Shown: positions 1 to 41,282 of the stretch, one piece after another
How positions within the stretch are numbered: position 1 is the first letter of the stretch
Layout: the number at the start of each line of letters is the position of its first letter
DNA from: a virus
DNA length: 41,282 nucleotides
Strand: one strand, 5' to 3'
Virus record (IMG/VR): IMGVR_UViG_3300045107_000868
Coordinates: 1 to 41,282 of that record
Notes under the pieces: model-generated
Told to the model about the DNA's origin: nothing
The model's database searches: none
The model's input: only the letters and a program-made list of their open reading frames with translations
Translations under genes and position numbers: made by a program

Positions 1-1185
1 ATGCCCAACAATCGAAAAAAATCAACCGGGACGATCAAGAAGCTCGGCAAAAATCGGTGGGAGATTCGAATCACCTACACCGACCCCGTCACCGAAAAAC
101 GCAAGGAAATCACCCGGATTGCCCCGACCCAGGGCGAAGCGTTCGACCTCCGCAACGAACTCGCCCTCAAGATCGAGCGGATGAAAAACGCGGCCGCCGC
201 CGGCGAGGACGGACGCGCCGTCATCCAGTCCGATTTCTCGACCGCCGCGAAAGCCTACGTGGAATGGAAATGCCGTCCGGCCGTCTACTCCGGCGCCGTC
301 CGGGTGAGCGGCGTCAAAAGCCCGCGCACGATCCGGGGCGAAATGGAGACGCTTCAGAAATACTTCGGCACTCGCCCGCTCGCGTCCATCACCGAGGCCG
401 ACCTCTTCGGCTTCCGGCGGTGGCGACTCGCGCCCCACAAGCAGCCGGACGGGTCCGAACGCTTCGTAACGATCGCGACGTGCAACAAGGAACTGTCGAG
501 GCTCCGGACGTTCTTCAAATGGTGCCAGAAGGAAAAGCTCGTGAAGGGGAATCCCTTCGACGGGGCGGATCGAATCATTCAGCGCCAGCTCGAAAACAAA
601 CGCGAAATCGTCCTGTCGCACGAGGTCGAAGCGAAGCTGCTCGCCGCCCTGGAGAAAGGGCCGCGCCGGCATGCACGCGGAATCGTCATCGCCGCCCTCG
701 ACACCGCCATGCGACGCGGCGAACTCTGGCGGCTCAAATGGAAGGATGTGGACTTCGACGAGCGGATTTTGCGGGTCGCGCCCGGGAAAACCGACCGGGG
801 GAGAATCGTCGGGATGACCCCGCGCCTGGTCGAGCTGCTCCGGGAACTCCAGCAGGTGACGCCCGACGATCCCGAGGGTTACGTGTTCGGACCGGTGGAC
901 GTGAAGAAGTCACTTCTTGCGGCCTGCGACGAGGCCAAGATTGCGCGGGTCTGGTTCACCGACTTCCGGCACACCGCCATCACGCGCCTGATCGCCTCCG
1001 GCGTCAATCACACCGAAGTGATGAAGATGAGCGGCCACACCCAGATCGGGACGTTCCTTCGCTACCTCAACCCCGGGACCGACCGGTTCGTCGAGGCCAT
1101 GGACAACCTCGACCGGCATAACGTCGAGAAGGGGCAGGCGACCGGTTCCCCAAAGTCTCGGGATGCGGGTAAAATGACCAAGTAA
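1..1185 (+). CDS. int: Tyrosine recombinase, phage integrase
   Basis: This 394-residue protein would integrate and excise the phage by site-specific strand exchange. A basic N-terminal arm-binding region (about 1-70) is followed by a helical core-binding domain (about 75-190) and a catalytic domain. Visible catalytic features are R238 in TAMRRGEL, R323-H324 in TDFRHT, H346 in MSGHT, and Y355 nine residues later in FLRYLNP. The first His of the usual HxxR box is Thr320, an atypical substitution; H324 follows the arginine as in many HDLRHT motifs. The ATG is the first base of the window, so promoter and attachment site would lie to the left and cannot be seen. The family call is firm; activity is inferred. 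Confidence 0.95.
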   Translation: MPNNRKKSTGTIKKLGKNRWEIRITYTDPVTEKRKEITRIAPTQGEAFDLRNELALKIERMKNAAAAGEDGRAVIQSDFSTAAKAYVEWKCRPAVYSGAVRVSGVKSPRTIRGEMETLQKYFGTRPLASITEADLFGFRRWRLAPHKQPDGSERFVTIATCNKELSRLRTFFKWCQKEKLVKGNPFDGADRIIQRQLENKREIVLSHEVEAKLLAALEKGPRRHARGIVIAALDTAMRRGELWRLKWKDVDFDERILRVAPGKTDRGRIVGMTPRLVELLRELQQVTPDDPEGYVFGPVDVKKSLLAACDEAKIARVWFTDFRHTAITRLIASGVNHTEVMKMSGHTQIGTFLRYLNPGTDRFVEAMDNLDRHNVEKGQATGSPKSRDAGKMTK

Positions 1186-1206
1186 CATTTTCCCGATGAG
1201 GCTTTT

Positions 1207-1707
1207 ATGGACGCAAAACAGATTCAAAAGAATTACCCGAGTATCGACCCGGCATATCAGATTTCGTTAGCTACTCAGGAAAACGACATCAAAGGGCGCG
1301 ATGCGATGGAATCAAAGATTCAAGGGATTTTGACTTTTGGAATGACCGCCACGCTCGCACTTCCAGCTTTTGCTACGGCTCGCGGAATCGTTTTGAATTC
1401 AAACTGGTTTTACTGTGCCATTGCCTGTTTTTTGATAGCCGGAGCACTCGGCGTGTACGCCCGATTGGAAGGCGTCATTATGCTCCTTGACCCCCAAAAA
1501 CTTCACGCTGATGGATGGCTTCGAAAAACCGAGGCTCAGTTCAAGGCCGACATCATTTATTCAATTGGCGAGTTTCACGAGGAAAATCGAAAATCGCTTT
1601 TGAGAAAATCTCGTCTTTTGACGGCTTCTACCATTTTCTTCTTGCTGGAAGCGGGGTTTCTTGCGGCGTGGATGGTGAAGGCGGCGGGTAAGGCGGCGGC
1701 ACCTTAA
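1207..1707 (+). CDS. Small three-helix membrane protein, unknown
   Basis: I do not recognise this 166-residue protein. It has two closely spaced hydrophobic segments (about 50-65 and 70-95), a hydrophilic helical stretch rich in K, E and R (about 100-135), and a third hydrophobic segment near the C-terminus (about 138-160). Codon use is more AT-rich than in the phage core genes. It lies 21 bp after the integrase stop and points toward the leftward immunity operon, with a hairpin between them. A small membrane protein next to the integrase is a typical place for lysogenic conversion, superinfection exclusion or membrane-acting defence genes. The architecture resembles those groups, but no motif assigns it to one. 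Confidence 0.6.
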   Translation: MDAKQIQKNYPSIDPAYQISLATQENDIKGRDAMESKIQGILTFGMTATLALPAFATARGIVLNSNWFYCAIACFLIAGALGVYARLEGVIMLLDPQKLHADGWLRKTEAQFKADIIYSIGEFHEENRKSLLRKSRLLTASTIFFLLEAGFLAAWMVKAAGKAAAP

Positions 1708-1870
1708 TTGGTAGAATCTCTGGGTCGCGTTTGGTTCCGCTCCCAGGCAAGGTCGAGGGACGCGGAGGATGAGAAGGTACAGGCTGACTCGGGGTTTTCG
1801 GCGGTTTACTCATAAATCCTTACTCACTCCATTGACCCATGAAATAAAAGTTTCCAAAAAATTTTCTTAA

Positions 1871-1899
1871 AGCCGAGGCCCGCCAAACAGCGGGCGGCT
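1871..1899. terminator. Hairpin between converging genes, probable bidirectional terminator
   Basis: AGCC (1871-1874) pairs with GGCT (1896-1899), and the inner arms GCCCGC (1878-1883) and GCGGGC (1890-1895) enclose a 6-nt loop. Rightward the stem is followed by a T-run at 1907-1911. Leftward it is followed by a T-rich stretch. It lies immediately beyond the stop of the leftward GYF-type gene and separates that operon from the rightward membrane-protein gene. Confidence 0.6.
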
Positions 1900-1900
1900 C

Positions 1901-2707
1901 TCATTGCTTTTTGACGTTCCAAAATCGGGATACTGCCTCAAGGTCTTTTTGTTCGATTGCGCCGGACTGTTTATATCGAACAGTAATCAGACCTTGGGAT
2001 TTTTGAACCGACACGATGGTCGCGTCCGGTTCTGCCCCATTAAACAAAACGACACCGGGCCGAGCGTTCCCCCAAGAGAGAGGTTCAAATTCGTTCATAT
2101 TGGGGACGACACCGCCCTTTTTTGTGTAACCCGCGTCAAAGCCCGCCCGGATGCCCATTGAAAACCACTGAGCGCGATCACCGGTTCTCCCTGCGTCCGT
2201 GTTTCTTCCCCTCGACATCAAAATAAACCCGTCGTCAGTCGGGTAACCATATTTGAGTCGGCCATGGTTTTGACCAAGGTCATACCCAATTTTGTAGCCC
2301 TCTTTGAATTCTTTCGTCTGCTTGATTTCAAATTCCAAAAGCGGCGCTTTGGTTTCAGCTTTTTGAGAAATTTCCGGCTGCGCAGCTTCGACCGGCGGCC
2401 GCTTTGATACGCCCAAGTTTTGAAGAAAAGCGAGACCACAAGGGATCACAACGAACGTGCCTACAACGGCCCCGATCACATAAAGCCGATGCCGATTGTG
2501 CTTTGCCGATGCTTCCGCCTCGACAGCGTTCTTTCGTTGTAGAACGGCTTGAACGGCGGGAGACTGGGAAATAGGGACATACGGACCGCCCTGGTAACTT
2601 CCTTGAATCCATCCCGGGAATTGACCGGATTCAACTCCCCTCAGAAGTTCAGCTTCATCGAGGTTGAACTTTCGACCATCAGGAAAAGCAATCCACCAAG
2701 ATTTCAT
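1901..2707 (-). CDS. GYF-type domain protein with one membrane helix
   Basis: This 268-residue protein starts with a short domain (about 1-45) whose pattern WWIAFPDGR...LLRGVESGQFPG resembles the bacterial GYF_2/DUF4339 module, thought to bind peptides. A basic linker and one transmembrane segment (about 76-97) follow. A roughly 170-residue C-terminal region carries no motif I recognise. The start is supported by AGGAG just upstream of the ATG. It is the last gene of the leftward repressor operon, 57 bp after the secreted-protein gene, so it is probably expressed in the lysogen. A lysogenic conversion or exclusion role is inference. Confidence 0.65.
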   Translation of the reverse strand: MKSWWIAFPDGRKFNLDEAELLRGVESGQFPGWIQGSYQGGPYVPISQSPAVQAVLQRKNAVEAEASAKHNRHRLYVIGAVVGTFVVIPCGLAFLQNLGVSKRPPVEAAQPEISQKAETKAPLLEFEIKQTKEFKEGYKIGYDLGQNHGRLKYGYPTDDGFILMSRGRNTDAGRTGDRAQWFSMGIRAGFDAGYTKKGGVVPNMNEFEPLSWGNARPGVVLFNGAEPDATIVSVQKSQGLITVRYKQSGAIEQKDLEAVSRFWNVKKQ

Positions 2708-2764
2708 GGATTTCTCCTACAAGTAGAAAACACCAACTGTTCCGATGGCTTCAAACGCCCCAAA

Positions 2765-3328
2765 TTACGCAGGAAGTTTCGATTGTGCGGTTTTTAGTAT
2801 TCCTTCGATTTCTCCCATGGCCCCCTGATCAAGGAAAACAAGCGAATCCCTTGAATATCGCCTGATCTGGCAGTACGCGCTCCACTTACCTTCTTTTTCC
2901 CCATAGAAACATCCGAACTGGAATCCGCCACGACTAACGAATTCAATTTCGGTATATTCCTTGGGTGGGGGCTGTGCAACGATGACTCGAAGAATTCCGA
3001 TTGACTTGATCAACCCGTCAACTTCATCGGGATCAAGGAAAGCAATGTGAGTATCCGAGCGCCGCAAAGTCGAGTCGTACACCTCACCTTGAATGCGAAC
3101 ACCCGCAACCTTGGCCTTGGACAAAAGATCAGTCAGGACGAGAATTTGAAACGTGATGTTTCGATATTTTCCAACGTCAATAAATCGTTTCTCCGTAAGG
3201 GTGCCAGACTTGGCAGAAAATTTTTCAATGTTGGATTGCTGCTTCTCCGCTTCCTTTTGAACTTGAGGAAAAGCTTGTGAATGAAGAAACAAAAGAAGAC
3301 ACATCAAAATCGTAATTTTGATTTTCAA
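2765..3328 (-). CDS. Secreted protein, unknown
   Basis: This 187-residue protein has a clear N-terminal signal peptide: positively charged MKIK, a hydrophobic core of about 15 residues, then HSQAFPQ, where cleavage probably occurs after an Ala. The mature part is hydrophilic and contains no domain I recognise. The start is preceded by a purine-rich GAGGAGG that overlaps the end of the S24 gene, so the two are probably cotranscribed. Its place in the repressor operon suggests expression in lysogens. Export to the periplasm is well supported; function is not. Confidence 0.65.
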   Translation of the reverse strand: MKIKITILMCLLLFLHSQAFPQVQKEAEKQQSNIEKFSAKSGTLTEKRFIDVGKYRNITFQILVLTDLLSKAKVAGVRIQGEVYDSTLRRSDTHIAFLDPDEVDGLIKSIGILRVIVAQPPPKEYTEIEFVSRGGFQFGCFYGEKEGKWSAYCQIRRYSRDSLVFLDQGAMGEIEGILKTAQSKLPA

Positions 3329-3341
3329 AGCAGCCTCCTCC

Positions 3342-3704
3342 TCAATTCCACATAAAGTTCAGCGCCTGCTGGTCAACGACCGCGAGCACCACCACCTCGG
3401 CCGCCGACCACACCTGGTCGCGGTAGGCCGGATTGGACGAGCGCAGGATAACCGTCTCGTCATCCCCTCGGAAACCTCGTTTCAGCGTTAAACCGTAGGG
3501 GGTGCCGAACACGGAAATCCGTCCTTCCCGGAACTCGTTCGTCAGACGAGCCGACAACCGGTCGCCGTTGCGGATTCCGTCCCCCAGCATCGAATCCCCT
3601 ACCACGTCGATAAAACAGAATTTCGTCCGGGCGCCACGCCGGAACCGGCGCACCGCAAAGTCGAGATCGACCGCGCGCCCTCCGCAAACTTTCAAAGCGA
3701 GCAT
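3342..3704 (-). CDS. Stand-alone LexA/S24 peptidase domain, candidate half of a split repressor
   Basis: This 120-residue protein corresponds to the C-terminal domain of LexA, CI and UmuD proteins, with no HTH domain. Ser38 in VVGDSMLGDGI matches the catalytic serine, and Lys75 in GLTLKRGF matches the catalytic lysine. A Cys-Gly pair at residues 7-8 recalls the UmuD cleavage site, but this is only a resemblance. The ATG overlaps the stop of the upstream RHH gene (TGATG at 3706-3702), which implies translational coupling. The RHH protein could supply DNA binding, and this protein could supply dimerisation and RecA-responsive cleavage or sensing. Two paralogues occur in this window, each behind a C4-type leader. 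The family is secure; the split-repressor role is inferred. Confidence 0.85.
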   Translation of the reverse strand: MLALKVCGGRAVDLDFAVRRFRRGARTKFCFIDVVGDSMLGDGIRNGDRLSARLTNEFREGRISVFGTPYGLTLKRGFRGDDETVILRSSNPAYRDQVWSAAEVVVLAVVDQQALNFMWN

Positions 3705-4036
3705 CAGCGTTTTCCTTTTTTTTCTCGTTCCAGTCGTCGTTCTTCTTCGATTCGAGCGTCGGCGTCCATGTAAAGGACGGGGATAGTAGATGGGGCAACT
3801 ACTTCAGGGACGTCCTCGTCCTTGGCTTCCCTTAACGCTTCTAAAATCATCTTTTTCAACAACTTATCTTGGCCAATCAGTTGCCTTTCAAGGAGGACAA
3901 TAATTTCTTGAGCGACTGATCGCCGTTCGTCTTGAGCGGCTTTGATTAACAGCTTGTGCAACTCACGCGGAATGTCCGCAGAAATCCGCACGGAATCCAT
4001 TTCTTCGAAAAGCTGTTTTTTCCCAGTTCCAGACAT
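3704..4036 (-). CDS. Ribbon-helix-helix DNA-binding protein, likely repressor
   Basis: Residues about 14-52 have the Arc/MetJ pattern: a short beta strand (SVRISADIP), then two helices (RELHKLLIKAAQDERRSVAQEIIVLLERQL). A charged, probably helical tail runs to residue 110. It is the first gene of the leftward operon and is coupled to the S24-domain gene. No clear Shine-Dalgarno precedes the ATG. A possible but poor -10 lies just upstream, so a leaderless transcript, as for lambda cI from its maintenance promoter, is possible. It faces another RHH gene across an 85-bp region containing a palindrome. The arrangement is that of a CI/Cro-like switch built from Arc-like proteins, by analogy with P22 Arc/Mnt. 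Confidence 0.85.
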   Translation of the reverse strand: MSGTGKKQLFEEMDSVRISADIPRELHKLLIKAAQDERRSVAQEIIVLLERQLIGQDKLLKKMILEALREAKDEDVPEVVAPSTIPVLYMDADARIEEERRLEREKKGKR

Positions 4037-4063
4037 AGGCAGATATTAACAGGCACAAAACAG

Positions 4064-4091
4064 TTGAAAAGTTAATCATTGTCTGCATAAT
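4064..4091 (+). promoter_or_regulatory. Rightward early promoter
   Basis: TTGAAA (4064-4069) and CATAAT (4086-4091) are separated by 16 bp, close to the sigma70 consensus. A start near 4098 gives a short leader with GGAG in front of the RHH start at 4122. The candidate operator overlaps the -10. Confidence 0.6.
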
Positions 4092-4098
4092 GCAGACA
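4080..4098. promoter_or_regulatory. Perfect 19-bp palindrome, candidate RHH operator
   Basis: TGTCTGCAT and ATGCAGACA flank a single central A. Related half-sites occur at 4039-4046 (GCAGATAT) and 4029-4036 (CCAGACAT, overlapping the leftward start codon), both matching GCAGACAT at 7 of 8 positions. The palindrome covers the -10 of the rightward promoter, so binding there would block the short RHH gene. Confidence 0.7.
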
Positions 4099-4121
4099 TA
4101 TTATCTATTTCGGAGATTCAA

Positions 4122-4313
4122 ATGCGAAGCAAACGCCCTACCGAAAAAACTGTTCGTGTGAGCGTGGATGTCCCCGAGGACGTTCACAAAAGACTTTTTT
4201 CGATTGCGACGGCGCAACGCCGGTCGCTTGCTCAGCAAGTGATTGTCGAACTCGAACGCGCTGCGCTTTCCGCCTCCTCTTCTGAAAACTCCGGCGGCGC
4301 GGTTGCCGCCTGA
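4122..4313 (+). CDS. Short Arc-like RHH protein, Cro-like candidate
   Basis: This 63-residue protein is almost entirely one ribbon-helix-helix fold: strand VRVSVDVP, then helices EDVHKRLFSIATAQ and SLAQQVIVELERAAL. It resembles the leftward RHH protein (both have Q/DERRS- or QRRS-Lxx-type turns and AQ[EQ]xIV), so the two may recognise related half-sites. The ATG is preceded by GGAG. As first gene of the rightward early transcript, facing the repressor operon, it sits where lambda cro does. It is a DNA-binding protein with high likelihood; the Cro role is positional inference. Confidence 0.85.
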   Translation: MRSKRPTEKTVRVSVDVPEDVHKRLFSIATAQRRSLAQQVIVELERAALSASSSENSGGAVAA

Positions 4314-4317
4314 TCTT

Positions 4318-4376
4318 GTCCGCCGGTCGCTCGCTCTTCCCTTTGGGACGGGAGCGGTAGGCACCGGCCGGCGGAC
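4318..4376 (+). other. Long imperfect hairpin after the short RHH gene
   Basis: GTCCGCCGG (4318-4326) pairs perfectly with CCGGCGGAC (4368-4376), with additional inner pairing (CGCTC with GAGCG). No T-run follows, so it is not a canonical intrinsic terminator. It could limit read-through, stabilise the short RHH mRNA, or serve as an antitermination or processing site. Confidence 0.4.
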
Positions 4377-4403
4377 GACAATGCCGACAAAAAGGAACAC
4401 CCA

Positions 4404-4892
4404 ATGTCATCCGTCGTCATCGAAACCAATCTCAGCCAAATTCCCGCTGCCACTGAGCAGTTATCCAAGAATTCGTTTTTCCAGTTCGAGACGCCGTACT
4501 TGGAATTCCGGCGCGGATTTTTACGGTGGCGATTGAGCGGAAAGACACTTTTGGAGCAATTCCTTCCCCGTATCCGCCCGGCTCTGCCGATGGAAAATCG
4601 AATGATTTTCAACACGCTCGAACTTGGGTCCGAGCGCCCCGAGTCAGTTTCGTTCGTTTCCTTCCGCCACGAGAAATCGAACAACTGCCTCTTCGATCAT
4701 GAGTCGGTAGTTGTGGGCATTGGCTTCACGACCGTACTCCCTCGTCCAGGCGCTGAACGCATTCGCGTCGAAGTGAATCCTCAGAACGCGGATTCCGCGC
4801 ATCTGGAACTCGTCCAATTCCTTTTCAGCGCGTGCAAGCCACTCTTCGAACGTGGCGGGGAATTCCGTTGCGTCTTCGACCATGGCGAGTAG
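4404..4892 (+). CDS. Doubtful 162-residue hypothetical protein
   Basis: An ATG with AAGGAA about 8 nt upstream opens a frame of 162 residues that matches nothing I recognise. Its second half (from 4644) lies antisense to a better supported leftward gene, so at least that part may not be coding. The first 80 residues have plausible composition and would fill the space between the RHH gene and the leftward gene. It may be a real gene, a truncated one, or an open frame over regulatory sequence. Confidence 0.3.
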   Translation: MSSVVIETNLSQIPAATEQLSKNSFFQFETPYLEFRRGFLRWRLSGKTLLEQFLPRIRPALPMENRMIFNTLELGSERPESVSFVSFRHEKSNNCLFDHESVVVGIGFTTVLPRPGAERIRVEVNPQNADSAHLELVQFLFSACKPLFERGGEFRCVFDHGE

Positions 4893-4952
4893 CTGGCCGT
4901 AGGTTTCCGGTGTGTACCAGGGCATTCCGGTAACTGGAAAACGGTCGGTCAT
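4644..4952 (-). CDS. Conserved small phage protein, unknown function
   Basis: This 102-residue acidic protein begins MTDRFPVTGMPWYTPETYGQ and contains TFEEWLARAEKELDE, a pattern I recall from small hypothetical proteins in proteobacterial phages and islands, though not from any with known function. The start is supported by GGGAG nine nucleotides upstream. Upstream in-frame extension to 5300 has atypical composition and would run antisense to the next gene, so the internal ATG is preferred. It is divergent from the regulator gene at about 5 kb and is the only leftward gene in the early region, which suggests separate control. Confidence 0.7.
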   Translation of the reverse strand: MTDRFPVTGMPWYTPETYGQLLAMVEDATEFPATFEEWLARAEKELDEFQMRGIRVLRIHFDANAFSAWTREYGREANAHNYRLMIEEAVVRFLVAEGNERN

Positions 4953-5003
4953 GTTGTTTCTCCCTGAACTGGTTTCGGCCCAAGGGTACGGAACCTTTCC
5001 GGA

Positions 5004-5501
5004 ATGTCCACTTCCGTTTCGGCCTTGCCCGGAAACGGCTTTGCTGTCGGCCAAACAATGAAGAACGCGAACACCCTGAAAAACGCTCTCGAACCGCGCG
5101 GCGCCGCCAAGCACGTCGCCCACTACCTGTCCGGCGCCGGTCGCCGGATTGACGAGCGGATGGTCCGCTACTGGACCGAGGGGAAACGCTCGCCGCTCGA
5201 CGAAATCGAAATGCTGCTGAATGCGCTCGCGCTCGTGTCGCCGAACTCGTTCCACGTCGTGTCCGCCCGGCTGGCCGAGATCGTCCGGGAAATCGAGCAC
5301 GAACGCGGAATCACGCCCGAAAGCGCCCAGGCGAGTCTCGCCAGCCTCAACAAGGAGTGGGGTGAGTATTTGCAGTCCGCACTCGAAGGAAAGCCTCGCG
5401 CCGAACAGTTGAAGGAACTTCTCGACGTGGTCGCGGTCGCGCAGGCCGAGATCGCCCGCCTCAACAACGACCTGGCCACGCCCTTGCGGCGGGTCGGATA
5501 G
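5004..5501 (+). CDS. Putative DNA-binding early regulator
   Basis: This protein has up to 165 residues; an alternative ATG at 5058 would give 147 and fits the start of the conserved-looking part better. Neither start has a strong Shine-Dalgarno. The segment AAKHVAHYLSGAGRRIDERMVRYWTEGKRSP resembles a helix-turn-helix in which the second helix carries the recognition residues, as in YdaS/CII-type regulators. The C-terminal half is helical and charged. It is the first gene of the rightward DNA-metabolism run and diverges from the leftward 102-residue gene. A CII-like activating role is possible by position only. Confidence 0.6.
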   Translation: MSTSVSALPGNGFAVGQTMKNANTLKNALEPRGAAKHVAHYLSGAGRRIDERMVRYWTEGKRSPLDEIEMLLNALALVSPNSFHVVSARLAEIVREIEHERGITPESAQASLASLNKEWGEYLQSALEGKPRAEQLKELLDVVAVAQAEIARLNNDLATPLRRVG

Positions 5502-5522
5502 CTCACCCCGAAAGGAAACCCC

Positions 5523-5810
5523 ATGCCGGAATCACTTATCAACGACCCTATTTTCCCCGAGCGGGTGATTTCTCCGGAATACGGACCGGACCACCTGCCC
5601 GTCGCGCCAGTTGCGCCGACTGACATCGACGCCATCCGCGCCATCGCCCAACGCGCGCATCTGGTCGCCAGCGAGTGTTACGAATTCGCTACCGCCATCA
5701 GCCTCGACATGTCCTACAGCTCGACGCAGACGCACCGGCTCAAGCTCGTCGAGGCGCTCCAGCGTCTCGCCACGGCGGTCGAGCAGGCGCAGGACAAGGG
5801 GGTGATCTGA
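5523..5810 (+). CDS. Small hypothetical protein
   Basis: This 95-residue acidic protein is not recognised. The N-terminal third is proline-rich and probably unstructured; the remainder (about 35-90) is a predicted helical pair rich in Ala, Leu and Glu. The start has GGAAA upstream. Its stop overlaps the start of the DUF3102 gene (TGATG), so the two are translationally coupled and probably act in the same process. Confidence 0.6.
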   Translation: MPESLINDPIFPERVISPEYGPDHLPVAPVAPTDIDAIRAIAQRAHLVASECYEFATAISLDMSYSSTQTHRLKLVEALQRLATAVEQAQDKGVI

Positions 5811-7492
5811 TGCCCCCGAAGCCAACCGAAACGAAAACCATATCGAAGGCGGAATTCCTGCAAAACCTCGACACGGCCGTCGCCATCGGGCGCGCCAAGC
5901 AGAACCCGCTCAACCGGCTCGCCGAGGAAATCAAGTACTCGCTCGACACGATCAACGAATCCATCGTCGAGATCGGCCAGAAGCTTATCGAAGCCAAATC
6001 CCTTTGCAAGCACGGCGAGTGGGAAAAATGGCTGGAATCAAATTTCGAGTGGTCTGACCGAACGGCTCAAAATTTTATGAACGTCGCGAAGCAGTTCGGC
6101 GACGGCAAAAGCGAAGACATCTTCGCTTTTGATAAGTGGGCGCTTTTTGCCCTCGCCCAGCCGTCCACGCCGGAACCCGTTCGGGAACAGGCACTTGCGA
6201 TTGCCGCCGCCGGGGAAAAGGTCACGCACAAGCGGGCGAAGTCGCTCATCAAGGACCACAAGGCGGTCAAGGAACGCGCTTCTCTTCCGCCCGCGCCGCC
6301 TGCCCCGAAGAAGCCCGAACCGGAAGCGAAAAAGTACGTCAAGCGGAATACCTACGAGTACGCCTCGTACTTGGGACACCTCGACAGGATCAAGAAAACG
6401 GTCCCGAACTCGCCGGAACACGCCGAGGAATTGAACCAGCAGCGTTACGCGCTGAACCGTTGGTATCACTACAACATCGGCGAGCCGTGGCCGACCTACG
6501 ACCACGACGGGAACCTGATGCCGCCGACCAATCCCGACCCCGTGCCGCTTCCGCCGGAAGCCATCGCGTTCCTGGAGCGGCAGGCGAAGGAAGCCGCCGC
6601 GAAGAGCGCACCGCCGGTGATCATCGACGTTCCGGCCGAACCCGTCGAAACGGTCAAAGAAACGGCTACGGAACCGGTCGCTCAGGCCGTCCAGGAACCC
6701 GTGGCCATTGAAGAACCCGCCCCCGCCGAGGCCCCGGAAGCCGCTCCAGCGCCGACCGTGTTCGACAGCGCGAAGAAGCGCCGTTTGAACGAACTGATGG
6801 AGAAACTCGACGAGTTGGAAACCTCGTTCATGACACCGGACCAGTTCAAGCGGCACACGGCAATCCTCACCCAGTTCGAGGCCTACGACGCCGCGAACGC
6901 GAATGACGCGCGCTGGCTGGGCCTGCTCGAACTCGTCGAGGCCCTCTATGCCGAAGTCGCGTCGCAGCTTCCGGAAGGACCGTTGCCGGAATGGGGCGTC
7001 AAGGGTGAGTGGTTCGTGACGCTCGTCACCGGCGAAAAGGTGATGGTCAGCTACACACCCGACGAACATCCGCTCCAGACCGGCGGCCACCTCGATCATT
7101 TCGAGTTTCGTGGTGAAATTTCCGAAACCGGATACCGAAGCCATTTCGAAAACCGGAACCTCGTCTACTCCCCTTTTGAAGTTTCAAAAACCCTCGCCGA
7201 GGAACTCCGTGCCGCATTTCTGAAAAAGTGTTCTTCGGCCAACGTCATCAAAGGACTTCGGTCCGAATTGAAGGACAAGGAAGCGCTCCTCAATGCCTGC
7301 AAGAAGCGGTATCAGGAACTTGAAACCGAGCGCGATCAGTTCCGTCAGGACTGCGACACCCTGACCGCCGAGCAGGTCCACATCATCGAAATCCTCGTCA
7401 ACCGTTTTGACTGGACGCCTGAACAGATGACGGACTTGGAACACGCCATGCAGGAACATTTTCCCGGTTGGGAGTCCTGCAAGTACCTGTAA
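5810..7492 (+). CDS. DUF3102-type phage protein
   Basis: This protein has 560 residues from the coupled ATG. Residues about 30-140 match the DUF3102 pattern: a start like AEEIKYSLDTINESIVEIGQKLIEAK, then HGEWEKWLESNFEWSDRTAQNFMNVA, typical of phage and plasmid proteins of unknown function. A central Pro/Ala/Glu-rich linker (about 190-310) follows. A C-terminal region (about 330-560) includes a compact section with WFVTLVTGEKVMVSY and a coiled coil (about 480-520). Family members usually lie near partition or replication genes, and this one starts the replication-gene run. The catalytic role is unknown. Confidence 0.75.
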   Translation: MPPKPTETKTISKAEFLQNLDTAVAIGRAKQNPLNRLAEEIKYSLDTINESIVEIGQKLIEAKSLCKHGEWEKWLESNFEWSDRTAQNFMNVAKQFGDGKSEDIFAFDKWALFALAQPSTPEPVREQALAIAAAGEKVTHKRAKSLIKDHKAVKERASLPPAPPAPKKPEPEAKKYVKRNTYEYASYLGHLDRIKKTVPNSPEHAEELNQQRYALNRWYHYNIGEPWPTYDHDGNLMPPTNPDPVPLPPEAIAFLERQAKEAAAKSAPPVIIDVPAEPVETVKETATEPVAQAVQEPVAIEEPAPAEAPEAAPAPTVFDSAKKRRLNELMEKLDELETSFMTPDQFKRHTAILTQFEAYDAANANDARWLGLLELVEALYAEVASQLPEGPLPEWGVKGEWFVTLVTGEKVMVSYTPDEHPLQTGGHLDHFEFRGEISETGYRSHFENRNLVYSPFEVSKTLAEELRAAFLKKCSSANVIKGLRSELKDKEALLNACKKRYQELETERDQFRQDCDTLTAEQVHIIEILVNRFDWTPEQMTDLEHAMQEHFPGWESCKYL

Positions 7493-7516
7493 CGAACGAG
7501 AACGAAGGGAAAGCCG

Positions 7517-7768
7517 ATGTCCAAAGCGAAAACACGAAAAGTTCCTTTGAATCAAAAACTGCTCTGGACTGAAAAGGAGTTTTGCGAGCTGACCGGACTA
7601 AGTCGGACGACCCTCGCCGGGATGCGCAGTCGAGGGAAGATCACATTCCTCCGGCCCTCCGGCTGCTCGCGAAAAATTCTCTACTCGCGGGATTCGCTCG
7701 CGGATCTCACGAGGCAGAAGGAAGGAGACACCGCCGCTTGTCCACCCGCGAACTTTGCCGTCGCCTGA
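7517..7768 (+). CDS. Excisionase-like winged helix-turn-helix protein
   Basis: This 83-residue basic protein carries the segment WTEKEFCELTGLSRTTLAGMRSRGK, the MerR/Xis-type helix-turn-helix, followed by a short wing with ILYSRDSL. The length and fold fit phage excisionases and DNA-bending accessory proteins. The ATG has GGAAA nearby. Its distance from the integrase (7 kb) is unusual for Xis, so a replication or transcription role is equally possible. Confidence 0.7.
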   Translation: MSKAKTRKVPLNQKLLWTEKEFCELTGLSRTTLAGMRSRGKITFLRPSGCSRKILYSRDSLADLTRQKEGDTAACPPANFAVA

Positions 7769-7837
7769 TTCTGGCCTACCGCGTCCGTCGCCGTCTGGCC
7801 CGTGCCTGAAAACCCTTTTACCCACACACGAACCGCC

Positions 7838-8029
7838 ATGCAGAACGAACAAAAAACCCGAATCGAAACCGTCCTTCGTCACCGCGTCCGCCGCGTCAAC
7901 CTCGCCCTTTACCGGCTTCAGACGGCACGCCCGGACACGATTGAGGAAATTGAACATCACCACGTCTGGCTGGAGGAGAAATACAAGCTGGACCGCGCCA
8001 TTGAACGCGCCAAACGCCTCGCCGCCTGA
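7838..8029 (+). CDS. Small charged helical protein
   Basis: This 63-residue protein from ATG 7838 consists almost wholly of Arg/Glu-rich helix (RHRVRRVNLALYRLQ, then EIEHHHVWLEEKYKLDRAIERAKRLAA). A GTG at 7802 in the same frame would add 12 residues; neither start has a good Shine-Dalgarno. It lies between the excisionase-like and cysteine-cluster genes in a tightly packed run, which supports it being a gene. Function is unknown. Confidence 0.5.
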   Translation: MQNEQKTRIETVLRHRVRRVNLALYRLQTARPDTIEEIEHHHVWLEEKYKLDRAIERAKRLAA

Positions 8030-8053
8030 CCACGTCACCACAGGAGCAACGCC

Positions 8054-9247
8054 ATGAATTCAAACACCGCCCTTACGCCCGTCACCTCGGGACCGCTCGC
8101 CAACTACTCGCTGATTCAGGACGCCGAAGCCGCCCTGGAGCTGCTCGCCGCCAACCTCGGCCACGGGGGCCTGTCGCCCTCGATGATCACCAAAATCAAG
8201 TTCCCCTCCGGAGGCGGTACCACCTGGGAGATCCCGGACGTCACCGCGCCCGGCGGCATCGACAGCCAGCGCGCCATCGAGGGTGTGATCCTGCACTGGC
8301 ACCAGACGCGCGCCTACTTCCAGACCCGGGAAGACAAGAAGCCGCTTTGCCGTTCAAATGACGGCCAGTTCGGCGAAGGCACGCCCGGCGGCAACTGTCA
8401 CGAGTGCCGGTTGAATCAGTGGGGGTCTGACGGCAAGGGCAAGGCCTGCAAGGAAAAAATCGCCATCTATATCGTCCGCCCTTGCGACATTCTGCCGATC
8501 CGGGTGTCGATTCCTTCGACATCGCTCCGTGCCTGGCAACAGTTCGGATTCGCCCTGTTTCAGAAGCGGCGGCATTTTTCGAGCGTTGTCACCCGGCTCA
8601 CGCTCAAGGCCGTCACCGACAAGAAAGACCCGTACGCCGTCGCTCAGTTCGAAGTCGCCCACCTGATGGACGAAGTCGAGGCCGCCCGGACCCGCGAGGA
8701 GCACGCCCGTTTCCTGCAAAACCTCGCGTCCTACGCCGCTCCGGACGACGAGTTCGATGACGCGCCGGCGACGCGCCGTTCGTCGAGTGTCCCGCCGCCG
8801 GAACCGCCGGACAACTACTACACCGAACCGCTCGTTTCCGCTCCGGTTACGTCGGCGCCGCCGCCCGAACCGCCGCACATCGAAACCCCTTCCTCCGCGC
8901 CTTCGTTGCCGCTTCACGCCAGCGACGCTGAAAAGCGCCGCTGTGAAGGGTATCGAGAAAGTGCCCGCCAACTGTTCAGGTTCTTGAAAGACCAGTCACA
9001 AAACCCGGAACCCGCCAAGGGAACGGATAGTTGGGGGCCGGCTGAATGGGCCGGATACCTCGCCGGGCTGCATGGCCAGACTGTCCGATTGATTCAGGGC
9101 GACGCTGAACGCCTTTTGGAATCCAAAGGACAGGCCATTTTTTCGGATGTTGACCACGAACGACTCAAAGCGCTGCCAACGGCTGAAGTCGGTGAACTCC
9201 TCAACGTCGCGAAACTGATCGAAGACAAAACGGGGATTCCATTCTGA
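8054..9247 (+). CDS. Cysteine-cluster protein of the replication region
   Basis: This 397-residue protein has two parts. The first 210 residues contain a conserved-looking core with the pattern LCRSNDG...GNCHECRLNQWGS...GKACKEK, four cysteines placed as in a small zinc site, then strand-rich sequence ending VVTRLTLKAV. I recall this pattern from hypothetical proteins of phages and conjugative elements, and the beta-rich core would suit an OB-like ssDNA-binding role, but that is a guess. The remainder is a proline-rich linker and a helical tail. Its stop overlaps the nuclease start (TGATG), and helicase and primase genes follow, so a role in replication or recombination is likely. Confidence 0.65.
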   Translation: MNSNTALTPVTSGPLANYSLIQDAEAALELLAANLGHGGLSPSMITKIKFPSGGGTTWEIPDVTAPGGIDSQRAIEGVILHWHQTRAYFQTREDKKPLCRSNDGQFGEGTPGGNCHECRLNQWGSDGKGKACKEKIAIYIVRPCDILPIRVSIPSTSLRAWQQFGFALFQKRRHFSSVVTRLTLKAVTDKKDPYAVAQFEVAHLMDEVEAARTREEHARFLQNLASYAAPDDEFDDAPATRRSSSVPPPEPPDNYYTEPLVSAPVTSAPPPEPPHIETPSSAPSLPLHASDAEKRRCEGYRESARQLFRFLKDQSQNPEPAKGTDSWGPAEWAGYLAGLHGQTVRLIQGDAERLLESKGQAIFSDVDHERLKALPTAEVGELLNVAKLIEDKTGIPF

Positions 9248-9513
9248 TGCGCACGAACGTGGTCTACCTGATCCATTTCGAGCGTTCGTTCCGGCACTGC
9301 CGTCATTACCTGGGCAGTGCCGTGGACCTCGACGCGCGCCTCCGTCACCACCGCGCCGGCACCGGCTCCCGGCTGCTGCGCGCGGTGGTTGCCGCCGGAA
9401 TCAAGTTCGAGGTCGTGCGGACCTGGGACGGCGGGCGCCAGCTCGAACGAAAGCTCAAGAACCGCAAGAACGCGCCTAGGCTTTGCCCCATTTGTTCCCG
9501 GAGAGAAAAATGA
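9247..9513 (+). CDS. GIY-YIG family nuclease
   Basis: This 88-residue protein is a minimal GIY-YIG fold, as in the UvrC N-terminal domain. VYL at 6-8 stands for the GIY motif and YLG at 21-23 for YIG. Arg31 matches the conserved arginine and Glu67 in LERKLK the metal-binding glutamate. The C-terminus has a CPIC pair. Starts and stops overlap on both sides (TGATG upstream, ATGA downstream), placing it in one translational unit with the cysteine-cluster protein and the SF2 helicase. A structure-specific nickase or nuclease used in replication or recombination is the likely role. Confidence 0.85.
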   Translation: MRTNVVYLIHFERSFRHCRHYLGSAVDLDARLRHHRAGTGSRLLRAVVAAGIKFEVVRTWDGGRQLERKLKNRKNAPRLCPICSRREK

Positions 9514-11102
9514 TTTCGATCGTTCCTCGTGATTATCAGGTCGAAGCCATCGACGGCATCGCCAAGGCCTACCGCCGAGGCCTTCGCACGGTGATCGTCG
9601 TCCTTCCGACCGGCGCCGGAAAGACCATCGTGTTTTCGGTGCTGATCTCTCGAAAGGGCGGACGGACGCTCGTCCTCGCGCACCGTGACGAGCTGATCTC
9701 GCAGGCCGTGAACAAAATCCGGATGGTGTTGCCCGGCGCCGACATCGGCGTTGTCGCGGCGGACCGCAACGAACACGACCGGCGGATCGTGGTTGCGTCC
9801 GTTGCGACGCTCGCGCTCCCCAAGCGGCTGCAACAGATTTCCGAGCCGTGGGACACGGTCGTGATCGACGAGTGTCACCACGCCGTGACCGATAGCTATC
9901 AGCGGATCGTGGCGGCGGCTCGCGCGGCCAATCCGGAGACCCTCGTCGTCGGCGTCACGGCCACGCCCGACCGCCTCGACGGGAAGCCCCTCGTTGGTGA
10001 GAAGGGCGTTTTCGAGGAGTGCGTTTACGAGCGGCATATCGCGGATTTTCTGCCTCACAAGCGGCCCGATGGACTGAGCGACATCGTCACGCTTCAGGTC
10101 GCCATCGACAACCTGCACCTCGAAGACTGCACCCGCAACAAGGGCGATTTCACGACCGCTTCCCTTGCCCGCGTCATGAGCGCTGCCGACGCCCTGCCGC
10201 GTATCGTCGCCGCGTGGAAGCTTCACGCGCACGACCGGAAGACCATCGGGTTTTTTCCGAGCGTGCCGCTCGCGCGCGCCGCGGCGAAGCATTTCGATGA
10301 AGCCGGAATTGCCGCCGCCTGCATCGACGGAACGCAGGACTCCGACACGCGCCGACGAATCCTGCGGGAATACGCGGACGACAAGTTTCAGGTCCTCACC
10401 AACTGCGCCGTCGCCACGGAAGGTTTCGACGAACCGTCGATTTCCTGCGTCCTGATGGCGCGCCCAACGCAGTCACGAGCGCTCTACGTCCAGTGCATCG
10501 GTCGAGGCCTCCGGCTGTTTCCCGGCAAGCGCGACTGCCTCGTCCTTGATGTCGTCGGTGACAGCCTGAAGCACAAGCTCGTCGGCGTCGCCGAAGTGTT
10601 CGGCCTCGCCGCCTCCGACCTGCGCAGCCGGAAGCCGGTGTCGCTTGCCCTGAAGGCGAAGGACGAAAAGAAAATCAACCTGCGTGACGTTTCCATGGCC
10701 GTGGCCAGTGGGAAAACGCGGCCGGTCGATGCGTTCGGCACGCTCAACTGGGTCCGGACCAACCACGGCAACTACGTCCTGTCGATGGGCGAGACGATCC
10801 TGCGCGTCGAACGTCACGGCGACGACGTGTGGCGCGTCGTGCGCAATTCCTACGACATTCTCGCCGACAACCTGCCGATGAGTTACGCGATCACGGTCGC
10901 CGAAACCGAGGCCCGCAAGCTCGCGACCGACAGCTCTACCAAAGCCCTGATCGAACCCAAGGCCCGCTGGCGCCGCGAACCTGCCAGCGAGAAGCAGCTC
11001 GCCGCCCTGCGCCGCTGGCGCGTACCCATTCCGCCTGGTTGCACGAAGGGCGAAGCCGCCGACCTTTTGACCCGCGCCGCCGAGCGCGTGAAAGCGAGGT
11101 GA
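9510..11102 (+). CDS. SF2 DEAD-like helicase
   Basis: This protein has 530 residues from the ATG overlapping the nuclease stop, with GGAGAG upstream; a frame-extended start at 9483 is less likely. Motif I LPTGAGKT (32-39), motif II DECH (120-123), motif III VTATP, and motif VI QCIGRGLR (328-335) are intact, so this is a complete SF2 helicase of the Res/type III restriction-like class. The C-terminal 150 residues contain a probable DNA- or partner-binding domain. It probably unwinds DNA during phage replication, next to the primase-helicase, as in other phages that carry two helicases. Confidence 0.9.
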   Translation: MISIVPRDYQVEAIDGIAKAYRRGLRTVIVVLPTGAGKTIVFSVLISRKGGRTLVLAHRDELISQAVNKIRMVLPGADIGVVAADRNEHDRRIVVASVATLALPKRLQQISEPWDTVVIDECHHAVTDSYQRIVAAARAANPETLVVGVTATPDRLDGKPLVGEKGVFEECVYERHIADFLPHKRPDGLSDIVTLQVAIDNLHLEDCTRNKGDFTTASLARVMSAADALPRIVAAWKLHAHDRKTIGFFPSVPLARAAAKHFDEAGIAAACIDGTQDSDTRRRILREYADDKFQVLTNCAVATEGFDEPSISCVLMARPTQSRALYVQCIGRGLRLFPGKRDCLVLDVVGDSLKHKLVGVAEVFGLAASDLRSRKPVSLALKAKDEKKINLRDVSMAVASGKTRPVDAFGTLNWVRTNHGNYVLSMGETILRVERHGDDVWRVVRNSYDILADNLPMSYAITVAETEARKLATDSSTKALIEPKARWRREPASEKQLAALRRWRVPIPPGCTKGEAADLLTRAAERVKAR

Positions 11103-11105
11103 GTC

Positions 11106-11273
11106 GTGTCGAAACCCCAACTTGCTCCCGTTCCGATCCCGAAAAAACCGCCCCGCTTTCGATTCAAGCTGACTGACGCCGAACGCTCACGAGTCCGTAT
11201 CGCCACCCTTCGAGAAGGGACGAACGGAATCTACTACCCACCCGAACTCCTGAAACGGCTGCTCGAAAAATGA
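11106..11273 (+). CDS. Small basic protein between helicase and primase
   Basis: A GTG at 11106 opens a 55-residue frame, MSKPQLAPVPIPKKPPRF at the start and PPELLKRLLEK at the end. GAGGTGA (11096-11102), overlapping the helicase stop, is a good Shine-Dalgarno. Its TGA overlaps the ATG of the primase-helicase (ATGA at 11270-11273). This coupling on both sides makes the gene very likely. The product is Pro/Arg/Lys-rich at its N-terminus and has no known family; a small adaptor is possible. Confidence 0.65.
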   Translation: MSKPQLAPVPIPKKPPRFRFKLTDAERSRVRIATLREGTNGIYYPPELLKRLLEK

Positions 11274-13924
11274 CGAAACCGATCTCAGCGATTGTCGAAG
11301 ACGTTGCCCGCCTGTCGCGGATTCGCCGCACGCACGTCTCGTGGACGGACGAGTTGTCCGTCGCCGGCGACGCGCTCGTGAAGGCGTGGAAGCATCTGAC
11401 GCTCCCCGGCGCGAACGCAAACGGCGCCGTCGGCGAAACCGAGGCCTCGCTGCGCGCGTTCTGGGAGGAGCACTGCGCCAAGCCGTTCCTGCTCCCGAAC
11501 CACGCCGCCCAGCTCGCCGCGTCGGGAATCGCGCCGGAGGTGATCGAGGCGCGCGGATACCGCACGGCCGTCTCGAAGAAAGACCTCGCCGCGCTTGGAT
11601 TTGGCCCGCAGCAGTCCCGCGTTCCCGCGCTCGTCGTGCCCGTGTGCGGCCTCGACGGCGTGCCCGTGACGTACCAGGCGCGGCCCGACGAGCCGAGGAA
11701 ATTCTTCGACAAGACGAAGGACAAGGAAAAGGAGATCAAGTACGAGACGCCCGGCAAATCGCGGGTCCGGCTCGATTTCCCGCCAGCCGTGCCGACCGCC
11801 GCGTGGCGCACTCCGGACATTCCGCTCTGGATCACCGAGGGCGTGAAAAAAGCCGATGCCGCCGCGTCCCACAAACTCGTCTGCATGGCCCTGATGGGCG
11901 TGTGGAATTTTCGGGGGACGAACGAATTCGGCGGAAAGACGTTTCTTTCCGATTGGGACGGCGTGGCCCTCAACGACCGCACGGTTTATATCGTTTTCGA
12001 CAGCGACGTGATGACGAAAGTCGAGGTTCACAAAGCCCTTGACGCCTTGACGGAATTCCTCGAATCGAAGGAAGCCATCGTCCGGTACGTCCTTCTCCCG
12101 AGTGCGGACGGCAAAAAGGTCGGCCTCGACGACTACCTCGTCGCCGGCCACACGACCGAGGAGCTGGTCGCCCTTGCCGTCGAGAAACTTCCTCCCTTGC
12201 CCTCGCGCGAGCAGGCCGAAGAGCAGGAAAAGGCGAACTCTTACGAACGACGCGGCAACCGTATCTATGTGCTTTCCTACGACAGCAACGGCGTGCCCCG
12301 TGAAAAACTCGTCTCGGATTTTTCATTCCGCTTCAGCCGGGAAATTCTCGTCGAAGACGGACCGGCGCTTCGGACCGTCAAGGGCGAAACCGTCGACGGA
12401 CGGCACTTCGAATTCGATGTCGAAGCCAGCCAGTGCGCGGACGCGAAAACGTTCCGCTCTCTTCTCGAAAACCATATCGGCCCCAAAGCCCGCGTTTTCA
12501 CGGGGATGGAGAAGCATCTTCCGGAGGCCGTCAAGCAATTCACCAACGGCGACATCGTTCAGGTCAATCGGTTTGGACGAACCGGTTGGCGTGACTCCGG
12601 ATGCGAGGAATTTCTTCTTCCCAATCGGAACGAAGTCGAAGTTTCGCTTCCAAAAATTCTCCCCTATTCGGCTGTCCCTGACGCCGACCTTGGGCGCGGA
12701 ATGACCGCTCTCGACAACCTGCTGACCTGCTTCGATGTGTTCACCGGAATTCCGGTGATGGCGATGTTCGTGCCGACGCTCGCCCGTGTCGCCCCGTGGG
12801 CGCGCGAGAAGTACATGACCTTCGTCCGGGGCCGCACGGGTGCGCTCAAGACGTCCTACTCGCAAACACTGATGTGCCTCTGGGGGCCGGAGTTTTTGTA
12901 CGACGACCGGATTCTGCGCTGGGGCGAAGGCGCAACCCGCAACGCCATCATGCACCTCGCCTCGTCAGCCTCGGACGTTCCGATCCTCATCGACAACTAC
13001 AAACCCAACACCGGCGGCGGTTCGCGCGATTTTGTAGCCCTGACACACGCGATTCTCGAAGGCGGCGAAAAAGCCCGATTGACCCGTTCCAGCGCACTGC
13101 GAAACCCGAAAGAAATTCACGCCTGGCCGTACTGCACCGGCGAAGACATCCCGGACACCGATGCCGCCACGCTCGCCCGCTCCCTCGTCGTCGAATTTGC
13201 CTGGCAACGCGCGAGCATGAATGACCGATTGTCGGAAGCGCAGGAGAAATCCGGCGATCTTCCCGCCGTGATGAGCGCTTGGCTTGACTGGCTGTCGGGC
13301 GAGGACGGACGTAAGGAAGCCGTAAACCTCAAAAACCATCATGCCTCTTTGCGAAATCACTGGATGCGCTCCATCAGGAGCACTGCCCCCAATGCGGTCA
13401 ATGTCGGACGCACGGCTTCAAATCTTGCCACCTGCCACACGACATGGACGCTCCTCGAACGTCACCCCGAAATCGGCGAACTGTTCATCCGGTACCGCGA
13501 CCGGTTTCTCGAAGAATTGAATCGTTGCGCGGACAAGATGGGCAACCTGACCGCCGAGTCCCTTGAGGCGTCCCGCTTCCTCGATGCCCTGCAATCCTTG
13601 CTGTCCACGCGGCGCGCCATTTGCCTCGACATTCGCGACACCGCCCCCCTGAACGTCGAGGCCGACCGGATGATCGGCTGGACCGACGAGGACGGCAATT
13701 TGCTCATTCTCCCCGGAATCGCGATGGCGATGATCCTGAAATTTTTCAACCATGATTACCTGAACCGAATTTCAAATCCTGTCCTGTATTCGCAACTCAA
13801 CGACTTGAATGTTTTGGCATCTCACGACCCGGGGCGGCATACCAAAAGCAAGAAAATCAACGGCAAGAAATATGACCTCCTGCACATCAAGTTTTCCGAT
13901 CAGGAAACGGGCCTGGGATTTTGA
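11270..13924 (+). CDS. Primase-helicase with TOPRIM (DUF3854-like) and P-loop domains
   Basis: This 884-residue protein combines two enzymes of replication initiation. Residues about 75-310 form a DUF3854/TOPRIM-like primase region: Glu190 in WITEGVKKAD and the DxD pair D244/D246 in VFDSDV fit the metal-binding residues. From about 480 on there is a DUF927-like helicase ATPase: the P-loop is GRTGALKTS (521-529) and the Walker B region is PILIDNYKP (D575). The C-terminus (about 800-884) resembles a winged helix. This layout is common in phages and plasmids that start their own replication. It is the last large gene of the rightward replication module. Confidence 0.85.
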   Translation: MTKPISAIVEDVARLSRIRRTHVSWTDELSVAGDALVKAWKHLTLPGANANGAVGETEASLRAFWEEHCAKPFLLPNHAAQLAASGIAPEVIEARGYRTAVSKKDLAALGFGPQQSRVPALVVPVCGLDGVPVTYQARPDEPRKFFDKTKDKEKEIKYETPGKSRVRLDFPPAVPTAAWRTPDIPLWITEGVKKADAAASHKLVCMALMGVWNFRGTNEFGGKTFLSDWDGVALNDRTVYIVFDSDVMTKVEVHKALDALTEFLESKEAIVRYVLLPSADGKKVGLDDYLVAGHTTEELVALAVEKLPPLPSREQAEEQEKANSYERRGNRIYVLSYDSNGVPREKLVSDFSFRFSREILVEDGPALRTVKGETVDGRHFEFDVEASQCADAKTFRSLLENHIGPKARVFTGMEKHLPEAVKQFTNGDIVQVNRFGRTGWRDSGCEEFLLPNRNEVEVSLPKILPYSAVPDADLGRGMTALDNLLTCFDVFTGIPVMAMFVPTLARVAPWAREKYMTFVRGRTGALKTSYSQTLMCLWGPEFLYDDRILRWGEGATRNAIMHLASSASDVPILIDNYKPNTGGGSRDFVALTHAILEGGEKARLTRSSALRNPKEIHAWPYCTGEDIPDTDAATLARSLVVEFAWQRASMNDRLSEAQEKSGDLPAVMSAWLDWLSGEDGRKEAVNLKNHHASLRNHWMRSIRSTAPNAVNVGRTASNLATCHTTWTLLERHPEIGELFIRYRDRFLEELNRCADKMGNLTAESLEASRFLDALQSLLSTRRAICLDIRDTAPLNVEADRMIGWTDEDGNLLILPGIAMAMILKFFNHDYLNRISNPVLYSQLNDLNVLASHDPGRHTKSKKINGKKYDLLHIKFSDQETGLGF

Positions 13925-13934
13925 GGATGGATGA

Positions 13935-14171
13935 ATGGCGACGATGAACGAACCAAATCATTTTTTTGACGTTGATTACCACCCGCTGAATGAACCTGAC
14001 CGCCGTTGGGAAGTACAACTGCAAATCGCATTTGTCGATTGCGAGGACAGCGCCGGCGCGTGGGCAAATCTTGGAGCGCAGACTTTTGCCGCGAACCGCG
14101 AGACCGCCCTCGAAAAAATGTCCCGTGTCCTTGAAGTTATCGGCGAGCGGATGGCGAAACTGAAACGTTAA
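13935..14171 (+). CDS. Small hypothetical protein
   Basis: This 78-residue acidic protein has the pattern RRWEVQLQIAFVDCEDSAG followed by a C-terminal helix. The ATG has GAGG just upstream, overlapping the primase stop region. It ends immediately before a stem-loop, so it probably closes the replication transcript. I recognise no family. Confidence 0.55.
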   Translation: MATMNEPNHFFDVDYHPLNEPDRRWEVQLQIAFVDCEDSAGAWANLGAQTFAANRETALEKMSRVLEVIGERMAKLKR

Positions 14172-14174
14172 ACG

Positions 14175-14202
14175 TCGAATTCCGCAACGTCGCGGAATTC
14201 GA
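14175..14202 (+). terminator. Stem-loop ending the replication operon
   Basis: An 11-bp perfect stem, TCGAATTCCGC with GCGGAATTCGA, encloses AACGTC. The downstream tract is AT-rich (AAATTATTTC) but not a solid T-run, so termination may be partial. It lies directly between the last replication gene and the promoter of the C4-led unit. Confidence 0.55.
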
Positions 14203-14216
14203 GTCGAAATTATTTC

Positions 14217-14244
14217 TTGATTCCGGGCGAGATTTCCCTATGAT
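14217..14244 (+). promoter_or_regulatory. Promoter of the first C4-type leader
   Basis: TTGATT (14217-14222) and TATGAT (14239-14244) are 16 bp apart. Seven bases separate the -10 from the first G of the leader hairpin at 14252. The second copy of the unit (28 kb, minus strand) has the same 16-bp spacer and the same 7-base gap, which supports a genuine promoter with the RNA beginning at the hairpin. Confidence 0.75.
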
Positions 14245-14251
14245 TCCCCTC

Positions 14252-14427
14252 GGTGCTCAAAACACCTACAAGCGGTACATCACGCCCGTCAGCCGTGGCT
14301 TTTTTATGCCTGAAAAACTCGGGCATGCCCTCATTTGTCGGGAGTGGGCCGAATACAACACGCGCAAGCGGAATAAGCCCGCGGTTCTTGTAGCCGTTTT
14401 GAGCCCCCGACACCCCTTTCTCGGGGT
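14252..14427 (+). ncRNA. C4-type antisense RNA leader, copy 1
   Basis: The leader begins with the hairpin GGTGCTCAAAACACC (14252-14266), continues through TACAAG (14267-14272), a CACG/CGTG element followed by six Ts (to 14305), GTCGGG (14337-14342), CTTGTA (14387-14392) and CCCGAC (14406-14411), and ends at an ACCCC...GGGGT stem. TACAAG complements CTTGTA, and GTCGGG complements CCCGAC. That is the arrangement of the a'/b' and a/b segments in the P1/P7 C4 antisense RNA, where a processed RNA blocks translation of the antirepressor mRNA. The sequence closely resembles my memory of enterobacterial C4/P4 immunity regions; a covariance search would settle this. It precedes an S24 domain and a Rha antirepressor. 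Confidence 0.7.
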
Positions 14428-14458
14428 CCGGAACTTTTTTCCGTCCGGGGGCTTCCCA

Positions 14459-14785
14459 GTGAAACATTCATCTTCTCTCGTCAGGCGATCCCGTCGCCAA
14501 GCTCAAACGCTTTTCGTCCGCGCCGTTGGAAACTCGATGCTTGGAGACGGCATCCGCCACGGCGAAACACTCTCCGCCCTTCCCGTCGATACTGTCGAGG
14601 AAGGGCGGATTGCCGTTTTCAGTACCCCGCACGGCCTCACGCTCAAGCGAGGGTACGCCGGGGCCGACGGCACCGTCATCCTCCGCGCTTCCAACCCCAC
14701 CTACCCCGATCAGCGATGGCTTGCCAATCAGGTGCGCGTCGTCGCCGTCATTGACCACGCCGGCCTTTCCGCCAAGTGGAACTGA
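14459..14785 (+). CDS. Stand-alone S24 peptidase domain behind C4-type leader, copy 2
   Basis: This protein has 108 residues from a GTG with GGGGG about 9 nt upstream. Ser26 in AVGNSMLGDGI and Lys63 in GLTLKRGY mark the LexA/CI-type catalytic dyad. It is a clear paralogue of the S24 protein at 3.3 kb and of the one at 27.5 kb. There is no HTH. The frame is open further upstream through the C4-type leader, and an ATG at 14306 would give 159 residues with a leader-encoded extension; the GTG is preferred because the leader is conserved as RNA, not as protein. It could compete with or cleave the repressor partner; that is inference. Confidence 0.75.
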   Translation: MKHSSSLVRRSRRQAQTLFVRAVGNSMLGDGIRHGETLSALPVDTVEEGRIAVFSTPHGLTLKRGYAGADGTVILRASNPTYPDQRWLANQVRVVAVIDHAGLSAKWN

Positions 14786-14809
14786 TGCCAGTTCAAACCA
14801 TCAATCTCA

Positions 14810-14827
14810 CGGCGCATTTTTGCGCCG
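14810..14827 (+). other. Stem-loop upstream of the Rha gene
   Basis: CGGCGCA (14810-14816) and TGCGCCG (14821-14827) form a perfect 7-bp stem with a TTTT loop. It lies 12 nt before the AAAGGAAA Shine-Dalgarno of the Rha gene. No T-run follows. It may modulate translation or transcript stability between the S24 and Rha genes. Confidence 0.45.
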
Positions 14828-14854
14828 CGAAAAAGTTTCAGAAAGGAAACAGCC

Positions 14855-15580
14855 ATGACCGAACTCACCAAAACCGAAATCCATCTTGAACGCAAAGATC
14901 GGAACATTTACGCAAGCAGCCTCGAAATCGCCGAACGATTCGGGAAACAGCACAAGGACGTTTTACGCAAAATCGAAAGCCTTCTAGCCGAACTTGCCGA
15001 AGTCGAACCCGAAATCAAACGATTTGGAGAGATCGAATCATGGGATCAGCGCAATTTTGCGCCGATTACCTACATTGATGATCGAAACAGGCCGCAAACA
15101 ATGTACCTCGTGACGGAGCAAGGCTTTGCGCTCCTTGCCCTTTCCTTCACCGGAAAGGAGGCTCTTGTCTGGAAAATAAAGTACATCCAAGCCTTCGAAG
15201 ATATGAGAAACCTGTTGGGACTCGAACTCGAAAAACAACAAAATCAGGAATGGGAAGAGTTCAAGCGGTTGGCCGTAATTGCTTATGAAGAAAAACTTTA
15301 CGGTCGCAAGCCGCCGGAGATTCCCCGGTCGAGCGCACCCGAAGGCTACTACACGCTCCGCCAGTGGATCACCAAGCATAACCTTGCCGTTTACCACGGC
15401 AGCATTGTTCCCAAGGCCAAGCGGGAGGCCATACGACTCAGCAAGTACTACAGACACCCCGTGATGCTAGTCGTCGACGAGGACGAGCGAACCGACAAAG
15501 CCTTTCACCAAGTCATTCTGGAAGAAGTATTTAAGTACCCTGGATGGTTCAAGAATCCTTCTCCTTTGCCCCTCGAATAA
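14855..15580 (+). CDS. Rha family antirepressor/regulatory protein
   Basis: This 241-residue protein has an N-terminal phage_pRha domain (about 10-110): IYASSLEIAERFGKQHKDVLRKIE, then YLVTEQGFALLALSFTGKEALVWKIKYI. The C-terminal half (about 120-241) is a distinct domain with YYTLRQWITKHNL and is probably responsible for target interaction, as in Ant-type proteins. Rha proteins act as phage regulators or antirepressors. The AAAGGAAA site lies eight bases upstream. It closes the C4-S24 unit, and a strong terminator follows, which matches P1 immI, where C4 controls Ant. The family is secure; the antirepressor role is based on family and position. Confidence 0.85.
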   Translation: MTELTKTEIHLERKDRNIYASSLEIAERFGKQHKDVLRKIESLLAELAEVEPEIKRFGEIESWDQRNFAPITYIDDRNRPQTMYLVTEQGFALLALSFTGKEALVWKIKYIQAFEDMRNLLGLELEKQQNQEWEEFKRLAVIAYEEKLYGRKPPEIPRSSAPEGYYTLRQWITKHNLAVYHGSIVPKAKREAIRLSKYYRHPVMLVVDEDERTDKAFHQVILEEVFKYPGWFKNPSPLPLE

Positions 15581-15609
15581 GGCTTCTCTCTGTTTGGTTT
15601 CCCTGACTC

Positions 15610-15640
15610 ACCCTCGGCCCTTGCGAGGGTGTCATTTTTT
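15610..15640 (+). terminator. Intrinsic terminator of the C4-S24-Rha unit
   Basis: ACCCTCG (15610-15616) and CGAGGGT (15624-15630) form a perfect 7-bp stem with a 7-nt loop, followed after GTCA by six Ts (15635-15640). It lies 30 bp after the Rha stop. Confidence 0.85.
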
Positions 15641-16254
15641 GCGCGAACCGCAAGCTAAACAATAGAAAACAAAACATTTAGCCTATCTTTCCGTCTTCCC
15701 CTTAAAACGACTCGGCAAACCGGCAAGAGCCAATAACTCTAAAACTATCAATGAGATACAAAGAAGTTCGCGCAGTACGCGCCTTTGAGAATTGAACGAT
15801 CCACCTTTTGACCCTTGTTTCGTCTCTCCTTAGGGGGAAGAGAGAGATAGAGCCTCGTCATGACCGGTTCTATTTTTAAAATGCGCGAACTGCGCGAACC
15901 AAAGTAGAAAGTATTGATTCCAAAAGGTTTAAATACACTTCGCAGAATATCAAAGATCGAAAACAACTCGTTTTAAACCAAAGACAAACTATGCTTAAAG
16001 TCAATAAAATGAGTTATTTGCGTTTCGGTTCGCGCAAGAAAAAAGACCCGGTTCGCGATGTCCGACCGACCCGGCTTGGGTCCTTCCCCCGGCCCCCCGT
16101 CAATGCGGGTGTCGCGCGACCCCATGAAGGGTCTAGTTAGTGCATTTTTGACACTTTCATCATAAAAAGGGCTGGCGTCGGCGAGGCCTCGACCGTAGAA
16201 TGCCCCTCGCCTACCGCTCCCACCCGCCAATCCGGCTTCGGCCAATCGTGCGCG
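15641..16254. other. Noncoding AT-rich region with repeated GCGCGAAC sites
   Basis: There is no convincing gene in about 610 bp. The octamer GCGCGAAC or its complement occurs at 15641-15648, 15766-15773, 15883-15890, 15892-15899 and 16028-16035, with a 7/8 match at 16051-16058. The sites at 15883-15900 are a tandem pair with a 9-bp period. The same 18-bp composite occurs inverted at 15765-15782 with 16 of 18 identities. The region separates the immunity-like unit from the packaging genes. It could be a replication origin, a multi-site operator for late transcription, or a packaging-start region. A GC-rich stretch (16081-16140) and an isolated TTGACA (16148) are also present. Confidence 0.6.
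15765..15900. repeat. Inverted pair of tandem TGCGCGAAC repeats
   Basis: The plus-strand block 15883-15900 (GCGCGAACTGCGCGAACC) and the minus-strand block 15782-15765 match at 16 of 18 positions and face each other about 100 bp apart. Further single copies lie on both sides. The spacing and orientation are those of binding sites for a dimeric or oligomeric protein. Confidence 0.65.
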
Positions 16255-16875
16255 GTGGAAATGAGTCGTCTCACCACTCTCGAAAAACGTCTCACGAATA
16301 GAGAGAAACGTCTCGCCGTCGAACGGGCGCTGCTGTCAGCTCCAACCCGGTCGAACCGTGCCATTGCGCGTGAGTGCCACGTTGACGAGGGGACGGTTCG
16401 AAAAATCCGGAAAAAATTGGAGGAGACTGCGGAAATTCCGCAGTTGGAAGAAAGATTTTCCGTAAAAGGCTACACGCTCACCGTAAAGCGGATCGGTCGC
16501 CGCCCGGCAACCCCGGACAAGGAAGACCTTGTCGAGGTTCGCCGAAAACTCTTCGCGATGGCGAAAATCAAAGGGGTCGGTCGGCTACTGTCGCCTTCGA
16601 TTCGCTGGCTGACTCACGAAATCAAACGCACGCCTGAAAACGACCGCCGGGAAATTCTGAAAGCGGTTCGGGAAGGCGCGTTCACATTGTTTGATCTGGA
16701 GTCTGATCTGCCCTGGTTTCACCCCGACGAACTTTTCGAAATTGTCGAACAGTTAGTCGCCGAGGGTCTGCTTATTGAGACCAGGCAAAGCGCCGTCAAA
16801 GTTCAAGGAAAACGTCCGACCGACGCTGGCGCGTTCGGCGGCCCGACCGTGTCGATGTACCAGGTGAAACGATGA
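16255..16875 (+). CDS. Helix-turn-helix protein at the head of the packaging operon
   Basis: This protein has 206 residues from a GTG; an ATG two codons later is equally possible, and neither has a clear Shine-Dalgarno. Residues about 30-55 (SNRAIARECHVDEGTVRKIRKKLE) form a resolvase/ParB-like helix-turn-helix. The C-terminal part (about 140-180, with WFHPDELFEIVEQLVAEGLL) resembles a winged helix. It directly follows the region of repeated GCGCGAAC sites and overlaps the next gene (ATGA). It may be a late-gene regulator or the protein that binds those sites. A terminase small subunit is less likely because a separate one is present downstream. Confidence 0.6.
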   Translation: MEMSRLTTLEKRLTNREKRLAVERALLSAPTRSNRAIARECHVDEGTVRKIRKKLEETAEIPQLEERFSVKGYTLTVKRIGRRPATPDKEDLVEVRRKLFAMAKIKGVGRLLSPSIRWLTHEIKRTPENDRREILKAVREGAFTLFDLESDLPWFHPDELFEIVEQLVAEGLLIETRQSAVKVQGKRPTDAGAFGGPTVSMYQVKR

Positions 16876-17471
16876 ATATTGAAAACGCGGACGTTTTTAT
16901 TTCCGACGTGAAGAAACAAGTCGCTTTTGGCACGGCGGCCGCGCTCACGGCCACGGCCAAAGAGGCGCAGAAGGCAGTCGTCGGCCAGTTGTTCGATACG
17001 TTCACGATTCGCGGGACCTGGTATCTCCAGTCAAACGAATTCGGGATCCGAATCAAGCCGGCGGACAAACGGGACGACCCGCCAGTTGCCGAGGTCAAAA
17101 CCGCCGCGGACTGGCTTTTGCTTCACGAAACCGGTGGCGTCAAACAGGCTGACGGCGGACGGGTAGCGGTGCCGCAACAGGTCGTTTCCTCGCGCACTGC
17201 CAAAATCCCGGCGTCGGCGAGGCCTCGGGCGCTCGCAAAAGCGTTCGTGCTTCCGACCTCGTCCGGGCCGGCCTTGTTCAAGCGGCTGAAAAGCCCGAGC
17301 GAGAAGGTCAAAGGGCCCGACAAGCGGCTACTTTTGCTCTACACCCTCGAAAACTCCGTGACGATTCGGAAACAGCCGGTTTTCTTTCCGACAGTCAAGA
17401 AAGTGTACGACGAACGGTTTCAGGAGAACCTTGGAAAATGGCTCGACAAAGCGTTTCGAACAGCCCGGTAA
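16872..17471 (+). CDS. Phage structural protein, tail-completion-like
   Basis: This 199-residue protein starts at the ATG overlapping the previous stop. The N-terminal part (KKQVAFGTAAALTATAKEAQKAVVGQL followed by FTIRGTWY) resembles phage minor tail or tail-completion proteins of the gpZ/HK97-gp10 type, in which a helix precedes an alpha/beta sandwich. Its position before the terminase small subunit is unusual for such a protein. It is coupled to the HTH gene upstream and overlaps the small terminase downstream by 34 bp. The assignment rests on N-terminal resemblance only. Confidence 0.5.
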   Translation: MNIENADVFISDVKKQVAFGTAAALTATAKEAQKAVVGQLFDTFTIRGTWYLQSNEFGIRIKPADKRDDPPVAEVKTAADWLLLHETGGVKQADGGRVAVPQQVVSSRTAKIPASARPRALAKAFVLPTSSGPALFKRLKSPSEKVKGPDKRLLLLYTLENSVTIRKQPVFFPTVKKVYDERFQENLGKWLDKAFRTAR

Positions 17472-18037
17472 AAGCCCCGAAAAAAGTGGCAAAACCGGCC
17501 AAAACCGTCGAAAAATCCGCGAGAAAACGCGCGGTTGTCGCAAAACCGCCAGATTTGGGCGAGATGGCGGCATCGATTGCGACGTTGGCCCGTTTGACCG
17601 ATCTCGACCGGGCGACGGTGAAAAAACGCCTGGTTCACGCCGAGATCATTCCGCTCGAAGAGCACGCCAAGGAAACGCTCTACAAGCTGGGCGAGGCGCT
17701 CCCGGCACTCTTCAACGGCGGGCAGAAAATGGAAGAGGCCAAAATCAGGAAGACGGTCGTCGAGGCCCAGATGACCGAGCTGGTCTACGGACAAAAGAAA
17801 AAGGAGCTGCTTCCAGTCGCCGACTTCAAAGCGGCGATGATCGATTTTTTCCGGGCGATGGACAGCCGTCTGGTCAGTACCTATCCAACGCGGGCGTCGC
17901 AACGAATTCGAGCGGCGAAGACGGTGAAACAAACGGTGGAAATTCTCCAACACGATATGAAAGCGATCCTCGATGAGCTCCGAAATGACCTTCCAGGTTT
18001 TGTCCGACGCCATACGGGTAGCGATACCAGGGCGTGA
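17438..18037 (+). CDS. Terminase small subunit (Nu1/DUF1441-like)
   Basis: This 199-residue protein has a basic, unstructured N-terminus (about 1-40). A winged-helix-like domain (about 42-80) contains IATLARLTDLDRATVKKRLV, the DNA-recognition segment of Nu1/DUF1441 proteins. A coiled-coil C-terminus for oligomerisation follows. It would bind the packaging start and recruit the large subunit. The ATG lies inside the previous gene with GGAG upstream, and it overlaps the terminase large subunit gene by 65 bp, an arrangement typical of lambda-type terminase pairs. Confidence 0.8.
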   Translation: MARQSVSNSPVKAPKKVAKPAKTVEKSARKRAVVAKPPDLGEMAASIATLARLTDLDRATVKKRLVHAEIIPLEEHAKETLYKLGEALPALFNGGQKMEEAKIRKTVVEAQMTELVYGQKKKELLPVADFKAAMIDFFRAMDSRLVSTYPTRASQRIRAAKTVKQTVEILQHDMKAILDELRNDLPGFVRRHTGSDTRA

Positions 18038-19829
18038 GCCGATTGTGCTCTGGGCGGCGGACAATATTCACCTCGACACCACGAACGCGGCGGCCGGGAA
18101 GTATCAGCCGGATTTTGCGCCGTATCAGATCGGAATCCTGATGGCGTTTCAGGACCCGGCGACTGAGGAGATCGTTCTGTTTTGCTCGTCTCAGGTCGGG
18201 AAGACATTGCTGGCGCTCATCATGATTGCGTACGCCATGGCGAACGACCCGGGGCCGATCATGATGGTCCAGCCGACCGAGACGGCCGCCGCGGAATGGT
18301 CCACACAGAAACTTGTCCCGATTCTTCGAAGCTCGCAGGCGCTCGCGTCTGTCGTCTACGAAGCGAAGATGAGGGATTCGGAAAACGCCAAACTTTCGAA
18401 GTCGTTCCTCGGCGGATTTATGGCCATTGCCAGCGCCACGTCGGCGACCCAGCTTTCCGGAAAGTCGATTCGGTTTTTGTTCCTCGACGAGCTGGATCTT
18501 TTTCCGTTGGACGTTGGCGGCGAAGGCGACCCGGTGAAGCTGGCGGAAAAACGCACGACGACGTTTGCCGGTCGGCGCAAAAAGGTGAAGCTGAGCACGC
18601 CGCGGCTCAAACCCAGTCGCATCGAGCAAGCCTACGAGGCCACGGACCGCCGGCGCTTTCTTGTGCCCTGCCCGCACTGCGACGAACCGTTTGCGCTTGA
18701 ATTCGAGCACCTGAAATGGGACGACGGCGAGCCCTCGACGGCCTACATGGTCTGCCCGACCTGCGCGGCCGTCATCGAGGCGGACGAAAAAGCGGGAATG
18801 CTTCAGCGAGGAAAATGGGTCGCGCAGGCGCCGTTCAAAGGGAAAGCCGGGTTCTTTTTGAATGAGCTGTACTCGCCGTTTGTCGAGTGGTCGGAAGTCG
18901 TCGAAAACTTCCTCGAAAGTAAAAACGACCCGAAGAAATTGAAAACGTTCGTCAACCTTTCTCTCGCCCAGTCCTGGGAAGAAAAAGGAGAAAAAGTGGA
19001 ATTCGGTGATTTGTCGGAACGGTGTGAACCGTACGAATCAGACGTCCCGGCGGGCGTGGCGGTACTGACAACCGGCGTGGACGTTCAGGACGACCGGCTT
19101 GAAGTACAGACCATCGGGTTCACAAAAGACCTGGAGTCTTTCGTCATCGATTACTCGATTTTTCAGGGCGACCCGAGCGCCCCGGACACGGACGTCTGGA
19201 ACGACCTTCGAGAGTATCTTTTGCGCGACTGGTACGCTCCCGACGGAGTCCACCGCATCGCCGCCATGGGGATTGACTCAGGTGGGCACTCTACCCAAGA
19301 AGTCTACAAGTTTGCTGCGGCGAACCGTGGCCGACGGGTGTTTGCGCTAAAGGGCTGGAACCAGCCGGGCAAACCGATTTCCGGTAAACCATCGCGTTCC
19401 GGGGACAACCGATTTCCGTTCTATATGGTCGGGACGGAAGGCATCAAAGACAAAATCGTTTCGATGCTCGCCATCACTGAGCCAGGCCCCGGCTACGTCC
19501 ATTTCCCGTTGTCGGTCAAAGAGGAGTACTTCAAACAACTCCGTTCCGAAAAGCCGGTGACGCAGTGGCATCGAGGACAGCCGTCTCGTCGATGGCAAAA
19601 AATCCGGAGCGGCGCCCGGACCGAGGCCCTCGACACATTCGTTTATAGCCTCGCCGCGCTCCACATCGTTCACCCGAATTTTGAGCGGATTCGGTCGAGA
19701 ATCCTTCCCTTGCCGGATGAATCCGAGGACCTCGCGCCGGTCCAGACTCCGCCTGCCCAGCCAAAATCCAAAAACTGGGATCCGCTCGACCAGGGCGGTT
19801 TTGACCCGTACTCCTCGCAGGATTGGTGA
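17973..19829 (+). CDS. Terminase large subunit, GpA family
   Basis: This 618-residue packaging motor and nuclease has the ATPase signature CSSQVGKT at 71-78 (a GpA-type variant Walker A), Walker B FLFLDE with D172-E173, and CPHC/CPTC cysteine pairs at about 232-260. The nuclease acidic residues include D370 in TGVDVQDD and D435 in MGIDSGG. The length fits gpA proteins. The ATG lies inside the small subunit gene. GpA-type terminases usually cut at cos sites, so cohesive ends are expected, though no cos site could be identified here. Confidence 0.95.
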   Translation: MSSEMTFQVLSDAIRVAIPGREPIVLWAADNIHLDTTNAAAGKYQPDFAPYQIGILMAFQDPATEEIVLFCSSQVGKTLLALIMIAYAMANDPGPIMMVQPTETAAAEWSTQKLVPILRSSQALASVVYEAKMRDSENAKLSKSFLGGFMAIASATSATQLSGKSIRFLFLDELDLFPLDVGGEGDPVKLAEKRTTTFAGRRKKVKLSTPRLKPSRIEQAYEATDRRRFLVPCPHCDEPFALEFEHLKWDDGEPSTAYMVCPTCAAVIEADEKAGMLQRGKWVAQAPFKGKAGFFLNELYSPFVEWSEVVENFLESKNDPKKLKTFVNLSLAQSWEEKGEKVEFGDLSERCEPYESDVPAGVAVLTTGVDVQDDRLEVQTIGFTKDLESFVIDYSIFQGDPSAPDTDVWNDLREYLLRDWYAPDGVHRIAAMGIDSGGHSTQEVYKFAAANRGRRVFALKGWNQPGKPISGKPSRSGDNRFPFYMVGTEGIKDKIVSMLAITEPGPGYVHFPLSVKEEYFKQLRSEKPVTQWHRGQPSRRWQKIRSGARTEALDTFVYSLAALHIVHPNFERIRSRILPLPDESEDLAPVQTPPAQPKSKNWDPLDQGGFDPYSSQDW

Positions 19830-19870
19830 CACCCTCCGCGTGCCCGCGCTGGCCTCAATAGGCTCGCGGT

Positions 19871-20419
19871 ATGCCAGAGCCGACTGAACTCACCGCAGGT
19901 ACAACTGCCAAATGGACCAAATCGCTCCCGGAGTATCCGGCGGGCGAGTGGACGCTCGTCTACGCCCTGCGCTCCGCCAACGACAAACTCGACGTCACGG
20001 CCACCGCGAACGGCACGGATTACGACGTGACGATTACGGCGACCGAGTCCGACACCCTGTCTGCCGGCCGCTACGCCTGGCAGGCGGTCGTGTCGAAGGG
20101 CGCCGAGACCTTCCTTGCCGACCAGGGATTCTTGACGGTGAAAAAGCTTTTGTCGGCGGCGGACACCTTCGACCCGCGCACGCAGAACGAGAGAAACCTC
20201 GACGCGCTCGACGCGGTGATTGCCGGGAAGGCCTCGGCGGACGTCTTAGAATACACGATCAACGGTCGCCAGCTCCGCCGCTACCCGATCAAGGATTTGA
20301 TTGCGCTGCGCAATCACTACGCGGCGCTGGTTGCAGCCGAAAAAGCGGCTCTTCGAAACAAACAGGGCGGCGGGGTGATGCGGTCGATTGATTTCGTTTT
20401 TGACGGAGGTGATCTGTGA
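19871..20419 (+). CDS. Conserved head-module protein, unknown role
   Basis: This 182-residue protein starts with a beta-rich domain (about 1-95), patterned LTAGTTAKWTKSLPEYPAGEWTLVYALR, and ends with a helical domain containing YTINGRQLRRYPIKDLIALRNHYAA, which resembles gpW-type head-joining helices. I recall the same layout from genes between terminase and portal in other lambda-like phages. Its stop overlaps the portal GTG (GTGA). A role in head assembly or connector formation is likely from position. Confidence 0.6.
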   Translation: MPEPTELTAGTTAKWTKSLPEYPAGEWTLVYALRSANDKLDVTATANGTDYDVTITATESDTLSAGRYAWQAVVSKGAETFLADQGFLTVKKLLSAADTFDPRTQNERNLDALDAVIAGKASADVLEYTINGRQLRRYPIKDLIALRNHYAALVAAEKAALRNKQGGGVMRSIDFVFDGGDL

Positions 20420-21924
20420 GCCTCCGGACCGCATTCGCGTCGTTTTTCCGCAACCTCGGCAACCGGATTGCCGCCGATCCGAATGTGGATGCCTACCGGT
20501 CGTTCGTGGCGTCGCGCTCAAACCGGATCACCGCCGACTGGCCGCTTTACACGTCAATTCTCGAATCCGAGCAACAGGCGTCGCTCCGGCAACTGCGCCA
20601 CCGGTCGCGATGGCTGGCCCGGAACAATGACTACGTGAAGCAATTTATCCGGCTCGTCCAGGACAACGTGGTCGGGACCGGTTTGACATTGCAGGTCAAA
20701 GCCGAAACGTCAGCCGGAAAACTCGACTCGGCAACGAATCGCGCGGTCGAAAACGCCTGGTGGGAATGGGGAAAGAAAAAAAACGCTTCCCTGAACGGTC
20801 GGATGACATTTCTGGACGTGTGCCGGCTGGCGGTCGGGAAAATGGCCACCGAAGGCGAATCGCTGATTGAACTCGTCCCGACGAGCAAAAACGATTTCGG
20901 ATTTGCGCTCAAATTGCACGGAGCGGATGCCCTCGACGAATCTCACAACGTCAGGCTTTCGAACGGCAACCGGGTCGTGATGGGTGTCGAAATCGACTCG
21001 GACGACCGGACGGTTGCCTACTGGCTGACCCATCCGAACGATTTGCGGTTTGCGATGCGCGAGGAACGGTCGGTGCAGCGCACGCGCGTTCCGGCGGAGC
21101 AGATGGTCCACCTGTTTGTCCCGGAGTCGGAATCCGCTGTTCGGGGCGTTCCCTGGCTTCACACGGCGATGATGCGGCTCAGGATGTTGGGCGCATACGA
21201 AGAGGCCGAGCTGGTCGCGGCCCGGATCGGTGCTTCAAAGATGGGCGCGTACCGCAAGGCGACACCCGACCTCGACGACGACCAGAAAGACGGCAAGTTG
21301 CTCGCCAAAGTCGCCGCCGGCCAGCTCATCGAGCTGCCGCCGGGCGTCGAAATCCAGGCGCTCAACTGGGATCACCCGAATTCCGGATACGACAAATTCA
21401 TTGTTGCCGTTTTGCATGGGATCGCCGCCGGAATGGGTGTCTCATACGAGGCCCTGACCGGTGACCTCAAAGGTGTGAATTTTTCGAGCATCCGCGCCGG
21501 AAAACAAACCGAGCGTGATGTGTGGCGGGCCTGCCAGCAGCACCTGATCGATCACCTGTGCGATCCGGTTTACGAGGCGTGGTTCCCCGAGGCCGTCCTT
21601 TCCGGAAAAATTCAGCTTGCCCCGCGCAAACTCGCCGCCGCCCGGATGCCGGTCTGGCGCCCGCGCGGCTGGGACTACGTCAACCCGGTGGACGAGGTCA
21701 ACGCGGCGATCACGGCAATTCACAACGGACTTTCGACAATCACTGACGAAGTGGCGAAACGCGGCTACGACGTCGAGGAAATCGCCGCGACCCGCGAGCG
21801 CGAAATCGAGCTTTTCGCTTCGAAAAACGTTCCACTTGCAGCCCCAAAATCCGCTCCGGCGGCACTCTCGACGGACACCCAAAACGTGCCCGACGGGAAT
21901 CCCGCACAATCCGGTACGCCATGA
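20416..21924 (+). CDS. Portal protein, lambda gpB-like
   Basis: This 502-residue protein matches the lambda-type portal family: an N-terminal region with RHRSRWLARNNDYVKQFIRLVQDNVVG, a core with HLFVPESESAVRGVPWL, and the family-typical ending part with MGVSYEALTGDLKGVNFSSIRAG. It forms the ring at the head vertex through which DNA passes. The GTG start is coupled to the previous gene, and the stop overlaps the capsid-protease start (ATGA). Confidence 0.95.
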   Translation: MSLRTAFASFFRNLGNRIAADPNVDAYRSFVASRSNRITADWPLYTSILESEQQASLRQLRHRSRWLARNNDYVKQFIRLVQDNVVGTGLTLQVKAETSAGKLDSATNRAVENAWWEWGKKKNASLNGRMTFLDVCRLAVGKMATEGESLIELVPTSKNDFGFALKLHGADALDESHNVRLSNGNRVVMGVEIDSDDRTVAYWLTHPNDLRFAMREERSVQRTRVPAEQMVHLFVPESESAVRGVPWLHTAMMRLRMLGAYEEAELVAARIGASKMGAYRKATPDLDDDQKDGKLLAKVAAGQLIELPPGVEIQALNWDHPNSGYDKFIVAVLHGIAAGMGVSYEALTGDLKGVNFSSIRAGKQTERDVWRACQQHLIDHLCDPVYEAWFPEAVLSGKIQLAPRKLAAARMPVWRPRGWDYVNPVDEVNAAITAIHNGLSTITDEVAKRGYDVEEIAATREREIELFASKNVPLAAPKSAPAALSTDTQNVPDGNPAQSGTP

Positions 21925-23915
21925 CCATGAATCGTGAAAACCGCATCGGCTTCGACGCCCAAAACAACCCCATCATGTTCCGCCGAGACGCGCAAATCGT
22001 GGCGGGAAGCATTCGCTCGGTCCGGGCAAGCGAAGCGGCGGCAACGCCGAATCTTGTGTTCGAACTGTCGTTTTCGTCCGATACGCCGATTCGGCGCTAT
22101 AGCTGGTGGACCGATTCTTACTACTACGAAATTTTGGATCACAGCGAGGACGCTGTGGATCTTGCCTATCTCCAGGCGACCGGCGCTGTTTTGCGCAATC
22201 ACGACTCCGAGGACCTCGTCGGTGTCATCGAACGGGCCTGGATCGAAAACGGCAAATGCAAAGCCCAGGTGCGTCTCGCCTCTGACGAGGCCGCGCTCGC
22301 TCTCCGCATCGAAGAGGGCATCGTTCGAAACGTGAGCGTCGGCTACAACGAAGAAGCCTGGGTTCTGGAATCCGAAGTCGATGGCGTGAGGACCTACCGG
22401 ATCACGAAATGGGTTCCGCGCGAAATTTCCTTTGTCTCGATGCCGGCCGACGAAACGGTCGGCGTCGGACGTTCCCTTCAACCCGTACACCCTATCGAGG
22501 AACGAGCCATGCGAAATGCAAATACCGCTCCAGGAGCGGGAATCACCGAGACGGCTCAGCCGAGTGTCACGCCCGAGCAGGAGCGTCGCGCGGCCGTTCG
22601 TCAGGAAATCCGAGAATTTGCGGAAGCCGTCGGCGAGAGCGATCTCGTCCCGGACTTTCTGCTCGACGAGCGGGATCTGAACGAGCACTCGCTCGACCGG
22701 TTCCGCAATCACGCGCGGTCCGTGCGGTCGCAGCGTCAGGCGGCACAGCCGGCGACGCCGACGGCGGTCCGGGCCGAACAGCGCGCGGTCACCGAGCCGA
22801 CGTTCTCGACGCGCTCGCGGATGTTCCGCGGCTCGAACGACTGGCGCGAAAACTCCAAGCGGGCGCTCGGATTTGCCCGCTTTTTGCAGTCCCAGTTCAT
22901 GCAGGGCGAAGCCCAGGCCCGCGCCCATCGGTACTGCGTCGAGAACGGCATTCTCGCCACCCGCTCCATGACGGAGTCCTCGGGCGATTTCTCGGTGCTG
23001 TTGCCGCCGGAATTCCTGCCCGATTTCATCGACAACGTCGAGCAGTACGGCGCGCTGCGCTCGAATTGCCGTGTCCGCAACATCACGAGCGAGAGCGCGA
23101 TCATTCGCACGAAATCGCGCGGGATGAAATTCTACCCCGCCGGCGAAATCGAGCAGGTTTCGGACTCCCAGCTCAAATACGCGCCCAACAGCGTCGATCC
23201 GAAAAAGTGGGTTGCGCTCGCGGAAATGTCGAGCGAACTCGACGAAGATTCGTCGATCTCCATGGCCGACGACATCATGGACGATCTGGCCTACGCGCAG
23301 GCGGTCACCGAAGACGAAACCGGTTTCCTCGGCGATGGTAGCGGCTCGTACAACAAGATCGTCGGCATCCTCAAGAAGCTCCGCAACCCGGAACTCAAGG
23401 GGACGGACCCGACCATTGCAAACGTCGCCGGCCTCTACGTCGGCTCTGGCAACGCCTACAGCGAGCTGACGCTGGACGATTTTCTTGGCTTGGTCGGCAC
23501 GCTTCCGGAATACGCCGACCGCAACGCCAAGTGGTACGTCTCGCGTTCGTTCGCGATGAACGTGATGACGCGCATCGCGCTCGCCGCCGGCGGGGTGACG
23601 GGCAACGAAATCGTCGATGGCGTCGCGCGGCGGTTTCTCGGCTACCCGATCGTCATCGTCCACGCCATGCCGAAGGTCGAGGCCAACAGCCAGATCTGCG
23701 CGGTGTTTGGCGACATGTTCCGGGCGGCCCAGCTCATCGACCGGAAACGCGTCGAAATCACCAGCTCGGCTCACGTCAAGTTCAAGGAAGGGGCGGTCGT
23801 CATCCGCGCGGAAACGCGGTGGGATTTCCTCGTTCCGGACGCCGGGAACGTGACCGCGACCGCTTCGGCCCGCAAACCCGGCCCGCTGGTCGGATTGATC
23901 ACCGCCGCCAGCTAA
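21921..23915 (+). CDS. Prohead protease fused to major capsid protein
   Basis: This 664-residue protein has two parts. Residues about 20-180 form an HK97-type prohead protease: His94 in LRNHDSEDLVG and Ser139 in NVSVGY mark its catalytic residues. From about 290 on there is an HK97-fold capsid protein (SSGDFSVLLPPEFLPDFIDNVEQ, RKRVEITSSAHVKFKEGAVVIRA). The region between (about 200-290) is helical and probably acts as the scaffold that the protease removes. A second in-frame ATG with a good Shine-Dalgarno occurs at residue 197, see the internal start feature. Protease-capsid fusions are known in phages. Confidence 0.9.
   Translation: MTMNRENRIGFDAQNNPIMFRRDAQIVAGSIRSVRASEAAATPNLVFELSFSSDTPIRRYSWWTDSYYYEILDHSEDAVDLAYLQATGAVLRNHDSEDLVGVIERAWIENGKCKAQVRLASDEAALALRIEEGIVRNVSVGYNEEAWVLESEVDGVRTYRITKWVPREISFVSMPADETVGVGRSLQPVHPIEERAMRNANTAPGAGITETAQPSVTPEQERRAAVRQEIREFAEAVGESDLVPDFLLDERDLNEHSLDRFRNHARSVRSQRQAAQPATPTAVRAEQRAVTEPTFSTRSRMFRGSNDWRENSKRALGFARFLQSQFMQGEAQARAHRYCVENGILATRSMTESSGDFSVLLPPEFLPDFIDNVEQYGALRSNCRVRNITSESAIIRTKSRGMKFYPAGEIEQVSDSQLKYAPNSVDPKKWVALAEMSSELDEDSSISMADDIMDDLAYAQAVTEDETGFLGDGSGSYNKIVGILKKLRNPELKGTDPTIANVAGLYVGSGNAYSELTLDDFLGLVGTLPEYADRNAKWYVSRSFAMNVMTRIALAAGGVTGNEIVDGVARRFLGYPIVIVHAMPKVEANSQICAVFGDMFRAAQLIDRKRVEITSSAHVKFKEGAVVIRAETRWDFLVPDAGNVTATASARKPGPLVGLITAAS
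22497..22511 (+). promoter_or_regulatory. Internal ribosome binding site and ATG in the capsid gene
   Basis: GAGGA (22497-22501) lies seven bases before an in-frame ATG (22509-22511), at the junction between the protease domain and the scaffold/capsid part. Translation from it would give a 468-residue product lacking the protease. It is the best Shine-Dalgarno in the gene. Confidence 0.6.
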
Positions 23916-23939
23916 TTCGCTGAGGGTGAATGATTCCAC

Positions 23940-23960
23940 GGGGACGCTGGTTGCGTCCCC
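23940..23960 (+). other. Perfect hairpin between capsid and decoration-type genes
   Basis: GGGGACGC (23940-23947) and GCGTCCCC (23953-23960) form an 8-bp stem with a TGGTT loop. The following bases are TTCTCC, too weak for a full terminator. It may lower transcription of the downstream genes or protect the 3' end of the capsid mRNA. Confidence 0.5.
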
Positions 23961-23980
23961 TTCTCCACCGCGAGGTCATC

Positions 23981-24421
23981 ATGAAAAGTCCGATTTTTCG
24001 TTCGAAATTTGTCGAGGTGTTGTCGCCTGCCACGCTCGACAACGCATCCGGCACGACGCCGGTGATTGACACGCTCGGATACGAGTTTTTGACCGTTCTC
24101 GTGCGGCTGAACTCGACCGACATTGCCCTGTCTGCGCTCAAGCTCCAGCAGTCGGATTCCGATTCGAGCGGTTTCACCGACATCACCGGACACGTCTACG
24201 GCGCGACCGGCGCGCCGGCGCTTCCGACCGCGACCGACGACAACAATTTTTATGCGTTCTTCGTCGATCTGCGCGGAAAGAAACGCTACGTCGATCTCGT
24301 TGTCACCGCTGGCGACGGCTCGGTCGGCGCGGCGCTCTACGCGGTCGGAATCCTTGCGCAGGGCGAGATCGCTCAGTTCGACGCGGGGTCGCGCGGCCTG
24401 GCTGCGTACACCGCCGCGTAA
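23981..24421 (+). CDS. Small head protein, decoration-type
   Basis: This 146-residue protein starts at an ATG preceded by GCGAGG; a longer frame opening at 23930 overlaps a hairpin and is not preferred. The sequence (TPVIDTLGYEFLTVLVRL, then LKLQQSDSDSSGFTDITG) is strand-rich and follows the capsid gene, the usual place for head decoration or head-completion proteins. I recall similar small proteins in this position in other lambda-like prophages. The precise structural role is unknown. Confidence 0.6.
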   Translation: MKSPIFRSKFVEVLSPATLDNASGTTPVIDTLGYEFLTVLVRLNSTDIALSALKLQQSDSDSSGFTDITGHVYGATGAPALPTATDDNNFYAFFVDLRGKKRYVDLVVTAGDGSVGAALYAVGILAQGEIAQFDAGSRGLAAYTAA

Positions 24422-24433
24422 CGGGAGGGCTTC

Positions 24434-24736
24434 GTGGCTTTTACCGAGAATCTGGGAGCGTTTTTCGACCAGGCGGGGTTCGCGGTAGAGGCCACGATCA
24501 CCCCGCCAGATGGCGCGCCCAGGACAATCTCGGCGATTCCCGACAGCTACGCCCAACAGGCTTCGGTTATGGGCACGGAGACAAGCGACGACGTGCCCAC
24601 CTTGGTCTGCAAAACGGGCGACCTGACCGGAGTTGGCCGCAACGCCAAAGTCGAGTTTTCCGGGCGAGTGTTCAGGGTTTTGCGACGACTGGACGACCTG
24701 ACCGGAGTCACGACTCTTTTTCTGGAATTCAGATAA
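24434..24736 (+). CDS. Head-tail joining protein, gpFII-like
   Basis: This 100-residue beta-rich protein contains the pattern AFFDQAGFAVEATITPPDG at the start and GRVFRVLRRLDDLTGVTTLFLEFR at the end, which fits small phage head-tail joining proteins of the gpFII type. The position between head and tail genes agrees. Its TAA overlaps the next ATG (TAATG). Confidence 0.65.
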   Translation: MAFTENLGAFFDQAGFAVEATITPPDGAPRTISAIPDSYAQQASVMGTETSDDVPTLVCKTGDLTGVGRNAKVEFSGRVFRVLRRLDDLTGVTTLFLEFR

Positions 24737-25215
24737 TGCCGAGCACGACCAACAAACAACTTCGCGAAGCGATTGCGGCGCTAATTGCGACCGCGCTCGC
24801 CGGCGAGGACGTGCGGATCTACTCGGAAATGGCTCAGGACTATGAGGAAGACCGGTGGGCGGAAATGCTGCGTCCGGCGTCGGATCCGGACAAAACCAAA
24901 CCGATTCGAGCCGTCAGCGTCACGACGAAAAGCCGGTCGGTTCGCCCGGTCACGGTCGGCGGGACGCGTTACGACCGCGTCACGGTGTTTCGAATCGTCG
25001 TATTTGGCGAAAAAGACCGCGTCTCCGAGGAACTGTTCGACGAATGGGTTGGCAAAGTCGAAGACGCCATTCTTGCGGCCCGCCAGCTCGGTCTGAGCGT
25101 CAACGACCTGCAAAGCCACAACGGGATTGAGTTCGACCTCAAGGTTCTTGTCATCAACAACCAGTTGGTCCGCGTCGCCGACGGCGCGCTGACCGTTCGA
25201 CTCTACAAACAGTAA
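24736..25215 (+). CDS. Tail terminator-like protein
   Basis: This 159-residue protein has a helical start (LREAIAALIATALAG) followed by strands (KPIRAVSVTTKSRSV, VTVFRIVVFGEKDR) and ends with ADGALTVRLYKQ, as in minor tail protein U/tail terminators that cap the tail tube below the head. It lies between the head-tail joining and tail tube genes and is coupled to the former. The identity rests mainly on order and fold-like pattern. Confidence 0.6.
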   Translation: MPSTTNKQLREAIAALIATALAGEDVRIYSEMAQDYEEDRWAEMLRPASDPDKTKPIRAVSVTTKSRSVRPVTVGGTRYDRVTVFRIVVFGEKDRVSEELFDEWVGKVEDAILAARQLGLSVNDLQSHNGIEFDLKVLVINNQLVRVADGALTVRLYKQ

Positions 25216-25227
25216 CGCGAGGGCACC

Positions 25228-26286
25228 ATGGCCGAGTTTATCACCAGAGATATTGATTTACTGATCAGCAAATCGCCGGAGTCGGCCTACAACACCGCGT
25301 ACGTCGATGCCACCGATTTTCAGCGCATGCTGACGACCGGGGCGCCGGTTGCGCTTCCGACCCTCGAAAAGCTCGACGATTCGGACCGGATTGGCCAGGG
25401 CGACGAGTTTGCGCGTCAGGCACGCGGAAACTACTGGTCGCAGCCGAAGTGGCAGATCAGCGACACGGTCAACGTCGATTTGACGGCGCTGCTGCTCGCG
25501 CGAGCGCTCGGCGGCACGGTGACCGATACGCTTGTCGCGACAGGGGTCTACGACCACACGTTTTCGCACCAGGTGGACGCCGACGGGCGCCAGCTTCCGG
25601 CGAGCGACGTCGTGCAGAACGTCGGCGGCCAGGATTGGCTTTTCTCCGGCGTCATCGTCGGCGCGTTTGGTTTTTCGCAGGAAGGCGCAAACGCTCCGAC
25701 GTTTACCGCTGACCTCGTCGGGTCCGGCAAACACGTCAAAATCTCGTCAATCGATCCGGCGTTCGGCGATTTTCCGGACACGATTGACCAGAATTTTATG
25801 CACGGCGCGGCGACGGTTGTGTCCTACAATGACGGCTCGCTGCTCGATTTCAGCGCCGCTGGACGTTTGAGAAACGTCTCGTTTCAGTGGGCAAACAATC
25901 CGCGCGAAAACGACCGGCGTCCGGGCGATCCGTTCCTCGTGAGCGGCGACCATTTCAAGGGCGCCTACGTCAATCGCTGTTTGCGCGGTCGGCGTCAGCT
26001 TCAAATTTCTCTCTCCGTCACGCTCGACGAAAACCAGCGCGAGTACACCAAAAACAAGGAAACGACGGTTCTGACGAACGTCAAAGTGCTCTGCAAGGGC
26101 GCGAAAATCGACAGCACTCGATACAACGAGTTGGAGCTGACGGTGCCCCGGGCCGTGATTATGTCGCTTGAGGGCGGCACGGCCGACGAGGACCTCGTCC
26201 AGAACCTGACGCTCATGCCGCTCGCCAATTCGAGCGGTCAGATTCTTACCGCGCGCATCCGGAATGCGTCGGCCACCCTTGTCTGA
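25228..26286 (+). CDS. Major tail tube protein
   Basis: This 352-residue, mostly beta protein begins MAEFITRDIDLLISKSPESA and contains the typical region RIGQGDEFARQARGNYWSQPKWQ of non-contractile tail tube proteins. The C-terminal third (LEGGTADEDLVQNLTLMPL) closes the domain. There is no sheath gene, so the tail is siphophage-like. The ATG has GAGGGC upstream. Its stop is one base from the stop of the oppositely oriented tnpB gene, leaving no room for a terminator. Confidence 0.8.
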   Translation: MAEFITRDIDLLISKSPESAYNTAYVDATDFQRMLTTGAPVALPTLEKLDDSDRIGQGDEFARQARGNYWSQPKWQISDTVNVDLTALLLARALGGTVTDTLVATGVYDHTFSHQVDADGRQLPASDVVQNVGGQDWLFSGVIVGAFGFSQEGANAPTFTADLVGSGKHVKISSIDPAFGDFPDTIDQNFMHGAATVVSYNDGSLLDFSAAGRLRNVSFQWANNPRENDRRPGDPFLVSGDHFKGAYVNRCLRGRRQLQISLSVTLDENQREYTKNKETTVLTNVKVLCKGAKIDSTRYNELELTVPRAVIMSLEGGTADEDLVQNLTLMPLANSSGQILTARIRNASATLV

Positions 26287-26287
26287 T

Positions 26288-27499
26288 TCAGGCTCGATCG
26301 GCATCCCTAGCACTTTCAATATGCAAAGGTTCACTCTTCATTGGCCCAACCAACGTCGAGCCTCCAAGCGCGGAGACGGCGTGCCTCGCCGCCTGCGCGA
26401 GTTCAATCCCTCGCGCAAGGATGTTCAGAGCAGCGTTGTGGTCGCGGTGGAGTTCAGTCCGGCAGTGCGGGCACTTGTGCCACCGGACAGAGAGTGCTTT
26501 CGGGACTCTCTCCCCGCATCCGCTGCAATCCTGCGACGTGTACTGCGCGGCCACGTTCATGGCTTTCGTACCGGCCCATTCTGCCTTGTACTCAAGCATT
26601 CGAATAAACGCGCTCCACGCGGCGTCGGCAATGTGTTTCGCCAGTTTGCGATTCTTCATCATTCCGGCGATGTTCAAATTTTCAAAACAGATCAGGTCAT
26701 GCCGGTTGACCAATTTCCGCGACAGCTTGTGAAGAAAGTCCCGGCGCTGGTCGGCGACCTTGCGGTTCAGCGCGGCGACGCGAGCCTTTGCGCGCTTACG
26801 TCGCCCCGATCCCTTCTTCTTGCGGCTCAGTCGTCGTTGGGCCTTTTTGAGTCGGTCTTCGGCTCGCAGAAGGTGGCGCGGATTCTCGACGCGCCTGCCG
26901 TCGCTGGTGGTCAGGAAAGCCTCGACGCCGAGGTCGATGCCGACAGGCGAGGTAATTGCAGCAGGCGCGGTCGGTGGGGCGTCGGGAAGTTCGCAGGAGA
27001 AAATAACGAACCACCTTTCGCCTTCGCGTTTGATCGTGACGGTTTTGACCCTTCCTCCGACGAAGCGGGAAAGTCGGACGCGCATGGAGCCGATTTTTGG
27101 AAGAGTCAGCTTGTCGGCTTTCAGCCAGTTAAAAGGAGACCGTTGATCAATCTTGAAAGTAAAACTGTCGTAACGGTCTCGTCCTTTATAGCGAGGGAAT
27201 CCCGGTTTTTGTCCAGCCTTGACGCGGCGGAAAAAGCCGTCGTAGGCAAACTGAACTCGCCTGAGAACGTCCACCAAGGTATCCGCATAAATGGTTTTGT
27301 ATTCAGGACAAACAGCTTTCAGTCCGGGCAACTCCGCCGACTGCTCGTAGTAGCTGAGGGTCTTGCCCTGCATCAACCACGCTGCGCGGCGTTCGGTGAG
27401 GCAGGCGTTGTACAGCTCGCGACAAAGCTCCAGCGTCTCCGCCAGCCTTTCGGCGACGGCCCTGCTTGGAACAATACGGAACTTGAACGCCTGTCTCAT
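26288..27499 (-). CDS. tnpB: TnpB, RNA-guided nuclease of the IS200/IS605 group
   Basis: This protein has 403 residues from ATG 27499; an open frame further upstream runs into the S24 gene and is not preferred. The RuvC triad is complete: D189 in VGIDLGVEAF, E273 in CFENLNIAGM and D353 in HRDHNAALNIL. The zinc ribbon cysteines are C325, C328, C343 and C346. AGGTGG inside the end of the S24 gene is a good Shine-Dalgarno, and only two bases separate the S24 stop from this ATG. There is no tnpA, no left-end sequence upstream, and no noncoding right end before the tail tube gene. It therefore looks like an operon gene, not a stand-alone transposon. It could use a guide RNA from its 3' end, which would include tail tube antisense sequence; that is inference. 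Confidence 0.9.
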   Translation of the reverse strand: MRQAFKFRIVPSRAVAERLAETLELCRELYNACLTERRAAWLMQGKTLSYYEQSAELPGLKAVCPEYKTIYADTLVDVLRRVQFAYDGFFRRVKAGQKPGFPRYKGRDRYDSFTFKIDQRSPFNWLKADKLTLPKIGSMRVRLSRFVGGRVKTVTIKREGERWFVIFSCELPDAPPTAPAAITSPVGIDLGVEAFLTTSDGRRVENPRHLLRAEDRLKKAQRRLSRKKKGSGRRKRAKARVAALNRKVADQRRDFLHKLSRKLVNRHDLICFENLNIAGMMKNRKLAKHIADAAWSAFIRMLEYKAEWAGTKAMNVAAQYTSQDCSGCGERVPKALSVRWHKCPHCRTELHRDHNAALNILARGIELAQAARHAVSALGGSTLVGPMKSEPLHIESARDADRA

Positions 27500-27501
27500 T
27501 A

Positions 27502-27855
27502 TCAGCACCACCTTGCTTCGGAACGCGGAAGGAGGACGGCCACGACGCGGACCGCATTCACGGGCCATTGCTGGTCAGGGTATTCGGGATCCGAGGATCG
27601 AAGGGTGATGGTTCCGTCCGGGTTGCGGAATCCGCGCTTGAGGGTAAGGCCCGAAGGAGTGGAAAAGACGGCGACCTGCCCCTGCCCCGCCGAATCGGAA
27701 AGCGTGGCCAAAATGCGGTGTCCGTCAAGAAAGCCGTCTCGGGCCATTGAATTTCCACGGACGTGGATGACGGCAAGCCTTCCCTCAAAGGCAGCACATC
27801 GCAATTGCCTTGAAGGAACAAAGGCCGGTTTCAAGGAAGGAAAAAAACGCTTCAT
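27502..27855 (-). CDS. Stand-alone S24 peptidase domain behind C4-type leader, copy 3
   Basis: This 117-residue protein starts at ATG 27855 with GGAG six bases upstream. Ser36 in VRGNSMARDGF and Lys73 in GLTLKRGF form the LexA/CI-type dyad. It aligns end to end with the copies at 3.3 kb and 14.5 kb, with shared segments VAVFSTPxGLTLKRG and RVVAV, but its N-terminus is longer than copy 2. No HTH is present. It is followed by tnpB two bases later and preceded, after one base, by the stop of a leader peptide, so three translational couplings may be chained. It may act on the repressor complex; this is inferred from homology with the repressor-associated copy. Confidence 0.85.
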   Translation of the reverse strand: MKRFFPSLKPAFVPSRQLRCAAFEGRLAVIHVRGNSMARDGFLDGHRILATLSDSAGQGQVAVFSTPSGLTLKRGFRNPDGTITLRSSDPEYPDQQWPVNAVRVVAVLLPRSEARWC

Positions 27856-27856
27856 G

Positions 27857-28003
27857 TCAGCTCCCTATCTCGTAGGTGATACGAGACCCCAAGGAAGGGG
27901 TGTCGGGAGCTCGAAACAGTTGCAAGAACTGCGAGCGTATTCCGCTTTCGCGTTTTGTATTTCGCTCACTCCCGACATAGAGGCATGCCCGGATTTCGGG
28001 CAT
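27857..28003 (-). CDS. Possible leader peptide within the second C4-type RNA
   Basis: The ATG in the conserved segment GGCTTTTTTATGCC (28003-28001) opens a 48-residue frame ending TGA one base before the S24 ATG (TGACATG). It spans the predicted antisense target segments, as the small Icd/Orfx frames do in P1-like immunity regions, so translation through it could be what the RNA controls. No Shine-Dalgarno precedes its ATG, so expression is uncertain. Confidence 0.35.
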   Translation of the reverse strand: MPEIRACLYVGSERNTKRESGIRSQFLQLFRAPDTPSLGSRITYEIGS

Positions 28004-28056
28004 AAAAAAGCCACGGCTGACGGGCGTGATTTCCGCTTACAGGTGTTTCGAGCACC
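27886..28056 (-). ncRNA. C4-type antisense RNA leader, copy 2
   Basis: The leader begins at the hairpin GGTGCTCGAAACACC (28056-28042) and ends at an ACCCC...GGGGT stem. It shares most positions with the leader at 14252, including CACGCCCGTCAGCCGTGGC plus a T6 tract. TGTAAG (28041-28036) pairs with CTTGCA (27926-27921), whereas copy 1 has TACAAG and CTTGTA; the second pair changed from A-U to G-C on both sides. GTCGGGAG (27976-27969) is exactly complementary to CTCCCGAC (27909-27902). Conservation of pairing with change of bases supports RNA function. Reading frames are shifted between the two copies, so protein conservation does not explain the similarity. Confidence 0.7.
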
Positions 28057-28063
28057 GGAGGCA

Positions 28064-28091
28064 AGTATAGAGAAAAACCTCACGGTTTCAA
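28064..28091 (-). promoter_or_regulatory. Promoter of the second C4-type leader
   Basis: On the minus strand TTGAAA (28091-28086) and TATACT (28069-28064) are 16 bp apart, and seven bases separate the -10 from the first G of the leader at 28056. Both distances are identical in the unit at 14.2 kb. Confidence 0.75.
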
Positions 28092-28122
28092 GGTTTTTTT
28101 CTTACGGGACTGGAGATTTAAA

Positions 28123-28494
28123 ATGAAGAATTTTCTCAACGCATTGTTCAGTGCGTCGAACGCCAAGGCGATTATCACGTTTTTGGTCGGCTTGGGCGTG
28201 AGCATCGCGGCGCGCTTCGGGCTGAATTTGACGCCCGAGGACACGAATGCCGCCATCGTGATTTTTTTGTTCGTGGCCGGCTTCTTCGTTCAGGACGGCT
28301 CGACCGGGAACTGGAAATCCACGCTCGCGGGATTCGTCGGCGCCGTGCTCTACGTTCTCGCGCGTTTCGGGCTGCACCTGCCGGCCGACATTCAGGCCGG
28401 ACTGATCTCCATCGTCGGTTTCGTCATCAGTTGGCTGCGTGTGCCTGGGAGCTACAACCCGGGACCTGAGCCGATTCCGAAGGTGGGGACATGA
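28123..28494 (+). CDS. Holin-like membrane protein
   Basis: This 123-residue protein has an N-terminal soluble stretch and three hydrophobic segments (about 17-36, 44-56, 63-115 in two parts), with a short charged C-terminus. The size, the multiple membrane helices and the position just before spanin-like genes fit a holin that sets the time of lysis. GGAG is about eight bases upstream of the ATG. It starts 32 bp from the promoter of the opposite C4-type unit. The stop overlaps the next start (ATGA). Confidence 0.65.
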   Translation: MKNFLNALFSASNAKAIITFLVGLGVSIAARFGLNLTPEDTNAAIVIFLFVAGFFVQDGSTGNWKSTLAGFVGAVLYVLARFGLHLPADIQAGLISIVGFVISWLRVPGSYNPGPEPIPKVGT

Positions 28495-28811
28495 CGCCCT
28501 GGTGGGTCAGTCTTCTGCTCTGGCTGATCGACAAAGCCCGTCTCAAGCTCGACCCGCAGTACCAGAAAGACGTCGAAGCATTCGAAGCGCGCGTTGCCGA
28601 ATACGAACGGCAAAAGACGCAAAAGCTTCAAGAGATCGCACAACTCGAACAAACGTTAACGGAACTTTCCGCCCATGAGGCGGAACTCAAGGAAAGGCAG
28701 GCGGCACTTGAGCAATCGCTTCAAGAAAATCAGCGACAACTTGCTGAGATGGACGTTCGTCCTCTCCCTGGCCCTATTTCTGATCCTGATCTGCTGCGCG
28801 AGCGGTTGTAG
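28491..28811 (+). CDS. Membrane-anchored coiled coil, candidate inner-membrane spanin
   Basis: This 106-residue protein starts with a short hydrophobic segment (WWVSLLLWLI) followed by a long coiled coil (about 25-88) of E, Q, K and L. The architecture matches Rz-type i-spanins, which link the inner membrane to a lipoprotein. A lipoprotein gene overlaps its 3' end in another frame, as Rz1 overlaps Rz. The assignment rests on architecture and gene order only. Confidence 0.6.
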   Translation: MTPWWVSLLLWLIDKARLKLDPQYQKDVEAFEARVAEYERQKTQKLQEIAQLEQTLTELSAHEAELKERQAALEQSLQENQRQLAEMDVRPLPGPISDPDLLRERL

Positions 28812-29271
28812 CGCGCAAACGGTCCCGCTCCCAACCTCGACGACGACGGCGCAACTGCCTCCGGCGCGCGTGACGGAACAACTGCCCGAGGGCGGTTTTC
28901 TCGTTGAAATCAACGGCACGGTCTATCGCGCCGTCACGGTCGAGGAACTGCGGCGAATCAAAGCGGACCGCGAGGAACTCCAACGCACGCGTGAGGAGCG
29001 TGGTCTGTTGCGGACTCGCGTAACCCTTCAGGAACAATTGACCGAAAAACTTAAAGAGCGTTTGGCGACGGTGGAGAGGGAACGAGATGTCACCCGACAA
29101 GCTGCTGACGATTACCGGAAATTATTCGAAAACCAGCAAGCGCTCCTCGAAGAAGCGCGAAAGTTGGTCGGGAAACGGCCCAGTGGCCTTACTCGTTTCC
29201 TTTCTCACCCGGTTACTCGCATCGTCCTCACGGCGTTGCCGCCGATTCTTGCACGCGTTGGAGGACGGTGA
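28675..29271 (+). CDS. Lipoprotein-like coiled-coil protein, candidate outer-membrane spanin
   Basis: This 198-residue protein's start overlaps the candidate i-spanin gene by 137 bp in a different frame. A basic N-region precedes a hydrophobic core and a lipobox-like ASGC (LILICCASGC), so lipid attachment at that Cys is likely. A long coiled coil (about 95-160) follows, then a hydrophobic end. An alternative TTG start at 28739 would give a shorter signal peptide. Being longer than typical Rz1, it could span the periplasm alone. It suggests a Gram-negative host. Confidence 0.6.
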   Translation: MRRNSRKGRRHLSNRFKKISDNLLRWTFVLSLALFLILICCASGCSAQTVPLPTSTTTAQLPPARVTEQLPEGGFLVEINGTVYRAVTVEELRRIKADREELQRTREERGLLRTRVTLQEQLTEKLKERLATVERERDVTRQAADDYRKLFENQQALLEEARKLVGKRPSGLTRFLSHPVTRIVLTALPPILARVGGR

Positions 29272-29272
29272 C

Positions 29273-29689
29273 ATGCCGTGGCGTCTTTTCGGAGTCAAAC
29301 CTTTCAGCGTCTCGGATGGCTTTCTTTTCATTTTCGCGAGTGGATTCGTGTCGAGTTTATTGAGCTATCTGGCCGAGCACCCCAACATTGTCGGCGGCAT
29401 TATCGGCCTCGGGACCGGGGCGGTGTTTTGGTTGCGTGAACGCGCCAAAAACGAACACGCCAATCGAATCAGCGATAACGACCACTGGCGTGAACTGTCG
29501 AACACACAGCAGCGCCTGATCGCCACGGTGATGGAAAAAGACTCGCGGATTTCCGAACTGGAACGCGAAAAAATTCGCCTCGAAAAGACCTGCGAGCAGT
29601 ACGCCGCGATCATCAGCGAGCGCCAGCGACCAGACCCTTCCACAAAAACTACGGCGTTTTTGCCGCCGCCTTTTCCAACCCGCGACTGA
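29273..29689 (+). CDS. Membrane protein with coiled-coil tail
   Basis: This 138-residue protein starts at ATG 29273, after GGAGGACGGTGAC, which includes the preceding stop. Two hydrophobic segments (about 16-34 and 41-54) are followed by a helical coiled coil (about 80-118). It belongs to the lysis-gene group by position and could be an antiholin or a second holin. No motif decides this. Confidence 0.55.
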   Translation: MPWRLFGVKPFSVSDGFLFIFASGFVSSLLSYLAEHPNIVGGIIGLGTGAVFWLRERAKNEHANRISDNDHWRELSNTQQRLIATVMEKDSRISELEREKIRLEKTCEQYAAIISERQRPDPSTKTTAFLPPPFPTRD

Positions 29690-29714
29690 ACCCGCCAGTC
29701 CAAACGGAGCAGAC

Positions 29715-29969
29715 ATGAAATTTTATACCGAAAACGACGTGCTCAAAATGACATCGGAACAACTCGTGTCACTGCGCCTGGAACAATCCGACATGGAGCG
29801 CGAGGACATTCTGTCCGGCGCGCCGTCTCGGTTTGAAGGCTGCATCCGTTGCGAGGACGTGTGGGTGAAGCCGACTCAAATTCAAGGAGCATCCAATGAC
29901 AACCGCCCTCGAACTAACCGAACCGACGCCCCCCTCACCGAACCCGCTGTTCCCGCTGAACACGCCTGA
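29715..29969 (+). CDS. Small hypothetical protein upstream of tail chaperone
   Basis: This protein has 84 residues with GGAG upstream of the ATG. The N-terminal half (DVLKMTSEQLVSLRLEQSDMERE) is helical; a central CIRCED has a cysteine pair. Its last 74 bp overlap the next gene in another frame, and the C-terminal tail is low complexity. It precedes the tail chaperone and may belong to tail assembly. Confidence 0.5.
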   Translation: MKFYTENDVLKMTSEQLVSLRLEQSDMEREDILSGAPSRFEGCIRCEDVWVKPTQIQGASNDNRPRTNRTDAPLTEPAVPAEHA

Positions 29970-30660
29970 CTATTCGGTCGAGATCAATCTTCGTCCCAGT
30001 TCCGACCGTCCAATCTGGTCGCGCCATACGCTTCGCAAACCGACGCTCGACCAGCTCGCTCAGCGCGACCGGGAAACGTCCGTATCGCTCGTCGAGCACG
30101 GCCACGAAGAAGAGATCCAGGCGGAGACGGACGGGCCGAATATCAGGCTTTACGACGCCCTGTTTCTGCGTGCCACCGGGTATCGACCGGATGGTCAAGC
30201 GCACGAAGGCGCCGAGGCCGCGAAATCGATTCCCGTTAGCCACAAGCTCGCCGTCATGAACGGCTTGTATCTGACCGACGAATCGGTTCTGGCGGACGAC
30301 GAGGACAGCGAATTTTTCGACCTCGAAAAGGTCGGCTCGGTCCGGATCAAACAGGGCATCGGTCCGGGCAAGGTCGCGCCGTTTGAACTCGTCCACACAT
30401 TCCGGGAACCAACGCCGAAAGAGCGCCGGCAGTACCGCGAGGCGGCAGGGGCGGTCAGGATTGTCCGGGGCCGTCAGCAACGGACGAAGGTGATGTCGAA
30501 CCTCAAGGGCGTGGTGGCGATTTACGACGCGCTGATTCAGTCGGTCGAAGGCGCGAATACGACCGACCTGAAGGCCATCAAAGAACAGCTTGATCCCGTT
30601 TTCAAATCGAAAGCAGTCGCCAAAGCGATGACGGCCCTGGACGCCGCGCTCCAGGACTGA
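29896..30660 (+). CDS. Tail assembly chaperone, gpG-like
   Basis: This 254-residue protein has AGGAG upstream of the ATG. It is strongly acidic, with the region FELVHTFREPTPKERRQYREAAG in the middle and a helical C-terminus. Its position after the tail tube and before the tape measure gene is that of gpG, the chaperone that wraps the tape measure. The 3' end overlaps an open frame in the -1 register that could be the T extension. Confidence 0.6.
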   Translation: MTTALELTEPTPPSPNPLFPLNTPDYSVEINLRPSSDRPIWSRHTLRKPTLDQLAQRDRETSVSLVEHGHEEEIQAETDGPNIRLYDALFLRATGYRPDGQAHEGAEAAKSIPVSHKLAVMNGLYLTDESVLADDEDSEFFDLEKVGSVRIKQGIGPGKVAPFELVHTFREPTPKERRQYREAAGAVRIVRGRQQRTKVMSNLKGVVAIYDALIQSVEGANTTDLKAIKEQLDPVFKSKAVAKAMTALDAALQD

Positions 30661-31049
30661 TTGACGCCCTGACGGGATGGTTTGCCGAGTATTACGACGT
30701 ACTCGACAAAAACGATGGTCAGGGCTGCCCCGGCGAATCGGCCTGCGGGATACTGAAGCGGCGCAACGCGGAAGCCGTCGAAATCGTGTGCGGCGACTGC
30801 GCGGTCCGGATCACGAAACCGGGCAACGAGCCGCCGCTCTACCGCGAGGACGTGCTGACGGCGCTGGAACTCGACGAGTATCGCGAGTGCGGTGCGGTGT
30901 TTGAGTTCCCGGACAGCCTCACGGAGCGCGAGTGGGCTGCCGTGAAAGCGCTCCGGCGAGGGCGCGGGAAAGCCGAGTTCAAGCGGTATCAGCGGCTACG
31001 CGCGGACCAAAAAGCAGCGCGCGAACGGGCCAAAACTCCCAGGCGGTGA
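30594..31049 (+). CDS. Frame after the chaperone, possible frameshift (T) extension
   Basis: This open frame lies in the -1 register relative to the chaperone gene and overlaps its last 67 bp. Its coherent protein part begins about 30657 (LIDALTGWFAEYYDVL) and contains four cysteines (CPGESAC, then CGDC) that may bind zinc, then a basic helical C-terminus. No ATG or good Shine-Dalgarno precedes the coherent part; a GTG at 30786 would delete its first domain. A -1 frameshift, as in lambda G/GT, would explain the arrangement. The frameshift site is not identified. Confidence 0.6.
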   Translation, partial: SRFQIESSRQSDDGPGRRAPGLIDALTGWFAEYYDVLDKNDGQGCPGESACGILKRRNAEAVEIVCGDCAVRITKPGNEPPLYREDVLTALELDEYRECGAVFEFPDSLTEREWAAVKALRRGRGKAEFKRYQRLRADQKAARERAKTPRR

Positions 31050-31075
31050 CACCTCCCCGGTGCGCCGCCTTTTTT
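31042..31075 (+). terminator. Intrinsic terminator before the endolysin gene
   Basis: GGCGG (31042-31046) pairs with CCGCC (31065-31069), and inside it CACC (31050-31053) pairs with GGTG (31059-31062). Six Ts (31070-31075) follow. The stem overlaps the stop of the chaperone extension. The endolysin gene just beyond has its own very strong Shine-Dalgarno. Confidence 0.7.
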
Positions 31076-31113
31076 GCGTAAGGTGATGGCGTCACACCAA
31101 TCCAGGAGGCGCC

Positions 31114-31749
31114 ATGAACGTCATCGAAAACCTTTTGCCGGTGTCTCAGTACGTTCCCGGCAAGAATCCCAAATCCCTCATCGTTTTGCACTTCACCGCG
31201 GGCAACAGCGTCGAAAGCGCCCGGACGAGCTGGATCAACGATCCGCGTCGGGTCGGGGCGCATTACATCGTTGACCGTGACGGCACGGTGCATCGCACGG
31301 TGCCCGACGAAGCGACGATCTTCGCCCTCGGCGTCAAAGGCGGAACGCCCATCGAGCAGCGGGCGATTCACATCGAGATGGTCTCGCGCGGCCCGCTCAA
31401 ACTGAACGGCAACGCGCTCCGGTGGTGGCCGAACAACTGGGGAGCGCTTGCGTGCGGCCTGAGCGATACGGACCAATACGTGAAGCTGGACGCGCCGTGG
31501 CGCGACATCAGCTACTTCGAGAAATACCAGCCGGCACAGATCGAGGCGGTCGCCGACCTCTGTCGGCATCTCTGCAACCGGCACGGCATCCGCCGGGTGC
31601 TTCCGCCGCCGCCGATTCGCAACGTGACGAGCCTGCGCACCTTCCGCGAGTGGGGCGGCATCGCCGCGCACGACAATTTCCGTGACGACAAGTGGGACGT
31701 TTCGCCGGCGTTCCCCTGGGTGGAATTCGAAGGGCTGTTGCTCCCGTAA
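31114..31749 (+). CDS. N-acetylmuramoyl-L-alanine amidase, endolysin
   Basis: This 211-residue amidase_2/PGRP-type enzyme would cut the bond between muramic acid and the peptide in peptidoglycan and lyse the host. His26 in IVLHFTAG and His186 in AAHDNF are zinc ligands, and Asp195 near DDKWD is the third ligand or catalytic position. There is no signal peptide, so a holin would be needed. AGGAGG precedes the ATG at ideal spacing. It lies between the terminator and the tape measure gene, an unusual but known location. Confidence 0.9.
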   Translation: MNVIENLLPVSQYVPGKNPKSLIVLHFTAGNSVESARTSWINDPRRVGAHYIVDRDGTVHRTVPDEATIFALGVKGGTPIEQRAIHIEMVSRGPLKLNGNALRWWPNNWGALACGLSDTDQYVKLDAPWRDISYFEKYQPAQIEAVADLCRHLCNRHGIRRVLPPPPIRNVTSLRTFREWGGIAAHDNFRDDKWDVSPAFPWVEFEGLLLP

Positions 31750-31759
31750 AGGTGGAATT

Positions 31760-34700
31760 GTGGACGCCGTTCTCGTTTATCGAATCGAAGCCGACATCCG
31801 GAACAATCGCCGTGACCTTCAGCAGGTGCGCGGTGATTTGAAGGAGGTCGGGAACACCGCCGAGCAGACCGGTCGGCAGGTCCAGTCGGCGCTGCGCGTC
31901 AATCCGGAGCAGTTGCGTCAGGCGCTACGCGAGACCCGAAGCGGACTCATTGAGTCGGCCAAAGGGGCCGCCGAGTTCGCTGCCAACATTGCGCATGTGC
32001 TGGGTGGCGTCGAAACCGCAATTCGCCTTTACAACCAGCTTCAAACGAATTTCGGCGGTATCGGCGGATTCCTCTCGACGACCGGTCAGCAGATTGTCCA
32101 GCTCTATGGGCGCGCGAGGGACGCAATCGTTCAGTTTGCCGAAGCAGTCGGACAACGGCTGAGTTCCGCACTCGGGCAGGCGTCTGGAGCAATGGGTTCA
32201 ATGTTGAGTGGCGCGGCTGGGCTTGCCGTCGGCATTGGCGGAATCATCCTGGTCGCCGTTGCCGCCGCCGCCGCGATAGGCGGAATTATCGCGGTGGTGG
32301 GAGTTGCCGCAGTCGCGTTTTCGGCACTTTCCTCGGTGGTTGATTATCTGGTTGACGGGTTCAAGCGTTTCGCCGAAACCGGTATTGGATTCTTGCGAAC
32401 CGTTGAAGATGCGACCGTCGCCATCGGCGCGTTAATCGCTTCCAATCTCCAGCTTTCCAATCCGTCGATCAATCCGGGACAAGCACTGGCGCAGGGCCTT
32501 GCGATTGCCCGTGAACAAGCCCGGGCGTTGCGTGTCGAGGCCCTTAAAACCAACGTCGAATTTGACGGGCTGTTGAAAACGTATCAGGCCGGTCTGGGTC
32601 CAGGACAGGCTGCCGGCTTAGACCCCACAAAGATTCGTAAACTGTCGAGCCTGATCGGGCAGGCGGGGAAAGCGATGTTGGTTCCAGAGCAAGGGCTGCC
32701 GCAAGAAATCAACGCGCTGCTCAGTGGAGACATCGATCAAAACGCCAAGATTGCAAAGACGCTTGGTATTACCGGCAAGGAAATCAAGAAGCTCATCGAG
32801 CAGACGAAGAAAGACGGAAGGGCGCTTTTTGATTTCTTGGAGAAGAAACTTGCCGCGTACGCGCAAGCCGGGATTCTCGCCGCCAATACGCTGACGGGTG
32901 TGCTCTCAAACGTTCAGGACGTCTTGAAAAACGTTTCGGCGGAAGCATTCGTCAAAACGTTTGAAGAAATCAAAAAACAAGCGCTTGATGGGTTGAAAAT
33001 CGTCGTCAACCTCGATACGGGCGAAGTCAACAAAGACCTGTATCCGTTACTCAGTCTGATTGATGAAGTCAGTCAGATTGTGGTTCAGCAACTTGGCGCG
33101 GCGCTTCAGCTTATTCTGAACGGCGTCGTGGATTTGTCGCGGTGGCTGGGCCAGAACCGAGGATTGGTTGAAGAAATCCTTGCTTTTTTCCGGGCCATAG
33201 GCGGCGATGTTTTGAAAAACATTCGCTACGTTTTGCAAAGCGTCAACGGCGATTCTCAAAGCTGGGTGCAGACCATCGCGATGGTGTTGCGATTTTTGCG
33301 TTTTATCGTTGACGCAATCGGCACAAGCATTGCGGTTGCCATTGTGGCGGTAATTAAAACGACTCGTTTTCTTGGCGAAGCCTGGCGAACGATTTTCAGT
33401 TACGCGGAACGCATTGATCGGGCAATTGCCGGCTGGCTTTCGGCGATTGCGCGAGTGATCCCGGGCGCGCAATTACTGGCAAATATTTTTATTGATGCGG
33501 CGAATGCCTTTTCGTTCCTTCAGGGCTTCGGTCTTGGCCCAGGGCCGAATCAGTCCATAGGCGAAGCCTTGGGGATTCAACGAGAGACCACGGACACGAA
33601 AACTACCGCGGCAAACTACAACGAAGCTCTCAAAGCGCGCGGCCGGGGCGGCGCCGGCGGAGGGGGTGGCGGGAAAGGCGGGGGCGGTGGAAGCCAAAAC
33701 AAAGTTGCGGAAGAGTTGAAACAAATCCTCGAAGCGACTCGGCAACTCAACGTCCAGACAAAGGAACAGGAGATTCAGGTCAAAATTCTGGCCGGCGAGT
33801 ATGGGAAAATCACCGACGCGCAACGTGACCAGCTCCTGCTCGCCGGGCGCCAGTTCGATGCGACGAAGCGGTTTCTCGACGAGCAGAAAGCCCGCACCGA
33901 AGCGGCGGACGACCTGGCCAAAAAAATTCAGGAGTCGCTCAAATTCGGCGACGGTGAAAAAACGTTTGTCGAGCAGGTGGACGAGGCGTTCAAGGGACTG
34001 AATCTGACGCTCGCTGAAAACTACACCCTCCTCGTCAAACGAAACGAGCTGATCGAAAAAGCCCGGCAGGCCGACGCCGAGAAGGCGACCCGTGACTACG
34101 AAGCCCGCTTCAAATCGGTTTCCGACGATCTCATCAAACAGAATGAGGAGCTGTCGATTCAGATTGCCCTGCTGGAAGCCCGCAACGATGTCGAGGCGGC
34201 GGCGATCAAATTCAAGTTGCAGTTCGGCAAGCTGACCGAGGGGTTGAACGACCAGGACAAGGCGGTCGTCCAGTCGCAGATCGACATCTATCTCCAGCAG
34301 CTCGAACAGTTCGGAATCCTGAAAAAAGCGAAAGCCGAACAGGAAGCGCTCGACAATCAGGCCCTCGAAGCAGCCAAGCGGCGGTCGGAGCAGTATCGCG
34401 CCATCGCCGAACAGGGGACGCTCAATCTTCAGCGTGTGCAGGATGGCCTGCTCGACTATTTCAGCCGTCAGAAAGGTGTCACCGAAGCGGTTCTCGATTT
34501 CCAGATCGGGGCGGTCGAGGCGGTCTATTCGCGACTCGATTCGAAGCTCTCCGGCCTGACGAAAAAGCTCGGGTTGTTCGGTGACGTCATCAAGAACTTT
34601 CTCCTGACGCTGATCAAAGCCTCGCTCAACAAAGTGTTCATGCGGCTGTTTGGCCTTGACGGCGGAACGGGTGGTGGAGGCCTGTCGATTCCCGGATTCG

Positions 34701-35977
34701 GCGGCGGCGGGTTTGGCGCTCCGGCACAGGCCGGGGGTGGGCTGTTCGGGGGGATTGGTTCGATCTTTAGCGGGCGAGGCCTCGGACAGGCTGGCGCAAC
34801 GCCGGGGTTTGCCGGGCCGATGGGAGGGTTTGGAGGCGGCGGTGGAATTCTCGGGGGATTCGGTTTTCCCGGTCTCGGGACTCTGACGGGGACGCCCGGA
34901 TTCAATGGCGGGGACCCATTGGCGACGCTCACCGGGCAGGCTCGAAGCGCAGCCGGGAGCATCGTCGGAAACGCGGCCGGATTGGCGGGTGGGAGCGGCC
35001 TGAGCGTCGGCGCGTTTGGCGGACGTTTCGCTGGACTTGCAGGACTGGGACCGCTGCTCGGGCTTTCACTTGGGAGTCGAGTGGGCGGATTCCTCGGGGG
35101 CGCGGGCGGGCTGCTGCTCGGGAGTGCGGCATTTGCCGGATTGGCCGGGTCGGCTGGGATTGCCGGATTGTTGACCGGGTTTGGTGTCAGCGCCGGATCG
35201 GCGGCAGGGATTGCCGGGGCCGCGGCGGCGTTTCTCACCAACCCGTTTACGATCATCGCCGGGGTCGGGCTACTGATTGGCGGGTGGCTGATTGGACGCG
35301 CCAAACAGCGCAAGCGGGACGAACGCGAGCGTGACCGAATTCTCGGTGACGTGATGAAACAGCTCGACGAGCTGCTCAAAGGCGTCAAAAACTTGAGCAT
35401 CGACGGGGCGTCGGCGGTGGAACAGGCAACGTCGATTCGGTCGCAGTACGTGCAGGCGATTGGCCAGCTCAAAACCGAGTCGGTCCGCAAATCGGCAATT
35501 CGCAATCAACTGCCGCAGGTAGACCGCAAAATCGACGAAATCAAGGCGGCGGCCGAAGCGCAAGCGGCCCGAAAACAGTTTGCGGAAAAGCTGATTCCGG
35601 AATTCGCCGGCGGCGGCGCGATGGAGCTGGCGGCGCGTCACCTCGGGCGCGTGACGATGGGCCGCGGCTGGCCGTACGACGACGTGATCGCAAAGGTGAG
35701 CAGAAACGAGGCGGTGGTCAACCCGGTTCATATCAATCGGATTGGCGAAATGGTCATGGCGGCGGTCGGCGTTCCCGGATTTCAGTCGAGGGGAGGATTT
35801 GTGGCGCCGACTCCGGCGACGAGCACGAGCGGTCCCGCGTTTGGTGACGTGTATTTCATGATCAGTCCAGACCGTGTTTCGAAACTGGTTGTGATGGGCC
35901 TCGACGGAGACGTTGCCGAGGAGCGGGTGATCGAGATTTTCACCGAGGCGCGTCAGGACGGGAGGATCTCGCGATGA
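31760..35977 (+). CDS. Tape measure protein
   Basis: This protein has 1405 residues from a GTG preceded by AAAGGTGG. The N-terminal coiled coil (RDLQQVRGDLKEVGNTAEQTGRQVQ) and several hydrophobic segments (about 160-205, 510-560) are typical of proteins that set tail length and later enter the host membrane. A Gly-rich linker (about 635-655) is followed by long coiled coils (about 655-940). A Gly/Ala/Phe-rich, very low-complexity segment (about 965-1180) precedes a basic helical end. It is the largest gene, as expected, and its stop overlaps the next ATG. Confidence 0.9.
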   Translation: MDAVLVYRIEADIRNNRRDLQQVRGDLKEVGNTAEQTGRQVQSALRVNPEQLRQALRETRSGLIESAKGAAEFAANIAHVLGGVETAIRLYNQLQTNFGGIGGFLSTTGQQIVQLYGRARDAIVQFAEAVGQRLSSALGQASGAMGSMLSGAAGLAVGIGGIILVAVAAAAAIGGIIAVVGVAAVAFSALSSVVDYLVDGFKRFAETGIGFLRTVEDATVAIGALIASNLQLSNPSINPGQALAQGLAIAREQARALRVEALKTNVEFDGLLKTYQAGLGPGQAAGLDPTKIRKLSSLIGQAGKAMLVPEQGLPQEINALLSGDIDQNAKIAKTLGITGKEIKKLIEQTKKDGRALFDFLEKKLAAYAQAGILAANTLTGVLSNVQDVLKNVSAEAFVKTFEEIKKQALDGLKIVVNLDTGEVNKDLYPLLSLIDEVSQIVVQQLGAALQLILNGVVDLSRWLGQNRGLVEEILAFFRAIGGDVLKNIRYVLQSVNGDSQSWVQTIAMVLRFLRFIVDAIGTSIAVAIVAVIKTTRFLGEAWRTIFSYAERIDRAIAGWLSAIARVIPGAQLLANIFIDAANAFSFLQGFGLGPGPNQSIGEALGIQRETTDTKTTAANYNEALKARGRGGAGGGGGGKGGGGGSQNKVAEELKQILEATRQLNVQTKEQEIQVKILAGEYGKITDAQRDQLLLAGRQFDATKRFLDEQKARTEAADDLAKKIQESLKFGDGEKTFVEQVDEAFKGLNLTLAENYTLLVKRNELIEKARQADAEKATRDYEARFKSVSDDLIKQNEELSIQIALLEARNDVEAAAIKFKLQFGKLTEGLNDQDKAVVQSQIDIYLQQLEQFGILKKAKAEQEALDNQALEAAKRRSEQYRAIAEQGTLNLQRVQDGLLDYFSRQKGVTEAVLDFQIGAVEAVYSRLDSKLSGLTKKLGLFGDVIKNFLLTLIKASLNKVFMRLFGLDGGTGGGGLSIPGFGGGGFGAPAQAGGGLFGGIGSIFSGRGLGQAGATPGFAGPMGGFGGGGGILGGFGFPGLGTLTGTPGFNGGDPLATLTGQARSAAGSIVGNAAGLAGGSGLSVGAFGGRFAGLAGLGPLLGLSLGSRVGGFLGGAGGLLLGSAAFAGLAGSAGIAGLLTGFGVSAGSAAGIAGAAAAFLTNPFTIIAGVGLLIGGWLIGRAKQRKRDERERDRILGDVMKQLDELLKGVKNLSIDGASAVEQATSIRSQYVQAIGQLKTESVRKSAIRNQLPQVDRKIDEIKAAAEAQAARKQFAEKLIPEFAGGGAMELAARHLGRVTMGRGWPYDDVIAKVSRNEAVVNPVHINRIGEMVMAAVGVPGFQSRGGFVAPTPATSTSGPAFGDVYFMISPDRVSKLVVMGLDGDVAEERVIEIFTEARQDGRISR

Positions 35978-37440
35978 GGACTGTCGATTCAACTGTCGAG
36001 GAACTGATTTCGGCGTTGTCCACGGGTGAGTTGCGAGTCCGGCCGACGTCGGTGCTGGCGATCTATCCCCCGCGTCTTCCCGCGGTGCAATCGTTTGCGT
36101 ACGGGATCGCCGGCGACGTGCCGGTGGTGGGTGACTGGGACGGCGACGGCTATGCCGGAATCGGGGTCAGGCGGGGAAACGTGTGGCTCCTGCGCAACGC
36201 GGTGAACACGGGATTCGCCGACGAGGAATTTCCGTTCGGACTGACGACGGACGTGCCGGTGGTCGGCGACTGGAATGGCGACGGCATCGACAGCGTGGGT
36301 GTGTACCGGGATGGTGAATGGTTTTTGCGCAACGCGAATTCCGCCGGCGCGCCGGACATCACGTTCACGTTCGGCGGTCCGGACACGATTCCGGTGGTGG
36401 GTGATTGGAACGGGGATGGCATCGACGGGGTCGGGTATTACGACCCGGCAACGGGTGAGTGGAATCTTCGAAACGCCCTCTCGACCGGCGCGGCCGACAT
36501 CACGTTCACGTTCGGCGGGACGGCGGGTGATGTGCCGGTGGTGGGCGATTGGGACGGGGACGGGGTCGTCGGGATTGGAGTCTGGAACGCGGGGCTGTGG
36601 TCGCTGCGGCAAACGGCGAGCGGCGGGAGCATCGAGCGGCTTTACCAGCTCGGGACGGCGTCGGACACACCCGTCACCGGAGACTGGATCGGGAGCGGAA
36701 CGGGTGTTGCGGTCTATTCGGTGTCGTCGTTTTCGATTCAGCGGTCGGTGGGGGCGCCGTTGCTCTTCGCGGCAAATCCGGTGTGGCGCGTGAGATCCGG
36801 CGTGCCTTACGTCGATACGCGCTACCAGGCACGCCTCGAAACGGTGTCCTCGTTGCGGATCGGCTTCAGCTCGGCGGACCGGGTGTCGATCACGCTCGAC
36901 AACGCGCCGACCAATTCCCGCGAGCTGCGTCTGACGGCCAACGAGTTGACCGGCGCGCGGGCGGTGATTGGCGTCCTGTTGCAGGAATACCAGTCGGTCA
37001 ATGGTCAGGACGTGATTTGCCTGGTCAGACGGTACGACCGGTTCAACGGCGTCGTGCTCTCGGTATCGCGTGACGTCAACCTGGTCAAAATCGACGTGGT
37101 TGGGGATGCCTACGCGCGGCTCATCGGCGCGACGCGCACCAAAACCCGGCGCTGTCCGCTCGTGTTCAAAAGCGACGAGTGTGGCTACACGGGGTCGGAA
37201 ACCGTGTGCTCGAAGGAATACGCCGATCCGGTCCAGGGCTGCGAGGCCTACGACAATAAGCACCGATTCCAGGGAATCACGCAGGCCGACCGTGACGCGC
37301 TCACAACCGCTTCGGGCGGTGGATTCGGCGGTCCGCCAAGCGGCGGCGGCGGGACCGGTGGTGGAGGTGGATTCGGCGGCGGTGGCTACGGTCGCGGCGG
37401 CGGGTTCGGAGACCAATTTCAGGAAAACTATCTGTACTGA
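35974..37440 (+). CDS. Tail-tip protein with FG-GAP-like repeat insertion
   Basis: This 488-residue protein has an unusual layout. The first 35 residues and the region 270-430 resemble DUF2163/gpL-type tail-tip proteins: strands, then a cysteine cluster CPLVFKSDECGYTG...CSKEYADPVQGC that may bind metal. Between them (residues 41-258) are five FG-GAP/VCBS-like repeats with PVVGDW[ND]GDG motifs, of which the first four keep the calcium-binding-like acidic loop. A Gly-rich end follows (about 435-480). Similar repeats occur in bacterial surface proteins. The insertion could form a propeller on the tail tip for host contact. The fusion is directly visible; the role is inferred. Confidence 0.75.
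   Translation: MRTVDSTVEELISALSTGELRVRPTSVLAIYPPRLPAVQSFAYGIAGDVPVVGDWDGDGYAGIGVRRGNVWLLRNAVNTGFADEEFPFGLTTDVPVVGDWNGDGIDSVGVYRDGEWFLRNANSAGAPDITFTFGGPDTIPVVGDWNGDGIDGVGYYDPATGEWNLRNALSTGAADITFTFGGTAGDVPVVGDWDGDGVVGIGVWNAGLWSLRQTASGGSIERLYQLGTASDTPVTGDWIGSGTGVAVYSVSSFSIQRSVGAPLLFAANPVWRVRSGVPYVDTRYQARLETVSSLRIGFSSADRVSITLDNAPTNSRELRLTANELTGARAVIGVLLQEYQSVNGQDVICLVRRYDRFNGVVLSVSRDVNLVKIDVVGDAYARLIGATRTKTRRCPLVFKSDECGYTGSETVCSKEYADPVQGCEAYDNKHRFQGITQADRDALTTASGGGFGGPPSGGGGTGGGGGFGGGGYGRGGGFGDQFQENYLY
36094..36747 (+). repeat. Five FG-GAP/VCBS-like protein repeats
   Basis: Residues 41-85, 86-130, 131-177, 178-222 and 223-258 of the tail-tip protein each have the plan F.G....VPVVGDW.GDG...GVW......LR. 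The DGDG/NGDG loop is kept in repeats 1-4; the fifth has GSG and is degenerate. DNA identity between repeats is clearly visible, for example CCGGTGGTGGGTGA in repeats 1 and 3. Confidence 0.8.
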
Positions 37441-37442
37441 CC

Positions 37443-38978
37443 ATGGCTGCAATCGTCGAAGACATTCAGGCTGGACTTGGGACGTGGGTGCTCGCGTACG
37501 GTCGCCACATGGCGAGCGGTGACCGGCTGTTTCGTGAAGGGGACAAAGTCGCCCAGGGCCTCGGCGTCGGCGTCTGGGACGCCCTCGAAAAAGTCTGGTA
37601 CAAGGGCGCCGAAGTCGCCGGCGCGGATTACACGTTCCACCCGGGGACGCTTTCGACGGGATTCGCCGACCCGGTCCAGGGGAGCGACCCACGGTTTACG
37701 AGCGGGACGCAAACCTATTCCGGGCTGGCGTGGTTGTCGGTCAATACGACGCCGACCGGCGGTTCCCCGTCAGAGGACTCGCGCGAGATTGTAACCCTTT
37801 CCCGGTGCCGGATCGTGCCCAACTGGACGTACGACGAGGAGACGGGCGCGGTCGTGTTTCTGACCGACAGTTTTTCGGCCAATCCGGCCCGCATCGCGGC
37901 CGACGTGATCCTGAACGTTCAGAAACTGCCCGCGACCCGCATCGACTGGGGAAATTTCACGGCCTTTCGGGACTGGTGCAACGTTTCTCTGACCGTCATC
38001 GAGGACGGCGTTGAGGTCACTCGGCCACGGGCGGAGATTCACCCGTTCTGGACGCAACCCCAGACGCTCGCCGCCATGCTCGACTGGATCTGCGTCGGGT
38101 GTTTCGCGAAATGGCTCGACGACGGAACCAAATTCCGATTCTTTTGGCCAGGTGACGGCCGCGCGCCGGTGCTGACGCTGCGGCAGGCCGACCAGCGCCA
38201 GAGCGGCGACCCGATTTCGAGGTTTTACGGTCCGGACTGGCGCCAGCGTCCGAACCTGCTCTACGCCGAGGCCCGCGACCCGTACGATGCGACGCTCCGT
38301 TCGTGGCGGACGTTTGCCGACCGCGGCGATCTGATTGACGCGTACGGCCCCGTTCCGGCGCAGGAACTCCAGATCTATCCCGTGCCGATCAACCAGCTCC
38401 AGCGTCTCGCCGATTTCGCCCTCGCCCAGCAGGCGGATCGAGGCGATTTTGTCGAGGTCACGATCGGGCCGGAAGGGGCGCTCCTTTTGCCGGGTGACCT
38501 GATCGAGGTTGCGGATCCGGATTACGAACTCTCCGACGCCACTTTCGAAGTCGTCGAAGCGCCTGAACCGGCGCCCGAGGACGGATGGGAGCGGAAACTG
38601 AAATTGCGCTCCTGGGTCGAGACCTACTCCGATTCGCCCAGGTATCAGGATTCGCTCGCCACTCACCCGCGACCGCTCAATTTGCAGGGGACGATCCTCG
38701 GTAACACCTCGATCCAGTTGCAGTGGGAAACGGTCGGGAATCCCGAGAACGTCGAGGTGTGGCGCAATGGGCGGCAGGTGGCGACCGTCGCCCGGCCGGG
38801 CGGCGGCTGGTCAACCAATCCGACGTACACCGACACCTCCCGCGCGTCTTGCACGACTGCGGTATACAGGTTGCGAGCAGCCTATTTGGACGGCGGTCGG
38901 TCGGCGTTTTCGAATCCGTGCGAAGCCGTGACGCTCGGTTGCGCCGTCGGCCAGACACCTACCCCGCAGGAGAATTGA
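37443..38978 (+). CDS. Tail hub protein, gpJ-like, with fibronectin-type end
   Basis: This 511-residue protein has an N-terminal half (about 1-200) with hub-like strands, a central part (about 215-400) with PAEIHPFW-type patterns and PAQELQIYPVPINQLQRLADFALAQQ, typical of host-specificity/baseplate hub proteins. A C-terminal fibronectin type III-like domain (about 405-495) follows. It follows the tail-tip protein immediately and would form the central hub. The assignment is based on order and pattern. Confidence 0.65.
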   Translation: MAAIVEDIQAGLGTWVLAYGRHMASGDRLFREGDKVAQGLGVGVWDALEKVWYKGAEVAGADYTFHPGTLSTGFADPVQGSDPRFTSGTQTYSGLAWLSVNTTPTGGSPSEDSREIVTLSRCRIVPNWTYDEETGAVVFLTDSFSANPARIAADVILNVQKLPATRIDWGNFTAFRDWCNVSLTVIEDGVEVTRPRAEIHPFWTQPQTLAAMLDWICVGCFAKWLDDGTKFRFFWPGDGRAPVLTLRQADQRQSGDPISRFYGPDWRQRPNLLYAEARDPYDATLRSWRTFADRGDLIDAYGPVPAQELQIYPVPINQLQRLADFALAQQADRGDFVEVTIGPEGALLLPGDLIEVADPDYELSDATFEVVEAPEPAPEDGWERKLKLRSWVETYSDSPRYQDSLATHPRPLNLQGTILGNTSIQLQWETVGNPENVEVWRNGRQVATVARPGGGWSTNPTYTDTSRASCTTAVYRLRAAYLDGGRSAFSNPCEAVTLGCAVGQTPTPQEN

Positions 38979-38980
38979 CC

Positions 38981-39589
38981 ATGGCCTTCACCGTCACCCG
39001 GAACCCGGACGATGCCCAACTCGTCGGCGCCCAGACCGTCACCCTGACGGCGAGCGGCGCGGTGACGTTTTCCGTCGTTCGCGGCGTCGGCGAGCTGGCC
39101 GTCGTCAGTGGGACAGTGGCCACGTTCGCGGCCGTCAACCAGACGCAAAACGTCGTGATTCGCGCGACGGACGGCGTGGATACGGTGGACACGGTGATCC
39201 CTTTCATGGGGCTGTTCCCGCTTCAACCGAATTACGGATTGCAGTGGGAAGACAAGCGGGACAGCGTCATCAGTCGAAAACGCGGCGGCGAACTGAACGT
39301 TTTCCCGATTTCAGACCCCTACCTCGAAACGACCTACGGATTCCAGAACCGGACGTTCGAGGAATACGACGCTCTGCGCGACTTCTGGGCCGCCCACGTC
39401 AACGAATCGTTCTTCGTGGACGACCTCGCGGCCCGTCGCACCTATTACGCAAAATTCAACAGCGGCATCCGGACGACTGGCGTCAGTCACGACGACTATT
39501 CGTTCGAGGTCGCGCTCTATTCGAGTCGATGGACGACGTACCTCGGCGGGTACGGCGTTGGCCCGTACGGGGCCGGATACGGAGGCTGA
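38981..39589 (+). CDS. Tail protein linking hub and fibre
   Basis: This 202-residue protein starts at ATG 38981 with GGAG upstream. A short Ig-like N-terminal domain (about 1-75, TLTASGAVTFSVV) precedes a conserved-looking domain containing SVISRKRGGELNVFP, FQNRTFEEYDALRDFWAAH and SFFVDDLAAR. These patterns resemble phage proteins of the DUF2460/tail-assembly type with YxxF motifs. The end is Gly/Tyr-rich. It probably connects the hub to the fibre. Confidence 0.55.
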   Translation: MAFTVTRNPDDAQLVGAQTVTLTASGAVTFSVVRGVGELAVVSGTVATFAAVNQTQNVVIRATDGVDTVDTVIPFMGLFPLQPNYGLQWEDKRDSVISRKRGGELNVFPISDPYLETTYGFQNRTFEEYDALRDFWAAHVNESFFVDDLAARRTYYAKFNSGIRTTGVSHDDYSFEVALYSSRWTTYLGGYGVGPYGAGYGG

Positions 39590-39590
39590 C

Positions 39591-41282
39591 GTGATCGGAC
39601 TGCAACCAGGACTCCAGGCGCTCTACACGCAGAAACGCGGGGCGCGCGAGTGGCACGAAAAAATGAACGACAACCTCGCGGCACTGGACGTTATCGTCAA
39701 CTGCCGGTTTAACGAGTTTGTCACCAGCCTCCCCGGCAGCCCGGCGGAGGGACTGACCGTCATCGTCGCTTCGTCAGGCACGTCCGGACCGCTTGTTGGA
39801 AAAGAAGGGCAGATCGCGCGATACCTCGGTGGGGTGTGGAATTACTACGTCCCGCAGACCGGCTGGATCGCCCATAACCTGACCGACCGCCGCTATTACT
39901 CCTGTCGCCCCAACGGCGTGTGGACGGCGTGGGTCTCGACGGGTGTGGCGACCGCGCGCCCGACGGCAAACAGCGACAACCACGGCCTCTGGTACTACGC
40001 CACCGACACTGGCGCCGTGTACTGGAATCGGCTCGGGAACGGTTGGTCGGTCTACTCGTCCGGGTACATGCGCGGCCTCGCCGCCGACCGGCCTGCCGCG
40101 TCCCAGTATTACGCTGGCGTTGAGTATTTCGCGACCGACACCAACGGCGGGACGCGTTATCGTTGCGAGTTCGTCACGAGCGCATGGACGTGGGTGAAAC
40201 AGTCCCCCGGCGTGAGCGAGACGGGCGGCGACGGAGGCGGAGGCCCGCACGCCGCGACACACCTGCCCGGCGGCGGCGACCCGATTGACTGGGGAAAAAT
40301 CCTCGGTTTTGGAACGAGCTTCCCGACGGCCAGCGCGCTGTACGCAAATTGTTTTTTCGTCAAAACCGACGAAAACGGCGGGACGCTCTACCAGTGTCGC
40401 GAGGTGGCGAGTGTCTGGACGTGGGTCAAAGCGGCGCGCGGCGCGACCGAATCCACTGGTGGCGGTGGGGCGGCAGTACTCCCTGAGACAGCGGGGGTCC
40501 CGTCTGACAGCCCGGACACATCGGAGGGATACCCGGCGCGCTTCGATCCGCTCACAAAGCGGCTTTATGTCTACTCCGGGCCAGACTGGTACTTTACCAA
40601 ACTCGAACGCGCGTACGCCGGTGTCGGTGAGATTGAGGGTCTGGCGGGATGGTACGTCGTCGATGACGCCAGCAGTTACGCAGACGGCGCCGTTATTCCT
40701 GAACTGGCGGGCCGGGCAGGTTCGGTACTCGACTCGTCAGGGGTGGATAGTCCGATCATGCGGACAGCGGCCGTCAATGGAAAGCGGGCCGCCGAATTTA
40801 CCGGGAATCAATCGTTTCGGTTCACCGACCGGCTCGGCATGGGTCTGGCCACGGCTGGTGAGTTTTTTGCGGTCGTAAAAAGAGTCACAGGAACGATGAA
40901 TCCGGGAGGCTTCCGTCTGGGGTCCGGCACCGGGAGCCACTACCTGTTCGACTCTGACGGAAATATCTACGAGGATATTTTGCGGAATTCTCGGCCCGGA
41001 TTTTCGCCGTCGAGTATCGACATTACTCAGTGGCACGTTCTTCGCGTTCAATCGAACACGAACTACCGGGTCTACCTGAACGGAACGACTGTGTATAACG
41101 TGGCGACCGGGTCGTTTTTCATGCCGTCCGCGCCGTTCTACCTGACACGCAACACGGCGTCCCTTCAGATTGCAGCGTGGCTTTTCTTTGACACGTCCTC
41201 AAAAGCAGGCGGCGTACTCACGACCGAGGAGTACGATCTCGTGCGAACCTGGTTGAATTCGTTCTTCGGGTTTTCGATCTGA
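39591..41282 (+). CDS. Tail fibre/receptor-binding protein
   Basis: This protein has 563 residues from a GTG preceded by GGAGG. The N-terminal part (about 1-90) would attach to the tail. The middle carries two related segments, TDTNGGTRYRCEFVTSAWTWVK and TDENGGTLYQCREVASVWTWVK in shortened form, joined by Gly-rich linkers. The C-terminal 220 residues (LAGWYVVDDAS, FTDRLGMG, YRVYLNGTTVYN) resemble a concanavalin/LamG-type lectin domain likely to bind the host surface. It ends exactly at the window's last base. Confidence 0.8.
   Translation: MIGLQPGLQALYTQKRGAREWHEKMNDNLAALDVIVNCRFNEFVTSLPGSPAEGLTVIVASSGTSGPLVGKEGQIARYLGGVWNYYVPQTGWIAHNLTDRRYYSCRPNGVWTAWVSTGVATARPTANSDNHGLWYYATDTGAVYWNRLGNGWSVYSSGYMRGLAADRPAASQYYAGVEYFATDTNGGTRYRCEFVTSAWTWVKQSPGVSETGGDGGGGPHAATHLPGGGDPIDWGKILGFGTSFPTASALYANCFFVKTDENGGTLYQCREVASVWTWVKAARGATESTGGGGAAVLPETAGVPSDSPDTSEGYPARFDPLTKRLYVYSGPDWYFTKLERAYAGVGEIEGLAGWYVVDDASSYADGAVIPELAGRAGSVLDSSGVDSPIMRTAAVNGKRAAEFTGNQSFRFTDRLGMGLATAGEFFAVVKRVTGTMNPGGFRLGSGTGSHYLFDSDGNIYEDILRNSRPGFSPSSIDITQWHVLRVQSNTNYRVYLNGTTVYNVATGSFFMPSAPFYLTRNTASLQIAAWLFFDTSSKAGGVLTTEEYDLVRTWLNSFFGFSI

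What the first reader, a model, noticed from the sequence alone, without database searches (positions are those of the whole stretch)
26288..28091. TnpB placed in a C4-S24 operon where the antirepressor normally sits
TnpB has all RuvC and zinc residues, starts two bases after the S24 stop using a Shine-Dalgarno inside the S24 gene, and has no tnpA or left end. The unit copies the promoter-leader-S24 order of the Rha unit. A phage-encoded TnpB under C4-type immunity control is, to my knowledge, undescribed and could be a guide-dependent weapon against competing phages or a regulator.
Basis: partly seen in the sequence, partly recalled or inferred. Interest (0 to 1): 0.9.

Follow-up and report, generated by a model that had tools for sequence, protein, structure and literature searches.

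The report
TnpB nuclease gene under phage immunity RNA
A bacterial virus carries a transposon-derived DNA-cutting enzyme gene (TnpB) behind the RNA switch that such viruses normally use to control their anti-repressor genes; a plasmid shows the same arrangement independently, although in this virus the tail end of the enzyme's own guide RNA looks lost.

Summary
On the minus strand at 28091-26288 lie a promoter, a structured leader with an Rfam sRNA-Xcc1 RNA (RF02221, 63 bits), an S24 gene and, two nucleotides after its stop, an intact TnpB gene. The unit is homologous to the phage's own RNA-S24-Rha unit (leader 82%, S24 59%) up to the S24 stop and not beyond. Corrections: the RNA is sRNA-Xcc1, C4-like in logic but not matched by the C4 model. 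Not only tnpA and the left end are missing: the transposon right end, which supplies stem 4 and the 3' pseudoknot strand of the guide RNA, is missing too, although 61 of 80 viral TnpB relatives have it at E 0.01 or better. So it looks immobile, and a canonical cis-encoded guide RNA is not supported. A second, independent case exists: RF02221 leader, unrelated 203-aa gene, then TnpB (33% identical, right end intact) on a Nitratidesulfovibrio plasmid. Best reading: TnpB captured into an antisense-controlled antirepressor-type slot; what it cuts, if anything, is open.

The parts
28064..28091 (-). sigma-70-like promoter TTGAAA-16-TATACT of the unit
   Evidence: 10 of 12; homologous site TTGATT-16-TATGAT before the Rha unit
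28036..28059 (-). leader arm GGTGCTCGAAACACCTGTAAG complementary to the RNA's 3' half
   Evidence: inverted repeat, 24 nt, 79%; one search score 36.5 against shuffled 95th percentile 25
28004..28028 (-). attenuator-like hairpin CACG-CCCGTCAGC-CGTG followed by T6, with a loop conserved in other units
   Evidence: sequence; function inferred
27893..27977 (-). sRNA-Xcc1 family RNA (RF02221)
   Evidence: 63.0 bits, E=3.5e-9; own model 71.9 bits
27502..27855 (-). S24 peptidase-domain gene without DNA-binding domain, catalytic Ser (GNSM) and Lys (LTLKRG) kept
   Evidence: (PF00717, 2.4e-11)
26288..27499 (-). TnpB, 403 aa, catalytic DED and zinc ribbon intact
26328..26390 (-). conserved omega-RNA core (GGAGGC...GCCAATGAAGAGTGAACC) at the tnpB 3' end, shared with desulfovibrio and mycobacteriophage TnpBs
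26288..26327 (-). place where the right-end hairpin and terminal GTCAA should be; absent
14336..14420 (+). sRNA-Xcc1 RNA of the paralogous Rha unit
   Evidence: 61.2 bits
14459..14785 (+). S24 paralogue of the Rha unit
14855..15580 (+). Rha antirepressor-type gene
   Evidence: (PF09669, 3.7e-27)
25228..26286 (+). tail tube gene; its stop is 1 nt from the convergent tnpB stop
28123..28494 (+). holin-like late gene on the other side of the unit
   Evidence: phrog_9284, weak

Best explanation
A tnpB gene has been captured, without transposon ends, behind a copy of the temperate phage's antirepressor control unit (promoter, antisense leader with sRNA-Xcc1 RNA, S24), taking the place of the antirepressor as second gene. 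Shown: the anatomy, the homology of the two units, the missing ends, the intact catalytic residues and the conserved leader-RNA complementarity. Inferred: the RNA is processed from the leader and pairs with the leader of new transcripts, so S24 and TnpB are made mainly when phage DNA enters a cell without resident RNA and are kept off in the lysogen; TnpB is translated by coupling to S24. Inferred and weak: TnpB then acts as a nuclease on competing or host DNA with a guide supplied in trans or by a non-canonical RNA, because a canonical guide RNA is not encoded at its own 3' end.
For: RF02221 in both units. Leader 82% against S24 59% and flanks about 50%. RNA-leader complementarity far above shuffles, with two compensatory changes between the units; across 79 family members RNAs pair better with their own leader than with others' (p=6e-12). 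Leader fold z=-4.9. 72 first genes after the RNA are mostly antirepressor families. Right end present in 61 of 80 viral relatives and absent here. In several of the 80 viral relatives a tnpA-like gene ends within a few nt of the tnpB start, the place S24 takes here. Independent RF02221-gene-tnpB operon on a Nitratidesulfovibrio plasmid, RNA 69.7 bits.
Against: S24-tnpB is seen in this one record only; S24 relatives were not found in viral contigs or phages. No expression data. Without the 3' end of the omega RNA the nuclease may be inert. Codon use of tnpB and S24b is less phage-like than that of the structural genes, as after recent acquisition. In the plasmid case the right end is intact, so that one could be a simple insertion.
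Confidence: 0.58

Rival explanations
1. Passenger: a tnpB-only insertion sequence landed by chance behind a spare S24 unit, lost its ends by deletion and is now an intact but useless remnant.
For: Right end and left end missing; single record; TnpBs are common in phages (569 phage records); codon use slightly foreign.
Against: 403-codon frame and all catalytic residues intact; start placed 2 nt after the S24 stop with no loss of S24 residues; leader pairing kept by compensatory changes; second independent case.
Confidence: 0.3
2. One reading: TnpB uses a guide RNA from its own 3' end to cut competing phages.
For: Nuclease residues intact; omega-RNA core partly conserved; TnpB can act as a gene drive against element-free copies (PMC11870625).
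Against: Stem 4 and the 3' pseudoknot strand of the omega RNA are missing, best model score 5.9 bits at the wrong place against 18-57 bits in relatives; these form the crRNA-like part in the ISDra2 structure (PMC10097598).
Confidence: 0.1
3. TldR-like RNA-guided transcription repressor.
For: TldRs are phage-encoded TnpB derivatives with neighbouring non-transposon genes (PMC13418256).
Against: TldRs have a broken RuvC site; here D189, E273 and D353 are all present, and TldRs keep their guide RNA.
Confidence: 0.03

Closest known systems
sRNA-Xcc1 (RF02221) / C4-type antisense leaders before phage antirepressors
   Same: RNA family, place about 40-120 nt before the gene, complementarity to the own leader
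   Different: Controlled genes are S24 and TnpB instead of an antirepressor; C4 model RF01695 itself does not match
IS200/IS605 and IS1341-type TnpB (ISDra2)
   Same: Full TnpB protein with catalytic DED and zinc ribbon, part of the omega-RNA core
   Different: No tnpA, no left end, no right-end hairpin or terminal pseudoknot strand
Phage-encoded TldR
   Same: TnpB derivative carried by a temperate phage next to non-transposon genes
   Different: Nuclease site intact here; no guide RNA recognised; control by an antisense leader
Nitratidesulfovibrio vulgaris plasmid pDsulf-L2-2 unit
   Same: RF02221 leader, small gene, TnpB starting 3 nt after it
   Different: Middle gene unrelated (phrog_12849-like, unknown), TnpB 33% identical, right end present

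Membership tests
sRNA-Xcc1 (RF02221) | covariance model above gathering score 53 bits | tested here: met
   63.0 and 61.2 bits
C4 antisense RNA (RF01695) | covariance model match | tested here: not met
   no match up to E=5
C4-type control | RNA complementary to the leader of the controlled gene | tested here: met
   the pairing partner lies 5' of the RNA, unlike the a'/b' scheme reported for P1 (PMC5320573)
C4-type control | controlled gene is an antirepressor | tested here: not met
   S24 and TnpB here; antirepressor domains dominate 72 sampled units
TnpB nuclease | RuvC D-E-D and CCCC zinc ribbon | tested here: met
IS200/IS605 transposon | tnpA, left end, right end | tested here: not met
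   right end absent; no tnpA or left end in the unit
TnpB omega RNA | stem 4 hairpin and 3' pseudoknot strand before the guide | tested here: not met
TldR | inactivated RuvC site | tested here: not met
TnpB nuclease | RNA-guided cleavage | not testable with these tools
   needs expression

The most novel reading that the evidence does not exclude
Antisense immunity leaders of the sRNA-Xcc1/C4 type have been recruited more than once, in a phage and in a plasmid, to make a TnpB nuclease only on entry into a cell that lacks the element: a zygotically expressed, guide-dependent factor acting on competitors, with a guide RNA in the phage that is non-canonical or supplied in trans.
Probability: 0.2. 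Interest if true: 0.9.

Novelty: new variant of a known kind. Interest (0 to 1): 0.66.

Why it matters
TnpB domestication is known in nuclease-dead TldRs and in Cas12; a nuclease-intact TnpB placed under superinfection-immunity RNA, found twice with different partners, would tie RNA-guided nucleases to the lysis-lysogeny switch and gives a direct test of when a mobile element needs its nuclease. The family-wide pairing test also supports reading sRNA-Xcc1, known as a Xanthomonas virulence-associated sRNA, as a C4-like antisense leader of phage antirepressors.

Tried and rejected
Searched for S24 relatives in viral contigs and phages: none. Searched RNA followed by an S24 motif in viral contigs: none. 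Close phage relatives to find the empty site: only 24-36% identical portals, with no detectable relatives of the genes beside the unit, so the site could not be dated. Searched RF02221 in about 600 genomes of two phyla reached through TnpB relatives: none, host not found. Looked for a right-end element or trans guide elsewhere in the phage: only chance-level scores. A regex screen of viral TnpB loci for the RNA was too strict and was repeated with a covariance model: still none. An intramolecular leader fold instead of antisense pairing remains possible; both use the same helix. An ungapped pairing test missed the plasmid leader; the gapped duplex test found it. TldR reading rejected because the nuclease site is intact.

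Full report
What is there. The window is an IMG/VR virus record of 41282 bases with integrase, Arc-like repressor, primase-like, terminase, portal, capsid and tail genes, so probably a temperate phage. On the minus strand, between the tail tube gene (25228-26286) and a holin-like gene (28123-28494), lies a self-contained unit: promoter 28091-28064 (10 of 12 consensus bases), a leader, an sRNA-Xcc1 RNA at 27977-27893 (RF02221, 63.0 bits, E=3.5e-9), an S24 domain gene at 27855-27502 and TnpB at 27499-26288. The S24 stop and the TnpB ATG are two bases apart with AAGGTGG upstream inside S24; the TnpB stop and the tail stop are one base apart.

TnpB itself. It carries OrfB_IS605, TNB and HTH domains, passes the NCBI guided-TnpB cut-off with 326 bits and aligns over most of its length with ISDra2 TnpB (E=4e-64). 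The catalytic D189, E273 and D353 and the zinc cysteines are present and are invariant in an alignment with eight relatives of 44-49% identity. The closest relatives are IS605-type TnpBs of Thermus, Deinococcus, Chloroflexota and some of their phages.

The control unit. The same phage has a paralogous unit at 14217-15580: promoter, RF02221 (61.2 bits), S24, then Rha. From promoter to the end of the RNA the two are 82% identical, S24 59%, the flanks about 50%, that is near random. The homology ends at the S24 stop, where Rha follows in one unit and TnpB in the other. In 72 distinct units fetched from IMG/VR by the RNA's conserved core the first gene after the RNA mostly carries P22_AR, KilA-N, Bro-N, Rha, AntA or ORF6N domains; none is TnpB or S24. 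So TnpB does sit in an antirepressor slot.

Antisense logic. The 3' half of each RNA is complementary to a segment of its own leader. For the two window units the pairing score is 36 and 36.5 against a shuffled 95th percentile of 25, and the differences between the units include two double, compensatory changes. Over 79 family members, duplex energies with the own leader are lower than with other leaders (p=6e-12; 16 of 79 below the 5th percentile). Relatedness of the sequences is not removed in this test. In the gapped test the TnpB unit's RNA pairs about equally well with its own leader (-31.4) as with that of the Rha unit (-29.8), so cross-talk is possible. The leader of the TnpB unit folds with z=-4.9. 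The RNA is C4-like in place and logic, but the C4 model does not match and the pairing partner lies upstream of the RNA, whereas the P1 scheme has loops a' and b' acting on a target that includes a ribosome-binding site (PMC5320573). Processing and repression are inferred, not shown.

Transposon ends and guide RNA. TnpB guide RNAs overlap the tnpB 3' end and the right end; in ISDra2 the last hairpin with a UUUA loop and the following nucleotides form the crRNA-like part and the pseudoknot (PMC10097598). A model of this terminal element hits at the tnpB 3' end in 61 of 80 viral TnpB loci at E up to 0.01, 27 of them not used for training, and in 14 of 15 other relatives (the 15th at E=0.011). 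In the window it is absent: the best score in the region is 5.9 bits, inside tnpB, and nothing above chance occurs elsewhere in the phage. The upstream part of the guide RNA is recognisable next to Desulfovibrio-group and mycobacteriophage TnpBs, but the alignment loses the terminal hairpin. So the element probably cannot be mobilised in the usual way and a canonical guide RNA from its own 3' end is not supported. A non-canonical RNA or one supplied in trans is not excluded.

A second case. A search with the leader and S24 DNA hit 42 bp on Nitratidesulfovibrio vulgaris plasmid pDsulf-L2-2, on the same strand and just upstream of a gene followed by TnpB. There an RF02221 RNA (69.7 bits, E=2e-11) precedes a 203-aa gene without Pfam match (weakly phrog_12849), and TnpB starts three bases after its stop. 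That TnpB is 33% identical to the phage one, the middle genes are unrelated, and its right end is intact. The arrangement of leader, gene and tnpB therefore arose at least twice. With a covariance model the RNA was found in none of 80 viral TnpB loci and 17 other TnpB loci, so it is rare.

Verdict. The unit is real and unusual. The most likely account is capture of tnpB into a duplicated antirepressor control unit with loss of both transposon ends; control by the antisense leader is well supported by sequence, the nuclease's use is not. A passenger remnant is the main rival. I know of no description of TnpB under such a leader; this rests on my own knowledge and on searches of an open-access library only.

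Noticed in passing
L248 2786-2905 (NZ_CP116247.1 51285-51404): Rfam family HgcC (RF00062) matches the TnpB omega RNA and right end (27 bits, E=0.004, below gathering), suggesting that HgcC is itself an IS605 omega RNA family.
   Followed up: no
IMG/VR loci L004-L122: sRNA-Xcc1 (RF02221), described as a Xanthomonas virulence-associated sRNA, precedes antirepressor genes in most phage contigs sampled and pairs with its own leader, so it looks like a C4-type immunity RNA.
   Followed up: partly
L031, L061, L091: Two RF02221-like RNAs in tandem, 0.2-0.5 kb apart, near antirepressor genes.
   Followed up: no
window 3342-4036: A third S24 paralogue follows an Arc-like repressor gene near the integrase, without an RF02221 RNA.
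   Followed up: no
L156 (Mycobacterium phage Rialto and many relatives): Mycobacteriophages keep TnpB with an intact right end near lysin A in many records.
   Followed up: no
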